In this document: piece after piece, positions 1 to 64,000 of the stretch | How the letters are laid out: each line of letters begins with the position of its first letter | Numbering within the stretch: position 1 is the first letter of the stretch | Source: Nitrospinota bacterium | GTDB lineage: Bacteria; Nitrospinota_A; UBA7883; JACRGQ01 | Direction of reading: 5' to 3' | Assembly (NCBI GenBank): GCA_016212275.1 | Contig: JACRGR010000051.1 | Span: 1 to 64,000, forward strand | DNA: 64,000 nt | Notes under the pieces: generated by a model | Told to the model about the DNA's origin: nothing | Databases searched by the model: none | Seen by the model: only the letters and a program-made list of their open reading frames with translations | Program-made: the position numbers and the translations under genes

Positions 1-128
1 GGTACCTCCTTTATTCGTCGTTGTTTAATCGTAGGTACCCCTTTCTCTTCCATGACACAAGATTTAATACATCACCCCATCTGATGGCGGCTTGCCATGC
101 ACCATCCAAGTAACGTACTCTATTCCCC

Positions 129-779
129 ATGATTGACCTGCATATGCACAGCGTTTTCAGCGACGGCGAGCTGATTCCCGCCGAAATAGCGCGCCGCGCC
201 GAGGTGCTGGGGTGCCGGTGCATCGCCATCACCGACCATGTGGACCAGTCCAACGTGGAGCGGGTGGTGGAAGCGCTCGCGCAATTCTGCGCGGACGACA
301 AGCACAAAGTAAAGGTGCTTCCCGGCGTGGAAGTGACGCATGTGACCCCCGGCAAGATAGCCGACGTGGTGAAACGCGCGCGAAAAAGCGGCGCGGTTAT
401 CGTGGTGGTTCACGGCGAAACGCTGGTGGAGCCGGTGGAAAATGGGACGAACGACGCGGCGATCGACGCGGGAGTGGACATACTGGCCCATCCGGGACTG
501 ATAACGCCTGAAGCGGCGCAAAAGGCGGCCAAGGCCGGGGTTCATCTGGAGATCAGCGGGCGCGGCGGACATAGCCTGGGCAACGGCCATGTGGCGCGCA
601 CCGCGATGGAAGCGGGGGCGAAACTGGTGTTCAATACCGATTCGCACGCCCCGCGCGACCTGGTGGACCGCGAGCGCGCGCTGAAAATAGTCATGGCGGC
701 GGGGCTTACCTTCGCGCAGGCGCAGGAAGTCCTGGCAAATTCGCAAACACTGGTGGAGGCAAAAAGTGGCGCACTATAA
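129..779 (+). CDS. PHP-domain metal-dependent phosphoesterase (histidinol phosphatase-like)
   Basis: 216 residues. The PHP metal-ligand set is complete: H5 and H7 with D12 in the opening HMHS...SDGE motif, D36-H37, E68, H71, H95, H121 in an AHPG motif, and D171-x-H173. Such proteins hydrolyse phosphomonoesters with two or three bound metals in the cytoplasm; the substrate cannot be told from sequence. It is closest to the stand-alone PHP proteins often labelled histidinol-phosphatase domain proteins, but no his genes are near, so a role in histidine synthesis is not supported. The start is the ATG directly before the metal motif; no clear Shine-Dalgarno is seen. Its last 14 bases overlap the next gene, so the two are probably cotranscribed. 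Confidence 0.88.
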   Translation: MIDLHMHSVFSDGELIPAEIARRAEVLGCRCIAITDHVDQSNVERVVEALAQFCADDKHKVKVLPGVEVTHVTPGKIADVVKRARKSGAVIVVVHGETLVEPVENGTNDAAIDAGVDILAHPGLITPEAAQKAAKAGVHLEISGRGGHSLGNGHVARTAMEAGAKLVFNTDSHAPRDLVDRERALKIVMAAGLTFAQAQEVLANSQTLVEAKSGAL

Positions 780-1443
780 GCGGATAATAAAAAAAGAGGA
801 CGTAAAAGGGCCTGACGAGTTCCTCAGCTTTTGGGAACATGCGTATTTCTGGGTGGTAGAGAAGAAGGAAAAGCTGATACTCCCCGTCATCGGGTTCGGC
901 GTGGCGGTGGCATTGGTTGCCGGATTTTTCTATTACCGACAGCAGAAGGAAGTGGCGGCCAACCGAGAACTGTTCAACATCCTGAAAGAGCTTCCCCGGC
1001 AGGGCGGGGCGAAGGCGGTGAGCACCGATCAGGCGGTGGACAACCTGAAAGCGTTTGGCGAAAAATTCGGCGCCACCCGCTCCGGAAAAATGGGCCAGCT
1101 TTACCGCGCCAATATCCTGTACCAGAAAAAGAATTTCGACGACGCGGCGAAGGCGTACCGCGAGGTGATGGACGGCGGGAGCGACCTGACGGCGCACCTT
1201 GCCTGCATGGGGCTGGCGGCATCGTTGCAGGAACAGGGGAAGTACGCCGACGCGGTGGCGGCGCTGGACAAGTTCCGGGCCGATTCCGTGTTCGCGGAGG
1301 ACATGGACTACATGGCGGCGCGCACGTTGGAAATGGCGGGCAACATGGAAGCCGCGGCGAAAGAATATACGAAGTTCATGGAGAAGCATTCGGCCTCGCG
1401 CCTCTCGGACGACGTGCGCGAACGCTCCTCACGGCTGTTGTAA
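766..1443 (+). CDS. membrane-anchored TPR protein (YfgM/TPR_21-like)
   Basis: 225 residues starting at a GTG that overlaps the end of the PHP gene, with GGAGG about 6 bases upstream. A charged N-terminal cytoplasmic stretch precedes one transmembrane helix at about residues 37-57, followed by about 165 residues of helical tetratricopeptide-like repeats (motifs such as LYQKKNFDDAAKAYREVM). This is the layout of the YfgM/TPR_21 family, inner-membrane proteins with a periplasmic TPR domain that associate with SecYEG and chaperones in Enterobacteria. The family assignment rests on architecture; the specific partner is not known here. Confidence 0.75.
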   Translation: MAHYKRIIKKEDVKGPDEFLSFWEHAYFWVVEKKEKLILPVIGFGVAVALVAGFFYYRQQKEVAANRELFNILKELPRQGGAKAVSTDQAVDNLKAFGEKFGATRSGKMGQLYRANILYQKKNFDDAAKAYREVMDGGSDLTAHLACMGLAASLQEQGKYADAVAALDKFRADSVFAEDMDYMAARTLEMAGNMEAAAKEYTKFMEKHSASRLSDDVRERSSRLL

Positions 1444-1522
1444 AATCCCGATCACGCGCATCAGTGCGAAGCCATATCCTTCCCTTTTCAAGGCCGCATT
1501 CGTCTTTGCTTCTTGCCCTCGT

Positions 1523-1546
1523 CCTGTTCGCATCTTGGCGAACAGG
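1523..1546. repeat. hairpin repeat (9-bp stem) in the 1444-1824 gap
   Basis: CCTGTTCGC and GCGAACAGG form a perfect 9-bp stem around a 6-base loop. It begins a repeat-rich, gene-free gap of about 380 bases between two convergent genes; the following 1547-1690 is GC-rich and shows no open frame I can support. It could help end transcription of the upstream PHP/TPR pair, but there is no T-run after it. Confidence 0.5.
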
Positions 1547-1694
1547 GGAAGGTGGCCCAACGGGCCGGAAGGGTTATCCTAATAACCGCCTTGGCCGCAG
1601 GTGCGGCCACCCCGCCTTGCAATGGCGGAGATCGATTTTGGAAAATCTCCCCTGCTACTGTTCCTCTATGACGGACATCAAGTTGCTATTATCT

Positions 1695-1769
1695 CCCCTC
1701 CTTTGCAAGGAGGGGGGCAGGGGTGGTTTTCCTATACCCCTCCTCTTTCCTCCCCTTGAAAAGGGGAGG
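1695..1769. repeat. two CCTCC-type palindromes (dispersed repeat family)
   Basis: Two palindromes lie close together: CCCCTCCTT/AAGGAGGGG (1695-1715, 3-base centre) and CCTCCCCTT/AAGGGGAGG (1749-1769, 3-base centre). Similar palindromes occur at 17109-17125 and 34384-34402. They are too short to code and look like a small dispersed repeat. Here they sit between convergent genes and could work as a bidirectional transcription stop. Confidence 0.6.
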
Positions 1770-1824
1770 AGGCGTTAAGCGCAATCACCTTACCGATTCA
1801 TTTTCATCGGAGAAAAAATCCGGT

Positions 1825-3156
1825 TCAGTCTTTCGCCGGGCGGTACGGGAGCGACACCGTGAATTCCGACCCTTTGCCGACCTCCGATGCCACCTCGATC
1901 ACGCCCCCCATGGCGGCCACCAGCTTTTTCGCCAAGGCGAGTCCCAGTCCCACCCCCCCCTGTGAACGGGTGCTACCGCCGTCGAGTTGGCGGAAAGCGT
2001 CGAAGATCGCCGAGCGCTTGTTTTCCGGAATGCCGATTCCCTGATCCGTTACCTTGAATTCCACCCTGTCGCCGTTCAACGCCGCGGAAAAGCCCACCGT
2101 GCCGCCATCGCTGTATTTGATGGCGTTTTGCCCCAAGTGGTCGAGCACCTTTTCCAGCCGCGTGTTATCGGTCATGAAAAGGATGTCCTTGGCGATCAGT
2201 TCATTAATATTGCTCGTCAGCCGGATTTTTTTTTCGCCGGCGAACGTGGATTGGCGGTTAACCACCGTATAGAGCAGTATCCGCGCGGAGGCTACGCCCT
2301 CCTGCACCTTCATCTGTCCCGCGTCCAGCATACTCAGATCCATCAGGTCGTTTATAAGCTCAAGGAGACGTTCCCCTTGCTTGACCACGATCCGGTTGAA
2401 CAGGGCGGCATCGGCGGATTTCAAACCGGCGAGACGCGCCCTTTCTTCAAATTCGGGGGCGGGGGGGGCGCCACCACCGGAACCGTTGGCCCCTCCCGCC
2501 GCCACCTGCTGGGGAAGGTGGTTGTTCAATGACCCGGTGACTTCGTTCATGCGTTCCGCGGCGATGCGGGAGTATCCGATAATGGAAGTAAGCGGCGTAA
2601 GCAACTCGTGGGACATATTCGCCACAAACTCCGATTTCAGGCGGTTCGCCTCTTCGGCCATCCGGCGCCCCTCGCGGGCCTCCTCCAACCCGGCGCGGAG
2701 CTTTTCTTTGGTGTCCCGGATGATCTCTATCTGCTGGCAGGCGATGCATGCCGCGGATATTTTTTTTGCTATCAGGGCCAGCGTACCGAGCATCGCCTTG
2801 GAATATGTTCTGCCATAAACGCCCAGTACCAGCACGCCAAACCCCGGCAGTGAAAACACGAGCAGTTGCGGACCCGCTCCCTGTATACACACCGGCTGTC
2901 CGTCCGTAACCGTCAGAGTGCCATCCCGCAGGCATTGGCACAGGTTCGCCAGATCGGGATTGTTGGCGATGTGGCGGGGGATGCCCTGGACAACCTTTGC
3001 GGCCTCACCCGGCGGTGTTTGCACTACCGCCCCCATCGCGCACCCCAGCTGGCGCATGGTGACCGACAGGGCGGTTTGCAACATGGCGCGCATATCCATG
3101 CCGTCGCCGACGGACATGGCTATCTCGAACAGCGCCTGTTGCTCAAGCGGTTCCAT
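1825..3156 (-). CDS. sensor histidine kinase (cytoplasmic)
   Basis: 443 residues. An N-terminal region of about 145 residues resembles a GAF-like sensor; a coiled-coil linker leads to a HisKA domain with phospho-acceptor H183 in SHELLTPL (a Leu replaces the usual Arg). A Gly/Pro-rich insertion (about 217-233) follows, then a HATPase_c domain with the N box (QNAIKYSDGG), G1 (DQGIGIP) and G2 (GVGLGLALAKK). No membrane segment is seen, so it should sense a cytoplasmic or partner-delivered signal. Its ATG overlaps the end of the upstream FIST gene by 14 bases, so FIST is the likely sensory partner. No receiver domain is fused; response regulators are encoded at 8.8-10.7 kb. Confidence 0.9.
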   Translation of the reverse strand: MEPLEQQALFEIAMSVGDGMDMRAMLQTALSVTMRQLGCAMGAVVQTPPGEAAKVVQGIPRHIANNPDLANLCQCLRDGTLTVTDGQPVCIQGAGPQLLVFSLPGFGVLVLGVYGRTYSKAMLGTLALIAKKISAACIACQQIEIIRDTKEKLRAGLEEAREGRRMAEEANRLKSEFVANMSHELLTPLTSIIGYSRIAAERMNEVTGSLNNHLPQQVAAGGANGSGGGAPPAPEFEERARLAGLKSADAALFNRIVVKQGERLLELINDLMDLSMLDAGQMKVQEGVASARILLYTVVNRQSTFAGEKKIRLTSNINELIAKDILFMTDNTRLEKVLDHLGQNAIKYSDGGTVGFSAALNGDRVEFKVTDQGIGIPENKRSAIFDAFRQLDGGSTRSQGGVGLGLALAKKLVAAMGGVIEVASEVGKGSEFTVSLPYRPAKD

Positions 3157-4312
3157 TGGCTTTTCCGATAATTGCCATCACCGAGGTCTTGTTATGGAAT
3201 TCGAGATGCTCACGTCCGCTGTTTGCGATCTCTCCCAGGGTAAATGCGCCGACCATCGGCCGCGCGGAGCTATAGGCGATATGCAGTTCGCGGGTTATGT
3301 CGTTCCCCAAAAAAAATCCGCGCGATACGCAGTCCATGAAAATGTCGAAGTGGGGGACCATTCCCTGGGGGATTTCTTTTTCCGCGCCTGCCCGCACACT
3401 GCCCGCCGCCGCCAACAACACCTCGGTCTTGCCGTGCATGATATGGAGCATGGAGCCGCGCGGCACGTCCCCCACGCATGTCATGGCGCCATCCGGCCGC
3501 AGGGCCACCGGGTCGCGCACAACGAATTCCGCGCCGATGCGGGCGATGCCAAACGGGTACGATTGCGCCGTGGCGTTGAAGTTGTCCGCACTCAACGTCA
3601 TTCCGGCATGTGCTCCCACCACCCTGCGGTAAACGTCAAGGGCCGGTTCCCAGTCCAGGGTGAAGATGGTGTTGTTTTCCGAAGCCGTGACTTCATAAGG
3701 CCCGGCGATGGAAGTCCATCCGTGGGCAACGCTGACGGCGCTTGCCACCGCGGGAATCGCCAAGACCGCCGCGTCGCGTATAAGCCCTTGCGGGGTTATC
3801 AGGCATCGCAGGCCCTGTGTGGTCAGCGATCCGGCGCCGCCGCCGATAAAATTCCCCTGCAATCCGAATGTGTTGAAGAGGGAACATATCAAGGCCCCCA
3901 CCCGCGGCGCAAGTCCGTCAACGAAAACGAACATGGTTTTGGCGTTTTCAAAGTCGCCGTCGGGTATTGATTCGGAGAGAAAACGGTCATAGTCAATCGC
4001 CGGATCGCTTAGGGAAGGGACGACATAGGCATTCACCGGAGCCTGCAACCCGATAATGATGTTGCCGCGCTTGAGGTGTTCATCATTCGCGATCAAGGAG
4101 GGGAACACGCCGCCAAAGACCGGCACGGGACAGTTTTGGAAAAACCGGTCTATGCCGTCCGGCGGCGGGCCGTTGGCTTCCCCCGCCAGCACCATTATCC
4201 CTTTCACGCCGGGTGTGGATATGGCTTCGCCTATGGCGGCCCGGAGCGAATCCCAACCGCCGTGGCGATCAATGATAATGCCTTGCGCCGTTTGTTTTTT
4301 ACTGGATGGCAT
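3143..4312 (-). CDS. FIST sensory domain protein
   Basis: 389 residues covering FIST_N and FIST_C. The N half has alternating strands and glycine turns (GGGAGSL near residue 170), and the C end has the typical GAFTLGEIA segment followed by HNKTSVMAIIG. FIST domains are predicted small-ligand sensors (amino acids have been proposed) that feed histidine kinases, cyclases or chemoreceptors. Here the kinase is the next gene downstream and overlaps by 14 bases, which fits a two-protein sensor. No signal peptide or membrane helix, so cytoplasmic. Its promoter should lie in 4313-4400, directly beside the left repeat of the AT-rich island. Confidence 0.85.
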   Translation of the reverse strand: MPSSKKQTAQGIIIDRHGGWDSLRAAIGEAISTPGVKGIMVLAGEANGPPPDGIDRFFQNCPVPVFGGVFPSLIANDEHLKRGNIIIGLQAPVNAYVVPSLSDPAIDYDRFLSESIPDGDFENAKTMFVFVDGLAPRVGALICSLFNTFGLQGNFIGGGAGSLTTQGLRCLITPQGLIRDAAVLAIPAVASAVSVAHGWTSIAGPYEVTASENNTIFTLDWEPALDVYRRVVGAHAGMTLSADNFNATAQSYPFGIARIGAEFVVRDPVALRPDGAMTCVGDVPRGSMLHIMHGKTEVLLAAAGSVRAGAEKEIPQGMVPHFDIFMDCVSRGFFLGNDITRELHIAYSSARPMVGAFTLGEIANSGREHLEFHNKTSVMAIIGKANGTA

Positions 4313-4400
4313 ATTGTGTGCGATCCCCCCTCGATTGGAATCCTATCAAATGCCGCGGAATAATCAAACCGTGGATAAGGAAAATTATGAATTACCTGCT

Positions 4401-4431
4401 TTTTTGTACTCCGGTACTTCCCGAATTCCTT
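4401..4431. repeat. direct repeat, left copy, bounding the AT-rich island
   Basis: Thirty of 31 positions match the copy at 8489-8519 in the same orientation; the first 26 are identical. The core contains GTACTCCGGTAC. The two copies enclose the two AT-rich minus-strand genes almost exactly: the PLD-like gene stops 4 bases past this copy. This looks like an insertion-site duplication or a pair of element ends. No integrase or transposase lies between the copies. Confidence 0.85.
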
Positions 4432-4434
4432 GTG

Positions 4435-6864
4435 CTATCGTGGCCTGGGCCTCATTAGAAATTCAGCCTTTATATTTTTTGTTTCTCCCCCTATTGATCG
4501 GGCCTGAACTTGCCCTCTTAAACACGACTCAATCATTTTTACCTGAGAATCATAGTCCAAGTACACCATTCCTTCACGAACCTCCTTTAATGGGAGATTT
4601 TCAACTTTGCATTCATTCATTGAAGCATTAATTGCATTGAATATTTTATGGGCAACCCCCTCATAAACAAAACTTACATTCAAAGTATCATTAAACCAGC
4701 CTAAAATTGAGCTACTATCAGCACTTAAAGGAAAGTAATGCTGAAATATGGCTGTAAAACATGAAGCCCTATTAAGGGCATTAACGCACTCAGGAGATTC
4801 AGACTCTACCTGAACATGCACTCCCGAATTATCCAACTCTTTTACATAAGCATAGCGCGCGAAAAAGTAACCAAGAAAAATAACCGCATGATAGTTATTA
4901 ATCCTGCCCTGCACTCGCTCGTCCGACAATTCGCGCTTATCAAGGTCTGCATTAATGATTGAATAAACGACAAGCTCGGCTAGCATTAAATAAATCTCTA
5001 AATACTGATCGAATACATTATTCGCTATTAATTGTTGCTTTCTTTTTAAGTAATCTCCAATGAAGACACAAAGGTGTTCAGCAATGTCCGCGATGGTAAG
5101 AGATAAATCTTTGTTTTGTTCCTGGGGCAGATTAAATAGCAGCTCGTAGTACTTACAAATTCTTCTTCGAATATAATCTACTTCTTTAACATACTGGTCA
5201 TTTGGATCAACAGGCCCATCCGCAACCTCTTCATTTGAAACCTCCTTCCTTTTCCCTAACTGTCCCTTATCATCAGGCAATGATTCATCATCCTCCAAAG
5301 AAGCAATCTGGGGTATATTTAAGGAAGTAGCGCGGCGCTTTAAATAACCTGCACTCCATAGCCTAGAATCTGTAATGCTCCAATAATCATATTTGCCCAC
5401 TTCACTATAGCTGGGCGGCCTCACAATATTCAAAAGTGCCCCCTTAAGTGCCGCCTTTAAACGAAGATCCAACTGCCCAAACCATTCATTCAGATTTCCA
5501 ACAGCAGGAGTTTCACGAATAACTTCATTCCACATAGACCTGCTGTCCGTTGAAAGCGATTGTTTGTCTATTACCGGCATTCGATTACTAATGCTACGCC
5601 CCGCCTTATCGACAATTTCCACAGCTAGAGGTTTTTCCGTGCCAAGCAAAAGGCAAAAGTATTCCCCAGCCGCCTCATATTTGAGATCAATAATTGCTTC
5701 CTTGATCTTGTTGGCTAAAAGCGAGAAAACCCGAATAGTCGCACTCTTGGGAGATCCATCGATAACAATATCAATTTTTCTTTCACCGAACATTGCGCTC
5801 GAGATGTTAAATGGATGATCTTCTTTTTCATCATCATTGTCAGCTTTGATCTGAATCCTTTCTTTCGGAGGTTTGTCGGGAGCATCACTTCTTTCGAAAA
5901 GACTGAGCTTGAATTGCGTGTTAGACATTTTCGTCAACACAAGATATTCCTCGTTTAGCCCAACAGCCATTAAGGCGGCATAGGAACAGTTCGCGGACCC
6001 CCAAAAAACCAACGAATGGTCTTTGTAAATAAACCTGTATACTTTTGCATGAAACATCGACTTGTTTAATGTTGATGCTGCAAGTATCGCAATATCTTTC
6101 TTTTTCAAAACATCAACCATCGGTGAATAAACTTGCACCTCATCAAAACCCACCCATGCCGTTATCGGGATTCCTTTATATCTATTGCGAAATTCAATCA
6201 GCGCCCTATATGCAGGATCATAAAAGGGCGAATACACTTCAATGGAGATTAGATTTTTGATTGGAGTGGCAATTGACATCTGGCTCATCAAGGTATGTCG
6301 GTTTTTACCTGCATATAGAAAATCATTTGAGGTTGCACTATTTATCCAAGGGTTAGCCTTGACAAGGACAGCCAACCGTTCCCTCGTTAATTTATGCCAG
6401 CCAGAAAATCCACTTAAATAATGGACTGCTTCAGCAATGATTTCTTTTTGCTCACCATTTTGTTTTGAATCAGTGGAGATAGAAACGCGGGAAATAACAT
6501 CCAAGTCAGACATTAATCCATCCGCTGTTAAATTACCGGAACTCAAGAACAAAGTGATTTTATCTTTTCCAGCCAGCAGAATTAGTTTTGGATGAAATGA
6601 CTTTTTTGCTTTCTGGTTACTTAACAGCATAAGCCCAGCAAGCTTACTTGAATTTACAAGCTGTGCATCAGAAGCCAAAGCTTCTGTCACCTTCCTGCAA
6701 TCAGCTAACACGTGGCACCAGCCTGCTCCAATTGCCGGCTTTATTTTATTTTTTATAATGAAGTACGCTGATGAATAGTTAATGGAATAAGTGAGGCAAA
6801 AACAGTCATCATATCCCCTTTCATCATCTAACAAGCTGCCAATAGATGTCGGCTCAGAAATCAT
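4435..6864 (-). CDS. phospholipase D-like protein with two HKD motifs (putative nuclease, AT-rich island)
   Basis: 809 residues. Two HKD half-sites are intact: H91/K93/D101/N111 in FHPKLIL...SSGN and H272/K274/D282/N292 in FHAKVYR...GSAN, both with the spacing HxK-x7-D-x6-[SG]-S-x-N. In the PLD superfamily two such motifs make one active site, seen in nucleases, phospholipases and the PLD domains of several defence systems. After about residue 330 no family is recognised; residues 450-809 are mostly predicted helical with an acidic, low-complexity stretch at about 525-560. No signal peptide or membrane helix. Base composition is far more AT-rich than the neighbours. Its ATG overlaps the stop of the upstream gene by 11 bases, indicating translational coupling. 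Nuclease activity is inferred. Confidence 0.8.
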   Translation of the reverse strand: MISEPTSIGSLLDDERGYDDCFCLTYSINYSSAYFIIKNKIKPAIGAGWCHVLADCRKVTEALASDAQLVNSSKLAGLMLLSNQKAKKSFHPKLILLAGKDKITLFLSSGNLTADGLMSDLDVISRVSISTDSKQNGEQKEIIAEAVHYLSGFSGWHKLTRERLAVLVKANPWINSATSNDFLYAGKNRHTLMSQMSIATPIKNLISIEVYSPFYDPAYRALIEFRNRYKGIPITAWVGFDEVQVYSPMVDVLKKKDIAILAASTLNKSMFHAKVYRFIYKDHSLVFWGSANCSYAALMAVGLNEEYLVLTKMSNTQFKLSLFERSDAPDKPPKERIQIKADNDDEKEDHPFNISSAMFGERKIDIVIDGSPKSATIRVFSLLANKIKEAIIDLKYEAAGEYFCLLLGTEKPLAVEIVDKAGRSISNRMPVIDKQSLSTDSRSMWNEVIRETPAVGNLNEWFGQLDLRLKAALKGALLNIVRPPSYSEVGKYDYWSITDSRLWSAGYLKRRATSLNIPQIASLEDDESLPDDKGQLGKRKEVSNEEVADGPVDPNDQYVKEVDYIRRRICKYYELLFNLPQEQNKDLSLTIADIAEHLCVFIGDYLKRKQQLIANNVFDQYLEIYLMLAELVVYSIINADLDKRELSDERVQGRINNYHAVIFLGYFFARYAYVKELDNSGVHVQVESESPECVNALNRASCFTAIFQHYFPLSADSSSILGWFNDTLNVSFVYEGVAHKIFNAINASMNECKVENLPLKEVREGMVYLDYDSQVKMIESCLRGQVQARSIGGETKNIKAEFLMRPRPR

Positions 6865-8419
6865 AGCAAGCTCTCAACTTTTCTGTCTTGAGTTCAAATA
6901 ATTTGGCTGAAAGCCAAAGACTGATCGTAGAGTTTATGAAGTCCCTGATTCCGTAGAAGACCTGAATTTCATTAAAATTCACTTCAACTTTAAATTTACC
7001 TGATTCCTCATAGGGAGTTAATATGTACTTAGGAACTTGCCCCATCATCATTCTTAAGAGAGCATAATCATATTGTTCCTTGAGCATATTAAGGCAAAAG
7101 GAAACGACAGCATCATCAAAATCGGCATTTGCTTGTATCTTATTGGCAAATAAATGCTTTGGATTGAATGGATAGTAGTCGCCTGTCAAATTGTGATAAG
7201 CCTGCGTCGCAAATGCATCTTGTTCACTAAATATATTTGATTCATTAATAAGCCCGCCCATAACAATCCCATCTAGCCAATTTTCTTCACCTTCTACTTC
7301 CTCGAAAAGCGTTTTGTGTATATCCTTCCATGACGCACACTTTTTCCCTCGAAATTCTTTGAGGAGATCTAAATATTTGGAGGAATGCAATTTGTTTTGG
7401 GCGCGCCAAACCACCAGGTCCTGCCTAAATACTTTTTCTACATCAGAACTTTTGAGTAATACACCAGAGCCACCAAGAGCTCTTCTCAGCATTGCTACAA
7501 TCCCCGTCTCCAAACAGAAACTGGAACAGAGCATGCGCCAAATTCCTTCCATTGAAGAATATTGGTTAACGCAATGAATTGAACGATAGGTGTAAAGAGA
7601 CAAAGCGGACTCACCAAAGCCTTCTTTCTCTGACACGATATATTCTTCAAACAGATTCTTAAATTGTTTACAAGTTTCAAGATACCCCTCTCTAGCTACC
7701 TCGCCACCAAAACCTCCCTTATCAAGAATCATCATTTGAACCAATTTAATCTCTGCTTCATTCAACTTATTAACATCCAGGAGATTACCCAATTGAGCAT
7801 AAGTGGCAGAAGAAACCACTCCTGCTTCAATGGCCTTAATAAATCCTCGCCATTGGGGATTAGAACTCATAACTTCCCATGCCATTTCAGAATACTTACC
7901 CGGTACGGCATGACGTATATCCAAAACTGCGTTGTAATACCCCATTGGGCTAATCCAGTATTGAAGATAATAGCCAAATGGCCGGGTGCCATAGAATGCT
8001 TTCAATCGCCTCTTAATATCGAGAGTTTCCTTTTGCTCCATAAAAGGAGTAATTACATTTGCGCTTTCTGTAATTGATCCAGTAAACCCAGCATCAATCG
8101 TATTGCCTCTATACGCGTTATAAGTTGTATAAAGATAATGTGCCGTCTGAAACCAATACTGCCATTTCCTTAAGATTGGCTCTTTAAGGTTTTCGTAATT
8201 GCCATTATGCTCAAGGGGCAATTTATTTTGGCGTCTGAATTCCGCAATTATTGCCGGATAAATTAAAAGGGTCTTTGCACAACGAAATTGGTTGGAAGCT
8301 GCGCGACCAAGAACATATTTTCTACCGGTCTGACGTAAATAACGAAAACCGAAAAAATCCTGCCCACCCTCATTGGGCATTGCACTTAGCCATTCCGGCA
8401 TTAAACTAGTTGGCGGCAA
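6854..8419 (-). CDS. unrecognised protein, partner of the PLD-like protein
   Basis: 521 residues if the TTG at 8419 is used; a GGTAGAG sits about 5 bases upstream of it. An ATG at 8401 (residue 7) is the alternative, but has no ribosome-binding site. I recognise no family. The protein is rich in aromatic residues in its N half (WQYWF, YYLQYWISPMGYY), is predicted mainly helical, and has a few Cys (CSSFC) but no arrangement that suggests a metal site. No signal peptide or membrane helix. It has the same AT-rich composition as the downstream PLD-like gene, overlaps it by 11 bases, and shares the repeat-bounded island, so the two probably form one functional unit. No catalytic motif is visible; function unknown. 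Confidence 0.7.
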   Translation of the reverse strand: MPPTSLMPEWLSAMPNEGGQDFFGFRYLRQTGRKYVLGRAASNQFRCAKTLLIYPAIIAEFRRQNKLPLEHNGNYENLKEPILRKWQYWFQTAHYLYTTYNAYRGNTIDAGFTGSITESANVITPFMEQKETLDIKRRLKAFYGTRPFGYYLQYWISPMGYYNAVLDIRHAVPGKYSEMAWEVMSSNPQWRGFIKAIEAGVVSSATYAQLGNLLDVNKLNEAEIKLVQMMILDKGGFGGEVAREGYLETCKQFKNLFEEYIVSEKEGFGESALSLYTYRSIHCVNQYSSMEGIWRMLCSSFCLETGIVAMLRRALGGSGVLLKSSDVEKVFRQDLVVWRAQNKLHSSKYLDLLKEFRGKKCASWKDIHKTLFEEVEGEENWLDGIVMGGLINESNIFSEQDAFATQAYHNLTGDYYPFNPKHLFANKIQANADFDDAVVSFCLNMLKEQYDYALLRMMMGQVPKYILTPYEESGKFKVEVNFNEIQVFYGIRDFINSTISLWLSAKLFELKTEKLRACYDF

Positions 8420-8488
8420 ATTAACTCTACCATTAATATGGAAATATTGTCATCTATTAGCTTTTGGGAAGCAATCATTAATATTTCA

Positions 8489-8519
8489 TTTTTGTACTCC
8501 GGTACTTCCCGAATCCCTT
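8489..8519. repeat. direct repeat, right copy, bounding the AT-rich island
   Basis: Matches 4401-4431 at 30 of 31 positions, same orientation, 4088 bases apart. It lies 70 bases upstream of the start of the first island gene. The rest of the 8420-8778 gap holds a long-range hairpin (8661-8729) and no gene I can support; a 105-codon frame here (GTG start at 8718) runs through both repeat and hairpin and is not convincing. Confidence 0.85.
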
Positions 8520-8660
8520 TGGTAACAGCAATGAGGGGGTAGGGCGCGCTGATTTTATGATACCGCCTTGCCGTGAGAACCGTTTTACAGGTTGTTTTCG
8601 GTGGTACAATATAGACGAGAAGAGAGGCGGACGGCAGAACCGTCACAACAAGAAAAAGAC

Positions 8661-8729
8661 AAGGCCGCCTTGATTTAAGGAACCACCAAGCCTCCTTAAA
8701 ACCCACTAACCTCCCCACAAGGCGGCCTT
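8661..8729 (-). terminator. nested hairpin with T-run, probable terminator of the sensor operon
   Basis: AAGGCCGCCTTG (8661-8672) pairs perfectly with CAAGGCGGCCTT (8718-8729); inside, TTTAAGG (8674-8680) pairs with CCTTAAA (8694-8700). On the minus strand the structure is followed by GTCTTTTTCTTG, as expected for an intrinsic terminator about 50 bases after the stop of the kinase gene ending at 8779. The 45-base span inside the outer stem is unusually large for a simple terminator, so a small structured RNA is an alternative. Confidence 0.55.
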
Positions 8730-8778
8730 TATGTATTTATTGAGAAATGCGCCGATAAGCTGTTGATGCTAAATGCTG

Positions 8779-10254
8779 TTAGATGATGAATCGTCGGATG
8801 CGGGGAATCAGTTCTTCCACCACGAACGGCTTTACCAGGAAGTCGTCCGCGCCCAGTTTGAACGCCCGCTCCCGGTCGTTGATGTCCGCGCGGATGGTGA
8901 TGACGATGACCGGCACGAGCTTTGTGCGGGGATTTTTCCGCAGGTACTCCAATAGGGCGAAACCATCCATCACGGGCATGATGATGTCGGTGATGATGAT
9001 GTGGGGGGTGTGTTCTTCCAGTTGAACGATGGCGTCCTTGCCGTTTTCCGCCTCCAGTATCTCCACGTCCATTTTGGCGATGTGTTCGCGGAACAGGATG
9101 CGCATGATCCGGTCGTCGTCCACGAGCAGGATTTTCGGTTTGACGACCGGCAGGATGGCGTAGAAGGTGCTTCCTTTCCCTTTTTCCGATTCCACGGTGA
9201 TGGCCCCGTTGTGGGTGGCCATGATGTCGTGGCTCAGCGGCAGGCCGAGGCCGGTCCCTTTTTCCCCCGCGGTGCCGGGGGTGGTGGTTTTTTCTTCCCG
9301 TTTGAAAAGGTTGGGGAGCACCTCCGGCGCGATGCCCACCCCCTCGTCCCTCACGGCGAGGGTCGCCTTGTGGCCATCCGGGGTGAAGAGGGTGACCATA
9401 CTGTTTTTGTGCGAGAACTTGATGGCGTTGGATACGAGGTTGTAGACCACTTCGGTGAAGAGGTTCACGTCGGCGTACAGCCGGGTGCCTTCCGGCACGT
9501 TGTTGACGAGCTTTATCCCCTTCTGTTCGGCGAGGAAGGACATGCGGTCAATGGCGGCCATCGCCACGAAGTGGCCATCCAGAAACCTGCGCTGAAGCGT
9601 TACCGAGCCGGTCTGGAGCCTGCTGATGTTCAGCAGTTCCTCGATGAGCATGATCATGCTGTCGGTGGCGGCCATCGCCTGCGCGATCACCGCTTTGTGC
9701 TTGGGGTGTGGTTCGGGGTCGGTGTCCATGTTCAGCAATTTCATCGAAAGTTCCAGCCCGGTGAGGGGCGCCCGCAGGTCGTGCGCCACCAGCGATACGA
9801 ACTTGTCCTTGATGGCGGTGGCCTCTTCGGCCTTCCGTTTCGCGGTGAGCAGTTCCTCTTCTATTTTGAATCGTTCGATGGCGTAGCGGATGGTGCGGGT
9901 GAGGGAGTCCATGTCCGTCTGCCCCTTCACCAGGTATTCCTGCGCGCCGTGCTTCACGGCCATGATGGCCAGTTCCTCGTCGTTCAACCCGGTCATGATG
10001 ATGATCGGGATGGCGGCCGTGGCGGAGCGCATGCGGATGAGGGTGCTCAGCCCCTGCTCGTCGGGGAGCGAGAGATCGAGCAACACCACGTCGAACCCCT
10101 GCGTGTCCAGTTCCAGAAGGGTCAGCGCCTCGGCCATGCGCTCCACATGGGTGATGTGGAACAGCCCCTTGCCGGTTTCGGCCACGGCTTCCCGCACCAG
10201 CCGCGCATCGGCCATGTTGTCTTCCACCAGCAGTATCTTGTAGTTACCCGCCAT
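8779..10254 (-). CDS. hybrid response regulator-histidine kinase (REC-HisKA-HATPase-REC)
   Basis: 491 residues. N-terminal receiver domain with phospho-acceptor D60 (VVLLDLSLP) and acidic pair E11-D12; HisKA with H158 in VAHDLRAPL; HATPase_c with N box (NLVSNAIKFSH), G1 (DEGVGIAPE) and G2 (GTGLGLPLSHDI); and a second receiver in about the last 120 residues (LLVDDD, IIITDIIMPVMDG, VKPF). No membrane segments. It is likely a cytoplasmic phosphorelay hub that receives phosphate at the first REC and passes it inside the protein or to another regulator. Its ATG overlaps the end of the upstream single-domain REC gene by 11 bases, so the three sensor genes at 8.8-13.4 kb form one operon. Confidence 0.92.
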   Translation of the reverse strand: MAGNYKILLVEDNMADARLVREAVAETGKGLFHITHVERMAEALTLLELDTQGFDVVLLDLSLPDEQGLSTLIRMRSATAAIPIIIMTGLNDEELAIMAVKHGAQEYLVKGQTDMDSLTRTIRYAIERFKIEEELLTAKRKAEEATAIKDKFVSLVAHDLRAPLTGLELSMKLLNMDTDPEPHPKHKAVIAQAMAATDSMIMLIEELLNISRLQTGSVTLQRRFLDGHFVAMAAIDRMSFLAEQKGIKLVNNVPEGTRLYADVNLFTEVVYNLVSNAIKFSHKNSMVTLFTPDGHKATLAVRDEGVGIAPEVLPNLFKREEKTTTPGTAGEKGTGLGLPLSHDIMATHNGAITVESEKGKGSTFYAILPVVKPKILLVDDDRIMRILFREHIAKMDVEILEAENGKDAIVQLEEHTPHIIITDIIMPVMDGFALLEYLRKNPRTKLVPVIVITIRADINDRERAFKLGADDFLVKPFVVEELIPRIRRFII

Positions 10255-10693
10255 ATTTTATCCCGTTCGGCAGTTTTACCACGGAAAGCCAGAAATGTTC
10301 TATGGACTGTATCACTTGCAGGAATTTTTCCATGTCTATCGGCTTGGTGATATAGCAGTTCGCGTACAGGTTGTACGATTGGAAAACGTCCCGTTCCTCG
10401 TTGGAGGAGGTGAGCACCACCACCGGTATCCGTTTGAAGCGGTCGTCCTTTTTGATGTCTCCCAGCACCTCGCGCCCGTCGCGCCGGGGGAGGTTGAGGT
10501 CCAGCAATATCAGGTCGGGCCGCGGCGCGTCTTTATAATCGCCGCGCTGTAGCAGGAAGTCCATCGCTTCCTCGCCGTCTTTTACGGTATGCAGGTTGTT
10601 CAGGAGCTTGCACTCCTTCATCGCCTCGCGCGTCAGCCGCACGTCGCCGGGGTTGTCTTCCACCAGAAGGATGTCAATCGCGTTTTCCGTCAT
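10244..10693 (-). CDS. single-domain response regulator (Rcp1-like)
   Basis: 149 residues from the ATG at 10693, which has a strong AAGGAGGG 3-10 bases upstream; an upstream in-frame start would put this site inside the gene. It is one receiver domain: acidic pair E12-D13, phospho-acceptor D65 in LILLDLNLP, T/S and K (TSSN, ITKP) in the expected places. No output domain. Regulators of this long-loop kind typically pair with phytochrome-like kinases. The kinase encoded just upstream has the matching SHD-x-QEPLR histidine box and overlaps by 4 bases (ATGA), so it is the probable phosphodonor. Confidence 0.9.
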   Translation of the reverse strand: MTENAIDILLVEDNPGDVRLTREAMKECKLLNNLHTVKDGEEAMDFLLQRGDYKDAPRPDLILLDLNLPRRDGREVLGDIKKDDRFKRIPVVVLTSSNEERDVFQSYNLYANCYITKPIDMEKFLQVIQSIEHFWLSVVKLPNGIKYGG

Positions 10694-13365
10694 GTTCCCT
10701 CCTTGCACGGGCAGGGGAACGTGAAGAAAAACGTGCTTCCCTCGCCAAGTTTTGATTCCACCCGGATACGCCCGCCGTGGCGTTCCACCACCTTTTTGCA
10801 GATGGCAAGCCCGATGCCCGTCCCCTCGTACTGTTCACGCGGGTGCAGGCGTTGGAACATGCCGAATATCCGTTCCGCATGGCGTTCTTCGATGCCGATG
10901 CCGTTGTCCCGCACCGCGAACTCGATCGTTTTGTCCGCTTCGCACCTTGTCGCCGCGATGTGTACTTCGGGCGGCCGTTGCCCGTGGAACTTGAGCGCGT
11001 TTGAAACGATGTTCTGGAACACTTGCACCAGTTGGTTGGCGTCGGCCAGCACGGGGGGCAGGGGTTCCCGCGTCACGCGCGCGCCGGTATCCTCCATCTG
11101 CAACTGGAGGTTGAGCAGTGCCAGGTCCAGCGCCTTTTCGCTTTCCGTGAGGTGCGGTTGCACGCCCCGGGTGCTGATGCGGGAATAGCGGAGCATGTCC
11201 TGGATCAACGCTTGCATCCTCTGCGCCCCTTCGATGGCGTAATTGATGTATTCGTCCGCGTCCTTGTCCAGTTTTCCTTTGTAACGTTTTGCCAGCAGTT
11301 GCATGAAGCTGGCCACCATCCGCAGGGGTTCTTGCATGTCGTGCGAGGCCACATAGGCCATTTGCTCCAGTTCCTTGTTGGAGCGGAGTATCTCATGCTC
11401 GAATCGTTTGTGCTCGGTCATGTCGCGCGCGACGGCGTACATCACCCCTTCCGGCACGAACGGCGTGGCGCTCCACGCCAGCCACTTCACCGAGCCGTCC
11501 TTGCAGATGTACCGGTTCTCGAAATACACCACCGGTTTTCCCGCGCCGATTTTTGCCGCCTCGGCGGCGGAACTTTCGCGGTCGTCCGGATGGATGAACG
11601 AGATGAAGGGTTTAGAGAGCAGTTCCTCGGCGGAATAGCCGAGCGTTTTTTCAAACGCGGGGTTGATCCGCTTGAAGTAGCCGTCGAACCCAACTATGCA
11701 CAGCATGTCCACCGAAAGGTTCACGAAGCGGTCGCGCTCAGCCTCCACCGCATTCAGTTTCCGTCCCGTTTTCATGGTTTCGATGAGGTTGGCGCAGGTG
11801 CTGACCAATGGCGCGAGGGCGGAACCAACGGTTTCGGAATATCCTTCCGGATGGTTGGCCAAGCCGATCGTTCCTTCCAGTATGTCGCCGCTGAACAGCG
11901 GAATGCCGATGAACGACCGGATGGGGGGATGTCCGGCCGGTTGCCTTCCGCCAAAGCGGGGATCGTGCGGGGCATGATTGGCGATCACGGTTTTTCCCGA
12001 CGTGACGGCAATGCCGAAAAGGTTGTCGAGGTTGGTGAAATCCATTGCTTCACTTGTGTGTTTTTCAAAGAACGCGCGGTAGGCGGGGTCATTCGATATG
12101 TCGGCCAATGCGATGTTCCGCAGGAAGGGCTTGCCGTCCGCTTCATACATAAGTTCCGCAATGAAGCCGTATTCGCTTCCGGTGAGACGCAGGGCGCTTT
12201 CCAGGAGGTGCGTAAAGGTCTCTTTCGGGTTCCCGCGCGTAATGTACATCAGTTGCGCCTTGCTGATGGAATCGAGCAGTTCACGGTGTTTTCTTACCGC
12301 GTGTTCCGCCGCCTTGAGGTCGGTCAGATCCGTGATCAGCGCGAAGGAACCCCGTTTCATGCCGAAGGCCCCCATGATGGACGAGGCGCTGATGAGCACT
12401 TCCAGCTTTCCGCCATCCGCTTTCATGAAAGACACCTCATACTTGAAATGTCCCGCGGTGCCTAGCCGCGCGTGGCTGGCGGCGAATGTCTTTTGGTTCT
12501 CATCGTCCATGAACCCGGAAGGGTGTTTCCCGATGATCTCTTCACGCCCCCTGCCAAGCATCCGGCACAGGGCGTCGTTCACCTCCACTATTTTTCCGTG
12601 CTCATCCAGCATCAAAAACCCCTCGGAGGTGGAGTCCAGCACCCCCCGGTAGCGTTCTTCGCTTTGACGGATGCGCTCTTCCGCTTCTTCCCGTTCGCGT
12701 ATGTGGCCGAGCATCCGGTCAATTTCCCTGTCCGTGTTCCGGTCGCCCAGGAACTCGTCGGTCGGGACGTAGTAGAAATTCCTGCACACCGTCCCGCCGT
12801 GGATCACCATCGGGTGGGTGCGGATAACGTCCATTATCGTTTCGGGCGGGAACCGTTTCCGGTTGTACTGGCATATCGCCAGGATGTCGTAATGGGGAAA
12901 GAAATGGTTGAGCTTCGATTCGTATTCAATGAGCCGTTCCACGCCGCGCTCGCTCCCCAGCGCCCAGGTCATTTCGCCGGTCGCGCGGAGCGCTTTGAAC
13001 CCTTGCGCCTTCGCTGAATCCGTCGCCGCCTTCAAAAAGTCAATCATCCGGTCAGGGTCGAAATCCCCTTCGCGCAGGTAGGCGTCGCGCTTGCCGATGA
13101 CCGCCAGCGCGCCCTTTTCCAGTTGCTTTTCGACATTCACTCCGCGGGCGCGGAACATTTCCATGATGAAGGAGGCGTCGTTATCATCCGCGATATACAC
13201 GCATTTTTCGCCGCGCTCCAGTCCCAGCTTCATGAAGGTGATCGCGGCCTCCATCTCCTCTTCGCGCGTTTCGTAGATAAGGCACAGATGGTCGTGGATT
13301 CCGAGTTTTTCAATGGCTTTGTAGAGTGTTGTTTTTGCCATACCGGGATAGTGTGCCGTCACCAC
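10690..13365 (-). CDS. MEDS-PAS-GAF-PAS sensor histidine kinase
   Basis: 891 residues. Domains in order: MEDS (about 15-190; HLCLIYET, YIADDND, ATGEMTWAL), a coiled linker, PAS (about 240-350), GAF (about 365-515; RSFIGIPLFSGD), PAS/PAC (about 530-645; YICKDGSVKW), HisKA with ASHDMQEPLR, and HATPase_c (NIVSNALKFHG, DNGIGIEE, GTGIGLAICKK). MEDS domains are RecA/KaiC-derived sensor modules known from methanogens and methylotrophs (DcmR). No membrane segments. AAGGAGG precedes two adjacent GTG codons; the second (13362) is better spaced than the first (13365). It leads the operon with the REC and REC-kinase-REC genes. The ligand is unknown. Confidence 0.9.
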   Translation of the reverse strand: MVTAHYPGMAKTTLYKAIEKLGIHDHLCLIYETREEEMEAAITFMKLGLERGEKCVYIADDNDASFIMEMFRARGVNVEKQLEKGALAVIGKRDAYLREGDFDPDRMIDFLKAATDSAKAQGFKALRATGEMTWALGSERGVERLIEYESKLNHFFPHYDILAICQYNRKRFPPETIMDVIRTHPMVIHGGTVCRNFYYVPTDEFLGDRNTDREIDRMLGHIREREEAEERIRQSEERYRGVLDSTSEGFLMLDEHGKIVEVNDALCRMLGRGREEIIGKHPSGFMDDENQKTFAASHARLGTAGHFKYEVSFMKADGGKLEVLISASSIMGAFGMKRGSFALITDLTDLKAAEHAVRKHRELLDSISKAQLMYITRGNPKETFTHLLESALRLTGSEYGFIAELMYEADGKPFLRNIALADISNDPAYRAFFEKHTSEAMDFTNLDNLFGIAVTSGKTVIANHAPHDPRFGGRQPAGHPPIRSFIGIPLFSGDILEGTIGLANHPEGYSETVGSALAPLVSTCANLIETMKTGRKLNAVEAERDRFVNLSVDMLCIVGFDGYFKRINPAFEKTLGYSAEELLSKPFISFIHPDDRESSAAEAAKIGAGKPVVYFENRYICKDGSVKWLAWSATPFVPEGVMYAVARDMTEHKRFEHEILRSNKELEQMAYVASHDMQEPLRMVASFMQLLAKRYKGKLDKDADEYINYAIEGAQRMQALIQDMLRYSRISTRGVQPHLTESEKALDLALLNLQLQMEDTGARVTREPLPPVLADANQLVQVFQNIVSNALKFHGQRPPEVHIAATRCEADKTIEFAVRDNGIGIEERHAERIFGMFQRLHPREQYEGTGIGLAICKKVVERHGGRIRVESKLGEGSTFFFTFPCPCKEGT

Positions 13366-13377
13366 ACCGCCTCCTTA

Positions 13378-13426
13378 AACCATGTTAAATCTTATTGGAT
13401 TCCAATTCCACATGATTTGCATGGTT
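13378..13426. promoter_or_regulatory. inverted repeats in the divergent intergenic region
   Basis: Between the divergent sensor operon and permease gene, AACCATG (13378-13384) and CATGGTT (13420-13426) form an inverted repeat that encloses a second one, ATTGG-ATT-CCAAT (13394-13406). A short AT-rich divergent spacer with nested symmetry is typical of an operator, but no known regulator consensus is recognised. Confidence 0.35.
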
Positions 13427-13444
13427 TTTTGGTAATATGCGGAC

Positions 13445-14650
13445 ATGGCGGGGTATGAAACGGCGATTGCGTGGGGGATATTCGGCCTCACCTATTTCAC
13501 CCTGGCACTTGGGTACGTTCCGTTTTTCCGGCTGGACCGCACTGGCGCGGTGTTTATCGGCGCTTTGGCCGCCACCGGGCTTGGACTTCTGACCCTCGAA
13601 GAGTCTTTTTTGGCGCTGGAGTACCGCACGCTCCTCCTTCTTTTCAATATGATGATCATCGTTTCCTACTTCGTTAATTCGGGGGTGTTTTCGCGCATAC
13701 TCGGTTTTCTTGAGCGTATCGAAAATCAAAAGCGGATGCTGTGGGCGACCGTTCTTGTTTCCGGCCTTGCGTCGGCGGTGTTCATCAACGATGTGGTGTG
13801 CCTGGTGCTCACGCCGGTGGTTGCGGACATCGTTCTGGCCCGGAAATGGAACCCCCTGCCGTACCTGCTGGCCGTGGCGATGGCGAGCAACATCGGATCT
13901 GCCATGACGCCGATTGGCAATCCGCAGAACATGTATATAGCTTCCGTGTCGGGAGTTTCGTGGAGCGAATTCGTGTGGCGGATTTTCCCGCTTTCGGCGT
14001 TGGGGCTGGTGTTGCTCGGTTTCGCGCTTTTGCCGATGTTGAAAGGCGGGGAGGGGGGGAACGCCCCGCCGGAACATCATCACCATGCGCGGGGGCGCGA
14101 CTTGGCGCGCGCGGGGGCGGTGCTGGCCGCCGTTCTTGCCGGGTTCTGGGCCGGGTACGAGGCGGCGTTGGTGACGGGGTTGGGAGCGGCGTTCCTCCTG
14201 TTGACCCGGCATATTCCGCGCAAGCGGATATTCTCGTTGGTGGATTGGGACCTGCTGGTATTGTTCGCGTCGCTGTTCGTGGTGATGGCGGCGGCGGATA
14301 AATACGGCGTGACGGCGCGGGCGTACGGACTGCTGGAGCCGCTGGGCATCGGCACTTCCGCGGGATTCCCGGCTATTCTGGCGGCACTTTCCAACTTTGT
14401 GGGGAACGTCCCCGCTGTGGTGTTCCTCGCGCCTTTGGTGGAGCGGATGGGCGGCGGACATGAATCGTTTTTATTGATGGCGGCGGTAAGCACGTTCGCG
14501 GGGAACCTTACGCTGGTCGGCTCCATCGCCAACCTCATCGTGGCGGAGAAGGCGAAGGCGAAAGGGATAACCGTGGATTTCTGGAGTTACACCAAGGCGG
14601 GCTTCGGCGTCACGCTGGTGCTGTGCATCGCCGCGGCGCTGGTTTTGTAG
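13445..14650 (+). CDS. SLC13/ArsB-NhaD superfamily anion or sodium permease
   Basis: 401 residues with about ten hydrophobic helices. The ion transporter superfamily hallmarks are present in both halves: FINDVVCLVLTP and GSAMTPIGNPQN in the first, SNFVGNVPAVVFLAP and GNLTLVGSIANLIV in the second. Such proteins move dicarboxylates, sulfate, arsenite or sodium/protons across the inner membrane. A His-rich loop (four consecutive His, about residue 216) lies between the two halves. No arsR, arsC or other ars gene is near, so arsenite transport is not supported by context. It is divergent from the sensor operon, with a short shared spacer. Confidence 0.85.
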   Translation: MAGYETAIAWGIFGLTYFTLALGYVPFFRLDRTGAVFIGALAATGLGLLTLEESFLALEYRTLLLLFNMMIIVSYFVNSGVFSRILGFLERIENQKRMLWATVLVSGLASAVFINDVVCLVLTPVVADIVLARKWNPLPYLLAVAMASNIGSAMTPIGNPQNMYIASVSGVSWSEFVWRIFPLSALGLVLLGFALLPMLKGGEGGNAPPEHHHHARGRDLARAGAVLAAVLAGFWAGYEAALVTGLGAAFLLLTRHIPRKRIFSLVDWDLLVLFASLFVVMAAADKYGVTARAYGLLEPLGIGTSAGFPAILAALSNFVGNVPAVVFLAPLVERMGGGHESFLLMAAVSTFAGNLTLVGSIANLIVAEKAKAKGITVDFWSYTKAGFGVTLVLCIAAALVL

Positions 14651-14658
14651 CGGTTTCG

Positions 14659-17085
14659 CTACTTCTTCGCCGCAAGTGAAAAATGCAGGGCGTCGAATAA
14701 TTGCCCGAACTCGCGGGTAGCCATCGCGCCCGCATGGCCCGGATGGGCGGGGTCGGTGAATGCTTGAAAATGCGGGAAGGCCATGTTCTGCAGTTTCCAA
14801 AAATCCGATTCGATGCCGTGGACGGTGGCCTGCCCCAGCGTTTCCAGCACGATCTTGGCCGATTCTCGTATTCCCTGTTCACACAGCCGCTCCATGTGGT
14901 ATTCCAGATAGGCCATTACGTTCTTCCGCAGATGGCGCGGCTTGAGGGTGATGTCCCACGCGGTGGCCTCGCGGAATATCCGCGCCATCTCGTGGCCGTC
15001 CGTGCTCAGGCGTGTTTCGGTGAACAGCCCGTTCAACTGCTTTTCAAAAACATAGCGCGCCGCGATCTTGAATTCGTCCGGTATCGGCACGCCGATGTCC
15101 ACATGGAAATCCATCAGCTTGCGGTTGTTGTTGAACAGGTCCTGGTACGCCTCGGCGAACTGGCCTATTCGCTCCGCCATCAATTGATCCATCACCCGCC
15201 GCCGCTCTTCGTTGAACAGCGCCTTGATGGTGAAATAGGTCTGGCCGAAGTGTCGTTCCACCGAATGGATGAGGTCCGGGATGGAACGCCGCCGGAACGA
15301 CTCCACGATGTCGTTGCGCGAGATGGAGTAGTCCGCCATCTCGAAAAACGGATGGATGAAGCAGTTGAAGTCGTGTGCCCCCAGGTGGAGCAGGCAGAAC
15401 GTCAATTTCTTCGATTCCAGCGTGGTCTGCGAGGTAAGCTCCAGCATCCCCAAAAGTATCATGGTGTCCAGATACACCTCTTTCACGGTGTCCACCATCT
15501 CCACCTTGTAGCTGTAGATGCGCTTGATCGGCTCCTCTTCCTTCCACAGCGAACTGATGATGATGGCATGCGCCGCGATCCGCATAGGGTTCAGCCGCAG
15601 GGGGGCCACGATGTTCCGGAAAATATCGGCTCCCGTCCCGTGCTGTTTCACGTTGCTCCGCGCGTCCTTGAGAATGCCAAGGAATTCCTCTTCCAGCGGG
15701 CGCAGGGCCACTTCCTGCGCCATGTCCATCGCTTTGGCGGCGTATTTCATGATCTGCACCGTCTCGATGCCCGAAACGTCGTTGAAGAACCATCCGCACG
15801 AGGTGTACATCGTCATCGCCAGCCGTTGCATCTCCAGGTGCTTGAGCGCCTCGGTGATCTGCGCCTGAGTGAGCGGCTGGCGCTGGTGTTTTAGGAAAAA
15901 CTCCTCGATGCGCTGGTGGCTTTTATGGAGCACGAGGTCAATGTAGTCGTTGCGAGCGTCCCACGGCGATTGCAGGTATTTCCCGCCGCTTTCCTCGAAT
16001 ATCGCGTCAATCCGCTCCTTCAGGTGGTCCAACGCCTCGCGCAACGGCGCGCGCCATTTCTGGTTCCAGCCCGGCCCGCTCCCGGTACTGCATCCACAGT
16101 CCGAGCGCCACCGCTCCACGCCGTGGGCGCAACTCCATGAGCTGTCTTCCACTATTTCCGCCTCCCACTCCGGGGGATGCAGTTCCAAAAAGTGGCCGTA
16201 GTTCGTCAGCACCGTGTCCTTTTGGGACTGTAACGTGGCGATGGCCGAAGCCAGCGCCATCTCGCCGAACTTGTGGTGGTGGCCGTACGATTCGCCGTCG
16301 GTCGCTATGTGGACGATGCGGGGCCTTCCGTCCGCCGGGAACTTTGAAAGGAAACGGTTGCCTAATTTCACCCCGTCGAACAGCGCCCCCTCGAACGCAA
16401 TGGAAAGCGAGAGGCCGCCATCGTAAAAGAACAGGGCGATTTCCTCCCCGTTTTCAGACCGCCACAGGTAGGGGCGGGTGGTGTCCACGTCGCCATTGCA
16501 GTCCGTCCATGCAGACCCCGGTTTTACCGGGCGAACGCGCTTGGCCTGCCGGGGGGAGAGGATGGTGAACTTGATGCCGTGTTTTGCCGCGAGCGCGAGC
16601 GATTCGCTGTCCACCGCCGCCTCGGCGAACCAGATGCCTTCAGGGGCGCGGCCAAAGCGGTGTTGGAAATCGCGGATGCCCCAGATGATCTGGGTTTCCT
16701 TGTCCTTCGGGCTGTTGAGCGGCATGATGGAATGGTTGTACACCTGCGCGATGGCGTTCCCGTGACCGTTGCGCCGGCCCACGCTCAGGCGGTCGGCTTC
16801 CAATATCTTCTGGTAGGTGTCCGGCTGGTGCCGTTCCATCCAGCTTAATAGGGTGGGGCCGAAGTTGAAGCTGATGTGCTCGTAGTTGCTGGCGATCCCT
16901 TTGATCCTGCCGTCGCGATCCAGTATCCGGGCGGCGGTGTTTGGCGTGTAGCACTCGTAGGTCACGCGCTCGTTCCAGTCGTGGAACGGCGCGGCGGATT
17001 CTTCGGTCTCCACTTCGTCCAGCCACGGGTTTTCGCGCGGGGGCTGGTAAAGGTGCGCGTGGATGCAAACGTATTTCTCCGGCAT
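14659..17085 (-). CDS. glycoside hydrolase family 57 protein with DUF3536-type C-terminal region
   Basis: 808 residues. The N-terminal 400 residues show the GH57 (beta/alpha)7 barrel: HAHLYQPPRENPW at the start, the segment GIWFAEAAVDSE where the barrel carries its nucleophile-region motif, and HIATDGESYGHHH for the acid/base region. The C-terminal half is helical and matches the DUF3536 type of large GH57-like proteins in size. Family members act on alpha-glucans (amylase, branching or transferase activity). No signal peptide, so cytoplasmic, suggesting glycogen or alpha-glucan metabolism; no other glycogen gene is in the window. It converges on the permease gene with a 8-base gap. Confidence 0.88.
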   Translation of the reverse strand: MPEKYVCIHAHLYQPPRENPWLDEVETEESAAPFHDWNERVTYECYTPNTAARILDRDGRIKGIASNYEHISFNFGPTLLSWMERHQPDTYQKILEADRLSVGRRNGHGNAIAQVYNHSIMPLNSPKDKETQIIWGIRDFQHRFGRAPEGIWFAEAAVDSESLALAAKHGIKFTILSPRQAKRVRPVKPGSAWTDCNGDVDTTRPYLWRSENGEEIALFFYDGGLSLSIAFEGALFDGVKLGNRFLSKFPADGRPRIVHIATDGESYGHHHKFGEMALASAIATLQSQKDTVLTNYGHFLELHPPEWEAEIVEDSSWSCAHGVERWRSDCGCSTGSGPGWNQKWRAPLREALDHLKERIDAIFEESGGKYLQSPWDARNDYIDLVLHKSHQRIEEFFLKHQRQPLTQAQITEALKHLEMQRLAMTMYTSCGWFFNDVSGIETVQIMKYAAKAMDMAQEVALRPLEEEFLGILKDARSNVKQHGTGADIFRNIVAPLRLNPMRIAAHAIIISSLWKEEEPIKRIYSYKVEMVDTVKEVYLDTMILLGMLELTSQTTLESKKLTFCLLHLGAHDFNCFIHPFFEMADYSISRNDIVESFRRRSIPDLIHSVERHFGQTYFTIKALFNEERRRVMDQLMAERIGQFAEAYQDLFNNNRKLMDFHVDIGVPIPDEFKIAARYVFEKQLNGLFTETRLSTDGHEMARIFREATAWDITLKPRHLRKNVMAYLEYHMERLCEQGIRESAKIVLETLGQATVHGIESDFWKLQNMAFPHFQAFTDPAHPGHAGAMATREFGQLFDALHFSLAAKK

Positions 17086-17108
17086 GGGTGAATTCTATCC
17101 CCTAACGT

Positions 17109-17125
17109 CCCCATTTGAAAAGGGG
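17109..17125. repeat. CCCC...GGGG palindrome of the dispersed repeat family
   Basis: CCCCATTT-G-AAAAGGGG, 8-base arms with one mismatch, in the short gap between divergent genes. It resembles the palindromes at 1695-1769 and 34384-34402. Confidence 0.45.
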
Positions 17126-17168
17126 CCGGGGGTAAAGGGTTGGGCCGGGGGTTCCGATAAGGAAGGGC

Positions 17169-17537
17169 ATGAGGGGTGTAATTGCGTCCATACTGTTGTC
17201 CGCCGTCCTTATGGCGGGTGCGGCCCAAGCCGCGTATCTGGGGCTGGGGGAAGAGGCGAACAGGGAAAAACGCAAAGGGGGAGTGGTTTTTCCCGTCATG
17301 AACAAAACCAACCGGAACATCAACCAGATATTCGGCTGGGTGTACGGTTATGAAGAAAAACAGCCGTACGCATTCAAACTGGCCGCCAATCCCCACGCGC
17401 CCGCGCGGCGCGTGACGGCGGGGCCGCACCTGCCGGGGCAGACCGCCCTTTACTGGTTCCCCGTTCCGGCGTATCATCTGAAAATGAAAAAATTTGGCGT
17501 GGTGGTGTACGATGCCTCGGTTTCGTTCGATAACTGA
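17169..17537 (+). CDS. small secreted protein of unknown function
   Basis: 122 residues. MRGVIASILLSAVLMAGAAQA is a clear Sec signal peptide with an AxA cleavage site near residue 21. The mature part (about 100 residues) has no cysteines and mixed beta-type composition, and I recognise no family. It overlaps or abuts the next secreted protein gene, which begins in its last codons or directly after the stop, so the two are likely expressed together and act in the periplasm. Confidence 0.65.
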   Translation: MRGVIASILLSAVLMAGAAQAAYLGLGEEANREKRKGGVVFPVMNKTNRNINQIFGWVYGYEEKQPYAFKLAANPHAPARRVTAGPHLPGQTALYWFPVPAYHLKMKKFGVVVYDASVSFDN

Positions 17538-17541
17538 GGGT

Positions 17542-18198
17542 GTGGTGCGCTTCGTTTTTACCATTATCATTGTCGCGCTGATGGCTATTCCCGCGTACGC
17601 CGCCGATGTGGCGCACGAAAACAAGGTGGATTACCTGGGCGTGACGACAGGTGAGGCGATGGAAAAGGTCATTGCCCTTCAACCGGCATTGAAAGAACAG
17701 GTGTCCGCCAGTTTCGGCGAGATACAAAAGCGCGCCGCCACCGATTTTTCCCTTTTTCTCCGGCACCCGAAGGAGGGACGGTATTTTGATCGTTTCCTGA
17801 ACGTCATGCCGGTGAAAATCTTCTCCGCTCCGCTGGCTTGCGGCACCATGTCCGAGGCGATCTCCCTGTTGGTTCCCGCAAATGCGGGAGACCACGCGGT
17901 TCTGTACTCTTACAGTTTCGTTTCCTGCGCCAACGACCCGCTGGTGACGCCGGTGCGGATGGTGGACAAATATGTGGAAAAGTACGGCCTGTACGATGAA
18001 AAGGATTTCGACCGCAATCAGCATGTATATAACAAAGTATTGTCGCGCTGGCAGGTGCGGGTGAAGCCGGTGGCGCTGGCCGATAAGGGGGCCGCGCTGG
18101 TGATCACGGTGATAGACGAAACGGTGTTCGGCGAGGCGTACCGTTTGGCGCGGTTCAAGCTCCGCCAGTCTGAAGAGAATTCCAAAGAAAAGTTCTAA
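17542..18198 (+). CDS. secreted protein of unknown function
   Basis: About 218 residues. I place the start at the GTG pair at 17542/17545, just after the upstream stop and preceded by GAGGG, because this gives a compact signal peptide (VVRFVFTIIIVALMAIPAYA, then ADVAHE). An ATG at 17512 inside the upstream gene is possible and would add ten residues before the hydrophobic core. The mature protein has two cysteines (ACG, SCA) that could pair in the periplasm. No known domain is recognised. Its partner is the small secreted protein just upstream. Confidence 0.65.
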   Translation: MVRFVFTIIIVALMAIPAYAADVAHENKVDYLGVTTGEAMEKVIALQPALKEQVSASFGEIQKRAATDFSLFLRHPKEGRYFDRFLNVMPVKIFSAPLACGTMSEAISLLVPANAGDHAVLYSYSFVSCANDPLVTPVRMVDKYVEKYGLYDEKDFDRNQHVYNKVLSRWQVRVKPVALADKGAALVITVIDETVFGEAYRLARFKLRQSEENSKEKF

Positions 18199-18207
18199 CC
18201 GGCCCGG

Positions 18208-18336
18208 GTAGTGGTTTAGTTTGAGATTGCCACAGCCATCTTTGATAGCCTCGCAATGACAACACACAGTCATTGCGAGCGTAAGCGAAGCAATCTCCTT
18301 ATTTTTGCAAACAGTATTTTCAAACTAATCCACTAC
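18208..18336. mobile_element. MITE-like element with 17-bp terminal inverted repeats
   Basis: GTAGTGGTTTAGTTTGA (18208-18224) and the reverse complement of 18320-18336 match at 16 of 17 positions. Inside lies a 75-base core (18223-18297) that is itself an inverted repeat, beginning GAGATTGCC and ending GCAATCTC, with CGCAATGAC/GTCATTGCG flanking the centre. A related core of the same length lies at 51275-51349 in the opposite orientation. No coding capacity, so a non-autonomous element or extragenic palindrome. Confidence 0.7.
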
Positions 18337-18389
18337 CACGGCCCACCGGTTTTTTCGATTATCGCCACCGTGTGCGATAATAGGGGGCC

Positions 18390-20168
18390 ATGGCGGTCAT
18401 AAACAACGTCGAGAAGGTGGCGGTTATTCTGCGCAACCAGGGGGTCATTTCCCCCGAACAGTTGCAGGAGATACGCCGCCTGATGGAACCGCCTCCCACG
18501 CGCCACCGCCGAAGGGCCGTCCATGAACTCCGCAAGGCGCGCAAAGAGGAAAAATACGCGCCGGACGTGATAAGCGCCATGAAGCTGTTCTCAATCGCCG
18601 GAAAGCCGGTGGACGAGGAACTGATAATAAGCGTCGTGGCAAAAGAATACGGCATCCCTTTCCGCAAAGTGGATCCGCTGGATATGGATGCGAAAGTGGT
18701 GTCCGAAACATTGCCGAAGCCGTTTGCTCTAAAGCACCACGTTTTGCCGGTGGCTCTATTGGGCAGGGAGCTGACCGTGGCAACCCCGGAGCCGGAGGAC
18801 GCGGCGGTGGTACAGCAGATCGTGGTGGCCACCGGCTACCGCGTGAACCATGTTCTTTCGGCGCGGTCCGAGATTGATAAAACGCTCAAGCAGTTCTTCG
18901 GGTTCCAGACCAGCGTGGCGATGGCGGAAAAAGAAGTGACCGGCCAGCAGGCGGGCCTGGCGAACCTGGAGCAGTTGTCCAAACTTAAGAGCGAGGACGA
19001 AATTTCGTCCAGTGATCTGCATATACAAAACGCCGTTGATCTTTTGCTCCACTACGCGCTCACCAACCGCGCCAGCGACATACACCTTGAGCCGAAGCGC
19101 GAACACACGGTGGTGCGGATGCGGATAGACGGCGCGCTGGTGGAAACGCAAAAAATACCCCGCGTGGTGCATGGCGCCATCATCTCGCGCATAAAAATAC
19201 TGGCGCGGATGGACATCAGCGAAAAACGCAGACCGCAGGACGGGCGCATCAAGGTCCAACGCGAGGGGAAGGAGAGCGAGATGCGGGTGTCGGTGCTCCC
19301 CGTGGCGTTCGGCGAAAAGGCGGTGATACGGATATTCGACGCGGAGATGGCCCTGAAAAGCCTGGAAGTGCTTGGTTTCTTTCCCGAAGAACTGGAAACT
19401 TACAAACGGTTTCTGGCGAAACCGAATGGCATAATCCTCGTCACGGGGCAGACCGGCTCCGGCAAAACGAGCACGCTGTACTCCTCGCTGAAGCACCTCT
19501 ACACTCCGGAAACGAACATCGTCACCATCGAGGACCCGATCGAAATGGTGGTGCCGGAATTCAACCAAGTGGCGGTGAACCCGGCGATAGACCTTACGTT
19601 CGCCAGCGCGCTACGTTCCATTCTCCGGCAGGATCCGGACATCATCATGGTGGGGGAAATACGCGACCGCGAAACGGCGGAGAACGCGGTGCAGGCCGCG
19701 CTCACCGGCCACCTGGTGCTCTCCACCCTCCACACGAACGACACCGCCTCGTCGCTCACGCGGCTGTATGACATCGGCATAGAACCGTACCAGATACGGA
19801 GCACGCTCATCGGCTTGGTGTCCCAGCGGCTGGTGCGGGTGATATGCGAACATTGCAAAACGGACGTCGTCGTGGCGCCGGAAGAACTGAAGGCGGCGGG
19901 CATAGCGAACAGCAAGCCGCTCACCCTCAAGAAGGGGGCGGGGTGCGACAAGTGCCGCTTCACCGGTTACTACGGACGGACGGGCGTTCATGAGGTGATG
20001 GACATCACTGAAAACCTGAGGAACATGATAGACGGCGAAACACCCGATACCGCCATCCGGCAGGCGGCCCGCAAGGCGGGGATGCGCATATTGCAGGAAA
20101 ATGCCGTAAGGAAAATGCTGGCGGGCGTGACTACGCTGGACGAAGTCCTGCGTCTTTTCAGCCTATAA
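18390..20168 (+). CDS. type IV pilus assembly / type II secretion ATPase (PilB/GspE family)
   Basis: 592 residues. An N-terminal MshEN/GspE_N-like region (about 60-170) precedes the secretion ATPase core: Walker A GQTGSGKT at 353-360, an Asp box and Walker B (IIMVGEIRDRETAE), a His box (STLHTND), then a tetracysteine zinc site made of CEHC and CDKC about 45 residues apart near the C terminus. These hexameric cytoplasmic motors power pilus extension or pseudopilus assembly. AGGGGG precedes the ATG. No pilC, pilM-Q or gsp gene is adjacent, so whether it serves pili or type II secretion cannot be decided here. The gene overlaps the convergent queD stop by 6 bases. Confidence 0.93.
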   Translation: MAVINNVEKVAVILRNQGVISPEQLQEIRRLMEPPPTRHRRRAVHELRKARKEEKYAPDVISAMKLFSIAGKPVDEELIISVVAKEYGIPFRKVDPLDMDAKVVSETLPKPFALKHHVLPVALLGRELTVATPEPEDAAVVQQIVVATGYRVNHVLSARSEIDKTLKQFFGFQTSVAMAEKEVTGQQAGLANLEQLSKLKSEDEISSSDLHIQNAVDLLLHYALTNRASDIHLEPKREHTVVRMRIDGALVETQKIPRVVHGAIISRIKILARMDISEKRRPQDGRIKVQREGKESEMRVSVLPVAFGEKAVIRIFDAEMALKSLEVLGFFPEELETYKRFLAKPNGIILVTGQTGSGKTSTLYSSLKHLYTPETNIVTIEDPIEMVVPEFNQVAVNPAIDLTFASALRSILRQDPDIIMVGEIRDRETAENAVQAALTGHLVLSTLHTNDTASSLTRLYDIGIEPYQIRSTLIGLVSQRLVRVICEHCKTDVVVAPEELKAAGIANSKPLTLKKGAGCDKCRFTGYYGRTGVHEVMDITENLRNMIDGETPDTAIRQAARKAGMRILQENAVRKMLAGVTTLDEVLRLFSL

Positions 20169-20651
20169 CTTCCCGAGGGCGATCCGGTACATCGCCATCT
20201 GGCCGGCGGTTTCCTCCACTCCCACCTCGATGGAATCCACCCCCGCAAGGTATCCCTTTTTATCCAGGACCTCTTTGAGTTGATGGCACAGGTATTCGGA
20301 AAGCATTTCGACCGTGGTGTTCGGAATCGGCAGGGCAAGCACGTCCTCCTTTGGGAATGAGTAGCGCTTGTCGCGGTAGATCACCTCGAATTGGCCGTCC
20401 TGCTCCCCCATTTTCAGGTGCGGGTTATTCAGGGCCATCAGCACCTTGTGTTCCAACCGGTCGCACAGCACCTGCATTTCCTTTTTCAGCACCTTGAAGT
20501 CGATCACATAATGATTTTCGTCCGGCCTGCCCACGATCTCCACCACCGTGTAATAGTTGTGCCCGTGGAGCGCCTCGCACTCGTTCTCGAACGTGATGAA
20601 ATGCGCCGCCGAAAAATTCAGCTTTTGTTTCTCGATCCGTATCTTGTGCAT
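20163..20651 (-). CDS. queD: 6-carboxytetrahydropterin synthase / PTPS family protein
   Basis: 162 residues from the ATG at 20651; AAGGGTG lies upstream and the preceding gene ends 2 bases before. The family's zinc ligands are H17 (FSAAHF), H29 and H31 (HGH), with the catalytic cysteine C25 in the C-x3-HGH arrangement; the later conserved Asp-His region (DRLEHKVLM) and the terminal Glu (VGVEETAG) are also present. QueD converts dihydroneopterin triphosphate to 6-carboxytetrahydropterin for queuosine. It is slightly long for the family because of an insertion at about 85-105. No queC or queE is near; the operon partners are an ATP-grasp protein and an amidohydrolase, so another pterin pathway is possible. 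Confidence 0.85.
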   Translation of the reverse strand: MHKIRIEKQKLNFSAAHFITFENECEALHGHNYYTVVEIVGRPDENHYVIDFKVLKKEMQVLCDRLEHKVLMALNNPHLKMGEQDGQFEVIYRDKRYSFPKEDVLALPIPNTTVEMLSEYLCHQLKEVLDKKGYLAGVDSIEVGVEETAGQMAMYRIALGKL

Positions 20652-20652
20652 G

Positions 20653-21852
20653 TCACCCTTCATATTCAAATAGCAACTCGCCTTCCGCGTCCAGCGCGCG
20701 GCGGTGCGCCTCCTCGGCGGTATCGCCCGCGCTCACGAAATACCCCAGCCGATCCGCGGAAGTTTTCAATCCGCGCACGGTGTCGCCCGGCTTGGCGGTG
20801 CAATAGGCGTCAATTATACCCGGCAGGGCGGCGGCTATTTCAAATCCGGAAACTTCCTTTATCTTTCCCGGCGAGGCGGTGATGAAATGGAACACCGCGC
20901 CGCGCGAATGGTTCGGGACGAGGGACCGTTTGGAATTTCCCAACAGTATCTCGGCGTACTCCACCATTTCGTTCACGCCGCTGGTCAGTTCCGCGATAGG
21001 GTGGGGCGTCGCGCCGCCGCCGCACCGCAGGCCGATCTCGAAAAGCATTTGCGAGCCGTCCGGCAACGTGCACAGTTCCACATGGGCCGCGCCGTCCACA
21101 AGCCCCACCGCGCGGGCGGCCTTGATGGCAAGACGCTTCACGTTTTCCAGCGCCGCGCCGTTCAGCCGCGAGGGGTAAAGCACGCTTTTGTCCACCCGGT
21201 AGGGCGGCGGCGTTTTTACCTTGTCGGAAACCATCAGCGTCACTCCTTCGCCGCCGCGCATGAGAACTTCCGCGCTATGCTCCAACCCCTCGAAATACGG
21301 CTCCACCAGCACCTCCGGCGAATCGGAAAACGATGAGGCGAAGGCGTACACGTCATTCAGGTCCGCATCGGCCTCGATCTTCCTCACGCCGCGGCTTCCG
21401 CCGCCCACATCGTCAGTCGGCTTGCAGATGGCCGGAAAACCGGTCTCGCGGACCGCATGGGCGAATGAGTCCCGCGAATCGGCCAAGCGGATCGCGGGGG
21501 AGGGGAGTCCAGCGGCACACCATGCCTGCCGCATCAGCTTCTTGCTGGTGGCGGTGCGGGCCGCCACCGGGCTGGGGCCGCGAAGTCCGAGGGATTGCGA
21601 GATGAGCGCGGCGGGGAGCACCGCCCGGTCATGGGTGGGTATCACCGCTCCCGCATTTTCGCGTTTCGCCAGCTCGATACCTTTCTCCACATCGCGGAAA
21701 TCGAACTCGCCGCACGCATGGGCGATGCGCATCCCCGGCGCTTGCGGATTGCCATCCACCACCACGGTGCGGAAACCGTGCTCGTTCAACGTGGCGATGG
21801 ACGGCACGGAATAGATGTTCCCGCCGAGGATCACGAGGGTTTTTTGCTTCAC
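20653..21852 (-). CDS. ATP-grasp superfamily protein (carbamoyl-phosphate synthase/biotin carboxylase-like)
   Basis: 399 residues from a GTG at 21852 that overlaps the upstream TGA (GTGA); the frame stays open further upstream but there it runs antisense to amidohydrolase codons. An N-terminal pre-ATP-grasp Rossmann-like domain (LVILGGNIYS, VVVDGNPQAPG) is followed by the ATP-grasp fold with ICKPTDDVGGGSRGV as the glycine-rich ATP loop and FEIGLRCGGG near the metal-binding end. Such enzymes ligate a carboxylate to an amine or thiol through an acyl phosphate. The substrate is unknown. It is sandwiched between an amidohydrolase (4-base overlap) and queD, suggesting a shared pathway. Confidence 0.85.
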   Translation of the reverse strand: MKQKTLVILGGNIYSVPSIATLNEHGFRTVVVDGNPQAPGMRIAHACGEFDFRDVEKGIELAKRENAGAVIPTHDRAVLPAALISQSLGLRGPSPVAARTATSKKLMRQAWCAAGLPSPAIRLADSRDSFAHAVRETGFPAICKPTDDVGGGSRGVRKIEADADLNDVYAFASSFSDSPEVLVEPYFEGLEHSAEVLMRGGEGVTLMVSDKVKTPPPYRVDKSVLYPSRLNGAALENVKRLAIKAARAVGLVDGAAHVELCTLPDGSQMLFEIGLRCGGGATPHPIAELTSGVNEMVEYAEILLGNSKRSLVPNHSRGAVFHFITASPGKIKEVSGFEIAAALPGIIDAYCTAKPGDTVRGLKTSADRLGYFVSAGDTAEEAHRRALDAEGELLFEYEG

Positions 21853-22622
21853 AGGCCGTACACCTTCACCGCGTTGAGGCCGAAGATGTTGGCCTTCTTT
21901 TCTTCCGCCAGATCCTTGAACTCCACCCGCGCCAGGGAAAGGTAGCGGTTTACCTGCTCTTCCGGGAAGTCGGAGCCGAACAGCAGTTTTTGGTCCAGGT
22001 GCCGCGCCGTGTAGAGCAGGTCCATCGTCACGGAGGAACCGCGGAACCGCTCGATAATGAACGAGCAGTCCAGATAGACGTTCGGGTTCGACTTCGCGGC
22101 GAAGAACGCTTCCATTACCCACGGCGTGCAACAGTGCGAAAGCACCATTTTCAGTTCGGGGAATTTCTTGGCGAGCCGGTCGAACACCGTGGGGCGCAGT
22201 TGATCCATCGGCAGGTACGCCGAATGGCCGAACACGTCGAAATTTATCACGCTCCCCCGCTTGGCTATCACTTCGTACAGCGGGAATAACCGCTCGTCGA
22301 GCGGCGAGAAGTTCTCGCGCCGGGGGTGGAGCTTCACGCCGCGGAACAAGCCGCAGTCGAGGTATGGGGCGACATCCTCCACCAGTTGCCGGGTGGGATC
22401 GAACGCGGCAAGGGCAAAGAGCCTTCCGTTGCTTTCCTCGCACACTTTTTTCAGGTAGTCGTTCTGGTCCAGTTGCGCCAAGCCCAGCAGGAGGCCTTTG
22501 GTAACTCCCCCCGCGTCCATCTGGTCCATCAGCGCGACGTACGAGGCGTTGTACTGCCGGGTGAACCATTCACCGGTCTGGCTGATATGGATGTGGGCGT
22601 CAACCACCGGGGCGTTATACAT
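21849..22622 (-). CDS. amidohydrolase family protein (Amidohydro_2 TIM barrel)
   Basis: 257 residues. The metal-binding start motif VDAHIHIS, a central histidine (VLSHCCTP), and the terminal aspartate of LLFGSDFPEE followed by a short helical end are those of the Amidohydro_2 group, which includes hydrolases and decarboxylases of small cyclic acids. No signal peptide. The GTG of the ATP-grasp gene overlaps its stop. Probable substrate unknown; the neighbours (ATP-grasp, PTPS-like) hint at a ring-containing metabolite, but this is inference. Confidence 0.85.
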   Translation of the reverse strand: MYNAPVVDAHIHISQTGEWFTRQYNASYVALMDQMDAGGVTKGLLLGLAQLDQNDYLKKVCEESNGRLFALAAFDPTRQLVEDVAPYLDCGLFRGVKLHPRRENFSPLDERLFPLYEVIAKRGSVINFDVFGHSAYLPMDQLRPTVFDRLAKKFPELKMVLSHCCTPWVMEAFFAAKSNPNVYLDCSFIIERFRGSSVTMDLLYTARHLDQKLLFGSDFPEEQVNRYLSLARVEFKDLAEEKKANIFGLNAVKVYGL

Positions 22623-22636
22623 CGGTCATTGTTTGG

Positions 22637-23890
22637 TCACAGCCCCACCAGGTAGCCGAACCTCTCCGTGAACTTTTCGACCGTTATGTTGCATATCTTC
22701 GCCAGCCGGGCAAGCTGTTTATCGTCCGTGAAGTCCTCTTTCTTGAGCCGGATCATGTATTCCACCGCCACATGGAAAGATTGCGAGGTAACGTCCACCA
22801 TCCGCACCTTCGTGCGTCCCGTTTCGGGGTCCAGCGCCTTGCTGAACGGGATGGGCACCGATCTGCCGTCCTGGATGGAGATCATGTCCGCCGTCCGCCC
22901 TTCAAGCAGGTACACCGCCGCGCTGTATCCCAGGTCTTTGGTATATTCGATGTCGAACGGGGTGGGTTCCACCGACCGCAGTTCGTAGCCTATGTCCTTG
23001 TCCACGATGGTGGTCTTGATGCCGAACTCCTTGAGACCCTTGCGCACTTCCTCTTTCAGCATCCCCCCAAGGTCTATCTCGGCCAGGCGGATGTGGCCGT
23101 GTTCGTCGTACTCGATCTTTCCCATTTTCTTAAGCTCATAGGGGGAGATTTTTTCCGCCAGCCCTTCCGCGAGGATCGCCACGCCGAACTCGCGGTTCAT
23201 CGCCAGCCGCTTGACGTAGGAGCCGATGAGGATGTCCACGATGTGCTGTACGCTAATCTCCTTCACGTCGCCGAACTCTTCGGGGATGATGGTGAGCGTG
23301 GCACCGGTGGATTTGCCGATGCCCAGCGCCAGGTGGCCCGCCTTGCGCCCCATCGCGGTGATGTAGTACCAGCGGTTGGTGGTTTGCGCGTCCGCGATGA
23401 TGCTCCGCGTGATCTGCGAGCCGAAGTGCCACGCGGTGGTGAAGCCGAATGTGCGGATGCCGTAGGGCAGGTCCAGGTCGTTGTCTATGGTCTTTGGCAC
23501 ATGGACGAACTGGATCTTTCCTTTCGCCTTTTTGTCGAGCTGGATGGCGGAAAAGCAGGTGTCGTCGCCGCCGATGGTGATGAGCGCGTCCACCTTCAGT
23601 TTTCCCAGCGCGTCCAGCACGTTTTTGAGCGATTCCTCGGCCTTGGTGGGGTTTGCGCGCGAGGTGCGCAGAATGGAGCCGCCCAGAAAGTGGATGTGCG
23701 CCACGTCTTCGATCTGCAGTTCCTTGGTGAACGTGGCGTCTCCGTCCATCAGGTGTTCAAAGCCGTCAAGGATGCCTACCACGGTCACCCCTTCATTGCG
23801 GAGCTTGATGGTGGCCGCCGTTATCACGCTGTTGATGCCCGGGGCGGGGCCGCCGCCCACGAGAATCGCGCACTTTTTCATTTTTCCCAT
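22637..23890 (-). CDS. 6-phosphofructokinase, probably PPi-dependent type
   Basis: 417 residues from the ATG at 23890, which has AGGAG about 9 bases upstream; a longer frame to 23962 lacks support. PFK motifs are present: GGGPAPGINS at the N terminus, GGDDT in the donor site, PKTIDND in the active site and MGRKAGHLA. The Asp after GG in GGDDT and the Lys in PKTIDND are the residues that distinguish PPi-dependent from ATP-dependent enzymes. The protein therefore probably performs reversible fructose-6-phosphate phosphorylation with pyrophosphate in glycolysis/gluconeogenesis. It sits 14 bases downstream of the start of the amidohydrolase operon, and reads into it. Confidence 0.88.
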   Translation of the reverse strand: MGKMKKCAILVGGGPAPGINSVITAATIKLRNEGVTVVGILDGFEHLMDGDATFTKELQIEDVAHIHFLGGSILRTSRANPTKAEESLKNVLDALGKLKVDALITIGGDDTCFSAIQLDKKAKGKIQFVHVPKTIDNDLDLPYGIRTFGFTTAWHFGSQITRSIIADAQTTNRWYYITAMGRKAGHLALGIGKSTGATLTIIPEEFGDVKEISVQHIVDILIGSYVKRLAMNREFGVAILAEGLAEKISPYELKKMGKIEYDEHGHIRLAEIDLGGMLKEEVRKGLKEFGIKTTIVDKDIGYELRSVEPTPFDIEYTKDLGYSAAVYLLEGRTADMISIQDGRSVPIPFSKALDPETGRTKVRMVDVTSQSFHVAVEYMIRLKKEDFTDDKQLARLAKICNITVEKFTERFGYLVGL

Positions 23891-23975
23891 ATTACCCGCT
23901 CCTGCCAGTTGTGTTTGTGCTATTTGAAATGTTTCAAAGTATTTTAACCCACTTCGGGGCAAAGAGGGAGAAAGG

Positions 23976-24440
23976 CTACCTCGGTTCCCGCACCGGGATT
24001 TCCTGATCGCGGATTTTCAGCGATTCCTCGGCTTTCCGCCGGACATCATCCGCCGCCGCTTTCGGCAAAACGGCCACTGCGGCGGCCATCCCTTTTTCCT
24101 CGGTGTAATCGGCTATCTTCGATCCCGTCAACACTTCGTCAACGGTCTGCTTTATCACCATCCGCACTTCGTTTTTGCATTCGGGGCTTTTTCCTTCGCA
24201 CATACTGTCCACCATTTCGGTTTCCACCCGCACCCGGATCTGTTTGGCGATCTCGTAGCGCGCCATCACTTCCGCCACGCGCCGGTCGGCGGCGGAATTT
24301 CCCGATGTCTTGACTTGCCCGACGCCGACAAGGTACTGGTCATCGGGGTACTGCTTTTTGATCTCGGCGGGGGAGACGGCAAAGGCGGGAAGGGCGGCAA
24401 GCGCGCACCAGGCGAAGGCCGCCAGCAACCGCCTATTCAT
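23976..24440 (-). CDS. LPP20-like envelope protein
   Basis: 154 residues. A Sec signal peptide ends near residue 21 (AALPAFA). The mature part contains the LPP20 pattern: YLVGVGQV, a run of alanine- and arginine-rich helix (AADRRVAEVMARYEIAKQI), and two cysteines (MCEGKSPEC). LPP20-family proteins are small periplasmic or lipid-anchored proteins, several linked to flagellar or secretion structures; no convincing lipobox is seen here. Its start overlaps the stop of the DUF4384 gene by 8 bases, so the two are cotranslated and probably act together in the envelope. Confidence 0.75.
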   Translation of the reverse strand: MNRRLLAAFAWCALAALPAFAVSPAEIKKQYPDDQYLVGVGQVKTSGNSAADRRVAEVMARYEIAKQIRVRVETEMVDSMCEGKSPECKNEVRMVIKQTVDEVLTGSKIADYTEEKGMAAAVAVLPKAAADDVRRKAEESLKIRDQEIPVREPR

Positions 24441-25383
24441 GGATCAGGTTGATCTGCCGGACGACGTTCCCGGTTGATTTGAGTATCTCCGCCGCCATCT
24501 TCACCTTCTTGTGGGAGAATTTCGCCGTTTCGCCGGAATATTTTTGGACGATATTGCCGCCGCCCCGCGTTTTGATGCGGTTTTCCACCACGTCGGCCAG
24601 CGCCTTGTCCGCATCGCCCCCCAGAGCCTTGATCTGCGTGAACAGCACGTCCATCTCCTTCAACGGCGTGAGCGACGCGATGATGTAAAACGTCTCAAGT
24701 CCGGTCACGTTGTCGAACTCCAGCATCTTGTCCGCGCCGGGGATGTAATATTCATGCCCGGCCTCTATCGGGTTGGCGAACGGCACGTCCGGGTTCGGGA
24801 ATATCATGTACACCGCGCCGGACGAATCGCGGTTGATGACGTACAGGTGGCATTTCTGGAACGGCTGGACCATCAGTTGGTATTGTGTTCCGGAGGCGAC
24901 CTTGCCGCCTTCCTTTATCACCTTGTCTTCCGCGTCGTAAAAGGCGAAATAGATCTGGATGTCTTTTCCCTTTTGCTCCTGCTCGGCGGATTTTCCCTGC
25001 GCCAGCGAATCGGCGTATGCTTCCATCGCCGAAATATCCACCTGGAATTCGCCGGTGTATGAATAGGCGTCCTTCGCGGGGTCGTAGGCCGACTGTTTTT
25101 CCTTGATGCTCCGCACGAAGGCCACGGACGCGCTTTTCACCTCGTCCGATTCCAATTGCATGTTCTTCACGGTGGTGCTGGCCTGAATGAAGGTCCCGGC
25201 GGCCTCTTCCACCGCAATGCGGGTGGCCGCCTGCTTGGCTTCCTCTTTCGCCTGTTGCTTGGTCTTGCTTTCGCCCACCTGCACGGACGCCGTGGCGGTG
25301 ACGGATACAATCTTTCCCTGCGCGGCATAGGCCGACGCGGCAAATAACGAAACGGAAAGGACAATCGAAATCAGCGTTTTCAT
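24433..25383 (-). CDS. DUF4384-type secreted protein
   Basis: 316 residues with a signal peptide (MKTLISIVLSVSLFAASAYA). The first 130 mature residues show an LPP20-like helix-rich pattern (KQQAKEEAKQAATRIAVEEAAG, VRSIKEKQSAYD), and the part from about 145 is a DUF4384 domain (IYFAFYDAEDK, GTQYQLMVQP, YVINRDSSGAVYMIFPNPD). DUF4384 proteins are periplasmic, of unknown biochemical role, and often accompany peptidase or secretion genes. It is the first gene of a two-gene unit with the LPP20-like protein. Confidence 0.75.
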   Translation of the reverse strand: MKTLISIVLSVSLFAASAYAAQGKIVSVTATASVQVGESKTKQQAKEEAKQAATRIAVEEAAGTFIQASTTVKNMQLESDEVKSASVAFVRSIKEKQSAYDPAKDAYSYTGEFQVDISAMEAYADSLAQGKSAEQEQKGKDIQIYFAFYDAEDKVIKEGGKVASGTQYQLMVQPFQKCHLYVINRDSSGAVYMIFPNPDVPFANPIEAGHEYYIPGADKMLEFDNVTGLETFYIIASLTPLKEMDVLFTQIKALGGDADKALADVVENRIKTRGGGNIVQKYSGETAKFSHKKVKMAAEILKSTGNVVRQINLIHE

Positions 25384-25499
25384 CTTCAGTTCCCCTGTCG
25401 CCCATTATCCCCATTTGGGAGGCGGTTGACAACCGTGCGGATGCGCGGAGCGGGAGGGGACGTTTTGAATGAGGGGGCACATTTGGTACAATCCGCACG

Positions 25500-26468
25500 A
25501 TGAGTGTTGCATTCCTTGATTTTGAAAAGCGGATACTGGAGCTGGAAAGCAAATTGGAAGAACTGCGTTCGCTGAGCAAGCTTCAGAACACGGATTTCTC
25601 AGCCGAGATCCGCAAGATGCACAAAAAACTGAGCACGCTCAAAAAAGAGACCTTCTCGAACCTCAACCGTTGGCAAAAAACACAGCTTGCCCGCCACCCG
25701 TCGCGTCCCTATGCGCTCGACTATATAAAGGAAATCGCCCCGGACTTCGTCGAACTGCACGGCGACCGCTATTTCGGCACCGGCCCGTCCATCGTGTCGG
25801 GGTTTGGCACCATGGAAGAAATGAGCGTGATGTTCATCGGCATCCAAAAAGGGCGCGACATAAAGGAAAAGATGTACCGCAATTTCGGCATGCCACACCC
25901 GGAGGGGTATCGCCGCGCGTTGCGCATGATGAAAATGGCCGAAAAATACAACCGTCCGGTGGTCACACTGCTGGACACCCCCGGCGCATATCCCGGCATC
26001 GGCGCCGAAGAGCGCGGCCAGGCCGAAGCGGTGGCGCGGAACCTTATGGAAATGTCGTCCCTGCGGGTACCCATCATCTGCGTGGTGATCGGCGAGGGGG
26101 GGAGCGGTGGCGCGCTGGCCATCGGCGTGGGGAACCGCGTGCTGATGTTGGAGCATTCCGTTTATTCCGTCATATCGCCGGAAGGGTGCGCCGCCATCTT
26201 GTGGAAGGATCAAACAAAAGTGGAAGAGGCCGCCGAAGCGCTGGCGCTCACCGCGCAGGACCTTCTGGCGAACAAGATCATCGAGGAGATCGTGCGCGAG
26301 CCGATAGGCGGCGCGCACCGCAATCCCACCCTCGCGGCGCATATCCTCCGCCGTGCGCTCCGCAGGAACCTGGGCGAATTGACGCCCCTTTCCGGCGATG
26401 AACTCGTGCGGCAGAGGCGCGAGAAGTTCCGCAACATGGGTTCTTTTCTCGAACAGCAGTTGGCTTAA
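25500..26468 (+). CDS. accA: acetyl-CoA carboxylase carboxyltransferase subunit alpha
   Basis: 322 residues, the normal length. The N-terminal coiled region (FEKRILELESKLEELR) and the core motifs HGDRYFGTG, GRDIKEKMYRNFGM, DTPGAYPGIGAEERGQ and GEGGSGGALAIGVG are typical of AccA. It forms a heterotetramer with AccD and transfers the carboxyl group from biotin to acetyl-CoA, giving malonyl-CoA for fatty acid synthesis. accD is not in the window. A haem-binding DUF3365 gene follows 2 bases after the stop and may be cotranscribed. Confidence 0.97.
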   Translation: MSVAFLDFEKRILELESKLEELRSLSKLQNTDFSAEIRKMHKKLSTLKKETFSNLNRWQKTQLARHPSRPYALDYIKEIAPDFVELHGDRYFGTGPSIVSGFGTMEEMSVMFIGIQKGRDIKEKMYRNFGMPHPEGYRRALRMMKMAEKYNRPVVTLLDTPGAYPGIGAEERGQAEAVARNLMEMSSLRVPIICVVIGEGGSGGALAIGVGNRVLMLEHSVYSVISPEGCAAILWKDQTKVEEAAEALALTAQDLLANKIIEEIVREPIGGAHRNPTLAAHILRRALRRNLGELTPLSGDELVRQRREKFRNMGSFLEQQLA

Positions 26469-26470
26469 AG

Positions 26471-27037
26471 ATGTTCCGTTTTGCGTTGCTGTTCTCCGCT
26501 TTGTTTCTTTTTCCCGCTTTGGCGTTCGCCGATGGCGAGGTGGGGCCCCGTGCGTCAACGGCGTCGAAAGAGTTGATGAAGGCGATCAACAACAATCTTT
26601 TGGAGACCGTGAATGGCGGCGGGTTCGCTTCCGCGATTGGGCAATGCGACCACGATAAGGCCCGTTTTCCCGCCCGCACCTCGCAAAGGGCGCAGTTGGT
26701 GAAGATTGCGCGCGTGAGTCTGAAGCCGCGCAACCCGAAAAACGCGCCGGATACGTTCGAGGCGCAACAGCTGGTCCAGATGAAGGAGGATCTTGCCAAA
26801 GGGGAGCTAAAGCCGCGCTACATCGGCAAGGAGGTAGTGAACGGCAAGAAGTATTACCGCTTCATGGAGGCGATCCGCGCCAGCGCGTTTTGCCTGAATT
26901 GCCACGGCACCGAATCGGAACTGGACAAGGATGCGATAGCGAAGATACGGAAAATGTATCCGCTGGACAGGGGATCAGGCTACCGCGAAGGGGATTTGAT
27001 GGGGGCCGTCTCGGTCGTCATCCCAATGGGCGATTGA
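26471..27037 (+). CDS. periplasmic DUF3365-type c-haem protein
   Basis: 188 residues. Signal peptide to about residue 20 (PALAFA). One CxxCH haem-c motif, C141-L-N-C144-H145, followed by a short C-terminal region (GSGYREGDLMGAVSVVIPM) typical of the Tll0287-like/DUF3365 fold. These are haem-containing PAS-like sensor domains; here the domain stands alone in the periplasm, so it is a sensor or electron carrier. It lies 2 bases after accA, an unrelated gene, and converges on the ankyrin lipoprotein. Haem attachment would need a cytochrome c maturation system, which is not in the window. Confidence 0.85.
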   Translation: MFRFALLFSALFLFPALAFADGEVGPRASTASKELMKAINNNLLETVNGGGFASAIGQCDHDKARFPARTSQRAQLVKIARVSLKPRNPKNAPDTFEAQQLVQMKEDLAKGELKPRYIGKEVVNGKKYYRFMEAIRASAFCLNCHGTESELDKDAIAKIRKMYPLDRGSGYREGDLMGAVSVVIPMGD

Positions 27038-27043
27038 TTCCGG

Positions 27044-27748
27044 TTACAGTTTCGATTGGCGTGGTTCAAGAATCCGGCTGATCTCCTCGAAGCCCCCTTT
27101 TTTGGCAAGCTGATAGGCGGTTTCACCGTGCTCGGTGGCTATTGCCACGTCGGCCCCGCCATACAGGAGCATCAAAACGGTTTCCGCCGCGCTCCCGTTC
27201 TCGGCGGCCATCGTCAACGCGGTATCCCCGAAGTTCGACTTATCATTGACGCGCGCGCCGCTCTCCAAAAGGAAACGCACCGTCGCGATTGAATTGGGCG
27301 CCTGCGCGGCGATCATCAGGGGTGTGGTTCCGTCGGAGGTTTTGCCGTTCACGTCCGCCCCTTTTTTCACGAGGAGTTGAGCCATTTCAAGGCTGTCTCG
27401 TTTGGTGACGGCGTACATCAGGGCTGTCCACCCGTTCCTCGTGGCGGCGTTCACATCCGCGCCGTTCGCCAGCAGAAGTTCCGCCGTTTTCATGCGCCCC
27501 GCTTGCGCGGCGGCCATTAGCGGGGGTAGCCCGGAGTGGCCGGGACCGTTGAGGTCCATCCCGCTTTCAATGAACAGCGCCACCGCTTTTTCATCTCCCC
27601 TGGAACTAGCGGTGGCGAATTGGTCCGGGGTGCGGTAATAGCCGGACTTCTCGAATTCGGCGGCAATGTCGTTTTCACCGGCGTCGCTTTGGGAACAGGC
27701 GGAAAGCGCCGCTGATAGCAGGAGCAAGAGGTAAATCCGGACTCCCAT
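27044..27748 (-). CDS. ankyrin-repeat lipoprotein
   Basis: 234 residues. Lipoprotein signal peptide with the lipobox LSAC (cysteine at 18). The rest is five to six ankyrin repeats (for example GWTALMYAVTKRD, DGTTPLMIAAQAP, GDTALTMAAENG). The protein is therefore a periplasm-facing binding scaffold held by lipid at the inner or outer membrane; no sorting Asp is seen after the cysteine (Ser-Gln follow), which favours the outer membrane under the E. coli rule. It is convergent with the DUF3365 gene. Partner unknown. Confidence 0.85.
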   Translation of the reverse strand: MGVRIYLLLLLSAALSACSQSDAGENDIAAEFEKSGYYRTPDQFATASSRGDEKAVALFIESGMDLNGPGHSGLPPLMAAAQAGRMKTAELLLANGADVNAATRNGWTALMYAVTKRDSLEMAQLLVKKGADVNGKTSDGTTPLMIAAQAPNSIATVRFLLESGARVNDKSNFGDTALTMAAENGSAAETVLMLLYGGADVAIATEHGETAYQLAKKGGFEEISRILEPRQSKL

Positions 27749-27854
27749 TTAATCCCCTTATGCCAGCAATGATTCACCGCATTTCATGCCGAACCGTATA
27801 CAACCCCGTGGAAATTATAATGCAGGTGGGGCGCGAGGTTCAAGGCCGGAGAGG

Positions 27855-28964
27855 CTATTTTTTGCTGTTTCCGGTTTCCAGGGTGGTCTTGCTTTCCAGG
27901 GTTGCGGCCATCGTTTTCCAGTCTTTCACCACGCCTTTTGAGTTTGCGTACTCAAGCTGAATGTTGGGATTTCTTGCCAGCTTTGCCCGAAGGGTCCTGA
28001 GCAGGGAACCGGTCCTGTTGCCGTCCCATACCTGCTGGTTGATGCATATCCTCGTCAGGTCCAGCGCCAAGTCCAGTTCCGGGAAACGGGCTGGCGGTAT
28101 CTCGTCCTCTTCCAGCAGGCGTTGTATCCGCTCGAATGCGGGGAGCGCCTTGGGGCAATCGCCCCGCAGGAGGTGGATGCGACCGGCGGCGAAGTAGCCG
28201 TGTTTGTCGTTCGGCCAGCGGCGTATCATTTCCTCCGCCATCGGGTACGCTTCGTCCAGCCGTCCCTCCATCAGAAGCACCCACATGAGGGAGCTGAACG
28301 ACACGTCCGCGGTGATCCCCCCGCTGGTCCACGCCTTGCGGAGCATCCGTATCCCTTCCTCGCGAAGGTCTTTGTCGTTGGTGATGAACTTTTTCACGAT
28401 CCAGCCCACGAATCCGCCTTCCTCCGTATGTTTTTTACTCGCGTAGTAATACAGCGTGCCGAGGCCGAAATAGCAGTCGTACAGGTCCGGGGCGATCCGC
28501 AACGCCTCTTCCAAAGCGGTTTTCGCCTTGACGGAAAGCAGGAATGCCGGGACGAGGTTTTGCTCCTGCGCCTCCACCAGACCCCGGTAGCCGTAAATGT
28601 TGCCAAGGTAGAAGTGCCCGGTCGGGTCGCCGGGATGCTTTTTGTTGAACTCTTCCGCCTTGGACACGGTGAGGTCGGCCCATTTTTGGAAAGGGACTAT
28701 CCCGCCGCGGTCGTGCGAGGCGTTCAGATATTCGGCGTAGCGCCCGGCCATGAAGAAGTAGCCTTCGGGCCTATCGGGATGGTCTTTGATATAGCGTTGG
28801 AACAATTCCTCCGCCTTGCCGTATTCTTCGTTGTAGACGTATTCAAACCCGCGTTTTATTGCCGGCAGGTGTTCGGGGATCACCAGCTCGTAAGCTCCGG
28901 CGGAAGAGGGGAGGAGCGCAAAGAGGAGTACGAGCACCGGTTTTAGGTTCATTCGGAGGGACAT
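27855..28964 (-). CDS. secreted TPR-repeat protein
   Basis: 369 residues with a signal peptide (from Met5, NLKPVLVLLFALLPSSAGA). The mature protein is built of helical tetratricopeptide-like repeats (YNEEYGKAEELFQRYIKDHP, GHFYLGNIYGYRGL, KHGYFAAGRIHLLRGDCPKALPAFERI). Likely periplasmic scaffold. Two ATG codons (28964 and 28952) are possible; the second places the basic residue directly before the hydrophobic core. It lies apart from its neighbours by about 100 bases on each side; no function can be deduced. Confidence 0.75.
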   Translation of the reverse strand: MSLRMNLKPVLVLLFALLPSSAGAYELVIPEHLPAIKRGFEYVYNEEYGKAEELFQRYIKDHPDRPEGYFFMAGRYAEYLNASHDRGGIVPFQKWADLTVSKAEEFNKKHPGDPTGHFYLGNIYGYRGLVEAQEQNLVPAFLLSVKAKTALEEALRIAPDLYDCYFGLGTLYYYASKKHTEEGGFVGWIVKKFITNDKDLREEGIRMLRKAWTSGGITADVSFSSLMWVLLMEGRLDEAYPMAEEMIRRWPNDKHGYFAAGRIHLLRGDCPKALPAFERIQRLLEEDEIPPARFPELDLALDLTRICINQQVWDGNRTGSLLRTLRAKLARNPNIQLEYANSKGVVKDWKTMAATLESKTTLETGNSKK

Positions 28965-29003
28965 TCTACCAAACCGGATACCCTAGGCTATCGGAAAGCG
29001 GAG

Positions 29004-30398
29004 TTAATTTTCCTCGTCGTTGCGGACGGGAATAGGTTCCGGCTCGGTATGGATGGCGTCAAGTTCGCCGTCCCAAAGGTATTTTTTGGTCATGCCGACG
29101 ATAACGCCATTGAGCAATATGAGCGAAACGAGGTTCGGGATAGCCATCAGCGCGTTTGCGGCGTCCGCCATGTCCCACACCAGCGGGAGCGGCATCACGG
29201 AGCCGACCATCACGGCGATGACCCACAGCACGCGGTAGGGGAGGATGGCCCGTTTGCCGAAGAGGTATTCGGTGGTGCGCTCGCCGTAGTAGCTCCAGCC
29301 GAGTATGGTGGAGTAAACGAACGTCAGCAGGCCCACGGTCAGTACCACCGGCCCCACATACGGGATGTAGGCGAACGCCGCCTTGGTGAGCGCCGCTCCC
29401 TGCAATCCCTGAAACGAATCCGGTTCGCGCAAGATGGTGGTGACGAGCACCAAGCCGGTCATGGCGCACACCACCACGGTGTCCCAGAACGTGCCGGTGG
29501 AGGAGACCAAGGCCTGCCGCACCGGGTTTTTTGTTTTTGCGGCGGCGGCCACGATGGGGGCCGAGCCGAGTCCCGATTCGTTGGAGAACAGGCCGCGCGC
29601 GATGCCGTAGCGCGCCGCCATCATCATGGTGGCCCCCGCGAACCCGCCCCCGGCGGCGGTGGGGGTGAACGCGGAGTCCACGATAAGCTGAATGGCGGGA
29701 ATGAGGTACGCGGCGTTTAACGCAAGGATGATGGCGCACCCCGCGACGTAAAACGCCGCCATGAACGGCACCAGCTTTTCGCACACCACGGCGATAGATC
29801 TGATGCCGCCCAAAATGACGAATGCGGTCATCACCGTCAGCACGAGGCCGGTAATGTACGGGGAGATGTGGAACGTCTCATCCACCAGTGTCGAAATCGA
29901 GTTCGCCTGCACCATATTGCCGATGCCGAACGCCGCGAACGAGGTGAAGATGCAAAAGAGGACGGCGAGCCATTTTTGTTTGAGTCCTTTTTCCAGCGCG
30001 TACATCGGTCCGCCCAGCATTTCGCCGGTCTCGGTTTTCTGCCGGTAGGCAACCGAGAGGAGCGCCTCGGAGTATTTGGTTGCGATGCCGAACACGCCGG
30101 TCAGCCACATCCACAGCACCGCTCCGGGGCCGCCCAGCGCCACGGCGGTGGCCACGCCCACGATGTTGCCGGTGCCGATGGTGGCGGCCAAAGCGGTGGT
30201 AAGCGCGCCGAACGGGCTTACGTCGCCGTGCCCTTCCTCATCTTTGTTCACCGAAAGTTTGATCGCCAATGGCGTGTACCGCTGGATGAACCGCAGGCGG
30301 AGCGTGAGGAAAATGTGCGTGCCGAACAGGAGGGCCAGCATCGGCGGCCCCCACAGGTAGCCGTTGAGCCAGGTGACAAAGCCGTGAAACGTTTCCAT
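29004..30398 (-). CDS. alanine/glycine:cation symporter (AGCS family)
   Basis: 464 residues, about ten to eleven hydrophobic segments. Signature stretches of the family are present: FGALTTALAATIGTGNIVGVATA, the segment GGPGAVLWMW and FSNESGLGSAPIVAAAAKT. AGCS proteins take up alanine or glycine with sodium or protons at the inner membrane. No ribosome-binding site is obvious before the ATG at 30398. The gene stands alone, with a gene-poor AT-rich gap of more than 370 bases upstream in which no glycine riboswitch or other RNA is recognised. Confidence 0.92.
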   Translation of the reverse strand: METFHGFVTWLNGYLWGPPMLALLFGTHIFLTLRLRFIQRYTPLAIKLSVNKDEEGHGDVSPFGALTTALAATIGTGNIVGVATAVALGGPGAVLWMWLTGVFGIATKYSEALLSVAYRQKTETGEMLGGPMYALEKGLKQKWLAVLFCIFTSFAAFGIGNMVQANSISTLVDETFHISPYITGLVLTVMTAFVILGGIRSIAVVCEKLVPFMAAFYVAGCAIILALNAAYLIPAIQLIVDSAFTPTAAGGGFAGATMMMAARYGIARGLFSNESGLGSAPIVAAAAKTKNPVRQALVSSTGTFWDTVVVCAMTGLVLVTTILREPDSFQGLQGAALTKAAFAYIPYVGPVVLTVGLLTFVYSTILGWSYYGERTTEYLFGKRAILPYRVLWVIAVMVGSVMPLPLVWDMADAANALMAIPNLVSLILLNGVIVGMTKKYLWDGELDAIHTEPEPIPVRNDEEN

Positions 30399-30774
30399 CG
30401 GGGGAGGATTATATCTTTCCGTGCCGGCTTTTGGAATCTTTATTTGGTGAGGTGGTGTGGAAAGGAGAAGCGGAATTATTCGGTATTTTCAATCATCCCA
30501 GTGGCCGGTTTGAACCCGTTGTTCCCAAGTCTTCCAAAGGGTTTTATTGGGACATGCAAATCCCCAATAAAATGTTTGCGCAGATGTGCCAATGATTAAT
30601 ACTTGAGTAAATCCTAATACTCCTCTAAAGAACGAAAGAAAAAAGAGTGTTGAACATGAGCTAAAACCACGGCTTGAACATAAACGATAAAAAGGCTTTG
30701 GATGAGAAGTAATGAAGAGTGCAAGAATTTCTCACCTGAATACTGGGCATCATTGAAATAACTTTTATTCGAGC
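30399..30774. other. gene-free AT-richer gap
   Basis: About 376 bases with no supportable gene, hairpin terminator or RNA motif. Composition becomes AT-rich from about 30590 onward, matching the following small frame and the toxin-antitoxin pair. Only the probable promoter of the symporter gene is expected here; an ATATAAT hexamer (minus strand, near 30413) lies just upstream of its start. Confidence 0.4.
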
Positions 30775-30993
30775 TTACGGTAAAACAAGCGCCGGAAAAG
30801 ATACGGTAATTCCAAAAAATGTAATGCCGGTTGCGTAGACTCCATCAGTTGGGGGAGAGCTAATTGCTTGAGACATGAAATATATGGTCGTAATGAGAAT
30901 TGTTGGTACAGCAATAAAACGGCTTGCCCAATAGTAAAGTATAGGAAATTCAGGCTTTGTATAAACCCGCTTCAAAAATCCACGCCAATCCAT
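30775..30993 (-). CDS. small hypothetical membrane protein (doubtful)
   Basis: 72 residues with two hydrophobic stretches (about 25-44 and 53-70). It has an ATG start but no clear ribosome-binding site, and lies in an AT-rich patch between the symporter and the brnTA pair. It may be a real small membrane protein, a gene fragment or noise; I recognise no family. Confidence 0.35.
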   Translation of the reverse strand: MDWRGFLKRVYTKPEFPILYYWASRFIAVPTILITTIYFMSQAISSPPTDGVYATGITFFGITVSFPALVLP

Positions 30994-31032
30994 GGCTGTA
31001 ATTCTAACAGGAAAATTGTGTTTATTTTTTGG

Positions 31033-31266
31033 TTAGCGATGGTAATGAGAGGCATACAGGTCCACCACCTGCCGGATCATTTTCTGGTACGAGGTGCGCT
31101 TCTCTTTCGCTTTTTTTTTGAAAAAATCCACGCTGTTCTTTTTCAGGGAGATCGTGATCTTTACGTTCTCCTCCTTCAAGGCCAATTGATCCGGCGGGGG
31201 AAGGAAATCTTTTACGACCTTCAGGTTTCCCTTTAGCCCATCAGTATATTTTATTTTGTTTTTCAT
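31033..31266 (-). CDS. brnA: BrnA-like antitoxin (CopG-type)
   Basis: 77 residues. The C-terminal half (VKITISLKKNSVDFFKKKA...YQKMIRQVVDLYA) has the short beta strand and two helices of a ribbon-helix-helix DNA-binding domain, preceded by a basic and proline-containing arm. It overlaps the BrnT-like toxin gene by 26 bases and follows it, the order normal for brnTA modules. The antitoxin should bind BrnT and repress the operon. Family call rests on both the RHH pattern and the neighbour. Confidence 0.78.
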   Translation of the reverse strand: MKNKIKYTDGLKGNLKVVKDFLPPPDQLALKEENVKITISLKKNSVDFFKKKAKEKRTSYQKMIRQVVDLYASHYHR

Positions 31267-31513
31267 AAATCCTTTTCCCTTTCCGCCAATATCCGGCCCC
31301 GTAAATGCGGATGGTATTGCCTCGATAGGTGAACCGGACGGTAATCAGTCCATCGTTGACGCGGCCGATGCAGTAATATCTGTCCTCTTTCCCGCTATGG
31401 CTGACATCCTCCACGATGACACGCCGGGGGTCGAGGAAAGCATGCTGTGCCACAGTGAAAGAAACATCATGCTTGCCCTGGTTGTCCTTATCTTTTTGTT
31501 CATTACCATTCAA
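31241..31513 (-). CDS. brnT: BrnT-like ribonuclease toxin, N-terminus apparently frameshifted
   Basis: 90 residues from a TTG. The core is BrnT-like: NQGKHDVSFTVAQHAF, DPRRVI, a His-Ser-Gly-x-E turn, RYYCIGR, and TVRFTYRGNTIRIYGA. BrnT is a RelE-fold mRNA interferase. The usual start of the family (xFEWD/N-x-x-K) is missing from this frame but is encoded just upstream in another frame: reading from the GTG at 31529 gives MRRTGFEW and then a stop, and leaving out one base at 31505 would join it to NEQKDKDNQGKHDV. So the gene probably carries a 1-base insertion (natural or a sequencing error). Toxin activity of the present form is doubtful. Confidence 0.7.
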   Translation of the reverse strand: MNGNEQKDKDNQGKHDVSFTVAQHAFLDPRRVIVEDVSHSGKEDRYYCIGRVNDGLITVRFTYRGNTIRIYGAGYWRKGKRIYEKQNKIY

Positions 31514-31640
31514 AACCGGTTCTCCGCACGGCTATATCTTACCGCGGCACGAATGAATATACAATACAAACATATGGCTAAAAATATGGGCTACTTCCTC
31601 GAATTTGACGTGTTCTACCGCTTCGCATACTATTTCTTTC

Positions 31641-32003
31641 ATGAAACAATACGCGAATGTCGGGGAATACATACAATGCCAGCCCGCCGAGGTGCGTCCC
31701 CTTCTTGAAAAAATGAAACGGACAATAAAAAAGTGCGCCCCGAAGGCGGAAGAGACCATCAGTTACGGCATACCGGCCTTCAAGCTGAATGGCGCACTGG
31801 TGTATTTCGCTGCATTCAAGCGCCACATCGGTTTCTATCCCACATCGTCGGGCGTCGCCGCATTCAAAAAGGAGCTTTCCCCTTACAAACATGCCAAAGG
31901 CTCCATCCAGTTCCCGTTGGACAGGCCGTTGCCGGTCGCGTTGATCGGGAAGATCACCCGGTTCCGCGTGAAGGAGAACCAAGGCCGAAAACCGAAGAAG
32001 TGA
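31641..32003 (+). CDS. DUF1801 / YdhG-like protein
   Basis: 120 residues from the ATG at 31641; an in-frame TTG 36 bases upstream lacks support. Typical DUF1801 features: MKQYANVGEYI..QPAEVRPLLEKMKRTIKK, SYGIPAFK, VYFAAFKRHIGFYP and a late SIQFPLDRPLP segment. Members include YdhG/YjbR-like proteins related to frataxin-type iron chaperones in fold, with no proven general function. It is on the plus strand directly after the brnTA region, followed by a DUF1697 gene 61 bases downstream; the two often co-occur as small stress-type genes. Confidence 0.85.
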   Translation: MKQYANVGEYIQCQPAEVRPLLEKMKRTIKKCAPKAEETISYGIPAFKLNGALVYFAAFKRHIGFYPTSSGVAAFKKELSPYKHAKGSIQFPLDRPLPVALIGKITRFRVKENQGRKPKK

Positions 32004-32064
32004 ACGGAGATTCACTGCAAAGTGAAGGCTGGGTACAGGCGTTAAAAAGCGAAAAGGGACAGCT

Positions 32065-32619
32065 GTGGTGGTCATCGGAAACAATCTGATAAAAACCTAT
32101 GCCGTGATCCTGCGTGGCGTGATGCCAAGCGGCAAGAACAAAGTGCCCATGGCGCGGTTGCGCGAGGTGCTGGTGAATGCGGGATTTGCCGACGCCCAAA
32201 CATGGATACAAAGCGGGAATATCGCCCTTTCCAGCGGGCTTGCCCCCGCTACGCTGGAGGCGCGTGTGCAGAGCCTCATAAAGGAGCATATCGGCCCCGA
32301 CCTTGCCGTCGTGGCGCGCACCGGCCAGCAATTGCGGAAAACCCTTAGCGGCAATCCCTTCCACCACCTTGACCAGTCGCGCGTGTTCTACACATTCTTC
32401 AAAAAACCTCCGGCGGCGAAAGACCTGCGCGCGCTTGGGGAAAAAGACTTCGGCGACGATGCTATCGCGCTCGCGAAAGACGGCGCATACCTCCATATTC
32501 CCGGCAACGCCGCGCGCTCGAAATTGAGCAACGCGGCAATCGAAAAGGAGCTTGGGATCCCCGCGACCACCCGCAACGGTAACACGGTACGCAAGATGAT
32601 CGAACTTTGCGGCCTGTAG
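32065..32619 (+). CDS. DUF1697 family protein
   Basis: 184 residues from a GTG preceded by AGGGA. It carries the DUF1697 pattern: YAVILRGVMPSGKNKVPMARLREVLVNAGF, QTWIQSGNIALSS, a central domain and NGNTVRKMIELC at the end. Function of the family is unknown; it is cytoplasmic with no transmembrane helix. Converges on the transporter gene that ends at 32656. Confidence 0.88.
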   Translation: MVVIGNNLIKTYAVILRGVMPSGKNKVPMARLREVLVNAGFADAQTWIQSGNIALSSGLAPATLEARVQSLIKEHIGPDLAVVARTGQQLRKTLSGNPFHHLDQSRVFYTFFKKPPAAKDLRALGEKDFGDDAIALAKDGAYLHIPGNAARSKLSNAAIEKELGIPATTRNGNTVRKMIELCGL

Positions 32620-32655
32620 CCGGTTCGGGAGGCGAAAGGCGACCGCACAATTCCG

Positions 32656-34287
32656 TTAAAGGGTCAACAGCAACTGCGCCAGCAGTATCTTGAAGACCGT
32701 GGCGAACGGATAGACCGACGCATACCCGATGTTCGGCATGGCGTTCTTCGCCTCGTCCTGCGCGAACCCCAGCACCGCGGGCTGGGTGAGCATTCCCGCC
32801 GTCATTCCCGCGAGCAGTCCGTACGGTATCTTCAGGAGCTTGTGGCCCGCCCACAGCATCGCCAGCACGGTGGCGCAGGTGATAAACGTCCCGGCGAGGA
32901 ATATCATCACGCCGCCCCCCTGGCTGAACGTATGCACGAATCCGTACCCCGCGCGCGTGCCGATGCCCGCGAGGAACAGCACCAGCCCCATCTGCCGTAG
33001 GGCGGTGTTGGCGCTGTACGGGATGTTCCACGTCAGCCGCCCCGTATGGCCGATGGCCCCCAGCGCCAAGCCAACCAGCAACGGGCCGCCCGCGAACCCC
33101 AGCTTCATCGTCACGCTTCCCAGCGGCAGGGGAATGGCCCCGATGACCAGCCCCAACGCCAGGCCGAGGCTGAAGGTGAGAAGGTCCACCTCGCTCACTC
33201 CTTTATATGAATCGCCCAAGAAACGGCTGACGCCGTCCATCCGTTCCCGGTGCGCCACCACGCGCACCCGGTCGCCAAGCTCCAGCACCGTATCGGGGTG
33301 GGGGAGCATATCCGCGTCACCGCGCCGGATCCTGCTGATAACCGCGCCGTATTCGTTTTCCAAATCCAGTTCGTTTATTTTCCGCCCTCCCACCGCCGGG
33401 TTGGAAACGAAGATGCGCCGGAAATCGAACTCGCTCCGGTCCAGCTCGATATGCTCCCGGCTCACCTTGCCGATGAACGCCGCCACTCCTTCAAGTTCCT
33501 CCGCCGTGCCGACAAGGGTAACGATGTCCCCCTCCAGCAGGCGTTCCTTGCCCAGCGCGGGCAGGAAATGCTCGCCGCGTTTGATGCGGCCGAACACCAC
33601 GTCCCATTTTTTTATCTCCACCAGTTCGCGGATGGTGCATGATGTGGCGGGTTGATTCAGCACGCGCACGGGGAGCGTTTGCAACGGCTCGTTGGAAACG
33701 CCGAGGTTGCGGAACCGTTTCGCTTCGTCCGCGAAATCCACTTTCCACACCCGTTTCAAAATGGAAATGGCGAGGATTGCCCCGATGACCCCCATCGGGT
33801 ACGCCACCGAGTACCCCATCACCGGCTCGGCCAAGAGCATGTCCAGCGACCCATTGGGCGCGTTGTGCTTGATGGTGTCCAGCACGCCCGCGAGCGCGGG
33901 GGTGTTGGTGAGGCTTCCCGCGAACATCCCCGCCGCCACCGCCCCATTGATGTGATGCACCTTCGCGGCGATGATGGTGAGCGCCGCCCCCAGCGCCAGC
34001 ACCACCGCGGTGAGCAGGTTGTTCCTCATGCCGTCCCTGCGGAACGAGCTAAAGAACGACGCGCCGCTGGAAAGCCCCACGGTGTAAACGAACAGCGCCA
34101 GCCCCAGCACATACACGATGTCCGGCAGTTTCATGTTCGGGTGGAGCGACCCGAACGCTATCCCGGCGAACAGCACGGCGGAGATGCCCAGGCTGATCCC
34201 CTTGAAGCGTATCTGCCCCAACGGGTAGCCGACCGCCGCCACGAGAAAGAGGAGTACCAACGGGTTTTCGATGAGAAAATCAATCAT
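32656..34287 (-). CDS. AspT/YidE-type transporter with two TrkA_C domains
   Basis: 543 residues from the ATG at 34287, with GGAGAC 7 bases upstream; the frame is open far upstream but that part is not coding-like. Two membrane halves of five to six helices (beginning DFLIENPLVLLFLVAAVGYPLG, and VDLLTFSLGLALGLVIG) flank two soluble TrkA_C-type domains (about 200-375; VFGRIKRGEHFLPALG, VISRIRRGDADMLP). This is the duplicated layout of AspT, the aspartate:alanine exchanger, and of E. coli YidE/YbjL. Substrate not identifiable. Confidence 0.88.
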   Translation of the reverse strand: MIDFLIENPLVLLFLVAAVGYPLGQIRFKGISLGISAVLFAGIAFGSLHPNMKLPDIVYVLGLALFVYTVGLSSGASFFSSFRRDGMRNNLLTAVVLALGAALTIIAAKVHHINGAVAAGMFAGSLTNTPALAGVLDTIKHNAPNGSLDMLLAEPVMGYSVAYPMGVIGAILAISILKRVWKVDFADEAKRFRNLGVSNEPLQTLPVRVLNQPATSCTIRELVEIKKWDVVFGRIKRGEHFLPALGKERLLEGDIVTLVGTAEELEGVAAFIGKVSREHIELDRSEFDFRRIFVSNPAVGGRKINELDLENEYGAVISRIRRGDADMLPHPDTVLELGDRVRVVAHRERMDGVSRFLGDSYKGVSEVDLLTFSLGLALGLVIGAIPLPLGSVTMKLGFAGGPLLVGLALGAIGHTGRLTWNIPYSANTALRQMGLVLFLAGIGTRAGYGFVHTFSQGGGVMIFLAGTFITCATVLAMLWAGHKLLKIPYGLLAGMTAGMLTQPAVLGFAQDEAKNAMPNIGYASVYPFATVFKILLAQLLLTL

Positions 34288-34383
34288 GCCTTGTCTCCAG
34301 CCAACCGTCATTCTACCGCCCGGCTGGAATAAAAACGACAACGATGTGCTTGTGCCAGTCCTGTGGACGAACCTCCCCTTCAT

Positions 34384-34402
34384 CCCTCCTTGGCGAGGAG
34401 GG
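34384..34402. repeat. CCTCC-type palindrome
   Basis: CCCTCCT-TGGCG-AGGAGGG, a 7-bp stem with a 5-base loop, followed by GAAAATCCCC. Third site of the dispersed palindrome family (1695-1769, 17109-17125). It lies about 50 bases upstream of the lipoprotein start and could affect its transcript leader. Confidence 0.5.
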
Positions 34403-34452
34403 GAAAATCCCCTGATTTGATATGCGGTTGTGAAGACCTTATAATCAACCGG

Positions 34453-35070
34453 ATGATTAAGAAAATATCCGTTTCGGCGTTGCTGGCGGTCATAGCGTTC
34501 GCGTCTTCCTCCTGCGCAACGCCGGAGATGAAAGTGAAAGTATCCCTCCAGCAGGACAAGATCATAGGCGACGTGAACCGCAACCTGCGGTCGGTGAAAG
34601 TGTACCGCAACCTGCTCGACACGATATTGCTCGCCGACGTGCTGTGGTACAAGCCGGAGATCAAAAAAGCGGTGGTGGATTTCGGCAAAGCGGACGGACG
34701 CATAGACGCGGAACAGGAAAAGAAAATGCTGGCGGACATCGCGGAGAAGGACGACAAGGAGCTTGAGTTCATCGCCGGCATTGTGACCGGCGACATCCGC
34801 TGGAACGATTTTGAGAAAGAAGACTCGATGTGGCGTGTCACGCTGAAAACCGCTGACGGTCAGTTGGTAACGCCGCTCGCGGTGGAGAAATTGAAGCTGA
34901 ACAAAATGCAGGACGCATGGCTGTTTCCCTTCCTCACGGAATGGAAGAGCGTTTACCGGATACGGTTTGCCAAAACCCCGTCCCTGACCGGCATGGACGC
35001 CTACACGCTCCGGTTTACCTCCATGGCTGGCGAGGGGACCTTCAACTGGGAAACGCGCCAGCCCAAGTAG
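34453..35070 (+). CDS. lipoprotein of unknown function
   Basis: 205 residues from the ATG at 34453, which starts the signal peptide IKKISVSALLAVIAFASSS followed by the lipobox cysteine at 21 (SSSC). The mature protein is mixed helix and strand, with a helical middle (DFGKADGRIDAEQEKKMLADIAEKDDKE) and a C-terminal strand-rich part ending EGTFNWETRQP. No family recognised. It is close to feoB (49 bases) on the same strand but the product is not typical of iron uptake. Confidence 0.78.
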   Translation: MIKKISVSALLAVIAFASSSCATPEMKVKVSLQQDKIIGDVNRNLRSVKVYRNLLDTILLADVLWYKPEIKKAVVDFGKADGRIDAEQEKKMLADIAEKDDKELEFIAGIVTGDIRWNDFEKEDSMWRVTLKTADGQLVTPLAVEKLKLNKMQDAWLFPFLTEWKSVYRIRFAKTPSLTGMDAYTLRFTSMAGEGTFNWETRQPK

Positions 35071-35119
35071 TCCCGCTTTCCGCGACGCATGACGGTGAAG
35101 CACGGAAAGGTGTAAGGCA

Positions 35120-37042
35120 ATGAACGCCCCGAACAGGAAGATAGCGATAATCGGCCCGCCGAACGTGGGCAAGAGCACGCTTTTCAACAAATTCTCGCGC
35201 GCCTATTCGGTGGTCTCGAACTACGCGCAGACCACCATCGAATCCCTTCGCAAGGAATCGCGCTTCGCCGGCGGGGTGTACGAGATCATAGACACCCCCG
35301 GCCTTTTTTCCCTGGCATCCGCCTCGGAGGACGAGGCGGTGAGTTGCCGGATCCTTATGGAAGAGCGCCCGCGCATAGTGCTCTTTTGCGGCGACGCGAC
35401 GAACCTCAAGCGTTCGCTTATCCTTTTGTCGCAAGTGCTGGAATTGGGCCTGCCCACCGTGCTGTGCCTGAACAAGGTGGATGAGGCGGGACGGCGCGGG
35501 ATATCCATCAATGCCGAGGCGATCGCCGAAATATTGAGGATTCCGGCGGTGCTTACGGCGGCCATCCACGGCGTGGGGTTGGCCGAGGTGGAGAAGGCGG
35601 CGCACAATGCGGGTACGCCGGTGGCTTTGATGACGTTCGCGCCGCATATTGAAAAGGCGGCGTTGGCGATACAAGGTATTTTCCGGGCGGAAAACGGCCC
35701 CGCGCGCGGCGAACTGCTTTTGCTCCTTGCGGAAGACCCGGTTGCGGAAACCGTTTTGCGCGCGCGGTACGGCGATGCGCCGGTCAGTGCCGCTATCGAA
35801 GAGCGAACCAAGTTGTTTCGGGTGCACCCATCGGCCGGAATTCGGCACGCCATTTTCTCAGCGCGCGAATCATGGGCGGACGGCGTGGTGGCGAAAGTGG
35901 CGCAAAAAAAAGCGCTGGACGTGCGAAGCCTCGGCTACGAGGCGGCGCGCCTTGCGCGCGAGCCGCTTACCGGCGTTCCGATACTGATTGGGGTGCTGTG
36001 GCTCACGTTCTACGCGGTGGGGAACTTTTCCACTAAACTCGCCGCCGTGCTGGATACATGGGTCTTTATTCCGTTCAGCGCATGGGTGTCCGGCATTATT
36101 CCCAACCTCCTGCTCAAGGATTTCCTGGTGGGGAACTATGGCATCCTTACGATGGGGGTGATAAACGCCATCGGAACGGTGGTGCCGATACTGCTGGTGT
36201 TTTTCCTCATCATCAATTTCCTTGAAGAGATCGGATATTTGCCGAACCTCAGCGTGTTGGCGAACCGCATGATGAAGCCGATGGGGCTTTCCGGCAAGGC
36301 GGTTCTGCCGATGGTGCTGGGCTTCGGGTGTAATACGATGGCCACGGTCGCCACCCGGATGCTGGAAACGCGCAAAGAGCGCATCATTGCCTCGTTCCTC
36401 ATCGCGCTTGGGTTTCCCTGCGCGGTGCAGTTGGGAATTCTTCTCGCCATCCTTTCCACGTCGCCGTTCTCGGCGCTCCTTGTCGTTGTGGGGACGGTCA
36501 TCATTACCCAAGTGGTGGTGGGGCTCGCGTTGGGAAAGATCATTCCCACGGAACGCACCGCCGATTTCATCGTGGAGCTTCCCACGTTCAGCGCCCCGAA
36601 CTGGCGGAACATTTCGGTGAAAACCTATTTCCGCATCAAGTGGTTCCTGGTGGAGGTGTTGCCCCTGTTCATAGCGGCCTCCCTCCTGATGTTTGCGCTG
36701 GACAAATCGGGACTCCTTGCAACAATTGACCGGCTGGCGAGGCCGGTGGTTACGGGACTGCTCTCGTTGCCGGAATCGGCGGCGGAGGTGTTCATCCTCG
36801 TTTTGGCGCGGCGCGAGATCGGCGCGGTGTTCTTTAAAAACATGGTGGACGGCGGCCTGCTGGATTATTACCAGACCGTGACGGGGCTGGTGGTCATCAC
36901 GTTGTTCATTCCTTGCGCATCCAATACAATGGTGATGATAAAGGAACTTGGCGCGCGCTGGGCCATTGGCATCAACCTTACCATTATCGCGCTGGCGATA
37001 GGGGTGGGTACGGTGGTCAATTTCACCCTGCGGCTTTTTTAG
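35120..37042 (+). CDS. feoB: ferrous iron transporter FeoB
   Basis: 640 residues. N-terminal G domain with G1 GPPNVGKST (12-20), G3 DTPG (58-61), and G4 NKVD (118-121); then the membrane part with two Gate-type nucleoside recognition regions (GVINAIGTVVPILLVFFLI, VVGTVIITQVVVG) and the FeoB_C segment (KTYFRIKWFLVEVLPLF, PESAAEVFILVLARREIGAVFFK). It imports Fe(II) using GTP. Smaller than E. coli FeoB (about 770), like many non-enterobacterial ones. No free-standing feoA; the next gene, 9 bases on, is a regulator with a FeoA domain at its end. Confidence 0.95.
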   Translation: MNAPNRKIAIIGPPNVGKSTLFNKFSRAYSVVSNYAQTTIESLRKESRFAGGVYEIIDTPGLFSLASASEDEAVSCRILMEERPRIVLFCGDATNLKRSLILLSQVLELGLPTVLCLNKVDEAGRRGISINAEAIAEILRIPAVLTAAIHGVGLAEVEKAAHNAGTPVALMTFAPHIEKAALAIQGIFRAENGPARGELLLLLAEDPVAETVLRARYGDAPVSAAIEERTKLFRVHPSAGIRHAIFSARESWADGVVAKVAQKKALDVRSLGYEAARLAREPLTGVPILIGVLWLTFYAVGNFSTKLAAVLDTWVFIPFSAWVSGIIPNLLLKDFLVGNYGILTMGVINAIGTVVPILLVFFLIINFLEEIGYLPNLSVLANRMMKPMGLSGKAVLPMVLGFGCNTMATVATRMLETRKERIIASFLIALGFPCAVQLGILLAILSTSPFSALLVVVGTVIITQVVVGLALGKIIPTERTADFIVELPTFSAPNWRNISVKTYFRIKWFLVEVLPLFIAASLLMFALDKSGLLATIDRLARPVVTGLLSLPESAAEVFILVLARREIGAVFFKNMVDGGLLDYYQTVTGLVVITLFIPCASNTMVMIKELGARWAIGINLTIIALAIGVGTVVNFTLRLF

Positions 37043-37051
37043 GAATGGACA

Positions 37052-37729
37052 ATGGTTAGCCCCAAAGACCAGAAACGCGACGAACTGCTGGAACTGCTGT
37101 GGCACCTGGACGAAAGCCACGCGCTCACCATGTCCGCGCTGAAAGAGCACGACGGGAGCGGCGATTTCGAGCAGAGCCTAAAAGACATCGCCATCAGCGA
37201 TTATGTGCGCATCGAGGGAGACGCGATCGCCCTCACGCCCAAAGGGAAGGAGATGGCGCGCGACATCACCCGGAGCCACCGGCTTGCCGAGCGGCTGATG
37301 AGCGACGTGCTCGGCGCCCCCGACCAAGACGTGGAAGCGGCCGCCTGCGAATTCGAGCATGTGCTGGCGGCGGGGCTGGTGGATTCCATCTGCACTCTGC
37401 TTGGGCATCCGCGCACTTGCCCGCATGGCAACCCGATACCGGAAGGAAAGTGTTGCAAAGAGGCGCGCGAAACGGTGCAGAGCGCCGTCATCTCATTGCC
37501 GGAAATGGAAGTGGGGACTGCGGCGAAGGTGGCGTTCATCAACGCGAAGGACGCCCGCCTGCTAAAACTGATGAGCATGGGCATCACGCCGGGGAGCGAG
37601 ATAAAGCTCCACCAGAAATATCCCGCGTTGGTCATAGAGCTGGAACAAAGCCAATTGGCGCTGGAAGACGCGATAGGGGAAGATATAAAGGTTTGGCGCC
37701 CGGCGCGGCGGGGCACGAAAAACCCTTAA
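37052..37729 (+). CDS. DtxR-type metal-dependent regulator with C-terminal FeoA/SH3-like domain
   Basis: 225 residues. N-terminal winged helix (about 5-70), the dimerisation and metal region (RSHRLAERLM, CEFEHVL, HPRTCPHGNPIP), then a C-terminal SH3-like FeoA domain (GTAAKVAFINAKDARLLKLMSMGITPGSEI). DtxR/IdeR/MntR proteins repress iron or manganese genes when loaded with metal. Its place 9 bases after feoB makes it a likely feedback regulator of this iron operon; the upstream feoB region has no repressor site that I can recognise. The HPRTC segment includes Cys and His ligands expected for metal binding. Confidence 0.9.
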   Translation: MVSPKDQKRDELLELLWHLDESHALTMSALKEHDGSGDFEQSLKDIAISDYVRIEGDAIALTPKGKEMARDITRSHRLAERLMSDVLGAPDQDVEAAACEFEHVLAAGLVDSICTLLGHPRTCPHGNPIPEGKCCKEARETVQSAVISLPEMEVGTAAKVAFINAKDARLLKLMSMGITPGSEIKLHQKYPALVIELEQSQLALEDAIGEDIKVWRPARRGTKNP

Positions 37730-37733
37730 CCGG

Positions 37734-38387
37734 TCAGGGTTTGTTGTTCCACTTCAGGTAATGGTGGCGGGCGAACTCTATGACCGCCGGCAGGATCGAT
37801 ACGATAATTATGGCGATGATCACCATCGAGAAGTTTTTCTTCACCACTTCCATATTGCCGAAGAAGTAGCCGCCGACAAGGAAAAGCCCCACCCATAAAA
37901 ACGCGCCCAGAGTCGAGTATTTTGCGAACTGTTTCATATCCATCTTCCCTATGCCCGCCACGAATGGCGCGAACGTGCGCACGATGGGCAAAAAGCGGCC
38001 GATGACCACCGTCTTGGCCCCGTAGCGCGTGTAGTAGCGCTGGGTGATGGTGATGTATTCTTTGTTGAACAGGCGCGACTTCCCGCTATTGAAGACCTTG
38101 GGGCCCACCCGCGCGCCGATATGGTAATTGCTGATGTTGCCGAGCATGGCGGCGATGACCAGCAGGGCGAAGAGCGGCACGATCTCCAGCGTGCCGATGG
38201 CGGCGATCGCCCCCGTGGCGAAGAGCAGGGAGTCGCCCGGCAAAAACGGCGTGACCACGAGGCCCGTCTCCGCGAAGATGATGAGGAACAGGATGGCGTA
38301 CACCCACACGCCGTATTCGGTGGTGAGCGTGTGCAGATGCTGATCCAGGTGCATCATCATGCCGATGAGAGTTGTAAGCAGTTCCAT
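37734..38387 (-). CDS. DedA family membrane protein
   Basis: 217 residues, five to six hydrophobic stretches. DedA signatures: FAETGLVVTPFLPGDSLLF, the G-x-x-N-Y turn (LGNISNYHIGARVG), and GRFLPIVRTFAPFVAGIGKM with the conserved Arg. These proteins are flippases or transporters for polyisoprenyl or phospholipids and affect envelope integrity. It is convergent with the DtxR-type gene (4-base gap). No direct link to the neighbours is visible. Confidence 0.92.
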   Translation of the reverse strand: MELLTTLIGMMMHLDQHLHTLTTEYGVWVYAILFLIIFAETGLVVTPFLPGDSLLFATGAIAAIGTLEIVPLFALLVIAAMLGNISNYHIGARVGPKVFNSGKSRLFNKEYITITQRYYTRYGAKTVVIGRFLPIVRTFAPFVAGIGKMDMKQFAKYSTLGAFLWVGLFLVGGYFFGNMEVVKKNFSMVIIAIIIVSILPAVIEFARHHYLKWNNKP

Positions 38388-38448
38388 AATTATGTTTGCG
38401 GTACTTTAGCAGAGGGGAGGGGGATAACCAAGCGTTCTTTGGCGGAGA

Positions 38449-39186
38449 TCAGTTATAAAATCCGCCGCCGAGCACGACTTGGAGGTACGGGCCGGTGAAC
38501 CCCGCCGAAGGGCCGCCGGAGCTTGCCCCCTCGATGTTGCGCCAGCCGTCCTGATAGATCGTGAACAGGTAGCCCGCGCGGAAACCGAATACCCAGAATC
38601 CCCCTTTGCCGGATTCAGGCGGCGCGATGATGCCGTCCGCGGCGATGCCGAGGTTCAGGAGCATGCTGGAGTTGACCAGCGCCGCCCCGCGTTTGGGATC
38701 GGCGAGCGTTTGGTCGAACGTGGGCGATGAGGTCTCGTTGATGGAAAGGTTCAGCGTGCCGAAACCGAGACCCGCTTGCGGAAACACCCGGAGCGACGGC
38801 TTTTCATACACCGTGTACCCTACGTTCACAAGCAGGTAGCCGCCATTCACCCTTGTGCGGTATGTGCTGGTGGCGGAACTCTTTTCGGCCAATCCCTGTA
38901 TCTCGCCGCCGACGACCCATTTGTCCAGTATCGCGTGGCCGCCGAACCCGACGGTGGTGAAGTTCTGCGAAAGTTTCGAGTATCCGGCGGTCTCCAGCCG
39001 CTGGTTCAGCGAGTCCACATCCGGCGAACTTGTGCCAAGCAACAGGTAAAACGCGCCGCCACGGTCCGGGTTAATGAAAGTAATTGCGTTCTTTTCGGTC
39101 TTTTCGTCATCGGGTTCCGGTTCCTGCGCGAATGCCGGAGTAGCCAGCGCGAGGAATAGAGCCATGAACAGGTATGCTTTTTTCAT
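38449..39186 (-). CDS. probable outer-membrane beta-barrel protein
   Basis: 245 residues from the ATG at 39186, which has GGAGG 5-10 bases upstream; an in-frame upstream ATG is further off. Signal peptide MKKAYLFMALFLALATPAFA, an acidic linker, then alternating strands (GGAFYLLLGTSSP, GFGGHAILDKWVVGGEIQG, GGYLLVNVGYTVYEKPSLRVFPQAGLGFG) and a final strand ending in VVLGGGFYN, with C-terminal aromatic residues typical of barrels. No known family. Stands alone upstream of dnaE. Confidence 0.75.
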   Translation of the reverse strand: MKKAYLFMALFLALATPAFAQEPEPDDEKTEKNAITFINPDRGGAFYLLLGTSSPDVDSLNQRLETAGYSKLSQNFTTVGFGGHAILDKWVVGGEIQGLAEKSSATSTYRTRVNGGYLLVNVGYTVYEKPSLRVFPQAGLGFGTLNLSINETSSPTFDQTLADPKRGAALVNSSMLLNLGIAADGIIAPPESGKGGFWVFGFRAGYLFTIYQDGWRNIEGASSGGPSAGFTGPYLQVVLGGGFYN

Positions 39187-39216
39187 CTGTGCCTCCGCGG
39201 ACATTATAGCGGATGA

Positions 39217-42200
39217 TCAAGCGCAGTACACGGAATTGGGGCCGAGAATGCCCTCAACTTCCGCTAAAAACGATTCGGTGGCCGCCACGCGGAACTTTTC
39301 CGCCGCGCTTACCTGCATTTTCCGCTTGTCCGGAAACGTGAAATGCAACACCAGCGCGCTCGGCCCCTTGTTCTTGAGCGCGGCCGATTTCAGCGCCTCA
39401 AGCACCGGGTTTTCCAGCCCTACCATGTTGAGGTTGAGGTGGATGGTTCCCGTCAGCCGTTCCTTGGCGGTCTGCAAGGGCAGTATCTCGTCCGCGATCA
39501 CCTTCATGTCGTTCTCGTCCTTATCCACCTTGCCGCGGACGAATATCGGCTCGCTGGATTCCAGGAGCGCCCTCTGCTGGCCGAAGAGTTCGGGCCAAAC
39601 GATCATCTTTGTGTTGCCCCCCAGGTCTTCCAGCGTGACGTAGGCCATGGTCTCCTTTTTCTTGGTGATCTGCGTTTTCAGCACGCTCACCACGCCGCAC
39701 AGCCGCACCTCGCGCCGGTGTTCCGCCTCCGCCAGCGATTCGGCGCTGTGCGTGGCGAGCCGCCGGATGTCCTTGCGGTAGCGTTCCAGCGGATGGCCGG
39801 AGATGTAGAATCCCAGCGTTTCCTTTTCATGCTCCAGCCGATCGCGCTCCGGCCATTCGGCGGTGGGCGCGATGAGCCGGTCAGCCTTTTGCTCTTCCGA
39901 TTCCATGGCGGCGAACATGTTCGACTGGCCCTTTTGCGAGTCCTCCCTGCTGGAGGAAGCCTCTTTCAGCACCGCGTCCAAAGAGGCGAAAATCGCGGCG
40001 CGGTTCTTGTGCAGGCTGTCGAACGCGCCGCATTTGATCAACGCTTCAAGCACGCGGCGGTTCACCTGCCGCAGGTCGATCCTCGCGGTGAAATCGAGGA
40101 ACGATTTGAACGGCCCGCCCGATTCCCGCGTACCGGCTATCATTTCCACCGCGGCCAAGCCCACCCCCTTCACGGCGGTGAGGCCGAACACGATGGTCTC
40201 GCCCGAAACGGTGAAGCCGGTGCCGCTTTGGTTGATGTCCGGCGGAAGCACCTTTATCCCCAGGTCGCGGCATTCGTTGAGGTAATGCACCACCTTGTCG
40301 GTGTTGTCCATTTCGCTGGTGAGCAGGGATGCCAGGTATTCGTGCGGGTAATGCGCCTTCAGGTAGGCGGTTTGGTAGCTCAGTAGCGCGTATGCGGCGG
40401 AGTGTGATTTGTTGAATCCGTAGCCGCCGAACTTTTCGATGAGGTCGAACACCTGATTGGCCTTCGCCGTGTCCACCTTGCGCTCGGCGGCCCCTTTCAC
40501 GAACGACTCGCGTTGCGCGCCCATCACTTCCATGTTCTTTTTGCCCATCGCCTTGCGCAGGGTGTCGGCTTGCCCCATCGTGAAACCGGCGAGCACGTTG
40601 GCCAGTTTCATGACCTGTTCCTGATACACCATAACGCCGTAGGTCTCCTGCAGGACTTCATTCATCTGGGGCACGATGTTCTCCACCGCTTCCAGCCCGT
40701 GCTTGCGCTTGATGAAGCTGTCCACCATTCCGCTTTCCAGCGGGCCGGGGCGATACAGCGCGACGAGCGCGATGATGTCCGAAAACACCTGCGGCTTCAG
40801 CTTCCGCAGGATGTCCCTCATGCCGGAGGACTCGAGCTGGAAGATGCCCAGCGTCCGCGCGGCGGAAAGGAGCTTGTAGGTCTCCGCGTCGTCCATCGGT
40901 ATCGCGTTGATGGCGAAGTCCGCTTTCTTGGTGGCGCGCACCTTGTTCACCGTCCAGTCGATCACGGTGAGGGTGCGCAGGCCGAGGAAATCCATTTTCA
41001 AAAGGCCGAGCGTCTCTATGTCGGTCATGGTGTACTGCGTGACCGTTTCCCCCTTGCTGGTCTTGTACAGCGGCAGGAAGTCGGTGAGGTCCGACGGGGC
41101 GATGACCACGCCGGCCGCGTGGGTGGATGCGTGGCGCGATACGCCTTCGAGCACCTTTGCGATCTCGATGAGCTTTTTCACGCGCGGGTCTTTCTTTTCC
41201 ATTTCTCCGAGGCGTTTTTCGGCTTTCAGGGCTTTCTCGATGGTCATGTCCAACGCTTCGGGCACCAGTTTGGCTATCGCGTCCACCTCGCCGTACGGCA
41301 TTTCCAGCACGCGCCCCACGTCGCGGATCACGCCGCGGGCCTTCATGGTGCCGAACGTGATGATCTGCGCCACGTTGCGGTGGCCGTATTTTTCGGAAAC
41401 GTATTTTATGACCTCCTCGCGGCGGTCCATGCAAAAGTCTATGTCTATATCCGGCATCGAGATGCGGTCCGGGTTCAAAAAGCGTTCGAAGAGCAGGCCG
41501 TACTTCATCGGGTCTATGTCCGTGATGCCGAGCGAATAGGCCACCAGACTCCCCGCCGCCGAGCCGCGCCCCGGCCCCACCGGAATGCCGCGGTCCTTGG
41601 CTTCGCGGATGAAGTCCCACACGATGAGGAAGTAACCGGCGAAGTTCATCTTCTTTATGACTTCCAGTTCCACGCTCGCCCGCGTACGGTACACTTTTTC
41701 CGTTTCCGCCGGTATTTCCTCGCCGCGAATTTTCGCCGCGTCCAGCCGCACCGTGATGTGGTGGTCCACCATGTCTTCCAGATAGCGCTGGGGAGTTTCG
41801 TCCGAGGGGACGGGGTAGGCGGGCAGGTGGTATTCGCCGAATTTCAGGTCCAGATTGCATCTATCCGCCACCTCGCGCGTGTTTTTGATCGCGTCCGGCA
41901 GTTCGGCGAACAGGCGGCGCATTTCCTCCGCCGATTTGACGTAAAATTCCTTCGCGCCGTAACGCAGGCGGTTTTGCTCGTTGAGCGTTTTGCCGGTGCC
42001 GATGCACAGCAGGGCGTCGTGCGCCTCCCAGTGGCTTTGTTCGAGGTAGTGGCAGTCGTTGGTGGCCACCAGTTTAATATTGTGCTTTTTCGCCAGCTCC
42101 ACGATCTCCACGTTGGCTTTTTTTTGTTCCGCCAGGCCGTGGTCCTGCACTTCCAGGTAGAAGCGGTCGCCGAACAGTTCTTTGTAGAAACCGAGCGTTT

Positions 42201-42690
42201 CCTCGGCCTCGGCTTGGCGGTTCATCAGTATCTTTTTGGGTATTTCGCCTTTCAGGCATGCGGAGAGGGCGATCAGCCCCTCGCTGTGTTGCGCCAGGAA
42301 TTCTTTGTCGGTGCGCGGCTTGTAGTAGAACCCTTCCGTGTAAGCGGAAGAGACTATCTTGCACAGGTTCCGGTAGCCCTTGGCGTTCTGGATGAGGAGG
42401 ACGAGGTGGTACGAGGCGTCCTCGTCCTGCGTGTTCGATTTTTCGGCCCCCTTGTCGAAGCGGGACTTTGGCGCGACGTACACCTCGCACCCCACGATCG
42501 GCTTGACCGGGCTTTTGTATCCCTTTTTCAGGAACTCCACCGCGCCGAACAGGTTGCCGTGGTCGGTCACGGCGACGGCGGCCATGTGGAGTTCTTCCGC
42601 CTTTTTCAGCAGGCCGTCAAATCGTATGGCCCCGTCGAGCAGGGAGTATTCCGAGTGCAGGTGGAGGTGTACGAAGTCCTCGTGTTGCAT
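39217..42690 (-). CDS. dnaE: DNA polymerase III subunit alpha
   Basis: 1157 residues, normal for DnaE. Order: PHP domain (HLHLHSEYSLLDG at the start), polymerase core with the palm motif PDIDIDF (catalytic Asp) and GRGSAAGSLVAY, thumb/finger domains, helix-hairpin-helix, and an OB-fold (MAYVTLEDLGGNTKMIVWP) near the C terminus. It is the replicative polymerase. Only 3 bases separate it from the zinc-ribbon gene upstream, so both are probably transcribed with guaA and guaB. No C-terminal tau-binding oddity seen. Confidence 0.97.
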   Translation of the reverse strand: MQHEDFVHLHLHSEYSLLDGAIRFDGLLKKAEELHMAAVAVTDHGNLFGAVEFLKKGYKSPVKPIVGCEVYVAPKSRFDKGAEKSNTQDEDASYHLVLLIQNAKGYRNLCKIVSSAYTEGFYYKPRTDKEFLAQHSEGLIALSACLKGEIPKKILMNRQAEAEETLGFYKELFGDRFYLEVQDHGLAEQKKANVEIVELAKKHNIKLVATNDCHYLEQSHWEAHDALLCIGTGKTLNEQNRLRYGAKEFYVKSAEEMRRLFAELPDAIKNTREVADRCNLDLKFGEYHLPAYPVPSDETPQRYLEDMVDHHITVRLDAAKIRGEEIPAETEKVYRTRASVELEVIKKMNFAGYFLIVWDFIREAKDRGIPVGPGRGSAAGSLVAYSLGITDIDPMKYGLLFERFLNPDRISMPDIDIDFCMDRREEVIKYVSEKYGHRNVAQIITFGTMKARGVIRDVGRVLEMPYGEVDAIAKLVPEALDMTIEKALKAEKRLGEMEKKDPRVKKLIEIAKVLEGVSRHASTHAAGVVIAPSDLTDFLPLYKTSKGETVTQYTMTDIETLGLLKMDFLGLRTLTVIDWTVNKVRATKKADFAINAIPMDDAETYKLLSAARTLGIFQLESSGMRDILRKLKPQVFSDIIALVALYRPGPLESGMVDSFIKRKHGLEAVENIVPQMNEVLQETYGVMVYQEQVMKLANVLAGFTMGQADTLRKAMGKKNMEVMGAQRESFVKGAAERKVDTAKANQVFDLIEKFGGYGFNKSHSAAYALLSYQTAYLKAHYPHEYLASLLTSEMDNTDKVVHYLNECRDLGIKVLPPDINQSGTGFTVSGETIVFGLTAVKGVGLAAVEMIAGTRESGGPFKSFLDFTARIDLRQVNRRVLEALIKCGAFDSLHKNRAAIFASLDAVLKEASSSREDSQKGQSNMFAAMESEEQKADRLIAPTAEWPERDRLEHEKETLGFYISGHPLERYRKDIRRLATHSAESLAEAEHRREVRLCGVVSVLKTQITKKKETMAYVTLEDLGGNTKMIVWPELFGQQRALLESSEPIFVRGKVDKDENDMKVIADEILPLQTAKERLTGTIHLNLNMVGLENPVLEALKSAALKNKGPSALVLHFTFPDKRKMQVSAAEKFRVAATESFLAEVEGILGPNSVYCA

Positions 42691-42693
42691 CCC

Positions 42694-42969
42694 TTAAACT
42701 TCTTCTTCGCCCTCGTCCGCTTCGATCTCGTCCAAGCCGATCTCGCCCATTTCCCCGAATTCGTCGTCCGCCTTTTCCTCCACGTCCACTTCGTCGGGAA
42801 GTACGGCGCGCGGGCGCGGCTTCACCGGGGCGCTGGCCGATAGCTTGGGCGGCGCTTTGGTCTGGTCCGCGCCGCACTTCGGGCATATCGGCGCGGGCTT
42901 GTTCATGTCGTAAAATCGGGCGCTACATTTGTAGCAGATGTAACGTGTGCCCCATTCAGGTTTTACCAT
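42694..42969 (-). CDS. FYDLN-acid zinc-ribbon protein (TIGR02300-like)
   Basis: 91 residues from the ATG at 42969, with AGGAGGAAG upstream. A CxxC-x-CxxC zinc ribbon (ICYKC ... ICPKC) surrounds the diagnostic SARFYDMNKP, followed by a proline/lysine stretch and an acidic tail (EADEGEEEV). Found widely in Proteobacteria-like genomes; role unknown. Gene order guaB-guaA-FYDLN-dnaE on the minus strand. Confidence 0.85.
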   Translation of the reverse strand: MVKPEWGTRYICYKCSARFYDMNKPAPICPKCGADQTKAPPKLSASAPVKPRPRAVLPDEVDVEEKADDEFGEMGEIGLDEIEADEGEEEV

Positions 42970-42982
42970 TTCTTCCTCCTGC

Positions 42983-44533
42983 TTATTCCCATTCAATGGT
43001 TCCGGGTGGTTTGGACGATATATCGTACACCACCCTGTTGACCCCTTTAACTTCGTTTATTATCCGACTGGCTATCCGCGCCAGCAGTTCATGGTCCAGG
43101 CGCGCCCAGTCCGCCGTCATGCCGTCGCGGCTGGTGACGGCGCGCACGGCCACCACGTTCTCGTAGGTGCGCTCGTCGCCCATCACTCCGACCGATTTCA
43201 CCGGCAACAGCACGGCGAATGATTGCCACACCTCGCGGTACTGGCCCGCGGCCTTTATCTCTTCCACCACTATGTCGTCCGCCTCGCGCAGTATTGTAAG
43301 CCGTTCGTGCGTCACTTCGCCAATGATCCGTATGGCAAGCCCCGGGCCGGGGAACGGCTGGCGGTGGATGAGCGTGTCCGACAGGTCCATTTCGTGCCCC
43401 AGCGCGCGCACTTCGTCCTTGAACAGTTCGCGCAACGGCTCGATGAGTTTCAGCTTCATCGCCTTCGGCAGGCCGCCGACGTTGTGGTGGCTTTTGATGA
43501 CGGCGGAGGGACCGCGGAACGAAACGGACTCGATAACGTCCGGGTACAGCGTCCCCTGCGCGAGGTATTTCACGTTGCCTATTTTCCTCGCCTCGGCGCG
43601 GAACACGTCAATGAACCGCCGTCCGATGATCTTCCGTTTTTTCTCCGGGTCTTTCACCCCTTTGAGCGCCTTGAGGAAAATGCCGGAGGCATCCACACCC
43701 TTTACCTTTATATGAAGGTTCTTGCGGAAACTTTCCAGCACCTTCTTCGCCTCGTCCTTGCGGAGCAGACCGTTGTCTATGAACAGGCAGGTGAGCTGGT
43801 CGCCGATGGCCTTGTGTACGATGGCGGCGCACACGGTGGAGTCCACCCCGCCGGAGATGCCGAGTATCACGCGGTCGTTGCCCACCCGTTCGCGGATTTT
43901 TCCCACTTCATTTTCCAGGAATGAGCGCATGTTCCAGTTGCCGGAACATCCGCAGATGTTTTTCACAAAGTTGGAAAGTATCCGCGCGCCGTTGGGGGTA
44001 TGCACCACTTCGGGGTGGAACTGTATCGCGTACACCGGACGGGTAAGGCTCCGCATGGCGGCCACCGGCGAGTTCGCGGTGTGGGCCGTGGCGCAAAACC
44101 CTTTCGGGAGTTTTTCTATCCGGTCGCCGTGGCTCATCCAGACGTTCTCATTTTTGGAAAGCCCGTCGAAGATGCCGGTGTTGTCGTCAATGGTCAAAAC
44201 AGCGGGGCCGTACTCGCGTTTTTGCGAGTGCGCCACCTTACCGCCCAGCGAGTGGGTGAGCAATTGCATCCCGTAGCAGATGCCCAGCACCGGCAGGCCC
44301 ATCTCCATCAGGCCGCGCCCGAGTTTCGGCGCGCCTTTTTGGTGGACGGAGAACGGCGAACCGGAGAGGATGATCCCCTTTGCGCCGAAGGCCCGTATCT
44401 TCTCCATTGGCGCGGTGCAGGGGAATATTTCGCAGTACACGCCGGTTTCGCGCACCCGGCGGGCGATAAGCTGGGTGTATTGCGACCCGAAATCGAGGAC
44501 AAGTATCTTTTCAGCGTGAGTGTTGTCGGCCAT
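42983..44533 (-). CDS. guaA: GMP synthase (glutamine-hydrolysing)
   Basis: 516 residues. N-terminal class I amidotransferase ([17 protein letters not shown]; nucleophile Cys in GICYGMQLL; His-x-Glu in FHPEVVHTP), the ATP pyrophosphatase domain with P-loop SGGVDST, and the C-terminal dimerisation domain ending in PPGTIEWE. Converts XMP to GMP. It follows guaB by 7 bases, giving the two-step IMP to GMP operon. Confidence 0.97.
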
Positions 44534-44540
44534 TGGAGCG

Positions 44541-46013
<1,473 letters not shown>

Positions 46014-46120
46014 TTAGTAAAATATTTATAACTTTCGGCAAGTGCCAGTGGTCAATCCAGTTCTCCTGAAGTTACCCCATCAAGTTGGACGGAATAGTAC
46101 CACCGGAAACGGCGGAAGGC

Positions 46121-46140
46121 AACGGTTTTCAAAACCGGTT
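46121..46140. promoter_or_regulatory. palindrome in the guaB-lysC divergent spacer
   Basis: CGGTTTT-C-AAAACCG (46123-46137) within AACGGTTTTC AAAACCGGTT is symmetric about the centre C. The 1-base spacer makes it a poor RNA hairpin but a good protein binding site. A divergent spacer of 203 bases separates guaB from lysC; no known consensus (PurR or other) is matched. Confidence 0.35.
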
Positions 46141-46204
46141 TTTGGAACTGGCTCATCTGTGCGTTATTGCGTTGGCCCGAAGGTTTGGAATACAATCCGA
46201 CTCT

Positions 46205-47422
46205 ATGGCATTAATCGTACAAAAATACGGCGGCACGTCCGTGGGCGACATCGAGCGCATCAAAAACGTGGCCAAGAAGGTCTCCCGCTTCAAGAAAGAG
46301 GGGCACAAGCTGGTGGTGGTGCTTTCCGCCATGTCCGGCCAGACGGACAACCTCATCAAAATGGCGTACCAGATCACCGACGAGCCGAACGAGCGCGAAC
46401 TGGACATGCTCATTTCCACCGGTGAGAGGATCACGATTCCCCTGCTGGCGATGGCGCTTCAGGCGCTGGGGCACAAGGCGGTCAGCCTCACCGGGCGGCA
46501 AAGCGGCATTTTCACCGATAGCACCTACACCAAAGCGCGCATCAAGAACATCTCCAATGAGAATGTGAAGCGGTATCTGGACGAGGATTACATCGTGGTG
46601 GTGGCCGGCTTCCAGGGGATAGACGACCGGCAGAACGTGACCACGCTGGGCCGCGGCGGGAGCGACACCACCGGGGTGGCGCTGGCGGTGGCGCTGAAGG
46701 CTGACCTGTGCGAGATATACACCGACGTGGACGGCGTATATACCACCGATCCGAACGTGGAGCCGAAAGCGCGGCGCATTGACCGCATCAGCTACGAGGA
46801 GATGCTGGAAATGGCGAGCCTGGGCGCGAAAGTGCTCCAGACGCGCTCGGTGGAATTCGCGGCGAAATACCGGATGCCGGTGGTGGTAAAATCAACGTTC
46901 AAGGACGGACCCGGAACATGGGTCGTTGCAGAGGAGCCTTCGATGGAAAAAGTGGTCGTGTCTTCCGTGGTCTATGATAAAAATCAGGCAAAGCTCACCG
47001 TGGTGGGGGTGCCGGACAAGCCGGGCATCGCCGCCAAAATATTCGGGGTGATCGCCAAGGAAGAGATCAACGTGGACATGATCATCCAGAACGTGAGCAC
47101 CACCGATCTCACCGACCTCTCCCTCACCGTGCCGCGCACCGAGGCGGGCAAAACGATGAAACTGCTGAAAACCGCGGTGGCCGAGATCGGCGCGAAGGAC
47201 GTGGTGATGGACGAGAACATCGGCAAGGTGTCCATCATCGGGGTGGGGATGCGCTCACACACCGGCGTGGCGGCCAAGCTGTTCTCCCTGCTGGCCGACG
47301 CGGGCATCAACATCGAGATGATCTCCACCTCCGAGATCAAGATATCCTGCGTCATCCGCCGGGACGACGTGGACCGCGCCGTGCGCATCATGCACGCGGG
47401 GTTCAGCCTGGACGCGCAGTGA
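46205..47422 (+). CDS. lysC: aspartate kinase
   Basis: 405 residues from the ATG at 46205, which starts the family motif VQKYGGTSVG; a longer frame upstream is in the intergenic spacer. Kinase domain (about 1-240; VLSAMSGQTDNL, DTTGVALAVALKADLCEIYTDVDGV) then two ACT domains (about 265-400) for amino-acid feedback. Phosphorylates aspartate at the start of lysine, methionine and threonine synthesis. The next gene, cimA, begins one base into its stop (TGATG), so both are coupled. Confidence 0.95.
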   Translation: MALIVQKYGGTSVGDIERIKNVAKKVSRFKKEGHKLVVVLSAMSGQTDNLIKMAYQITDEPNERELDMLISTGERITIPLLAMALQALGHKAVSLTGRQSGIFTDSTYTKARIKNISNENVKRYLDEDYIVVVAGFQGIDDRQNVTTLGRGGSDTTGVALAVALKADLCEIYTDVDGVYTTDPNVEPKARRIDRISYEEMLEMASLGAKVLQTRSVEFAAKYRMPVVVKSTFKDGPGTWVVAEEPSMEKVVVSSVVYDKNQAKLTVVGVPDKPGIAAKIFGVIAKEEINVDMIIQNVSTTDLTDLSLTVPRTEAGKTMKLLKTAVAEIGAKDVVMDENIGKVSIIGVGMRSHTGVAAKLFSLLADAGINIEMISTSEIKISCVIRRDDVDRAVRIMHAGFSLDAQ

Positions 47423-49008
47423 TGGGCGAACGGGTATTCGTTTACGATACCACCCTGCGCGACGGTTCGCAGTCCGAGGACATCTCCTTTTCGCTTCAGG
47501 ACAAACTGCGGATCACCGGAAAGCTGGACGACCTAGGCGTCCGTTACATCGAGGGCGGGTGGCCCGGCTCCAACCCGAAGGACGCCGCCTACTTCAAGGA
47601 AGTGCGGAAACTGAAACTGAAGAACGCGCGCATCGCGGCGTTCGGTAGCACCCACCACCCCTCGCGCACGCCGTCCACCGACGCGAACCTGCGGCTCCTC
47701 CTGGAGTGCAAGGCCCCGGTGGTCACTCTGGTGGGCAAGACGTGGGACATCCATGTGTCCACCGTCCTGCGGGTGGCAAAGCCCCACAACCTGCGGCTCA
47801 TCCGCGATTCGGTGAAATATGTAAAGCCGAAGGTGGACGAAGTGGTGTTCGACGCGGAGCACTTTTTCGACGCATACAAGAACGACAGCCTGTACGCGAT
47901 GGAGTGCCTGGAAGCCGCGCTGGAAGGGGGCGCGGACTGGCTGGTGCTGTGCGATACCAATGGCGGATCGCTCCCGCATGAAGTGTTCGACATCACCGCG
48001 CAGGTGAAGCAAAAGTACAATTGCAATATCGGCATCCATTGCCACAACGACGGCGATCTGGCCATCGCCAATACCATCATGGCGGTGCAGGCCGGCGCGC
48101 GTCAGGTGCAGGGGACCGTGAACGGCCTGGGCGAGCGATGCGGCAACGCCGACCTGTGTTCCATCGTGCCGAACCTTCAGATCAAGCTGGGGTACAAGTG
48201 CTTCCCTGAAGCGAAACTCAAAAACCTGCGGGAGACCTCGCTGTTCGTTTCGGAAATGGGGAACCTCAAGCCGCGCATCCACCAGCCGTTCGTGGGGCAG
48301 TCGGCATTCGCGCACAAAGGGGGACTGCATGTGGACGCGGTGTTGAAAAACCCGCTTACCTACGAACACATCCCGCCGGAAAAGGTGGGGAATACGCGCC
48401 GCATCCTCGTGTCGGACCTCGCGGGCAAGGCAACCATACAGGCAAAGGCGCGCGAGTTCGGCATTGACCTCAAATCGGACGACCCGGTGGCGCGCGACGT
48501 GGTGGGCCGCATCAAGGAGCTGGAAAGCCAGGGGTATCAGTTCGAGGGGGCCGACGGCTCGCTGGAGATACTCATCAAGAAAGCGCGCGGGCACTGGAAA
48601 AAGTTTTTCGAGGTGAAGCGCTCGCGCGTGCTGGTTTCGGTATCCGCTAACAGCGAGCAACAATACAGCGAAGCGGTGGTGGTGCTGAAAACGCCGGACG
48701 GCGCGGAGCACCGCGCGGTGGCGGAAGGCAACGGCCCCGTGAACGCGATGGACAAGGCGTTCCGGCAGGCGCTCTCGGCGTATTACCCGGAACTGAAGGG
48801 CGTGCGCCTTTTGGACTTCAAGGTGCGCATTTTGGACGAAACCTCCGGCACCAGCGCGAAGACGCGGGTGCTGATCGAATCCGGCGACGAGTTCGGCAAC
48901 AAATGGGGAACGGTGGGCGTTTCCGAGAACGTGATCGAGGCGAGCTGGCAGGCGCTCATTGATTCCATTGATTTCCGCCTGCACCGGAAAACGCCGAAGA
49001 AAAAATAG
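47422..49008 (+). CDS. cimA: citramalate synthase
   Basis: 528 residues from the ATG that overlaps the lysC stop by one base. HMGL-type TIM barrel with DTTLRDGSQSED at the start, the divalent-metal motif HCHNDGDLA, and an LeuA-type dimerisation/regulatory region in the last 130 residues (FKVRILDETSGTSAKTRV). The length, the SEDISFSLQDKLRI segment and the barrel sequences fit CimA (TIGR00977 type) rather than 2-isopropylmalate synthase. It makes (R)-citramalate from pyruvate and acetyl-CoA for threonine-independent isoleucine synthesis. Confidence 0.88.
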   Translation: MGERVFVYDTTLRDGSQSEDISFSLQDKLRITGKLDDLGVRYIEGGWPGSNPKDAAYFKEVRKLKLKNARIAAFGSTHHPSRTPSTDANLRLLLECKAPVVTLVGKTWDIHVSTVLRVAKPHNLRLIRDSVKYVKPKVDEVVFDAEHFFDAYKNDSLYAMECLEAALEGGADWLVLCDTNGGSLPHEVFDITAQVKQKYNCNIGIHCHNDGDLAIANTIMAVQAGARQVQGTVNGLGERCGNADLCSIVPNLQIKLGYKCFPEAKLKNLRETSLFVSEMGNLKPRIHQPFVGQSAFAHKGGLHVDAVLKNPLTYEHIPPEKVGNTRRILVSDLAGKATIQAKAREFGIDLKSDDPVARDVVGRIKELESQGYQFEGADGSLEILIKKARGHWKKFFEVKRSRVLVSVSANSEQQYSEAVVVLKTPDGAEHRAVAEGNGPVNAMDKAFRQALSAYYPELKGVRLLDFKVRILDETSGTSAKTRVLIESGDEFGNKWGTVGVSENVIEASWQALIDSIDFRLHRKTPKKK

Positions 49009-49778
49009 TGAAAATAAGCCACGCTTCCGTTTCGGACATGGGGCTGAGGCGGACCAATAACGAGGACTTCGTGCTCGAGAACGGGCTGGTGGGCCTGTTC
49101 CTGTTGGCCGACGGCATGGGCGGCCACCAGGCGGGCGAGAAGGCCAGCAGGCTCGCGCTGGAGAGCATCAACAATTTCTTCGTGGAATACGAAACGGCGT
49201 CCGCCGAAGAGACCAACAGCCTCCAGACGTTTCCCTCGGAACTGCCGATGGGGGGGCGCAAACTCATTTACTCCATCATCCGGGCCAATACCATCGTCAC
49301 CGAGTCGGCCCAGCTCGATAAGGAACTTGATGGGATGGGGACGACCGTGGTGGCGATCTACGCCGATCGGGATGAACTGTTCGCCGCGCATGTGGGGGAC
49401 AGCCGGATTTACATGCTTCGCGGCGGGAAACTGTCCCAAGTGACGGAGGATCACTCGTTCTACTTCGAGGAACTGAAAAAAGGGTTTTTCACAAAGGAAC
49501 AGTTGGACGCGATGCCGTTCAAGAACCGCCTTACCCGCGCGTTGGGCCACATGGGGAAAGCGAAAGTGGACATGAAGGTTATCCATCCCCGTCCCGGCGA
49601 TCTCTTCCTGTTGTGCTCGGATGGATTGACCGACATGATGGGGGACGACGACATCCGCACAATCATGGCGGAAGCGGTGAGCCTTGAAACCTGCGCCCAC
49701 GCCTTGGTGGATACAGCCAAGGCCAACGGCGGGCTGGACAATGTTTCCGTTGTGCTGGTGCGCATAGACGGTCTGTGA
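49008..49778 (+). CDS. PP2C-type serine/threonine phosphatase (PPM family)
   Basis: 256 residues from a GTG sharing the last base of the cimA stop. PPM motifs: SDMGLRRTNNED, FLLADGMGGHQAGE, GDSRIYMLRGGKLSQVTEDHS, CSDGLTDMMGDDD, and LDNVSVVLVRIDG; the metal-binding aspartates are all present. No membrane segment. Such phosphatases oppose Hanks-type kinases, none of which is in the window. Downstream by 13 bases is the GAF/GGDEF-like protein. May act on cell-shape or division proteins given the nearby mreB, which is inference only. Confidence 0.93.
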   Translation: MKISHASVSDMGLRRTNNEDFVLENGLVGLFLLADGMGGHQAGEKASRLALESINNFFVEYETASAEETNSLQTFPSELPMGGRKLIYSIIRANTIVTESAQLDKELDGMGTTVVAIYADRDELFAAHVGDSRIYMLRGGKLSQVTEDHSFYFEELKKGFFTKEQLDAMPFKNRLTRALGHMGKAKVDMKVIHPRPGDLFLLCSDGLTDMMGDDDIRTIMAEAVSLETCAHALVDTAKANGGLDNVSVVLVRIDGL

Positions 49779-49791
49779 AATAACGCAAGGG

Positions 49792-51249
49792 GTGGCGATG
49801 CCGATACCGGACGATACGCGGGACTTTGACGAATTCATCCAGCTTGTCTGCAACGTCATGGAGGCCTACACGGTGGCCTTCCTTTCCTACGATCCGGCGG
49901 CGGACGAACTGACCCTGCGTTCCCACTTCTCGCTGGGGAACACCATAAACCCCCGCGTGACCATCCGGAGCGGGCAGGGGATGATCGGCTGGGTGGCCAA
50001 GGAGCGCAAACCGCTTGCCGCCAAGGAATTTTCGCACGACGCCACCACCCTCAAGCTGTACACCACGCAGGAGGACATCAAATCGTTCCTCGCTGTGCCG
50101 GTGATGGACCGCGAACGCCTGATGGGGGTGCTGACGGTGGACAGCAAGCGGCAGTATGTGTTCACCCCCAAGCACCAAAAGGTGATGGCCGATTTCGCCT
50201 CCGCGCTGGCGCGGCTGGCGGTGCGCCATGAGCGGGTGCGGGAGCTTACCCACGAGGCCGCCTGCATCGATGCGGTGGCGGACGTGGTGAAGGAGATGGC
50301 CGCGTCGGAGCGGCTTTCGCACATCGTGCGGATACTGCACGCCAACGTGGGCAAGCTGGTGGAGCACTCCGGGTTCATATTCGCCCTCAAATCGCCGGAG
50401 GAGGGGGTGTTCAACATTATTCCCGCCCCCGCGGAGACCGACGATGATATAAAAAAGATTCCATTGCACCTCGACCAATCGCTGATGGGCTGGGTGATAC
50501 GCAAAAACCAGCCGCTGAACCACCACGACGTGAGCCAAAGCCAGCACGGGCTGAACGTGGGCATCGCCGTGGAGGGCATCCGCTCGTTCCTCGGCGTGCC
50601 GATGGTGGTGCGGCGCGAGGTCATCGGCGCGCTGGGCGTGGTGGGGTCGAAGGTGCGGGCATTCACCACGGCGGACATGAAAATTCTTTCCATCCTCGGC
50701 TCCATCGCCGCCTCGTACGTCGCCGGGGCGTATGCCTACGGCCAAAGCCTCATTTCGCGCAAGGTGGACACGCTGACGGGGCTGGGGAATTACCTTTATT
50801 TGGAAGAGAAGATAGCGGAACTCGATGGCACCCACGGGGCGCTGTTGGCTTTGGATATAGACAACTTCCGCAAGGTGACGGACGAATTTTCCGTGGCGGC
50901 GGCGGACGCGGCGCTGGTGGAGATAGCGCGGTTCTTCCACCGCGTGGTGGCGCAGGAGGGGTACGTCACCCGTTACTACGGCGACGTGTTCCTCATTTAC
51001 CTGCGCGGACACAATCGGGAAGAGGCGGGCATCGCCGCGCAAAAACTGCTGGACCTTCTGAAAGCGAAACACTTTTTTATTGATGATAAACACGTCATAT
51101 TTGAAGGTAAGATAGGCGTGGCATTTTACCCGCGGGACGGCAAGAGCGGGGGTGAGCTTATCAAGCGCGCCTTCAACGCCCTGAAATCGGGAAAAGGGGC
51201 CGGCACCGTGGCGGTTATTGACGAAGCAATGAAAAACGGGACAGTTTGA
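49792..51249 (+). CDS. tandem GAF protein with degenerate GGDEF domain
   Basis: 485 residues. First GAF at about 10-150 (SGQGMIGWVAKERKPLAAKE, FLAVPVMDRERLMGVLTVDS), second GAF at about 165-320 (GIRSFLGVPMVVRREVIGALGVVG), then a GGDEF-fold domain (KVDTLTGLGNYLYLEEKIAEL, LLALDIDNFRKVTD). The active-site loop reads YYGDVF where active diguanylate cyclases have GG[DE]EF, and the segment after lacks the RxxD inhibitory site. It is thus unlikely to make c-di-GMP and may bind GTP or act as a regulator. Lies between the PP2C phosphatase (13 bases) and the repeat before mreB. Confidence 0.85.
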   Translation: MAMPIPDDTRDFDEFIQLVCNVMEAYTVAFLSYDPAADELTLRSHFSLGNTINPRVTIRSGQGMIGWVAKERKPLAAKEFSHDATTLKLYTTQEDIKSFLAVPVMDRERLMGVLTVDSKRQYVFTPKHQKVMADFASALARLAVRHERVRELTHEAACIDAVADVVKEMAASERLSHIVRILHANVGKLVEHSGFIFALKSPEEGVFNIIPAPAETDDDIKKIPLHLDQSLMGWVIRKNQPLNHHDVSQSQHGLNVGIAVEGIRSFLGVPMVVRREVIGALGVVGSKVRAFTTADMKILSILGSIAASYVAGAYAYGQSLISRKVDTLTGLGNYLYLEEKIAELDGTHGALLALDIDNFRKVTDEFSVAAADAALVEIARFFHRVVAQEGYVTRYYGDVFLIYLRGHNREEAGIAAQKLLDLLKAKHFFIDDKHVIFEGKIGVAFYPRDGKSGGELIKRAFNALKSGKGAGTVAVIDEAMKNGTV

Positions 51250-51274
51250 GAATAATGTGCGCATGAAGAAGAAA

Positions 51275-51349
51275 GAGATTGCTTCGCTAACGCTCGCAAT
51301 GACCCGTGATTGTCATTGCGAGGCCATCGAAGATGGCCGTGGCAATCTC
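51275..51349. repeat. second copy of the GAGATTGC...GCAATCTC repeat core
   Basis: 75 bases, same length as the core at 18223-18297 and similar to its reverse complement. It contains inner arms CGCAATGAC and GTCATTGCG. It lies directly upstream of mreB (39 bases before the start) and follows the GAF/GGDEF gene. The outer 17-bp terminal repeat seen at 18 kb is not conserved here. Confidence 0.7.
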
Positions 51350-51387
51350 AGGCCGACCTACTACCAAACGATGAAAAGCGGGGAGCA

Positions 51388-52437
51388 ATGAGCGATATAA
51401 ATAGTTTCAGGGACGGCATCACCTATCTGCGTTCGTTTTTCGCCACGGACCTGGCGATGGATCTGGGAACGGCCAACACGCTTATCCACGCGCGGGGCCA
51501 AGGCATTGTGGTCAACGAACCGTCGGTGGTGGCGATAGACAAAAGAACCAAAAAAGTGGTCGCGGTGGGGACCGAGGCCAAGATGATGTTCGGCAAAACG
51601 CCGCAGGACATCATGACCATCCGCCCGATGAAGGACGGCGTGATAGCCGATTTCGACGCGGCGAAGGTGATGATCTCCTCGCTGATTCGCAAAACGAAGC
51701 TCACCTCGTTCATCCTCAAGCCGAAGATCATCATCGGCGTTCCCTCCGGCATCACGCAGGTGGAAAAAAAGGCGGTCATTGAATCCGCGATGGAGACCGG
51801 CATGGGGGAGGTGTATCTGGTGGAGGAACCGATGGCCGCCGCTATCGGCACGAAGATGCCGGTGGGCGAATCACGCGCGAACCTCATCGTGGACATCGGC
51901 GGCGGCACCACGGAAGTCGCCATCATTTCCATGTACGCCACGGCGTACAGCGAATCCATCCGCGTGGCGGGGGACGAGCTGGACGAAGCGATAGTGCGCT
52001 ACCTGCGGAAGAACCACGGCATAGACGTTGGCGTGTTCGAGGCGGAACGGGTGAAGATACACATCGGCTCCGCGTTCGATTCCGGCACGAAGCTGGAGAC
52101 CGAAGTGGCCGGGCGCGACATCGTGAACGGACTGCCCAAGCGCGTGACGGTGGACGACGCGATGATACGCGCGGCGATGGCCGACCCGGTGAAAGCGATC
52201 GTGGAATCGGTGTACCGCGCGCTCCACGGCATCTCGGCGGAAATGGCGGCGGACGTGACCAGCCGGGGCGTGGTGCTGGCGGGCGGCGGCGCGCTCATCC
52301 GCGGTTTGGACAAACGGATCCAGCAGGACCTGGGACTGCCCGTTTCCACCTCGCCCGATCCGTTGACCGCCATCGTGCGCGGCGCGGGCACGGTGCTGGA
52401 AGAGTTCAACACCTACCGCCGGGTGATCATCAACTGA
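51388..52437 (+). CDS. mreB: rod shape-determining protein MreB
   Basis: 349 residues from the ATG at 51388, with GGGGAG just upstream. Actin-like motifs: MDLGTANTLIHARGQGIVVNEPSVVAID, IVDIGGGTTEVAIIS, and GGGALIRGLDKRIQQDLG. It polymerises beneath the membrane to guide peptidoglycan synthesis, so the cell is presumably rod-shaped. mreC, mreD, mrdA do not follow. Its leader contains the repeat core at 51275-51349. Confidence 0.96.
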   Translation: MSDINSFRDGITYLRSFFATDLAMDLGTANTLIHARGQGIVVNEPSVVAIDKRTKKVVAVGTEAKMMFGKTPQDIMTIRPMKDGVIADFDAAKVMISSLIRKTKLTSFILKPKIIIGVPSGITQVEKKAVIESAMETGMGEVYLVEEPMAAAIGTKMPVGESRANLIVDIGGGTTEVAIISMYATAYSESIRVAGDELDEAIVRYLRKNHGIDVGVFEAERVKIHIGSAFDSGTKLETEVAGRDIVNGLPKRVTVDDAMIRAAMADPVKAIVESVYRALHGISAEMAADVTSRGVVLAGGGALIRGLDKRIQQDLGLPVSTSPDPLTAIVRGAGTVLEEFNTYRRVIIN

Positions 52438-52456
52438 CGTTACGGCGCGGCTCAAA

Positions 52457-52588
52457 TTAAGCGCCGCCGTTCGGCAGTCGGATAGTGAACGTCGCGCCTT
52501 CCCCCTCCACGCAATCCACCGATATGGCGCCACCATGTTCTTTTATGATTTCCTTTGTTATCGGCAACCCAAGTTCCGCTTCCCGTTA
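52457..52588 (-). pseudogene. remnant of a histidine kinase C-terminus
   Basis: On the minus strand a 43-codon frame ending at 52457 reads through the last part of a HATPase_c domain: [31 protein letters not shown]. It begins after an in-frame stop (52586-52588), with no start or upstream kinase domains. This is what is left of a gene cut off at about 52586, where the sequence changes to an AT-richer stretch containing two inverted repeats. Likely the edge of an old deletion or rearrangement in front of the glycosylation operon. Confidence 0.7.
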
Positions 52589-52620
52589 GGCATCCCATCC
52601 CGAATATAGATGGGGGTATT

Positions 52621-52648
52621 TGAGCAAAGTTGGTCTGGATTTTGCTCA
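52621..52648. promoter_or_regulatory. inverted repeat upstream of the glycosylation operon
   Basis: TGAGCAAA (52621-52628) and TTTGCTCA (52641-52648) form an 8-bp inverted repeat with a 12-base loop, ending 2 bases before the likely -35 box. An adjacent shorter one (CCCATC...GATGGG) lies at about 52594-52614. Could be an operator or an old terminator hairpin. Confidence 0.4.
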
Positions 52649-52650
52649 TA

Positions 52651-52678
52651 TTGACTGCGGGTAACTAGGTAGTACAGT
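52651..52678 (+). promoter_or_regulatory. probable sigma70-type promoter of the glycosylation operon
   Basis: TTGACT (52651-52656) and TACAGT (52673-52678) with a 16-base spacer. A start site near 52685 would give a very short leader with AGGGT just before the GTG at 52696. Sequence-based only. Confidence 0.45.
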
Positions 52679-52695
52679 GATTAACAGGGTAAAAA

Positions 52696-55600
52696 GTGGC
52701 AAACATGGTTGAAAAGCCGATAAAGAAATTGAAAATTTTAAGCTTCAACTGGCATGAGCCATACCTTTGTCTTTTGGCGAAGACATGGCATGAACTATTT
52801 GTTTTTGAACCTGTTATGTCTGAAGGGGTGTATCGCCGGTGGGATGCCCGTTTCCGAGCGATACCCGCCAACCTGAAGATCGTATCCGAGCGCGAAATGA
52901 ATCAGGGATTGGATGAGGGGAGTTTTGACCTCGTTATTTGCCAGAACGTCAAAGACCTTATGCTGGTCGCTAAATGGCCGAAAACTCCAAAAATTTTGGT
53001 TTTTCACAATAAATTGACCACCGAGATAGCCCTCGGCGGCAACGCGGTGGACAGAATTGCCTATCTGAAGCAGATAAAACCCCTCCTGAAAGGGGTTCAT
53101 TCGGTGTTCATTTCACAGTCCAAAAAGGACGATTGGGGCTTGGAAGGGGACGTTATCTTGCCCGGCATCCCGGTTGAAGAGTACGGCGGCTACACGGGGG
53201 AGATAAAAACCGTCTTGCGTATCGGCAATCGTCTTATGGAGCGCGACCTGATGCTGGGGTTCACCGAACAGGAACAAATCTGCGAGGGGCTTCCCTCGAC
53301 GGTTCTGGGGGATAACCCCCGTCTGCAGGGGTGCCGGATGTCCAATAGCGCGGATGATTTGAAAACGCATTTTCAAAAATGCCGGGTGTACCTGAACACC
53401 ACCAAACACCCATACGAGGACGGCTACAACCTTTCCCTTCTGGAAGCGATGGCTACCGGAATGCCGGTGCTCTCGCTTGCCAATCCGTCGTCACCGATAA
53501 CCGACGGCAAGGAAGGATTCATAAATGATGATTTGGAGAAACTGAAAAACTCCGCACGGCTCCTTTTGGAGGACCATGTGCTGGCGAAGGCAATGGGGGA
53601 GAGTGCCCGCAAAACGGTGGCGGATAAGTTCCCGATGTCCACATTTATTTCCCGTTGGCAAGCCGCGATTGAAACGGCCGCCAGTGGGCGGGCGAATATT
53701 GAAGTAAGAAATGATTTTAAGCGTGCAAATGTTTGGATTGACTACGCATATTATCCGGCGACTACGGCGCACTATCTCCGCCGCGCGTTCGCAAAATCCG
53801 CCAACCTCATTGCCAGCGGCGCTTCCATGCCGCAGGAGGTTATCAAGCTTTGGAATCTTGAGAACATGAAGGCCCCGCTCTTGGGGCAGGACGTGCCGCG
53901 CCTGTTGGCACGCGACGCGCTGGCGATCATGGAGCGGTTCCCCGTCGGATATTCGCCGGACTTTTTCCTGTGGGTGGAAACGGGGCTGGACGGCCCCCCA
54001 ACGGGGCTGGAACGGCTTACTATCCCGAAGGCGGCCTATTTCATAGATACGCACCTGCACACCGCGCAACATATCGCCGCCGCCCGGGCGTTCGATTGCG
54101 TGTTTCTGGCGCAAAGGGAATATATCGGCGAGTTCCAGCGCAACGGCATAATGAACGTCCACTGGCTCCCTCTGGCGTGCGATCCGGAGATACACGGAAA
54201 AAAGGACGTGCCGAAAAAGTACGACATCGGGTTCGCCGGGAGTATCACGCAATCGCATCAGCGGCGGGCCGCGCTTTTGGCGGAACTGCAAAAACGGTTC
54301 AACGTACAAGTGAGTCGCGTGTTTTTGGAAGAGATGGCGGAACTGTACTCCGCATCGAAGATCGTGTTCAACAACGCCATCCGGGACGACCTGAACATGC
54401 GGGTGTTCGAAGCGCTCTGCTCCGGTTCACTTCTGCTTACCGATGCGGCGGCTGGCCTTGAGGAGTTCTTTACCGATGGCAAGCACCTGGCCGTTTACAA
54501 CGACGGTAATATCCTGGAAAAAGCGGCGTGGTGGCTGGCGCATGACGAAGAGCGCGAAGCGGTGGCGCGCGCGGGGCGTGAAGAGGTTCTCAAGCGCCAT
54601 ACCTACGCGCACCGCGCCGATACGATTGTCCAGGTGATGCGCGAAACGCGGGAATCCATCACGTTGTCCGGCGGCAAGCCGAAGAGCTATTTCCGCAACG
54701 TGCGCCCGGAGATCATCGAAATGGTGCCGCCGACCGCCAAGCGGATACTGGAGATCGGATGTGCGGCGGGGGAAACCGGCCGCGCCCTCAAGGAGGCCGA
54801 CCCCCGGCGCGAAGTGGTGGGGGTGGAGTTCGACCGGCAAGCGGCGCGTGAGGCGGAGAAACTGCTGGACCATGTGTTCTGCGCGGACATTGAAAAGTTC
54901 CGCATCCCGTACCCCGAAGGGTATTTTGATTGCATCATCTACGCCGACGTGCTGGAGCACCTGCGCGAACCGTCTGCGGTGATAACGCGCCACAAGCGCC
55001 TGCTGGGTCCGGAGGGCGTGATGGTGATGAGCATCCCGAACGTGCGGCATGTGTCCGTGGTGGCGCAATTGATGGAAGGGCGCTGGACATACCAGGAGGA
55101 GGGCCTTCTGGACAAAACGCATTTGCGGTTTTTTACGCTGGCGGAAGTAAAGGAAATGCTGGAGCAATGCGGCATGACCACACTGCTGGTGCAGGGGAAG
55201 CGGGCCGACACCATCTACCGCGAAGGCGCCAAAGGAACGCTGAAAGCCGGGCGGTGGCAGATCGAAAACCTTACCGAGAGCGAAATGTTGGATTTCTTCG
55301 TCTTTCAGTACCTGGTGCTGGCCACGCCGGACCGGTCGGCGACGGACGCGGCGGACGACCCCGCGAGTCTGGAGCATTACCGGCGTCTGATTGCGGAATC
55401 CGAAGTGTTCCGCGTGGAATCCGACGATCCGTTCATCATGGCGGGGGCCGAGATCGCGGCGTTAAATACACTCGAATCGCCGGGCATTGCGGCGCGGTTG
55501 GACGCGCTGGATGAAAGCAGGGCGCAACGTCTTTTATGGGTGGGGCATTTCAACATGGCGCTGGGCCGTTTCGAGGCGGCCCGCGGGGCGTATGCCCGTG

Positions 55601-56796
55601 CCGCCAGCCCGAAATACGAGGGGTGCGCCAGCGCCGCGATGGGTGACATGCTCGCGGCATTGCGGAAATGGTGCGCGGCGGAGGGGGACAAGCAGGCCGA
55701 GGAATGGCTGGACCGTTATACCCTTGCCAACGGCTCTCCGGTGCTGACCGCCGTGCTGGCGGCGGAAGAGGGGGAGGGCGCGCGCCGATTACCCGGCGAC
55801 GCGTGGGACTTCAAGAGCGGAATGGATTTCATCACATCGTTCCACCGGCTGGAAGAAGAGGAGGATGTTGTGGGCGCGTTGCAAAAGGCGCGTGACGCAC
55901 TGCGTCCCGGCGGCGTGCTGGCGATGGTCTGCGCATCGCGCTCGGCCAGTGGTATCTATCCGTCACCCATGCACCGGTTCTCCGGCGAGGGGATGCAAAA
56001 ACTGTTGTCGCTCGTGGGCGGGCTTGGCGGTGTGCGCGTAATAGAACTTTTGCCGGGGCGCATATTCGTCGCGATATGCCAAAAAGAGGGCGGCGCGCCG
56101 TTCGATTATGAAAAACGGTTCAATGCCATGCTCTCCTCCGCCGCGTTAATGCGCGCGCAGGAGTATTGGGACGCGAAGATGATTGTGGCCGCGGGGGATT
56201 GCGCCCGCGTGGCCGTCATGTATGGACCGGACAATAGCCCCGCGCTCGCGCGGCTGGCGGATTGCCTGCTCAAGCGGGGGCAAAGCGGCGAGGCCGAATC
56301 GTTGTACCGCAGGGCTCTCGAACTGGCGCCCTCGGAAGGGGCGCTGGTGGGGCTGGGTACGCTGTATCTGGGAAAAAACGATTTCACCGCCGCGGAAGAT
56401 TTCTTTGTCCGCGCGGTGAAGGCCCATCCGCAAAACGACCGCGCCATGTGCGGGCTTGGCATGGCGCGGTTCCACGCGGGGAAACAAAGGGAGGGGTTCG
56501 CCTGTTACCAAGAGGCGCTCTCCCTAAATCCGGATAACGGGTTGGCGCTCAGCGCGCTGGTGCAGGCGGCGTACCATCTGAAGGATTTTACGGCGGCGGA
56601 AACGGCGGTGAGTGCGTTTTTGGAATTCCACCCCGCGAACCTCGATATGCTGTTCGCCTTGGCGGGCATCCAGTACGCGCAGGGGAAATTCGCCGAGGCC
56701 AAAGATGCGCTGGACAAGATAATGCTGTTCGACCCGAAGAGGGAAGACGCGCTGATGCTGTACGAAAAGCTGGCCGAAACGGTCCACGCGAAATGA
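52696..56796 (+). CDS. multidomain glycosyltransferase-methyltransferase-TPR protein
   Basis: 1366 residues. In order: a GT4-like glycosyltransferase (about 12-330; KHPYEDGYNLSLLEAMATG with the Glu of the donor site at about 250); a CgeB-like second glycosyltransferase (about 345-660; DIGFAGSITQ, NNAIRDDLNMRVFEALCSGS); a SAM-dependent methyltransferase (about 680-800; RILEIGCAAGETG, FDCIIYADVLEHL); a methyltransferase-like segment without motif I (about 1035-1110; ALRPGGVLAMVCAS); and TPR repeats (about 1150-1366). GTG start with AGGGT 6 bases upstream; an ATG at 52705 is the alternative. ATGA overlap with the next gene. Probably modifies a surface or flagellar glycan. Confidence 0.85.
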   Translation: MANMVEKPIKKLKILSFNWHEPYLCLLAKTWHELFVFEPVMSEGVYRRWDARFRAIPANLKIVSEREMNQGLDEGSFDLVICQNVKDLMLVAKWPKTPKILVFHNKLTTEIALGGNAVDRIAYLKQIKPLLKGVHSVFISQSKKDDWGLEGDVILPGIPVEEYGGYTGEIKTVLRIGNRLMERDLMLGFTEQEQICEGLPSTVLGDNPRLQGCRMSNSADDLKTHFQKCRVYLNTTKHPYEDGYNLSLLEAMATGMPVLSLANPSSPITDGKEGFINDDLEKLKNSARLLLEDHVLAKAMGESARKTVADKFPMSTFISRWQAAIETAASGRANIEVRNDFKRANVWIDYAYYPATTAHYLRRAFAKSANLIASGASMPQEVIKLWNLENMKAPLLGQDVPRLLARDALAIMERFPVGYSPDFFLWVETGLDGPPTGLERLTIPKAAYFIDTHLHTAQHIAAARAFDCVFLAQREYIGEFQRNGIMNVHWLPLACDPEIHGKKDVPKKYDIGFAGSITQSHQRRAALLAELQKRFNVQVSRVFLEEMAELYSASKIVFNNAIRDDLNMRVFEALCSGSLLLTDAAAGLEEFFTDGKHLAVYNDGNILEKAAWWLAHDEEREAVARAGREEVLKRHTYAHRADTIVQVMRETRESITLSGGKPKSYFRNVRPEIIEMVPPTAKRILEIGCAAGETGRALKEADPRREVVGVEFDRQAAREAEKLLDHVFCADIEKFRIPYPEGYFDCIIYADVLEHLREPSAVITRHKRLLGPEGVMVMSIPNVRHVSVVAQLMEGRWTYQEEGLLDKTHLRFFTLAEVKEMLEQCGMTTLLVQGKRADTIYREGAKGTLKAGRWQIENLTESEMLDFFVFQYLVLATPDRSATDAADDPASLEHYRRLIAESEVFRVESDDPFIMAGAEIAALNTLESPGIAARLDALDESRAQRLLWVGHFNMALGRFEAARGAYARAASPKYEGCASAAMGDMLAALRKWCAAEGDKQAEEWLDRYTLANGSPVLTAVLAAEEGEGARRLPGDAWDFKSGMDFITSFHRLEEEEDVVGALQKARDALRPGGVLAMVCASRSASGIYPSPMHRFSGEGMQKLLSLVGGLGGVRVIELLPGRIFVAICQKEGGAPFDYEKRFNAMLSSAALMRAQEYWDAKMIVAAGDCARVAVMYGPDNSPALARLADCLLKRGQSGEAESLYRRALELAPSEGALVGLGTLYLGKNDFTAAEDFFVRAVKAHPQNDRAMCGLGMARFHAGKQREGFACYQEALSLNPDNGLALSALVQAAYHLKDFTAAETAVSAFLEFHPANLDMLFALAGIQYAQGKFAEAKDALDKIMLFDPKREDALMLYEKLAETVHAK

Positions 56797-58688
56797 ACAT
56801 TTACCTGAAAAACCTGCGGGCCATCGGGCAAAAGGAACCGGACCTCGTTGCCCGGCTTCGCACCGCGCCGGACGACCCGCGCATCAAGGTGGTGCGTTCC
56901 GCCGGGAAACCCGTGGCCATCGAGATCGCCGTCGGCGACGGCGGAACGGTGGCGTTCAAAAAAGAAAAGCTGGGCGAAAACGTGCGCAAGATCACCCAGA
57001 GGAAACTGTTCAGTTTCAGCGAGGTTATCGTGCTCGCGGGCATCGGGCTGGGGGAAACCCTGCATGAAACGTTACAGGCAAGCGACGCGGGAGCATTCAT
57101 ACTCGTCATCGAGCCGAGCCTGGCGTATTTCAAAAAACTCATGGAATGCTCGGACCTTTCCACATTGTTGACCGACCCGCGTGTGAGCCTATCAGTGGCG
57201 GAGAACCCGGTGGACGCGGTGATGTCGCGCCTTGAAGAACATTTCGGCGTGTTCACGCGCCCCAATTTCCAGGTGATAAAGCATGGCCTCGCGGTGGCTT
57301 GCCACACGGAGTATTTCGAGCAATTGGACAAGGTGCTGGCGGAGCAGAAGGCCATGGCCGAATCGAACCTGCGCGCCATCAGCCGTCTTTCGGCGCTGTG
57401 GCAGGGGAACGTATTCGCCAATATGGAGCATGTTCTCAAAAACCCGGGCATCATCCACCTCTTTGGACGTTTCACGAATATTCCCGCGGTGATCGTTGCG
57501 GCGGGGCCATCTCTGGACAAGAATTGCCGTTGGCTGAAGATGGTGGAACGCTCGATGGTCATCATCTGCGTGGATACCGCCCTGAAAACGCTTTTGAAAA
57601 ACGGCGTCAAGCCGCATTTCGTGGTGGCGCTCGACGCGCTGATGCACAATTACTTCCATGTTTCCGGCGCGCTCAACGGGGGTTTTACGCTCGTCGTCAA
57701 TCCCGTCACCTATCCCCTGATACTCGAAGAGTGCGAGGGGCCGATGATGGTCACCAGTTACAGCGAGCCGATGGTGCGCTGGATCGAAGGATTCACCGGG
57801 GACCTCGGCGCGAATATCACGGGCGGCTCCGTGGCTACCTCGGCGTTCGATCTGGCGTTGCGGATGGGATGTTCCCCCATAATCCTCACCGGGCAGGACC
57901 TCGCCTTTACCGGCGGGCGCACCCATGCAAGCGGCGGCGCGAACGACGAGATGGTTTATAGCACCAGCGCGGAACCGGCCACGCCGTCCACCATGCACAC
58001 GGAGGCGATGGGGTGGGAACAGATGAGCGCCGTGGAAGGGAACCTGGGGCACCAACTCGCCTCGAGCGTGAAAATGAACACTTGGCGCAACTGGTTCGAG
58101 ATCCGGATAGCGCAAAAAGGGGTGGACTGCATAAACGCCACCGAGGGCGGCGCGGTCATACTCGGCGCCCGCCAGATGTGCCTGCAGGAAGCGGTCGCTC
58201 CCCGCCTGACGCCCGGGCCGGACATAACGAAGATCATCGAAGCATCCCGGCCGATGCGCCTGCCCGCCGACCTCCGCGCGATCCGGGCGCGGCTGGAGGC
58301 GTTGACGGCGGTTGCGCGCGAAGTGAAAAAGATATGCTCGCTCGGGATCAAGGAAGCCGAAAAACTGCGCATCGCCGCCCAAAAAAAAGGTCACGACGTC
58401 ACGGTGCAGTCCGCCGCGCGGGCCTGCGCCGACTTTATGGGGATCATCATGGGGGAGGCGGAATTCTTCACCCTCAACCATTGGCGGCTGGAAAACGCGA
58501 TGGACCGTATACAGCGGCTCCGCTCCGGATTGAAAACCCAGGACGAGATGAAACAGGCATACCTGAACGCCGAGTCGTACCTGATCCTTTTCCGGGAAAC
58601 CTACCAAGTGACAAAGGAATTTGAGAAAAACATCCGCTCGTTGCCGTTTATGAATGCGCCGCAGGCGCGGGAAGCCAATGCCGTATAG
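56793..58688 (+). CDS. DUF115 / Maf-type glycosylation protein
   Basis: 631 residues. Central DUF115 (6-hydroxymethylpterin pyrophosphokinase MptE-like) domain from about 225: NIPAVIVAAGPSLDKNC, ICVDTALKTLLKNGVKPHFVVALDA, GGSVATSAFDLALRMG, and GQDLAFTGG. This is the core of motility-associated (Maf) factors that transfer nonulosonic acids to flagellin in Campylobacter, Aeromonas and others. The N-terminal 220 residues resemble Maf N-terminal regions. Fourteen to eleven-base overlaps tie it to its neighbours. No flagellin or pseudaminic/legionaminic acid synthesis gene is in the window. Confidence 0.88.
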   Translation: MNIYLKNLRAIGQKEPDLVARLRTAPDDPRIKVVRSAGKPVAIEIAVGDGGTVAFKKEKLGENVRKITQRKLFSFSEVIVLAGIGLGETLHETLQASDAGAFILVIEPSLAYFKKLMECSDLSTLLTDPRVSLSVAENPVDAVMSRLEEHFGVFTRPNFQVIKHGLAVACHTEYFEQLDKVLAEQKAMAESNLRAISRLSALWQGNVFANMEHVLKNPGIIHLFGRFTNIPAVIVAAGPSLDKNCRWLKMVERSMVIICVDTALKTLLKNGVKPHFVVALDALMHNYFHVSGALNGGFTLVVNPVTYPLILEECEGPMMVTSYSEPMVRWIEGFTGDLGANITGGSVATSAFDLALRMGCSPIILTGQDLAFTGGRTHASGGANDEMVYSTSAEPATPSTMHTEAMGWEQMSAVEGNLGHQLASSVKMNTWRNWFEIRIAQKGVDCINATEGGAVILGARQMCLQEAVAPRLTPGPDITKIIEASRPMRLPADLRAIRARLEALTAVAREVKKICSLGIKEAEKLRIAAQKKGHDVTVQSAARACADFMGIIMGEAEFFTLNHWRLENAMDRIQRLRSGLKTQDEMKQAYLNAESYLILFRETYQVTKEFEKNIRSLPFMNAPQAREANAV

Positions 58689-60471
58689 GGAGAACAACCT
58701 CGCTCTGCTGAAAAAACACCATCCGGCCCTGGTGGCGGTGTACGAATCCGCCTCCGGCGCATCCGTGGAGACCTTCGCGGCGAAGAACGGCTTGCCGGTA
58801 TTCCGCTACGCCGGGGCGGCATTCCATGGAATCATGAAACCGGAAGAGGAGGGGGAGCGCCTGGCTTCAGCCGTTCCCGGCGGGGTGAAGAACGTGTGGG
58901 TGTTCGGTCTCGGCTACGGTTACCATATCGCCGGTCTGCTCAAACGCGGCTTGAATGTGACGGTTTTCGAGCCGTCGCCCGATATTTTCAAAAGCGCGGT
59001 GGAAAACGCCGACATGGGCGCAATTCTGGAAAAGGCGAAGATCGTCGTGGGCGGCAATATCCGCGGAGAATTGGAGAAGGCGGATTATTCGTGCGCCCAA
59101 CTTGTGCCGCACCGCCCCTACCCGCGCTTTTTTGAAAAGCAGTGGGAAAAACTGAACACGGTGTTTGGCGTGCGCTCGTTCCTCGCGCAACGGCGGCTGA
59201 AGGTCCTGCTGGTGGGGCCGATCTACGGCGGGACCGTTCCGACGTTCCACTATGTGAGAGCGGCGCTGGAAAATATCGGCGCGGAAGTGGCGACGTTCGA
59301 CGCGGCCCAATTCGTGTCCGGCTATTTCGCGTTGGACGGCGTCACGTCGAACCACGTTCACCAAGCGCAACTCAAGCGGCGGTACAGCGACACGCTGGGA
59401 GAAGGCGTGGTGGCCATGGCCGACGAGCAACGGCCCGACCTGATACTCGTGATGGCCCAAGCGCCTCTCGATACAAGTCCGCTTTCCCGCCTGCGCGAGT
59501 TGAAGGTGCCTATCGCGTTCTGGTTCGTGGAGGATTTTCACACGCTCACCTATTGGGACCGTGTGGCGCCGCTCTACGATTATTTCTTTACCATCCAGCG
59601 CGGCGCGTTTTTCGACAAGTTGCAGGCCGCGGGGGCGCGCCGCGTGGCGTACCTTCCGCAGGCCGCATCCCCGGCGCATCACCATCCGGTGGCGCTCACT
59701 CCCGAAGAGAAGGCTTCTTACGGCTCGGACCTTTCGTTCATGGGGGCGGGCTACCACAACCGCAAACAGTTCTTCCACGGACTGCTGGACTACGACTTTA
59801 AGATATGGGGCACCGAATGGGATCTGAACACGGCGGTGGGGGAACGGGTGCAAAACCGCAACCGGCGGATGTCGCCGGAGGAATACACCAAGGTTTTTTG
59901 CGCCTCGAAGATAAACCTGAACCTGCACAGCTCCACCATGCTCTCCGGCATCGACCCGGTGGGGGATTTCGTGAATCCCCGCGTGTTCGAGCTTGGCGCG
60001 TGCGGCGCGTTCTCGCTGGTGGATTTCCGCGCGGAGCTTCCGCCCTTGCTTGAGGAGGGGAGCGAAATGGCGACTTACCGCTCACTGGCCGATCTGCGGG
60101 AAAAAATAGACCATTACCTGGCCCACCCGAAAGACCGTGAACGTATCGCCGCAACGGCGCGTGCTCGCGTGCTGGAAGAGCACACGTTTGAATGCCGGAT
60201 GGAAAGCCTTTTGGCCGCGGTCATCGCCTGCGAGGGGCCGACGTTCGGCGCGGGCCGGGATAGCGGCGCGGTGTACGCGCGCAACCTCGCGGGGAAGATG
60301 GCGGAAGAGGCGGCGGACGACCCGGAGCTGGTGGCGTTCCTCAAACAGTTTCCGGCGGACGAGGTGTTCTCGCTGAAAGAAGCGGTGGACAAAATAAACC
60401 GCGGTTCCGGCGGACTCAGCAGATCCGAGTCGCTCCTTTTGATGGTCAATGAAGTCCTGATACAGGGATGA
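58678..60471 (+). CDS. CgeB-like glycosyltransferase
   Basis: 597 residues from the ATG at 58678, overlapping the previous gene by 11 bases; an in-frame start 24 bases earlier is less likely. An N-terminal Rossmann-like part (VWVFGLGYGYHIAGLLKRGL, VTVFEPSPD) resembles the DUF115-type N-terminal region. From about 175 the sequence is glycosyltransferase-like (KVLLVGPIYGGTVPTFHYVR, IAFWFVEDFHTLTYWD, and the C-terminal NLHSSTMLSG, NPRVFELGACGAFSLVDF), the DUF3880/Glyco_trans_1_2 (CgeB) type. Third gene of the operon; the next overlaps by 4 bases (ATGA). Confidence 0.85.
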   Translation: MPYRENNLALLKKHHPALVAVYESASGASVETFAAKNGLPVFRYAGAAFHGIMKPEEEGERLASAVPGGVKNVWVFGLGYGYHIAGLLKRGLNVTVFEPSPDIFKSAVENADMGAILEKAKIVVGGNIRGELEKADYSCAQLVPHRPYPRFFEKQWEKLNTVFGVRSFLAQRRLKVLLVGPIYGGTVPTFHYVRAALENIGAEVATFDAAQFVSGYFALDGVTSNHVHQAQLKRRYSDTLGEGVVAMADEQRPDLILVMAQAPLDTSPLSRLRELKVPIAFWFVEDFHTLTYWDRVAPLYDYFFTIQRGAFFDKLQAAGARRVAYLPQAASPAHHHPVALTPEEKASYGSDLSFMGAGYHNRKQFFHGLLDYDFKIWGTEWDLNTAVGERVQNRNRRMSPEEYTKVFCASKINLNLHSSTMLSGIDPVGDFVNPRVFELGACGAFSLVDFRAELPPLLEEGSEMATYRSLADLREKIDHYLAHPKDRERIAATARARVLEEHTFECRMESLLAAVIACEGPTFGAGRDSGAVYARNLAGKMAEEAADDPELVAFLKQFPADEVFSLKEAVDKINRGSGGLSRSESLLLMVNEVLIQG

Positions 60472-62123
60472 AAAAAATACTGATCCTCAATTTCACGAGG
60501 ATAGGGGACCTGATCCAGACCACGCCGTTATTGGCGGGGCTGAAGGAGGCGGGTCCGTGCGAGATAACGCTGGTGGGGAATGTCAGCTTCATCGGCATCT
60601 GCAAGAACCTGCCGAACATAGACGTGCTGAAGGTGTTCGACGTAAAACGGTTCATAAACGCCGACGGCGGCGCCACCTCCATCCTCGACGTATACCGCTA
60701 CCTCGACGCATTGGTGAATGAACTGAAGGCGGGGCGGTACGACGTGCTCATCAACCTCAGTCACTCCAACCTGACCGCGGTGATGGGGAGGATGCTGGAG
60801 ATCCCCGAAGTCCGCGGCGTCTATTCCACCGCCGAAGGAAACAAAGTGGTGAACGACCCGTGGCTCACCTATTTCACCTCCCTGCTCGGATTCCGGCATT
60901 ACAACACCTTTAACCTGGTGGACCTGTATCAGCTTGGCGGCGGCGTTCAACCCAAGGCGCGCGGACTGCTGATTGACCGCAAGCAACCGGAGGAAGAAGC
61001 GGGGAAACTCCTGCGGGAACTGGAAATACGCGATGGCGAAATGCTCATCGGCATCCAGGCGGGAGCCAGTTTGAAGGAACGCAGGTGGCCCGCCGAAAAA
61101 TTCGCGGCGAGCGCCGACGCGCTGGCAAAACGGTTCGGCGCGAAAGTCGTGCTATTCGGCGCTCCCGCCGAAAAGGAACTGGTGGACGAAGTGGCGGGGA
61201 AAATAACGGCGCCGCACATCAACCTTGGCGGGAAGACAACCCTTGAGCAACTGATAGGGATGGTCCAACGGTGCAACCTGCTGGTGACCAACGACACCGC
61301 CACCATGCATATCGCCGCGGCGGTGGGAACACCGATCGTGGGGCTTTTCCTGGTGCATGCATTCGCGGCGGAAACCGGGCCGTACTGCCAACATGCGGTG
61401 GTCGTGGAACCGGAAATTTCCTGTTACCCGTGCGGCCACCACTCCTCCTGCCCCCACTATGCATGTTTTGATATGGTAACGTCGGCCCATATCGTGGCCG
61501 CCGCCGAAATGGCGCTGGACCTGAAAACCGGCAAGGTCCCGTCCGCGCCGCCGGAGTTATTCGCGGGTGTGCGGCTCTTGGTTCCGTATTTCGACGAATG
61601 TGGGTTCATAGACCTTCGTCCACTGAAAAAAGTGTCGCCGCGCCCGCAGGACATCCTTGCGCGGATGTACCGGCATCTATTCATGAAAAGCGCCTGTGGC
61701 GCGGCTTCTGGAGAATCGTGGAAAGCGACGCTGGAACGCGATTATCAAATGCCGCCGCGCGGCGAGTTGGGAAAAATGATGGAGAAGGAATGCGCGGCTT
61801 TCAATAAGCTCTCTTCAGCCGCGGCTGATGGGGCGCGCATTGTGGGGCAGGCGCTCAAATTTCTCCAAAGCGGACAGGCGGAGAAGGCGCGCACGCTGGC
61901 GAAGGAAATAATGGATGTTGACCGGCGGATTGAGATCGCCGGGCTTTCCAACCCGGAGCTTTCGCCCATCGTGCGTCTGTTCGCGGCGGGAAAGGCGAAC
62001 CTGGGCGACCGTCCCCCCATGGTGATGTTGCAACAGGCCAAAATGTTGTACACTGAGGCGGGCGCCGCGTCCGCCGCGATGGAACGCATGGCGGCGGATT
62101 TGGCCGACGGACGGACGGAATAA
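60468..62123 (+). CDS. glycosyltransferase family 9 protein with long C-terminal extension
   Basis: 551 residues. GT9 (heptosyltransferase-like) domain to about 350: LNFTRIGDLIQTTPLLAGL, VLINLSHSNL, GIQAGASLKERRWPAEKFA, VTNDTATMHIAAAVGTPIVGLF, and the cysteine cluster CYPCGHHSSCPHYACF. The last 190 residues are mostly helical and not part of a normal GT9 protein; similar C-terminal extensions are unknown to me. Likely adds a sugar in the same glycan pathway as the other three overlapping genes. ATGA overlap with the upstream gene. Confidence 0.85.
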   Translation: MKKILILNFTRIGDLIQTTPLLAGLKEAGPCEITLVGNVSFIGICKNLPNIDVLKVFDVKRFINADGGATSILDVYRYLDALVNELKAGRYDVLINLSHSNLTAVMGRMLEIPEVRGVYSTAEGNKVVNDPWLTYFTSLLGFRHYNTFNLVDLYQLGGGVQPKARGLLIDRKQPEEEAGKLLRELEIRDGEMLIGIQAGASLKERRWPAEKFAASADALAKRFGAKVVLFGAPAEKELVDEVAGKITAPHINLGGKTTLEQLIGMVQRCNLLVTNDTATMHIAAAVGTPIVGLFLVHAFAAETGPYCQHAVVVEPEISCYPCGHHSSCPHYACFDMVTSAHIVAAAEMALDLKTGKVPSAPPELFAGVRLLVPYFDECGFIDLRPLKKVSPRPQDILARMYRHLFMKSACGAASGESWKATLERDYQMPPRGELGKMMEKECAAFNKLSSAAADGARIVGQALKFLQSGQAEKARTLAKEIMDVDRRIEIAGLSNPELSPIVRLFAAGKANLGDRPPMVMLQQAKMLYTEAGAASAAMERMAADLADGRTE

Positions 62124-62151
62124 CCTGCCATCCCGCGAAAGGAACGGGCTG

Positions 62152-62769
62152 ATGATAATTAAGTTGAACGACGAGGATATTCAGTGGAACGCGCAGGGGC
62201 AAAATACCCTCGGTGAATTGATCGAGGAATTTGTCGCCAAGCGGTTTTTCAAGGACGAGTTCATCAATACATTGGTGGTGAACGGCACCGTGATCCCGGA
62301 CGCCGAAATGGCCCCGGTGCGGATGAAGCCGCTGTCCGACATAACCACTTTGCAGATGACCACCGAGACTTTCCGCAACGTGTCGGTGCGCGCCCTCGAC
62401 TCCATGTCCGAATACCTGGACGGGCTGGCGGGGATGGTGGAGCAGAGCGCCGATAAATTCCGCATGGACGACGAGGTGGAAGCGAACAAGTATTTCATCA
62501 GTTGTGTGGAAGGGTTGCAGACCTTCGTCGGCATCATAGACAAGGTGAAGACGCTCAACGGGCTGGACTTCGGCAAGATGACGCACGAGGGGACTTCCAT
62601 CGGCGAAAAGGAATCGGCGCTTTTGGGGGTGCTGAACTCGCTGTTCGAGATTCAGATGAAAAAGGATTGGGTGAGCCTGGCGGACATACTGGAGTACGAA
62701 CTTTCGCCTCTCATCATCGAATGGAAGGCCATCCTTCAAACTGTGGCCGATATTTTGCGGAAACCCTGA
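62152..62769 (+). CDS. protein of unknown function at the end of the glycosylation operon
   Basis: 205 residues, start with AAAGGAACGG upstream. The first 80 residues resemble an ubiquitin-like/ThiS-like beta-grasp segment (IKLNDEDIQWN, NTLGELIEEFVAKR, LVVNGTVIPD), followed by a helical region (SMSEYLDGLAGMVEQSADKFR, KYFISCVEGLQTFVGIIDKVK). I cannot assign it to a family. It sits 28 bases after the GT9 gene, same strand, and converges on the tolB-like gene. The fold guess is weak. Confidence 0.65.
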   Translation: MIIKLNDEDIQWNAQGQNTLGELIEEFVAKRFFKDEFINTLVVNGTVIPDAEMAPVRMKPLSDITTLQMTTETFRNVSVRALDSMSEYLDGLAGMVEQSADKFRMDDEVEANKYFISCVEGLQTFVGIIDKVKTLNGLDFGKMTHEGTSIGEKESALLGVLNSLFEIQMKKDWVSLADILEYELSPLIIEWKAILQTVADILRKP

Positions 62770-62773
62770 TCGT

Positions 62774-64000
62774 TCAGTTCCGCGGCGACCACGATGGGGC
62801 ATAGGCGCCGCCCGGCATATTCGTCACCTGTATCTGGTTCTCGCCGCTGGCGTTCATGATGTATATCTGCCGCTCACCCGTGCGCGTGCTTGAAAACGCA
62901 AGGTGTCTGCCGTCCGGCGACCACGAGGGGGATTCGTTCTTGCCGTTGTCGGCGGTCACCTGTTTTTCCAGCGAGCCGTCCAGGTTCTTGATGACGATGT
63001 TGAACGTCCAGTCCATCATCGAGGCGTAGGCGATGCGGTCCCCCTTCGGCGACCATGCGGGGTCCGCGTTGTAATCGCCGTTGAAGGTGAACCGCTGGGG
63101 GTTCGTGCCGTCCGCGTTCATGATGTAAATGTGGGGCCGGCCCGGAATATCCGAAACGTAGGCGATCTGTTTGCCGTCCGGCGACCACGAGGGGGAGGTC
63201 TCGATGGATTCCGAATAGGTGAGCCGGGTGAGGCCGCCGCCGTCCGATGAAATGGTGTAGATGTCGGAGTTCCCGTCCGCCGTCATGGTGAAAGCGATCC
63301 GCTTGCCGTCCGGCGAATAGACCGCCGCGGATTGCGTTTTGCCGGGGCTTGCCACCAGCGGCTTCACCGCGCCACTCCGCAGATCAAGCGTGAAGGCCGC
63401 GGGCCACCGGTTGTGGAACGAGGTGAACAAGAGCCGCGTGCCGAAAGGGGACCACTCCGGCGAGAGAATGATGCTCTTGATGGTGGTTATCTGTTTTACG
63501 TTCTGCCCGTCGTAGTCCATCAGGAACAGTTCCTTGTTCCCCCCCACGCGCCCGGCGAACACGATGCGCGAATCGGCCACCCCCGCCTCGCCGGTAAAGC
63601 GGTAGATAACCTGGTCGGCGAACTTGTGCACCATTTTCCGGAAAATGTTGCTCGTCCCCGTGTAGCGCGTGCCGGCTAATTGCTCCTGCCGGTCCACGTC
63701 GTACAGGCGGCACTCCACCGCCATCTGCCCGCCGGGGATGGCGTAATAGACGCCTTTGGCCAGCGCATTCACTCCCGCGTCGTTCCACAGGTTCCACGCG
63801 GTTGCGTCCTTTTCCATTTCCTTGATCTCGGTGAACACCTTTTCATCCTTCAGGATGCTGAAGTAGCCGGAGAATACCAGGTCGAAGTCCAGAGCCTCTT
63901 TCGCCGTTTTTCCCGCCTGTCCGTCATCAGCGGCTTTCAGCTTGTTCGGCTTGAACCAGAATTCCGGCACCGCCAGCTTGATATGCTCCGACCGCTTGCG
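62774..64000 (-). CDS. tolB: TolB-like protein, 5' end outside the window
   Basis: The frame is open to the window edge; the visible 409 residues include the D2-type N-terminal domain (IKLAVPEFWF, FDLVFSGYF) and a six-bladed beta-propeller with repeated SPDG/SPEWSP segments (YSPDGKRIAFT, WSPDGKQIAYVSD, WSPKGDRIAYAS, WSPDGRHLAFSS). The start codon and signal peptide must lie past 64000. TolB is periplasmic and part of the Tol-Pal system linking the envelope to the outer membrane. The other tol genes are expected beyond the edge. Ends with TNMPGGAYAPSWSPRN. Confidence 0.92.
   Translation of the reverse strand, partial: RKRSEHIKLAVPEFWFKPNKLKAADDGQAGKTAKEALDFDLVFSGYFSILKDEKVFTEIKEMEKDATAWNLWNDAGVNALAKGVYYAIPGGQMAVECRLYDVDRQEQLAGTRYTGTSNIFRKMVHKFADQVIYRFTGEAGVADSRIVFAGRVGGNKELFLMDYDGQNVKQITTIKSIILSPEWSPFGTRLLFTSFHNRWPAAFTLDLRSGAVKPLVASPGKTQSAAVYSPDGKRIAFTMTADGNSDIYTISSDGGGLTRLTYSESIETSPSWSPDGKQIAYVSDIPGRPHIYIMNADGTNPQRFTFNGDYNADPAWSPKGDRIAYASMMDWTFNIVIKNLDGSLEKQVTADNGKNESPSWSPDGRHLAFSSTRTGERQIYIMNASGENQIQVTNMPGGAYAPSWSPRN

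Follow-up and report, generated by a model that had tools for sequence, protein, structure and literature searches.

Wedged into a block of signalling genes on a contig of a Nitrospinota bacterium lies a low-GC island of about 4.1 kb, which contains two overlapping genes and is framed by two nearly identical direct repeats. This raises the question of what the two genes do together and whether the repeats tell how they arrived there. A preliminary description of the window, by which we mean the whole stretch of 64,000 nucleotides analysed here, had proposed a mobile and previously undescribed defence or DNA-processing module. To answer the question we looked at the island itself, at its insertion site, at the families of both proteins and at the genes found next to their relatives.

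Results and Discussion

Composition and origin of the island

The features referred to in the following are listed here with their positions in the window:

4401–4431, no strand: left 31-nt direct repeat, 30/31 identity to the right copy
4401–8519, no strand: low-GC island, regarded as acquired from its composition and the absence of the pair from the other genomes of the phylum
4435–6864, minus strand: gene B, PLD-superfamily, ZacB-like, 809 aa
6854–8419, minus strand: gene A, partner protein with a TTG start, 521 aa
8489–8519, no strand: right 31-nt direct repeat, where the gene order departs from the cluster of gmhA, RNA-like element and kinase seen in relatives
8605–8739, plus strand: RNA-like element, a TATAAT-type box followed by a long hairpin with a C-rich loop

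The observations described for the island could be confirmed. The repeats match at 30 of 31 positions and are 4088 nt apart, and the open reading frames of 809 and 521 amino acids, both on the minus strand, overlap by 11 nt and are the only long genes between them. The distance from the left repeat to the stop codon of gene B is 3 nt and about 70 nt separate the start of gene A from the right repeat upstream of it, and thus the repeats frame the A-B operon tightly. No further copy of the 20-nt repeat core was found in the window (0 expected in shuffled sequences), and a search of the whole genome (2.19 Mb) gave the two copies and one chance-level hit with three mismatches. On one side the island is flanked by a FIST gene and a histidine kinase, on the other side by a histidine kinase and response regulators, in agreement with the signalling context that had been noted. 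The list of open reading frames shows no integrase, transposase or helicase inside the island, again as described, and no tRNA was found within the 64-kb window; the island thus has neither the internal integrase nor the tRNA attachment site of an integrase-borne genomic island.

The AT-richness, previously counted on sample lines, holds for the island as a whole, with a GC content of 39.9% at 4432–8488 compared to 58.8% in the remainder of the window. The 4-kb windows outside the island have a mean of 58.9% with a standard deviation of 1.5%, and the GC3 of genes A and B is 0.37–0.38, compared to 0.70–0.84 in the neighbouring genes. Searches of the remaining 23 genomes of the phylum brought up no match for either gene. 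Horizontal acquisition of the A-B island is therefore well supported, by the deviating GC and GC3 as well as by the missing matches within the phylum. A second low-GC stretch, with 43–50% GC and few long open reading frames, is located at 30001–31500 of the window.

Insertion site and direct repeats

The sequence beside the island resembles that of relatives up to about the promoter-like box of the RNA-like element near position 8600, where the island and the FIST gene replace gmhA (phosphoheptose isomerase), and consequently the right repeat sits at the break of synteny. The gmhA gene is absent at 8520–8600 and was not found elsewhere in the window or in the next 19 kb. In five relatives (G002, G005, G007, G009 and G010) a conserved RNA-like element is present beside gmhA, and in three of them it sits between gmhA and the kinase orthologue. 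The hairpin of this element has a z-score of -3.45 and three of its pairs show compensatory changes; Rfam gave no family at threshold, and we regard the element as a candidate small RNA of its bacterial family. A 105-aa open reading frame that extends across the right repeat is unlikely to be a gene, as its matches below E 0.01 in the relatives are only short stretches of the hairpin element. The kinase/response-regulator protein encoded at 8779–10254 has 18 strong matches in the 2.2 Mb of the G000 genome.

The FIST-side flank had no match, neither as DNA nor as protein, in ten family genomes, and the kinase orthologues of the relatives have different neighbours. No empty site with a single repeat copy was found in the relatives, as they do not share the same flanks, and with a left flank other than the ancestral neighbour there is no way to rebuild a simple empty site.

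The repeats had been taken as the boundaries of a mobile module. In 71 related loci with enough flanking sequence the top score for direct repeats across the pair was 14, compared to 28 here, and 387 control window pairs used as background also reached a maximum of 14. This rules out that the repeats are conserved termini of the module, and they mark only this insertion: the pair was acquired horizontally, as proposed, but the repeats are no property of the module. They were also rejected as a repetitive element or a phage att site, with only two copies in the genome, matches at chance level in the family genomes and none on viral contigs. We consider the 31-nt repeats to be the scar of this insertion, formed via an att-like crossover, a long target duplication or recombination, and the machinery that left them would have been encoded outside of the island. 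Both repeats contain on the minus strand an open frame for GIREVPEYK, which may stem from the 3' end of a gene that has been lost and had been the insertion site, or may be chance.

Gene B encodes a PLD-superfamily protein

The assignment of B as PLD-like is substantiated by two intact HxK...N motifs, H91/K93/N111 and H272/K274/N292, which together with E306 are invariant in an alignment of 51 B sequences including the one from the window, and by a fold match to Tdp1. As the alignment shows no conservation of the canonical HKD aspartate, the motif of B is HKN, which is likewise found in Tdp1. The Pfam family PLDc_2 matches slightly below its cut-off, and the PADLOC model for ZacB gives a partial match (residues 85–324) with an E-value of 4e-11 and 40 bits. 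The AlphaFold2 model of B is confident for about residues 8–440 and poor beyond, the C-terminal half being of low confidence, and shows a beta-rich middle domain (about 352–418) and a helical C-terminus. Its closest folds in the PDB are Tdp1 (E 2e-10) and PLD3/4, followed by SauUSI, the NgoAVII R protein and BfiI; most of the matches are nucleic-acid phosphodiesterases, with polyphosphate kinase also among them. Motifs and predicted fold make a PLD-superfamily phosphodiesterase or nuclease, of the Tdp1/BfiI type, the most likely identity of B. While it resembles these five in the predicted fold with two H-K-N half-sites, B has long additional beta and helical regions and a separate partner protein. 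SauUSI carries a fused helicase and BfiI a B3-like recognition domain, neither of which is fused to B.

BLASTP with B from the window detected relatives with E-values down to 6e-18, a tblastn search of plasmids added 13 distant relatives, and a profile-derived scan using one genome per species yielded 118 B-related loci, 80 of which were kept. Close relatives of the window protein were found neither in the 385 genomes searched nor in phages.

Genes A and B form a conserved unit

In 87 of 88 related loci B is accompanied by A, and the sole exception begins at a contig end. As in the window, a homologue of A almost always lies directly upstream of the homologue of B, most commonly with an overlap of exactly 4 nt (55 loci). 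Two variations were observed, namely a fusion of A and B to one 985-aa protein in Pseudovibrio (L082, 370–3327) and the reversed order, with B preceding A, in a Pseudobdellovibrionaceae MAG (L064, 9839–14139). All four relatives of B on viral contigs have A as well. The tree distances of A and B correlate with r = 0.94, a value not reached in any of 1000 permutations. No third gene is common to the loci, and 30 of 84 have no close co-directional neighbour. According to the record titles the pair occurs in about 16 bacterial phyla: Pseudomonadota, Campylobacterota, Desulfobacterota, Bacillota, Actinomycetota, Bacteroidota, Planctomycetota, Chloroflexota, Gemmatimonadota, Acidobacteriota, Myxococcota, Bdellovibrionota, Omnitrophota, KSB1, Parcubacteria and Caldisericota.

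Gene A has no match in Pfam or NCBIfam. The proteins encoded directly upstream of B in the related loci, mostly 490–560 aa long, form one family, from which A of the window has strongly diverged, with 10–16% identity to its relatives. BLASTP with seven plasmid members did not find it significantly, an initial scan of the genome collection with A alone gave zero matches, no close relative was found on plasmids, and its alignment to the family with hhalign was marginal. Made from 80 members with the window protein left out, a profile ranked it at the top of 318 window ORFs with an E-value of 4.8e-4 (runner-up 0.22) and also first against 525 control proteins, with a collinear alignment over residues 4 to 232; in a narrower profile made from the distant members alone it did not rank first. 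Of the near-invariant residues W10, G19, D21, G24, R46, G114, G174, W294 and R492 are kept, and those at positions 50, 56, 92, 450, 457 and 504 are lost. Judged from these comparisons, A of the window appears to be a real but very divergent member of the family, and because of this divergence and the missing residues the window copy of the pair may be functionally changed or decaying. The model of A (pLDDT 75, moderate; pTM 0.81) consists mainly of helices, with a short hairpin at the C-terminus, and its fold had no match among PDB or viral structures.

Relation to Azaca and other known systems

The closest named proteins to the A and B families are ZacA and ZacB from Azaca, a system consisting of ZacA, ZacB and ZacC and attributed to Millman et al. 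2022 (PMC10952713). PLD proteins have been described in Azaca and Mokosh (PMC10952713), and ZacC is a helicase (PMC12278908). When we applied our profiles to a genuine Azaca locus, in which genes for ZacA (410 aa), ZacB (609 aa) and ZacC (1060 aa) follow each other, the A-family profile identified ZacA as the top ORF (1.6e-7) via its N-terminal motif and the B profile identified ZacB (1.3e-5). The pair has in common with Azaca the gene order A-B, a PLD protein with a HAK...GSAN motif and, in the A family and ZacA, the N-terminal motif 'GlDpLG...LxPGItnvTlRaRYyslypW'. It differs in having no SNF2-type helicase ZacC and in the larger size of its proteins, with about 490–560 aa for A compared to 410 for ZacA and about 780–900 aa for B compared to 609 for ZacB. 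The PADLOC model for ZacA did not match A of the window at E<=1 and gave weak matches to its relatives (E about 1e-3 to 1e-2), so that the homology between window A and ZacA is reached through the A-family HMM only. ZacC had no match in the genome as assembled, which is 83% complete, and the locus therefore has neither a ZacC beside a ZacA-ZacB pair nor a recognised ZacA. The sequence comparisons thus suggest a relative of the A-B part of Azaca that would work in a similar way but stands outside Azaca by membership.

This bears on the claim of novelty. As distant relatives of ZacA and ZacB, A and B are not wholly undescribed in kind, but a recurrent two-gene unit without ZacC is indeed what we found, and no paper on a helicase-less ZacAB pair was retrieved from the open-access literature, subscription papers being outside of the search. 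DISARM and Mokosh, which had been named for comparison, share with the pair a PLD domain in a defence context. The match of DrmC to B is weak, however (16.2 bits, curated cut-off 133), and the island has none of their other genes, including DrmA and DrmB of DISARM and the helicase that accompanies PLD in Mokosh.

Defence and mobile genes beside related loci

The preliminary description had suggested looking for the pair near other defence genes in unrelated genomes, and this is where it was often found. Among the neighbours of related loci, clusters are formed by UvrD-type helicases, by recombinases of the tyrosine and serine types and by subunits of type I restriction–modification (RM) systems, and Pfam identified integrases, with phage integrases among them, and transposases. 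HsdR is encoded directly before A in two loci (L068 and L086). PADLOC at 1e-20 assigned among 79 neighbours type I methyltransferase and specificity subunits, IetS, QatC, SoFic, MADS, RTasNERD-Hel, PDC-S24 and AriA. Matches to defence genes or integrases were seen in 0 of 28 control genes, a comparison in which the neighbours are a non-random sample and the controls come from one lineage, that of the window. One plasmid copy of the pair follows genes annotated as OmpA, EH-signature and SNF2, an order that corresponds to ZorB-ZorC-ZorD in type I Zorya. The pair in the window has no adjoining defence gene.

Proposed function and alternatives

We consider it likely that the pair is a helicase-independent two-gene relative of the Azaca A-B module, and probably a nuclease-based defence system. 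The two HKN half-sites of B would come together as a single active site that forms a phospho-histidine intermediate and needs neither ATP nor metal. A would bind B in a complex, recognise the DNA of an invader or some different sign of infection and then license B, or alternatively keep B silent until infection occurs. Together they would cut incoming phage or plasmid DNA, or the host DNA as a form of abortive infection.

A toxin–antitoxin-like abortive module, with B as toxic nuclease and A as its inhibitor, B being released upon infection or loss of the element, would also explain the strict order of A before B, their translational overlap and co-evolution and their carriage on plasmids. Both proteins are far larger than usual in such pairs, though, a fusion of A and B exists, and the similarity to Azaca points to an effector complex of several proteins, which makes this reading unlikely. 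Somewhat less likely still is a decayed Azaca that has lost ZacC and its function: several conserved residues are gone from window A and this genome has no ZacC, but both reading frames are open, B has kept every invariant catalytic residue, and across 84 loci from many phyla a fixed third gene is generally missing, rather than having been lost locally.

The pair could also be the DNA-processing machinery of a small self-moving element, in which B would join DNA at the 31-nt repeats, forming phospho-histidine DNA joints, and A would bind the ends. The tight framing of the operon and the clearly foreign island fit to this, as does the nearest fold, since Tdp1 acts on covalent protein–DNA joints. 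Given that no flanking repeats above background exist in the 71 related loci, and that relatives are found in defence clusters, next to genes of type I RM systems and on plasmids, all of them settings in which mobility is supplied by other genes, we regard it as very improbable.

Conclusion

Within the preferred reading, that of a defence pair related to Azaca, a more far-reaching version seems to us evenly balanced between right and wrong. It sees in A and B a widespread, unrecognised immune pair of a Tdp1-like double-HKN nuclease and a partner with a new fold, acting with no helicase, ATPase or modification enzyme, and representing the minimal core from which Azaca was built or to which it was reduced. 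If the pair is protective, it would rank with the smaller known defences of the nuclease kind, and half of Azaca, the A-B part, would be able to act without a motor protein. The roles of ZacA and ZacB would then become testable, and the A family, which has no entry in Pfam and only marginal ZacA matches in the PADLOC version searched, would gain an annotation.
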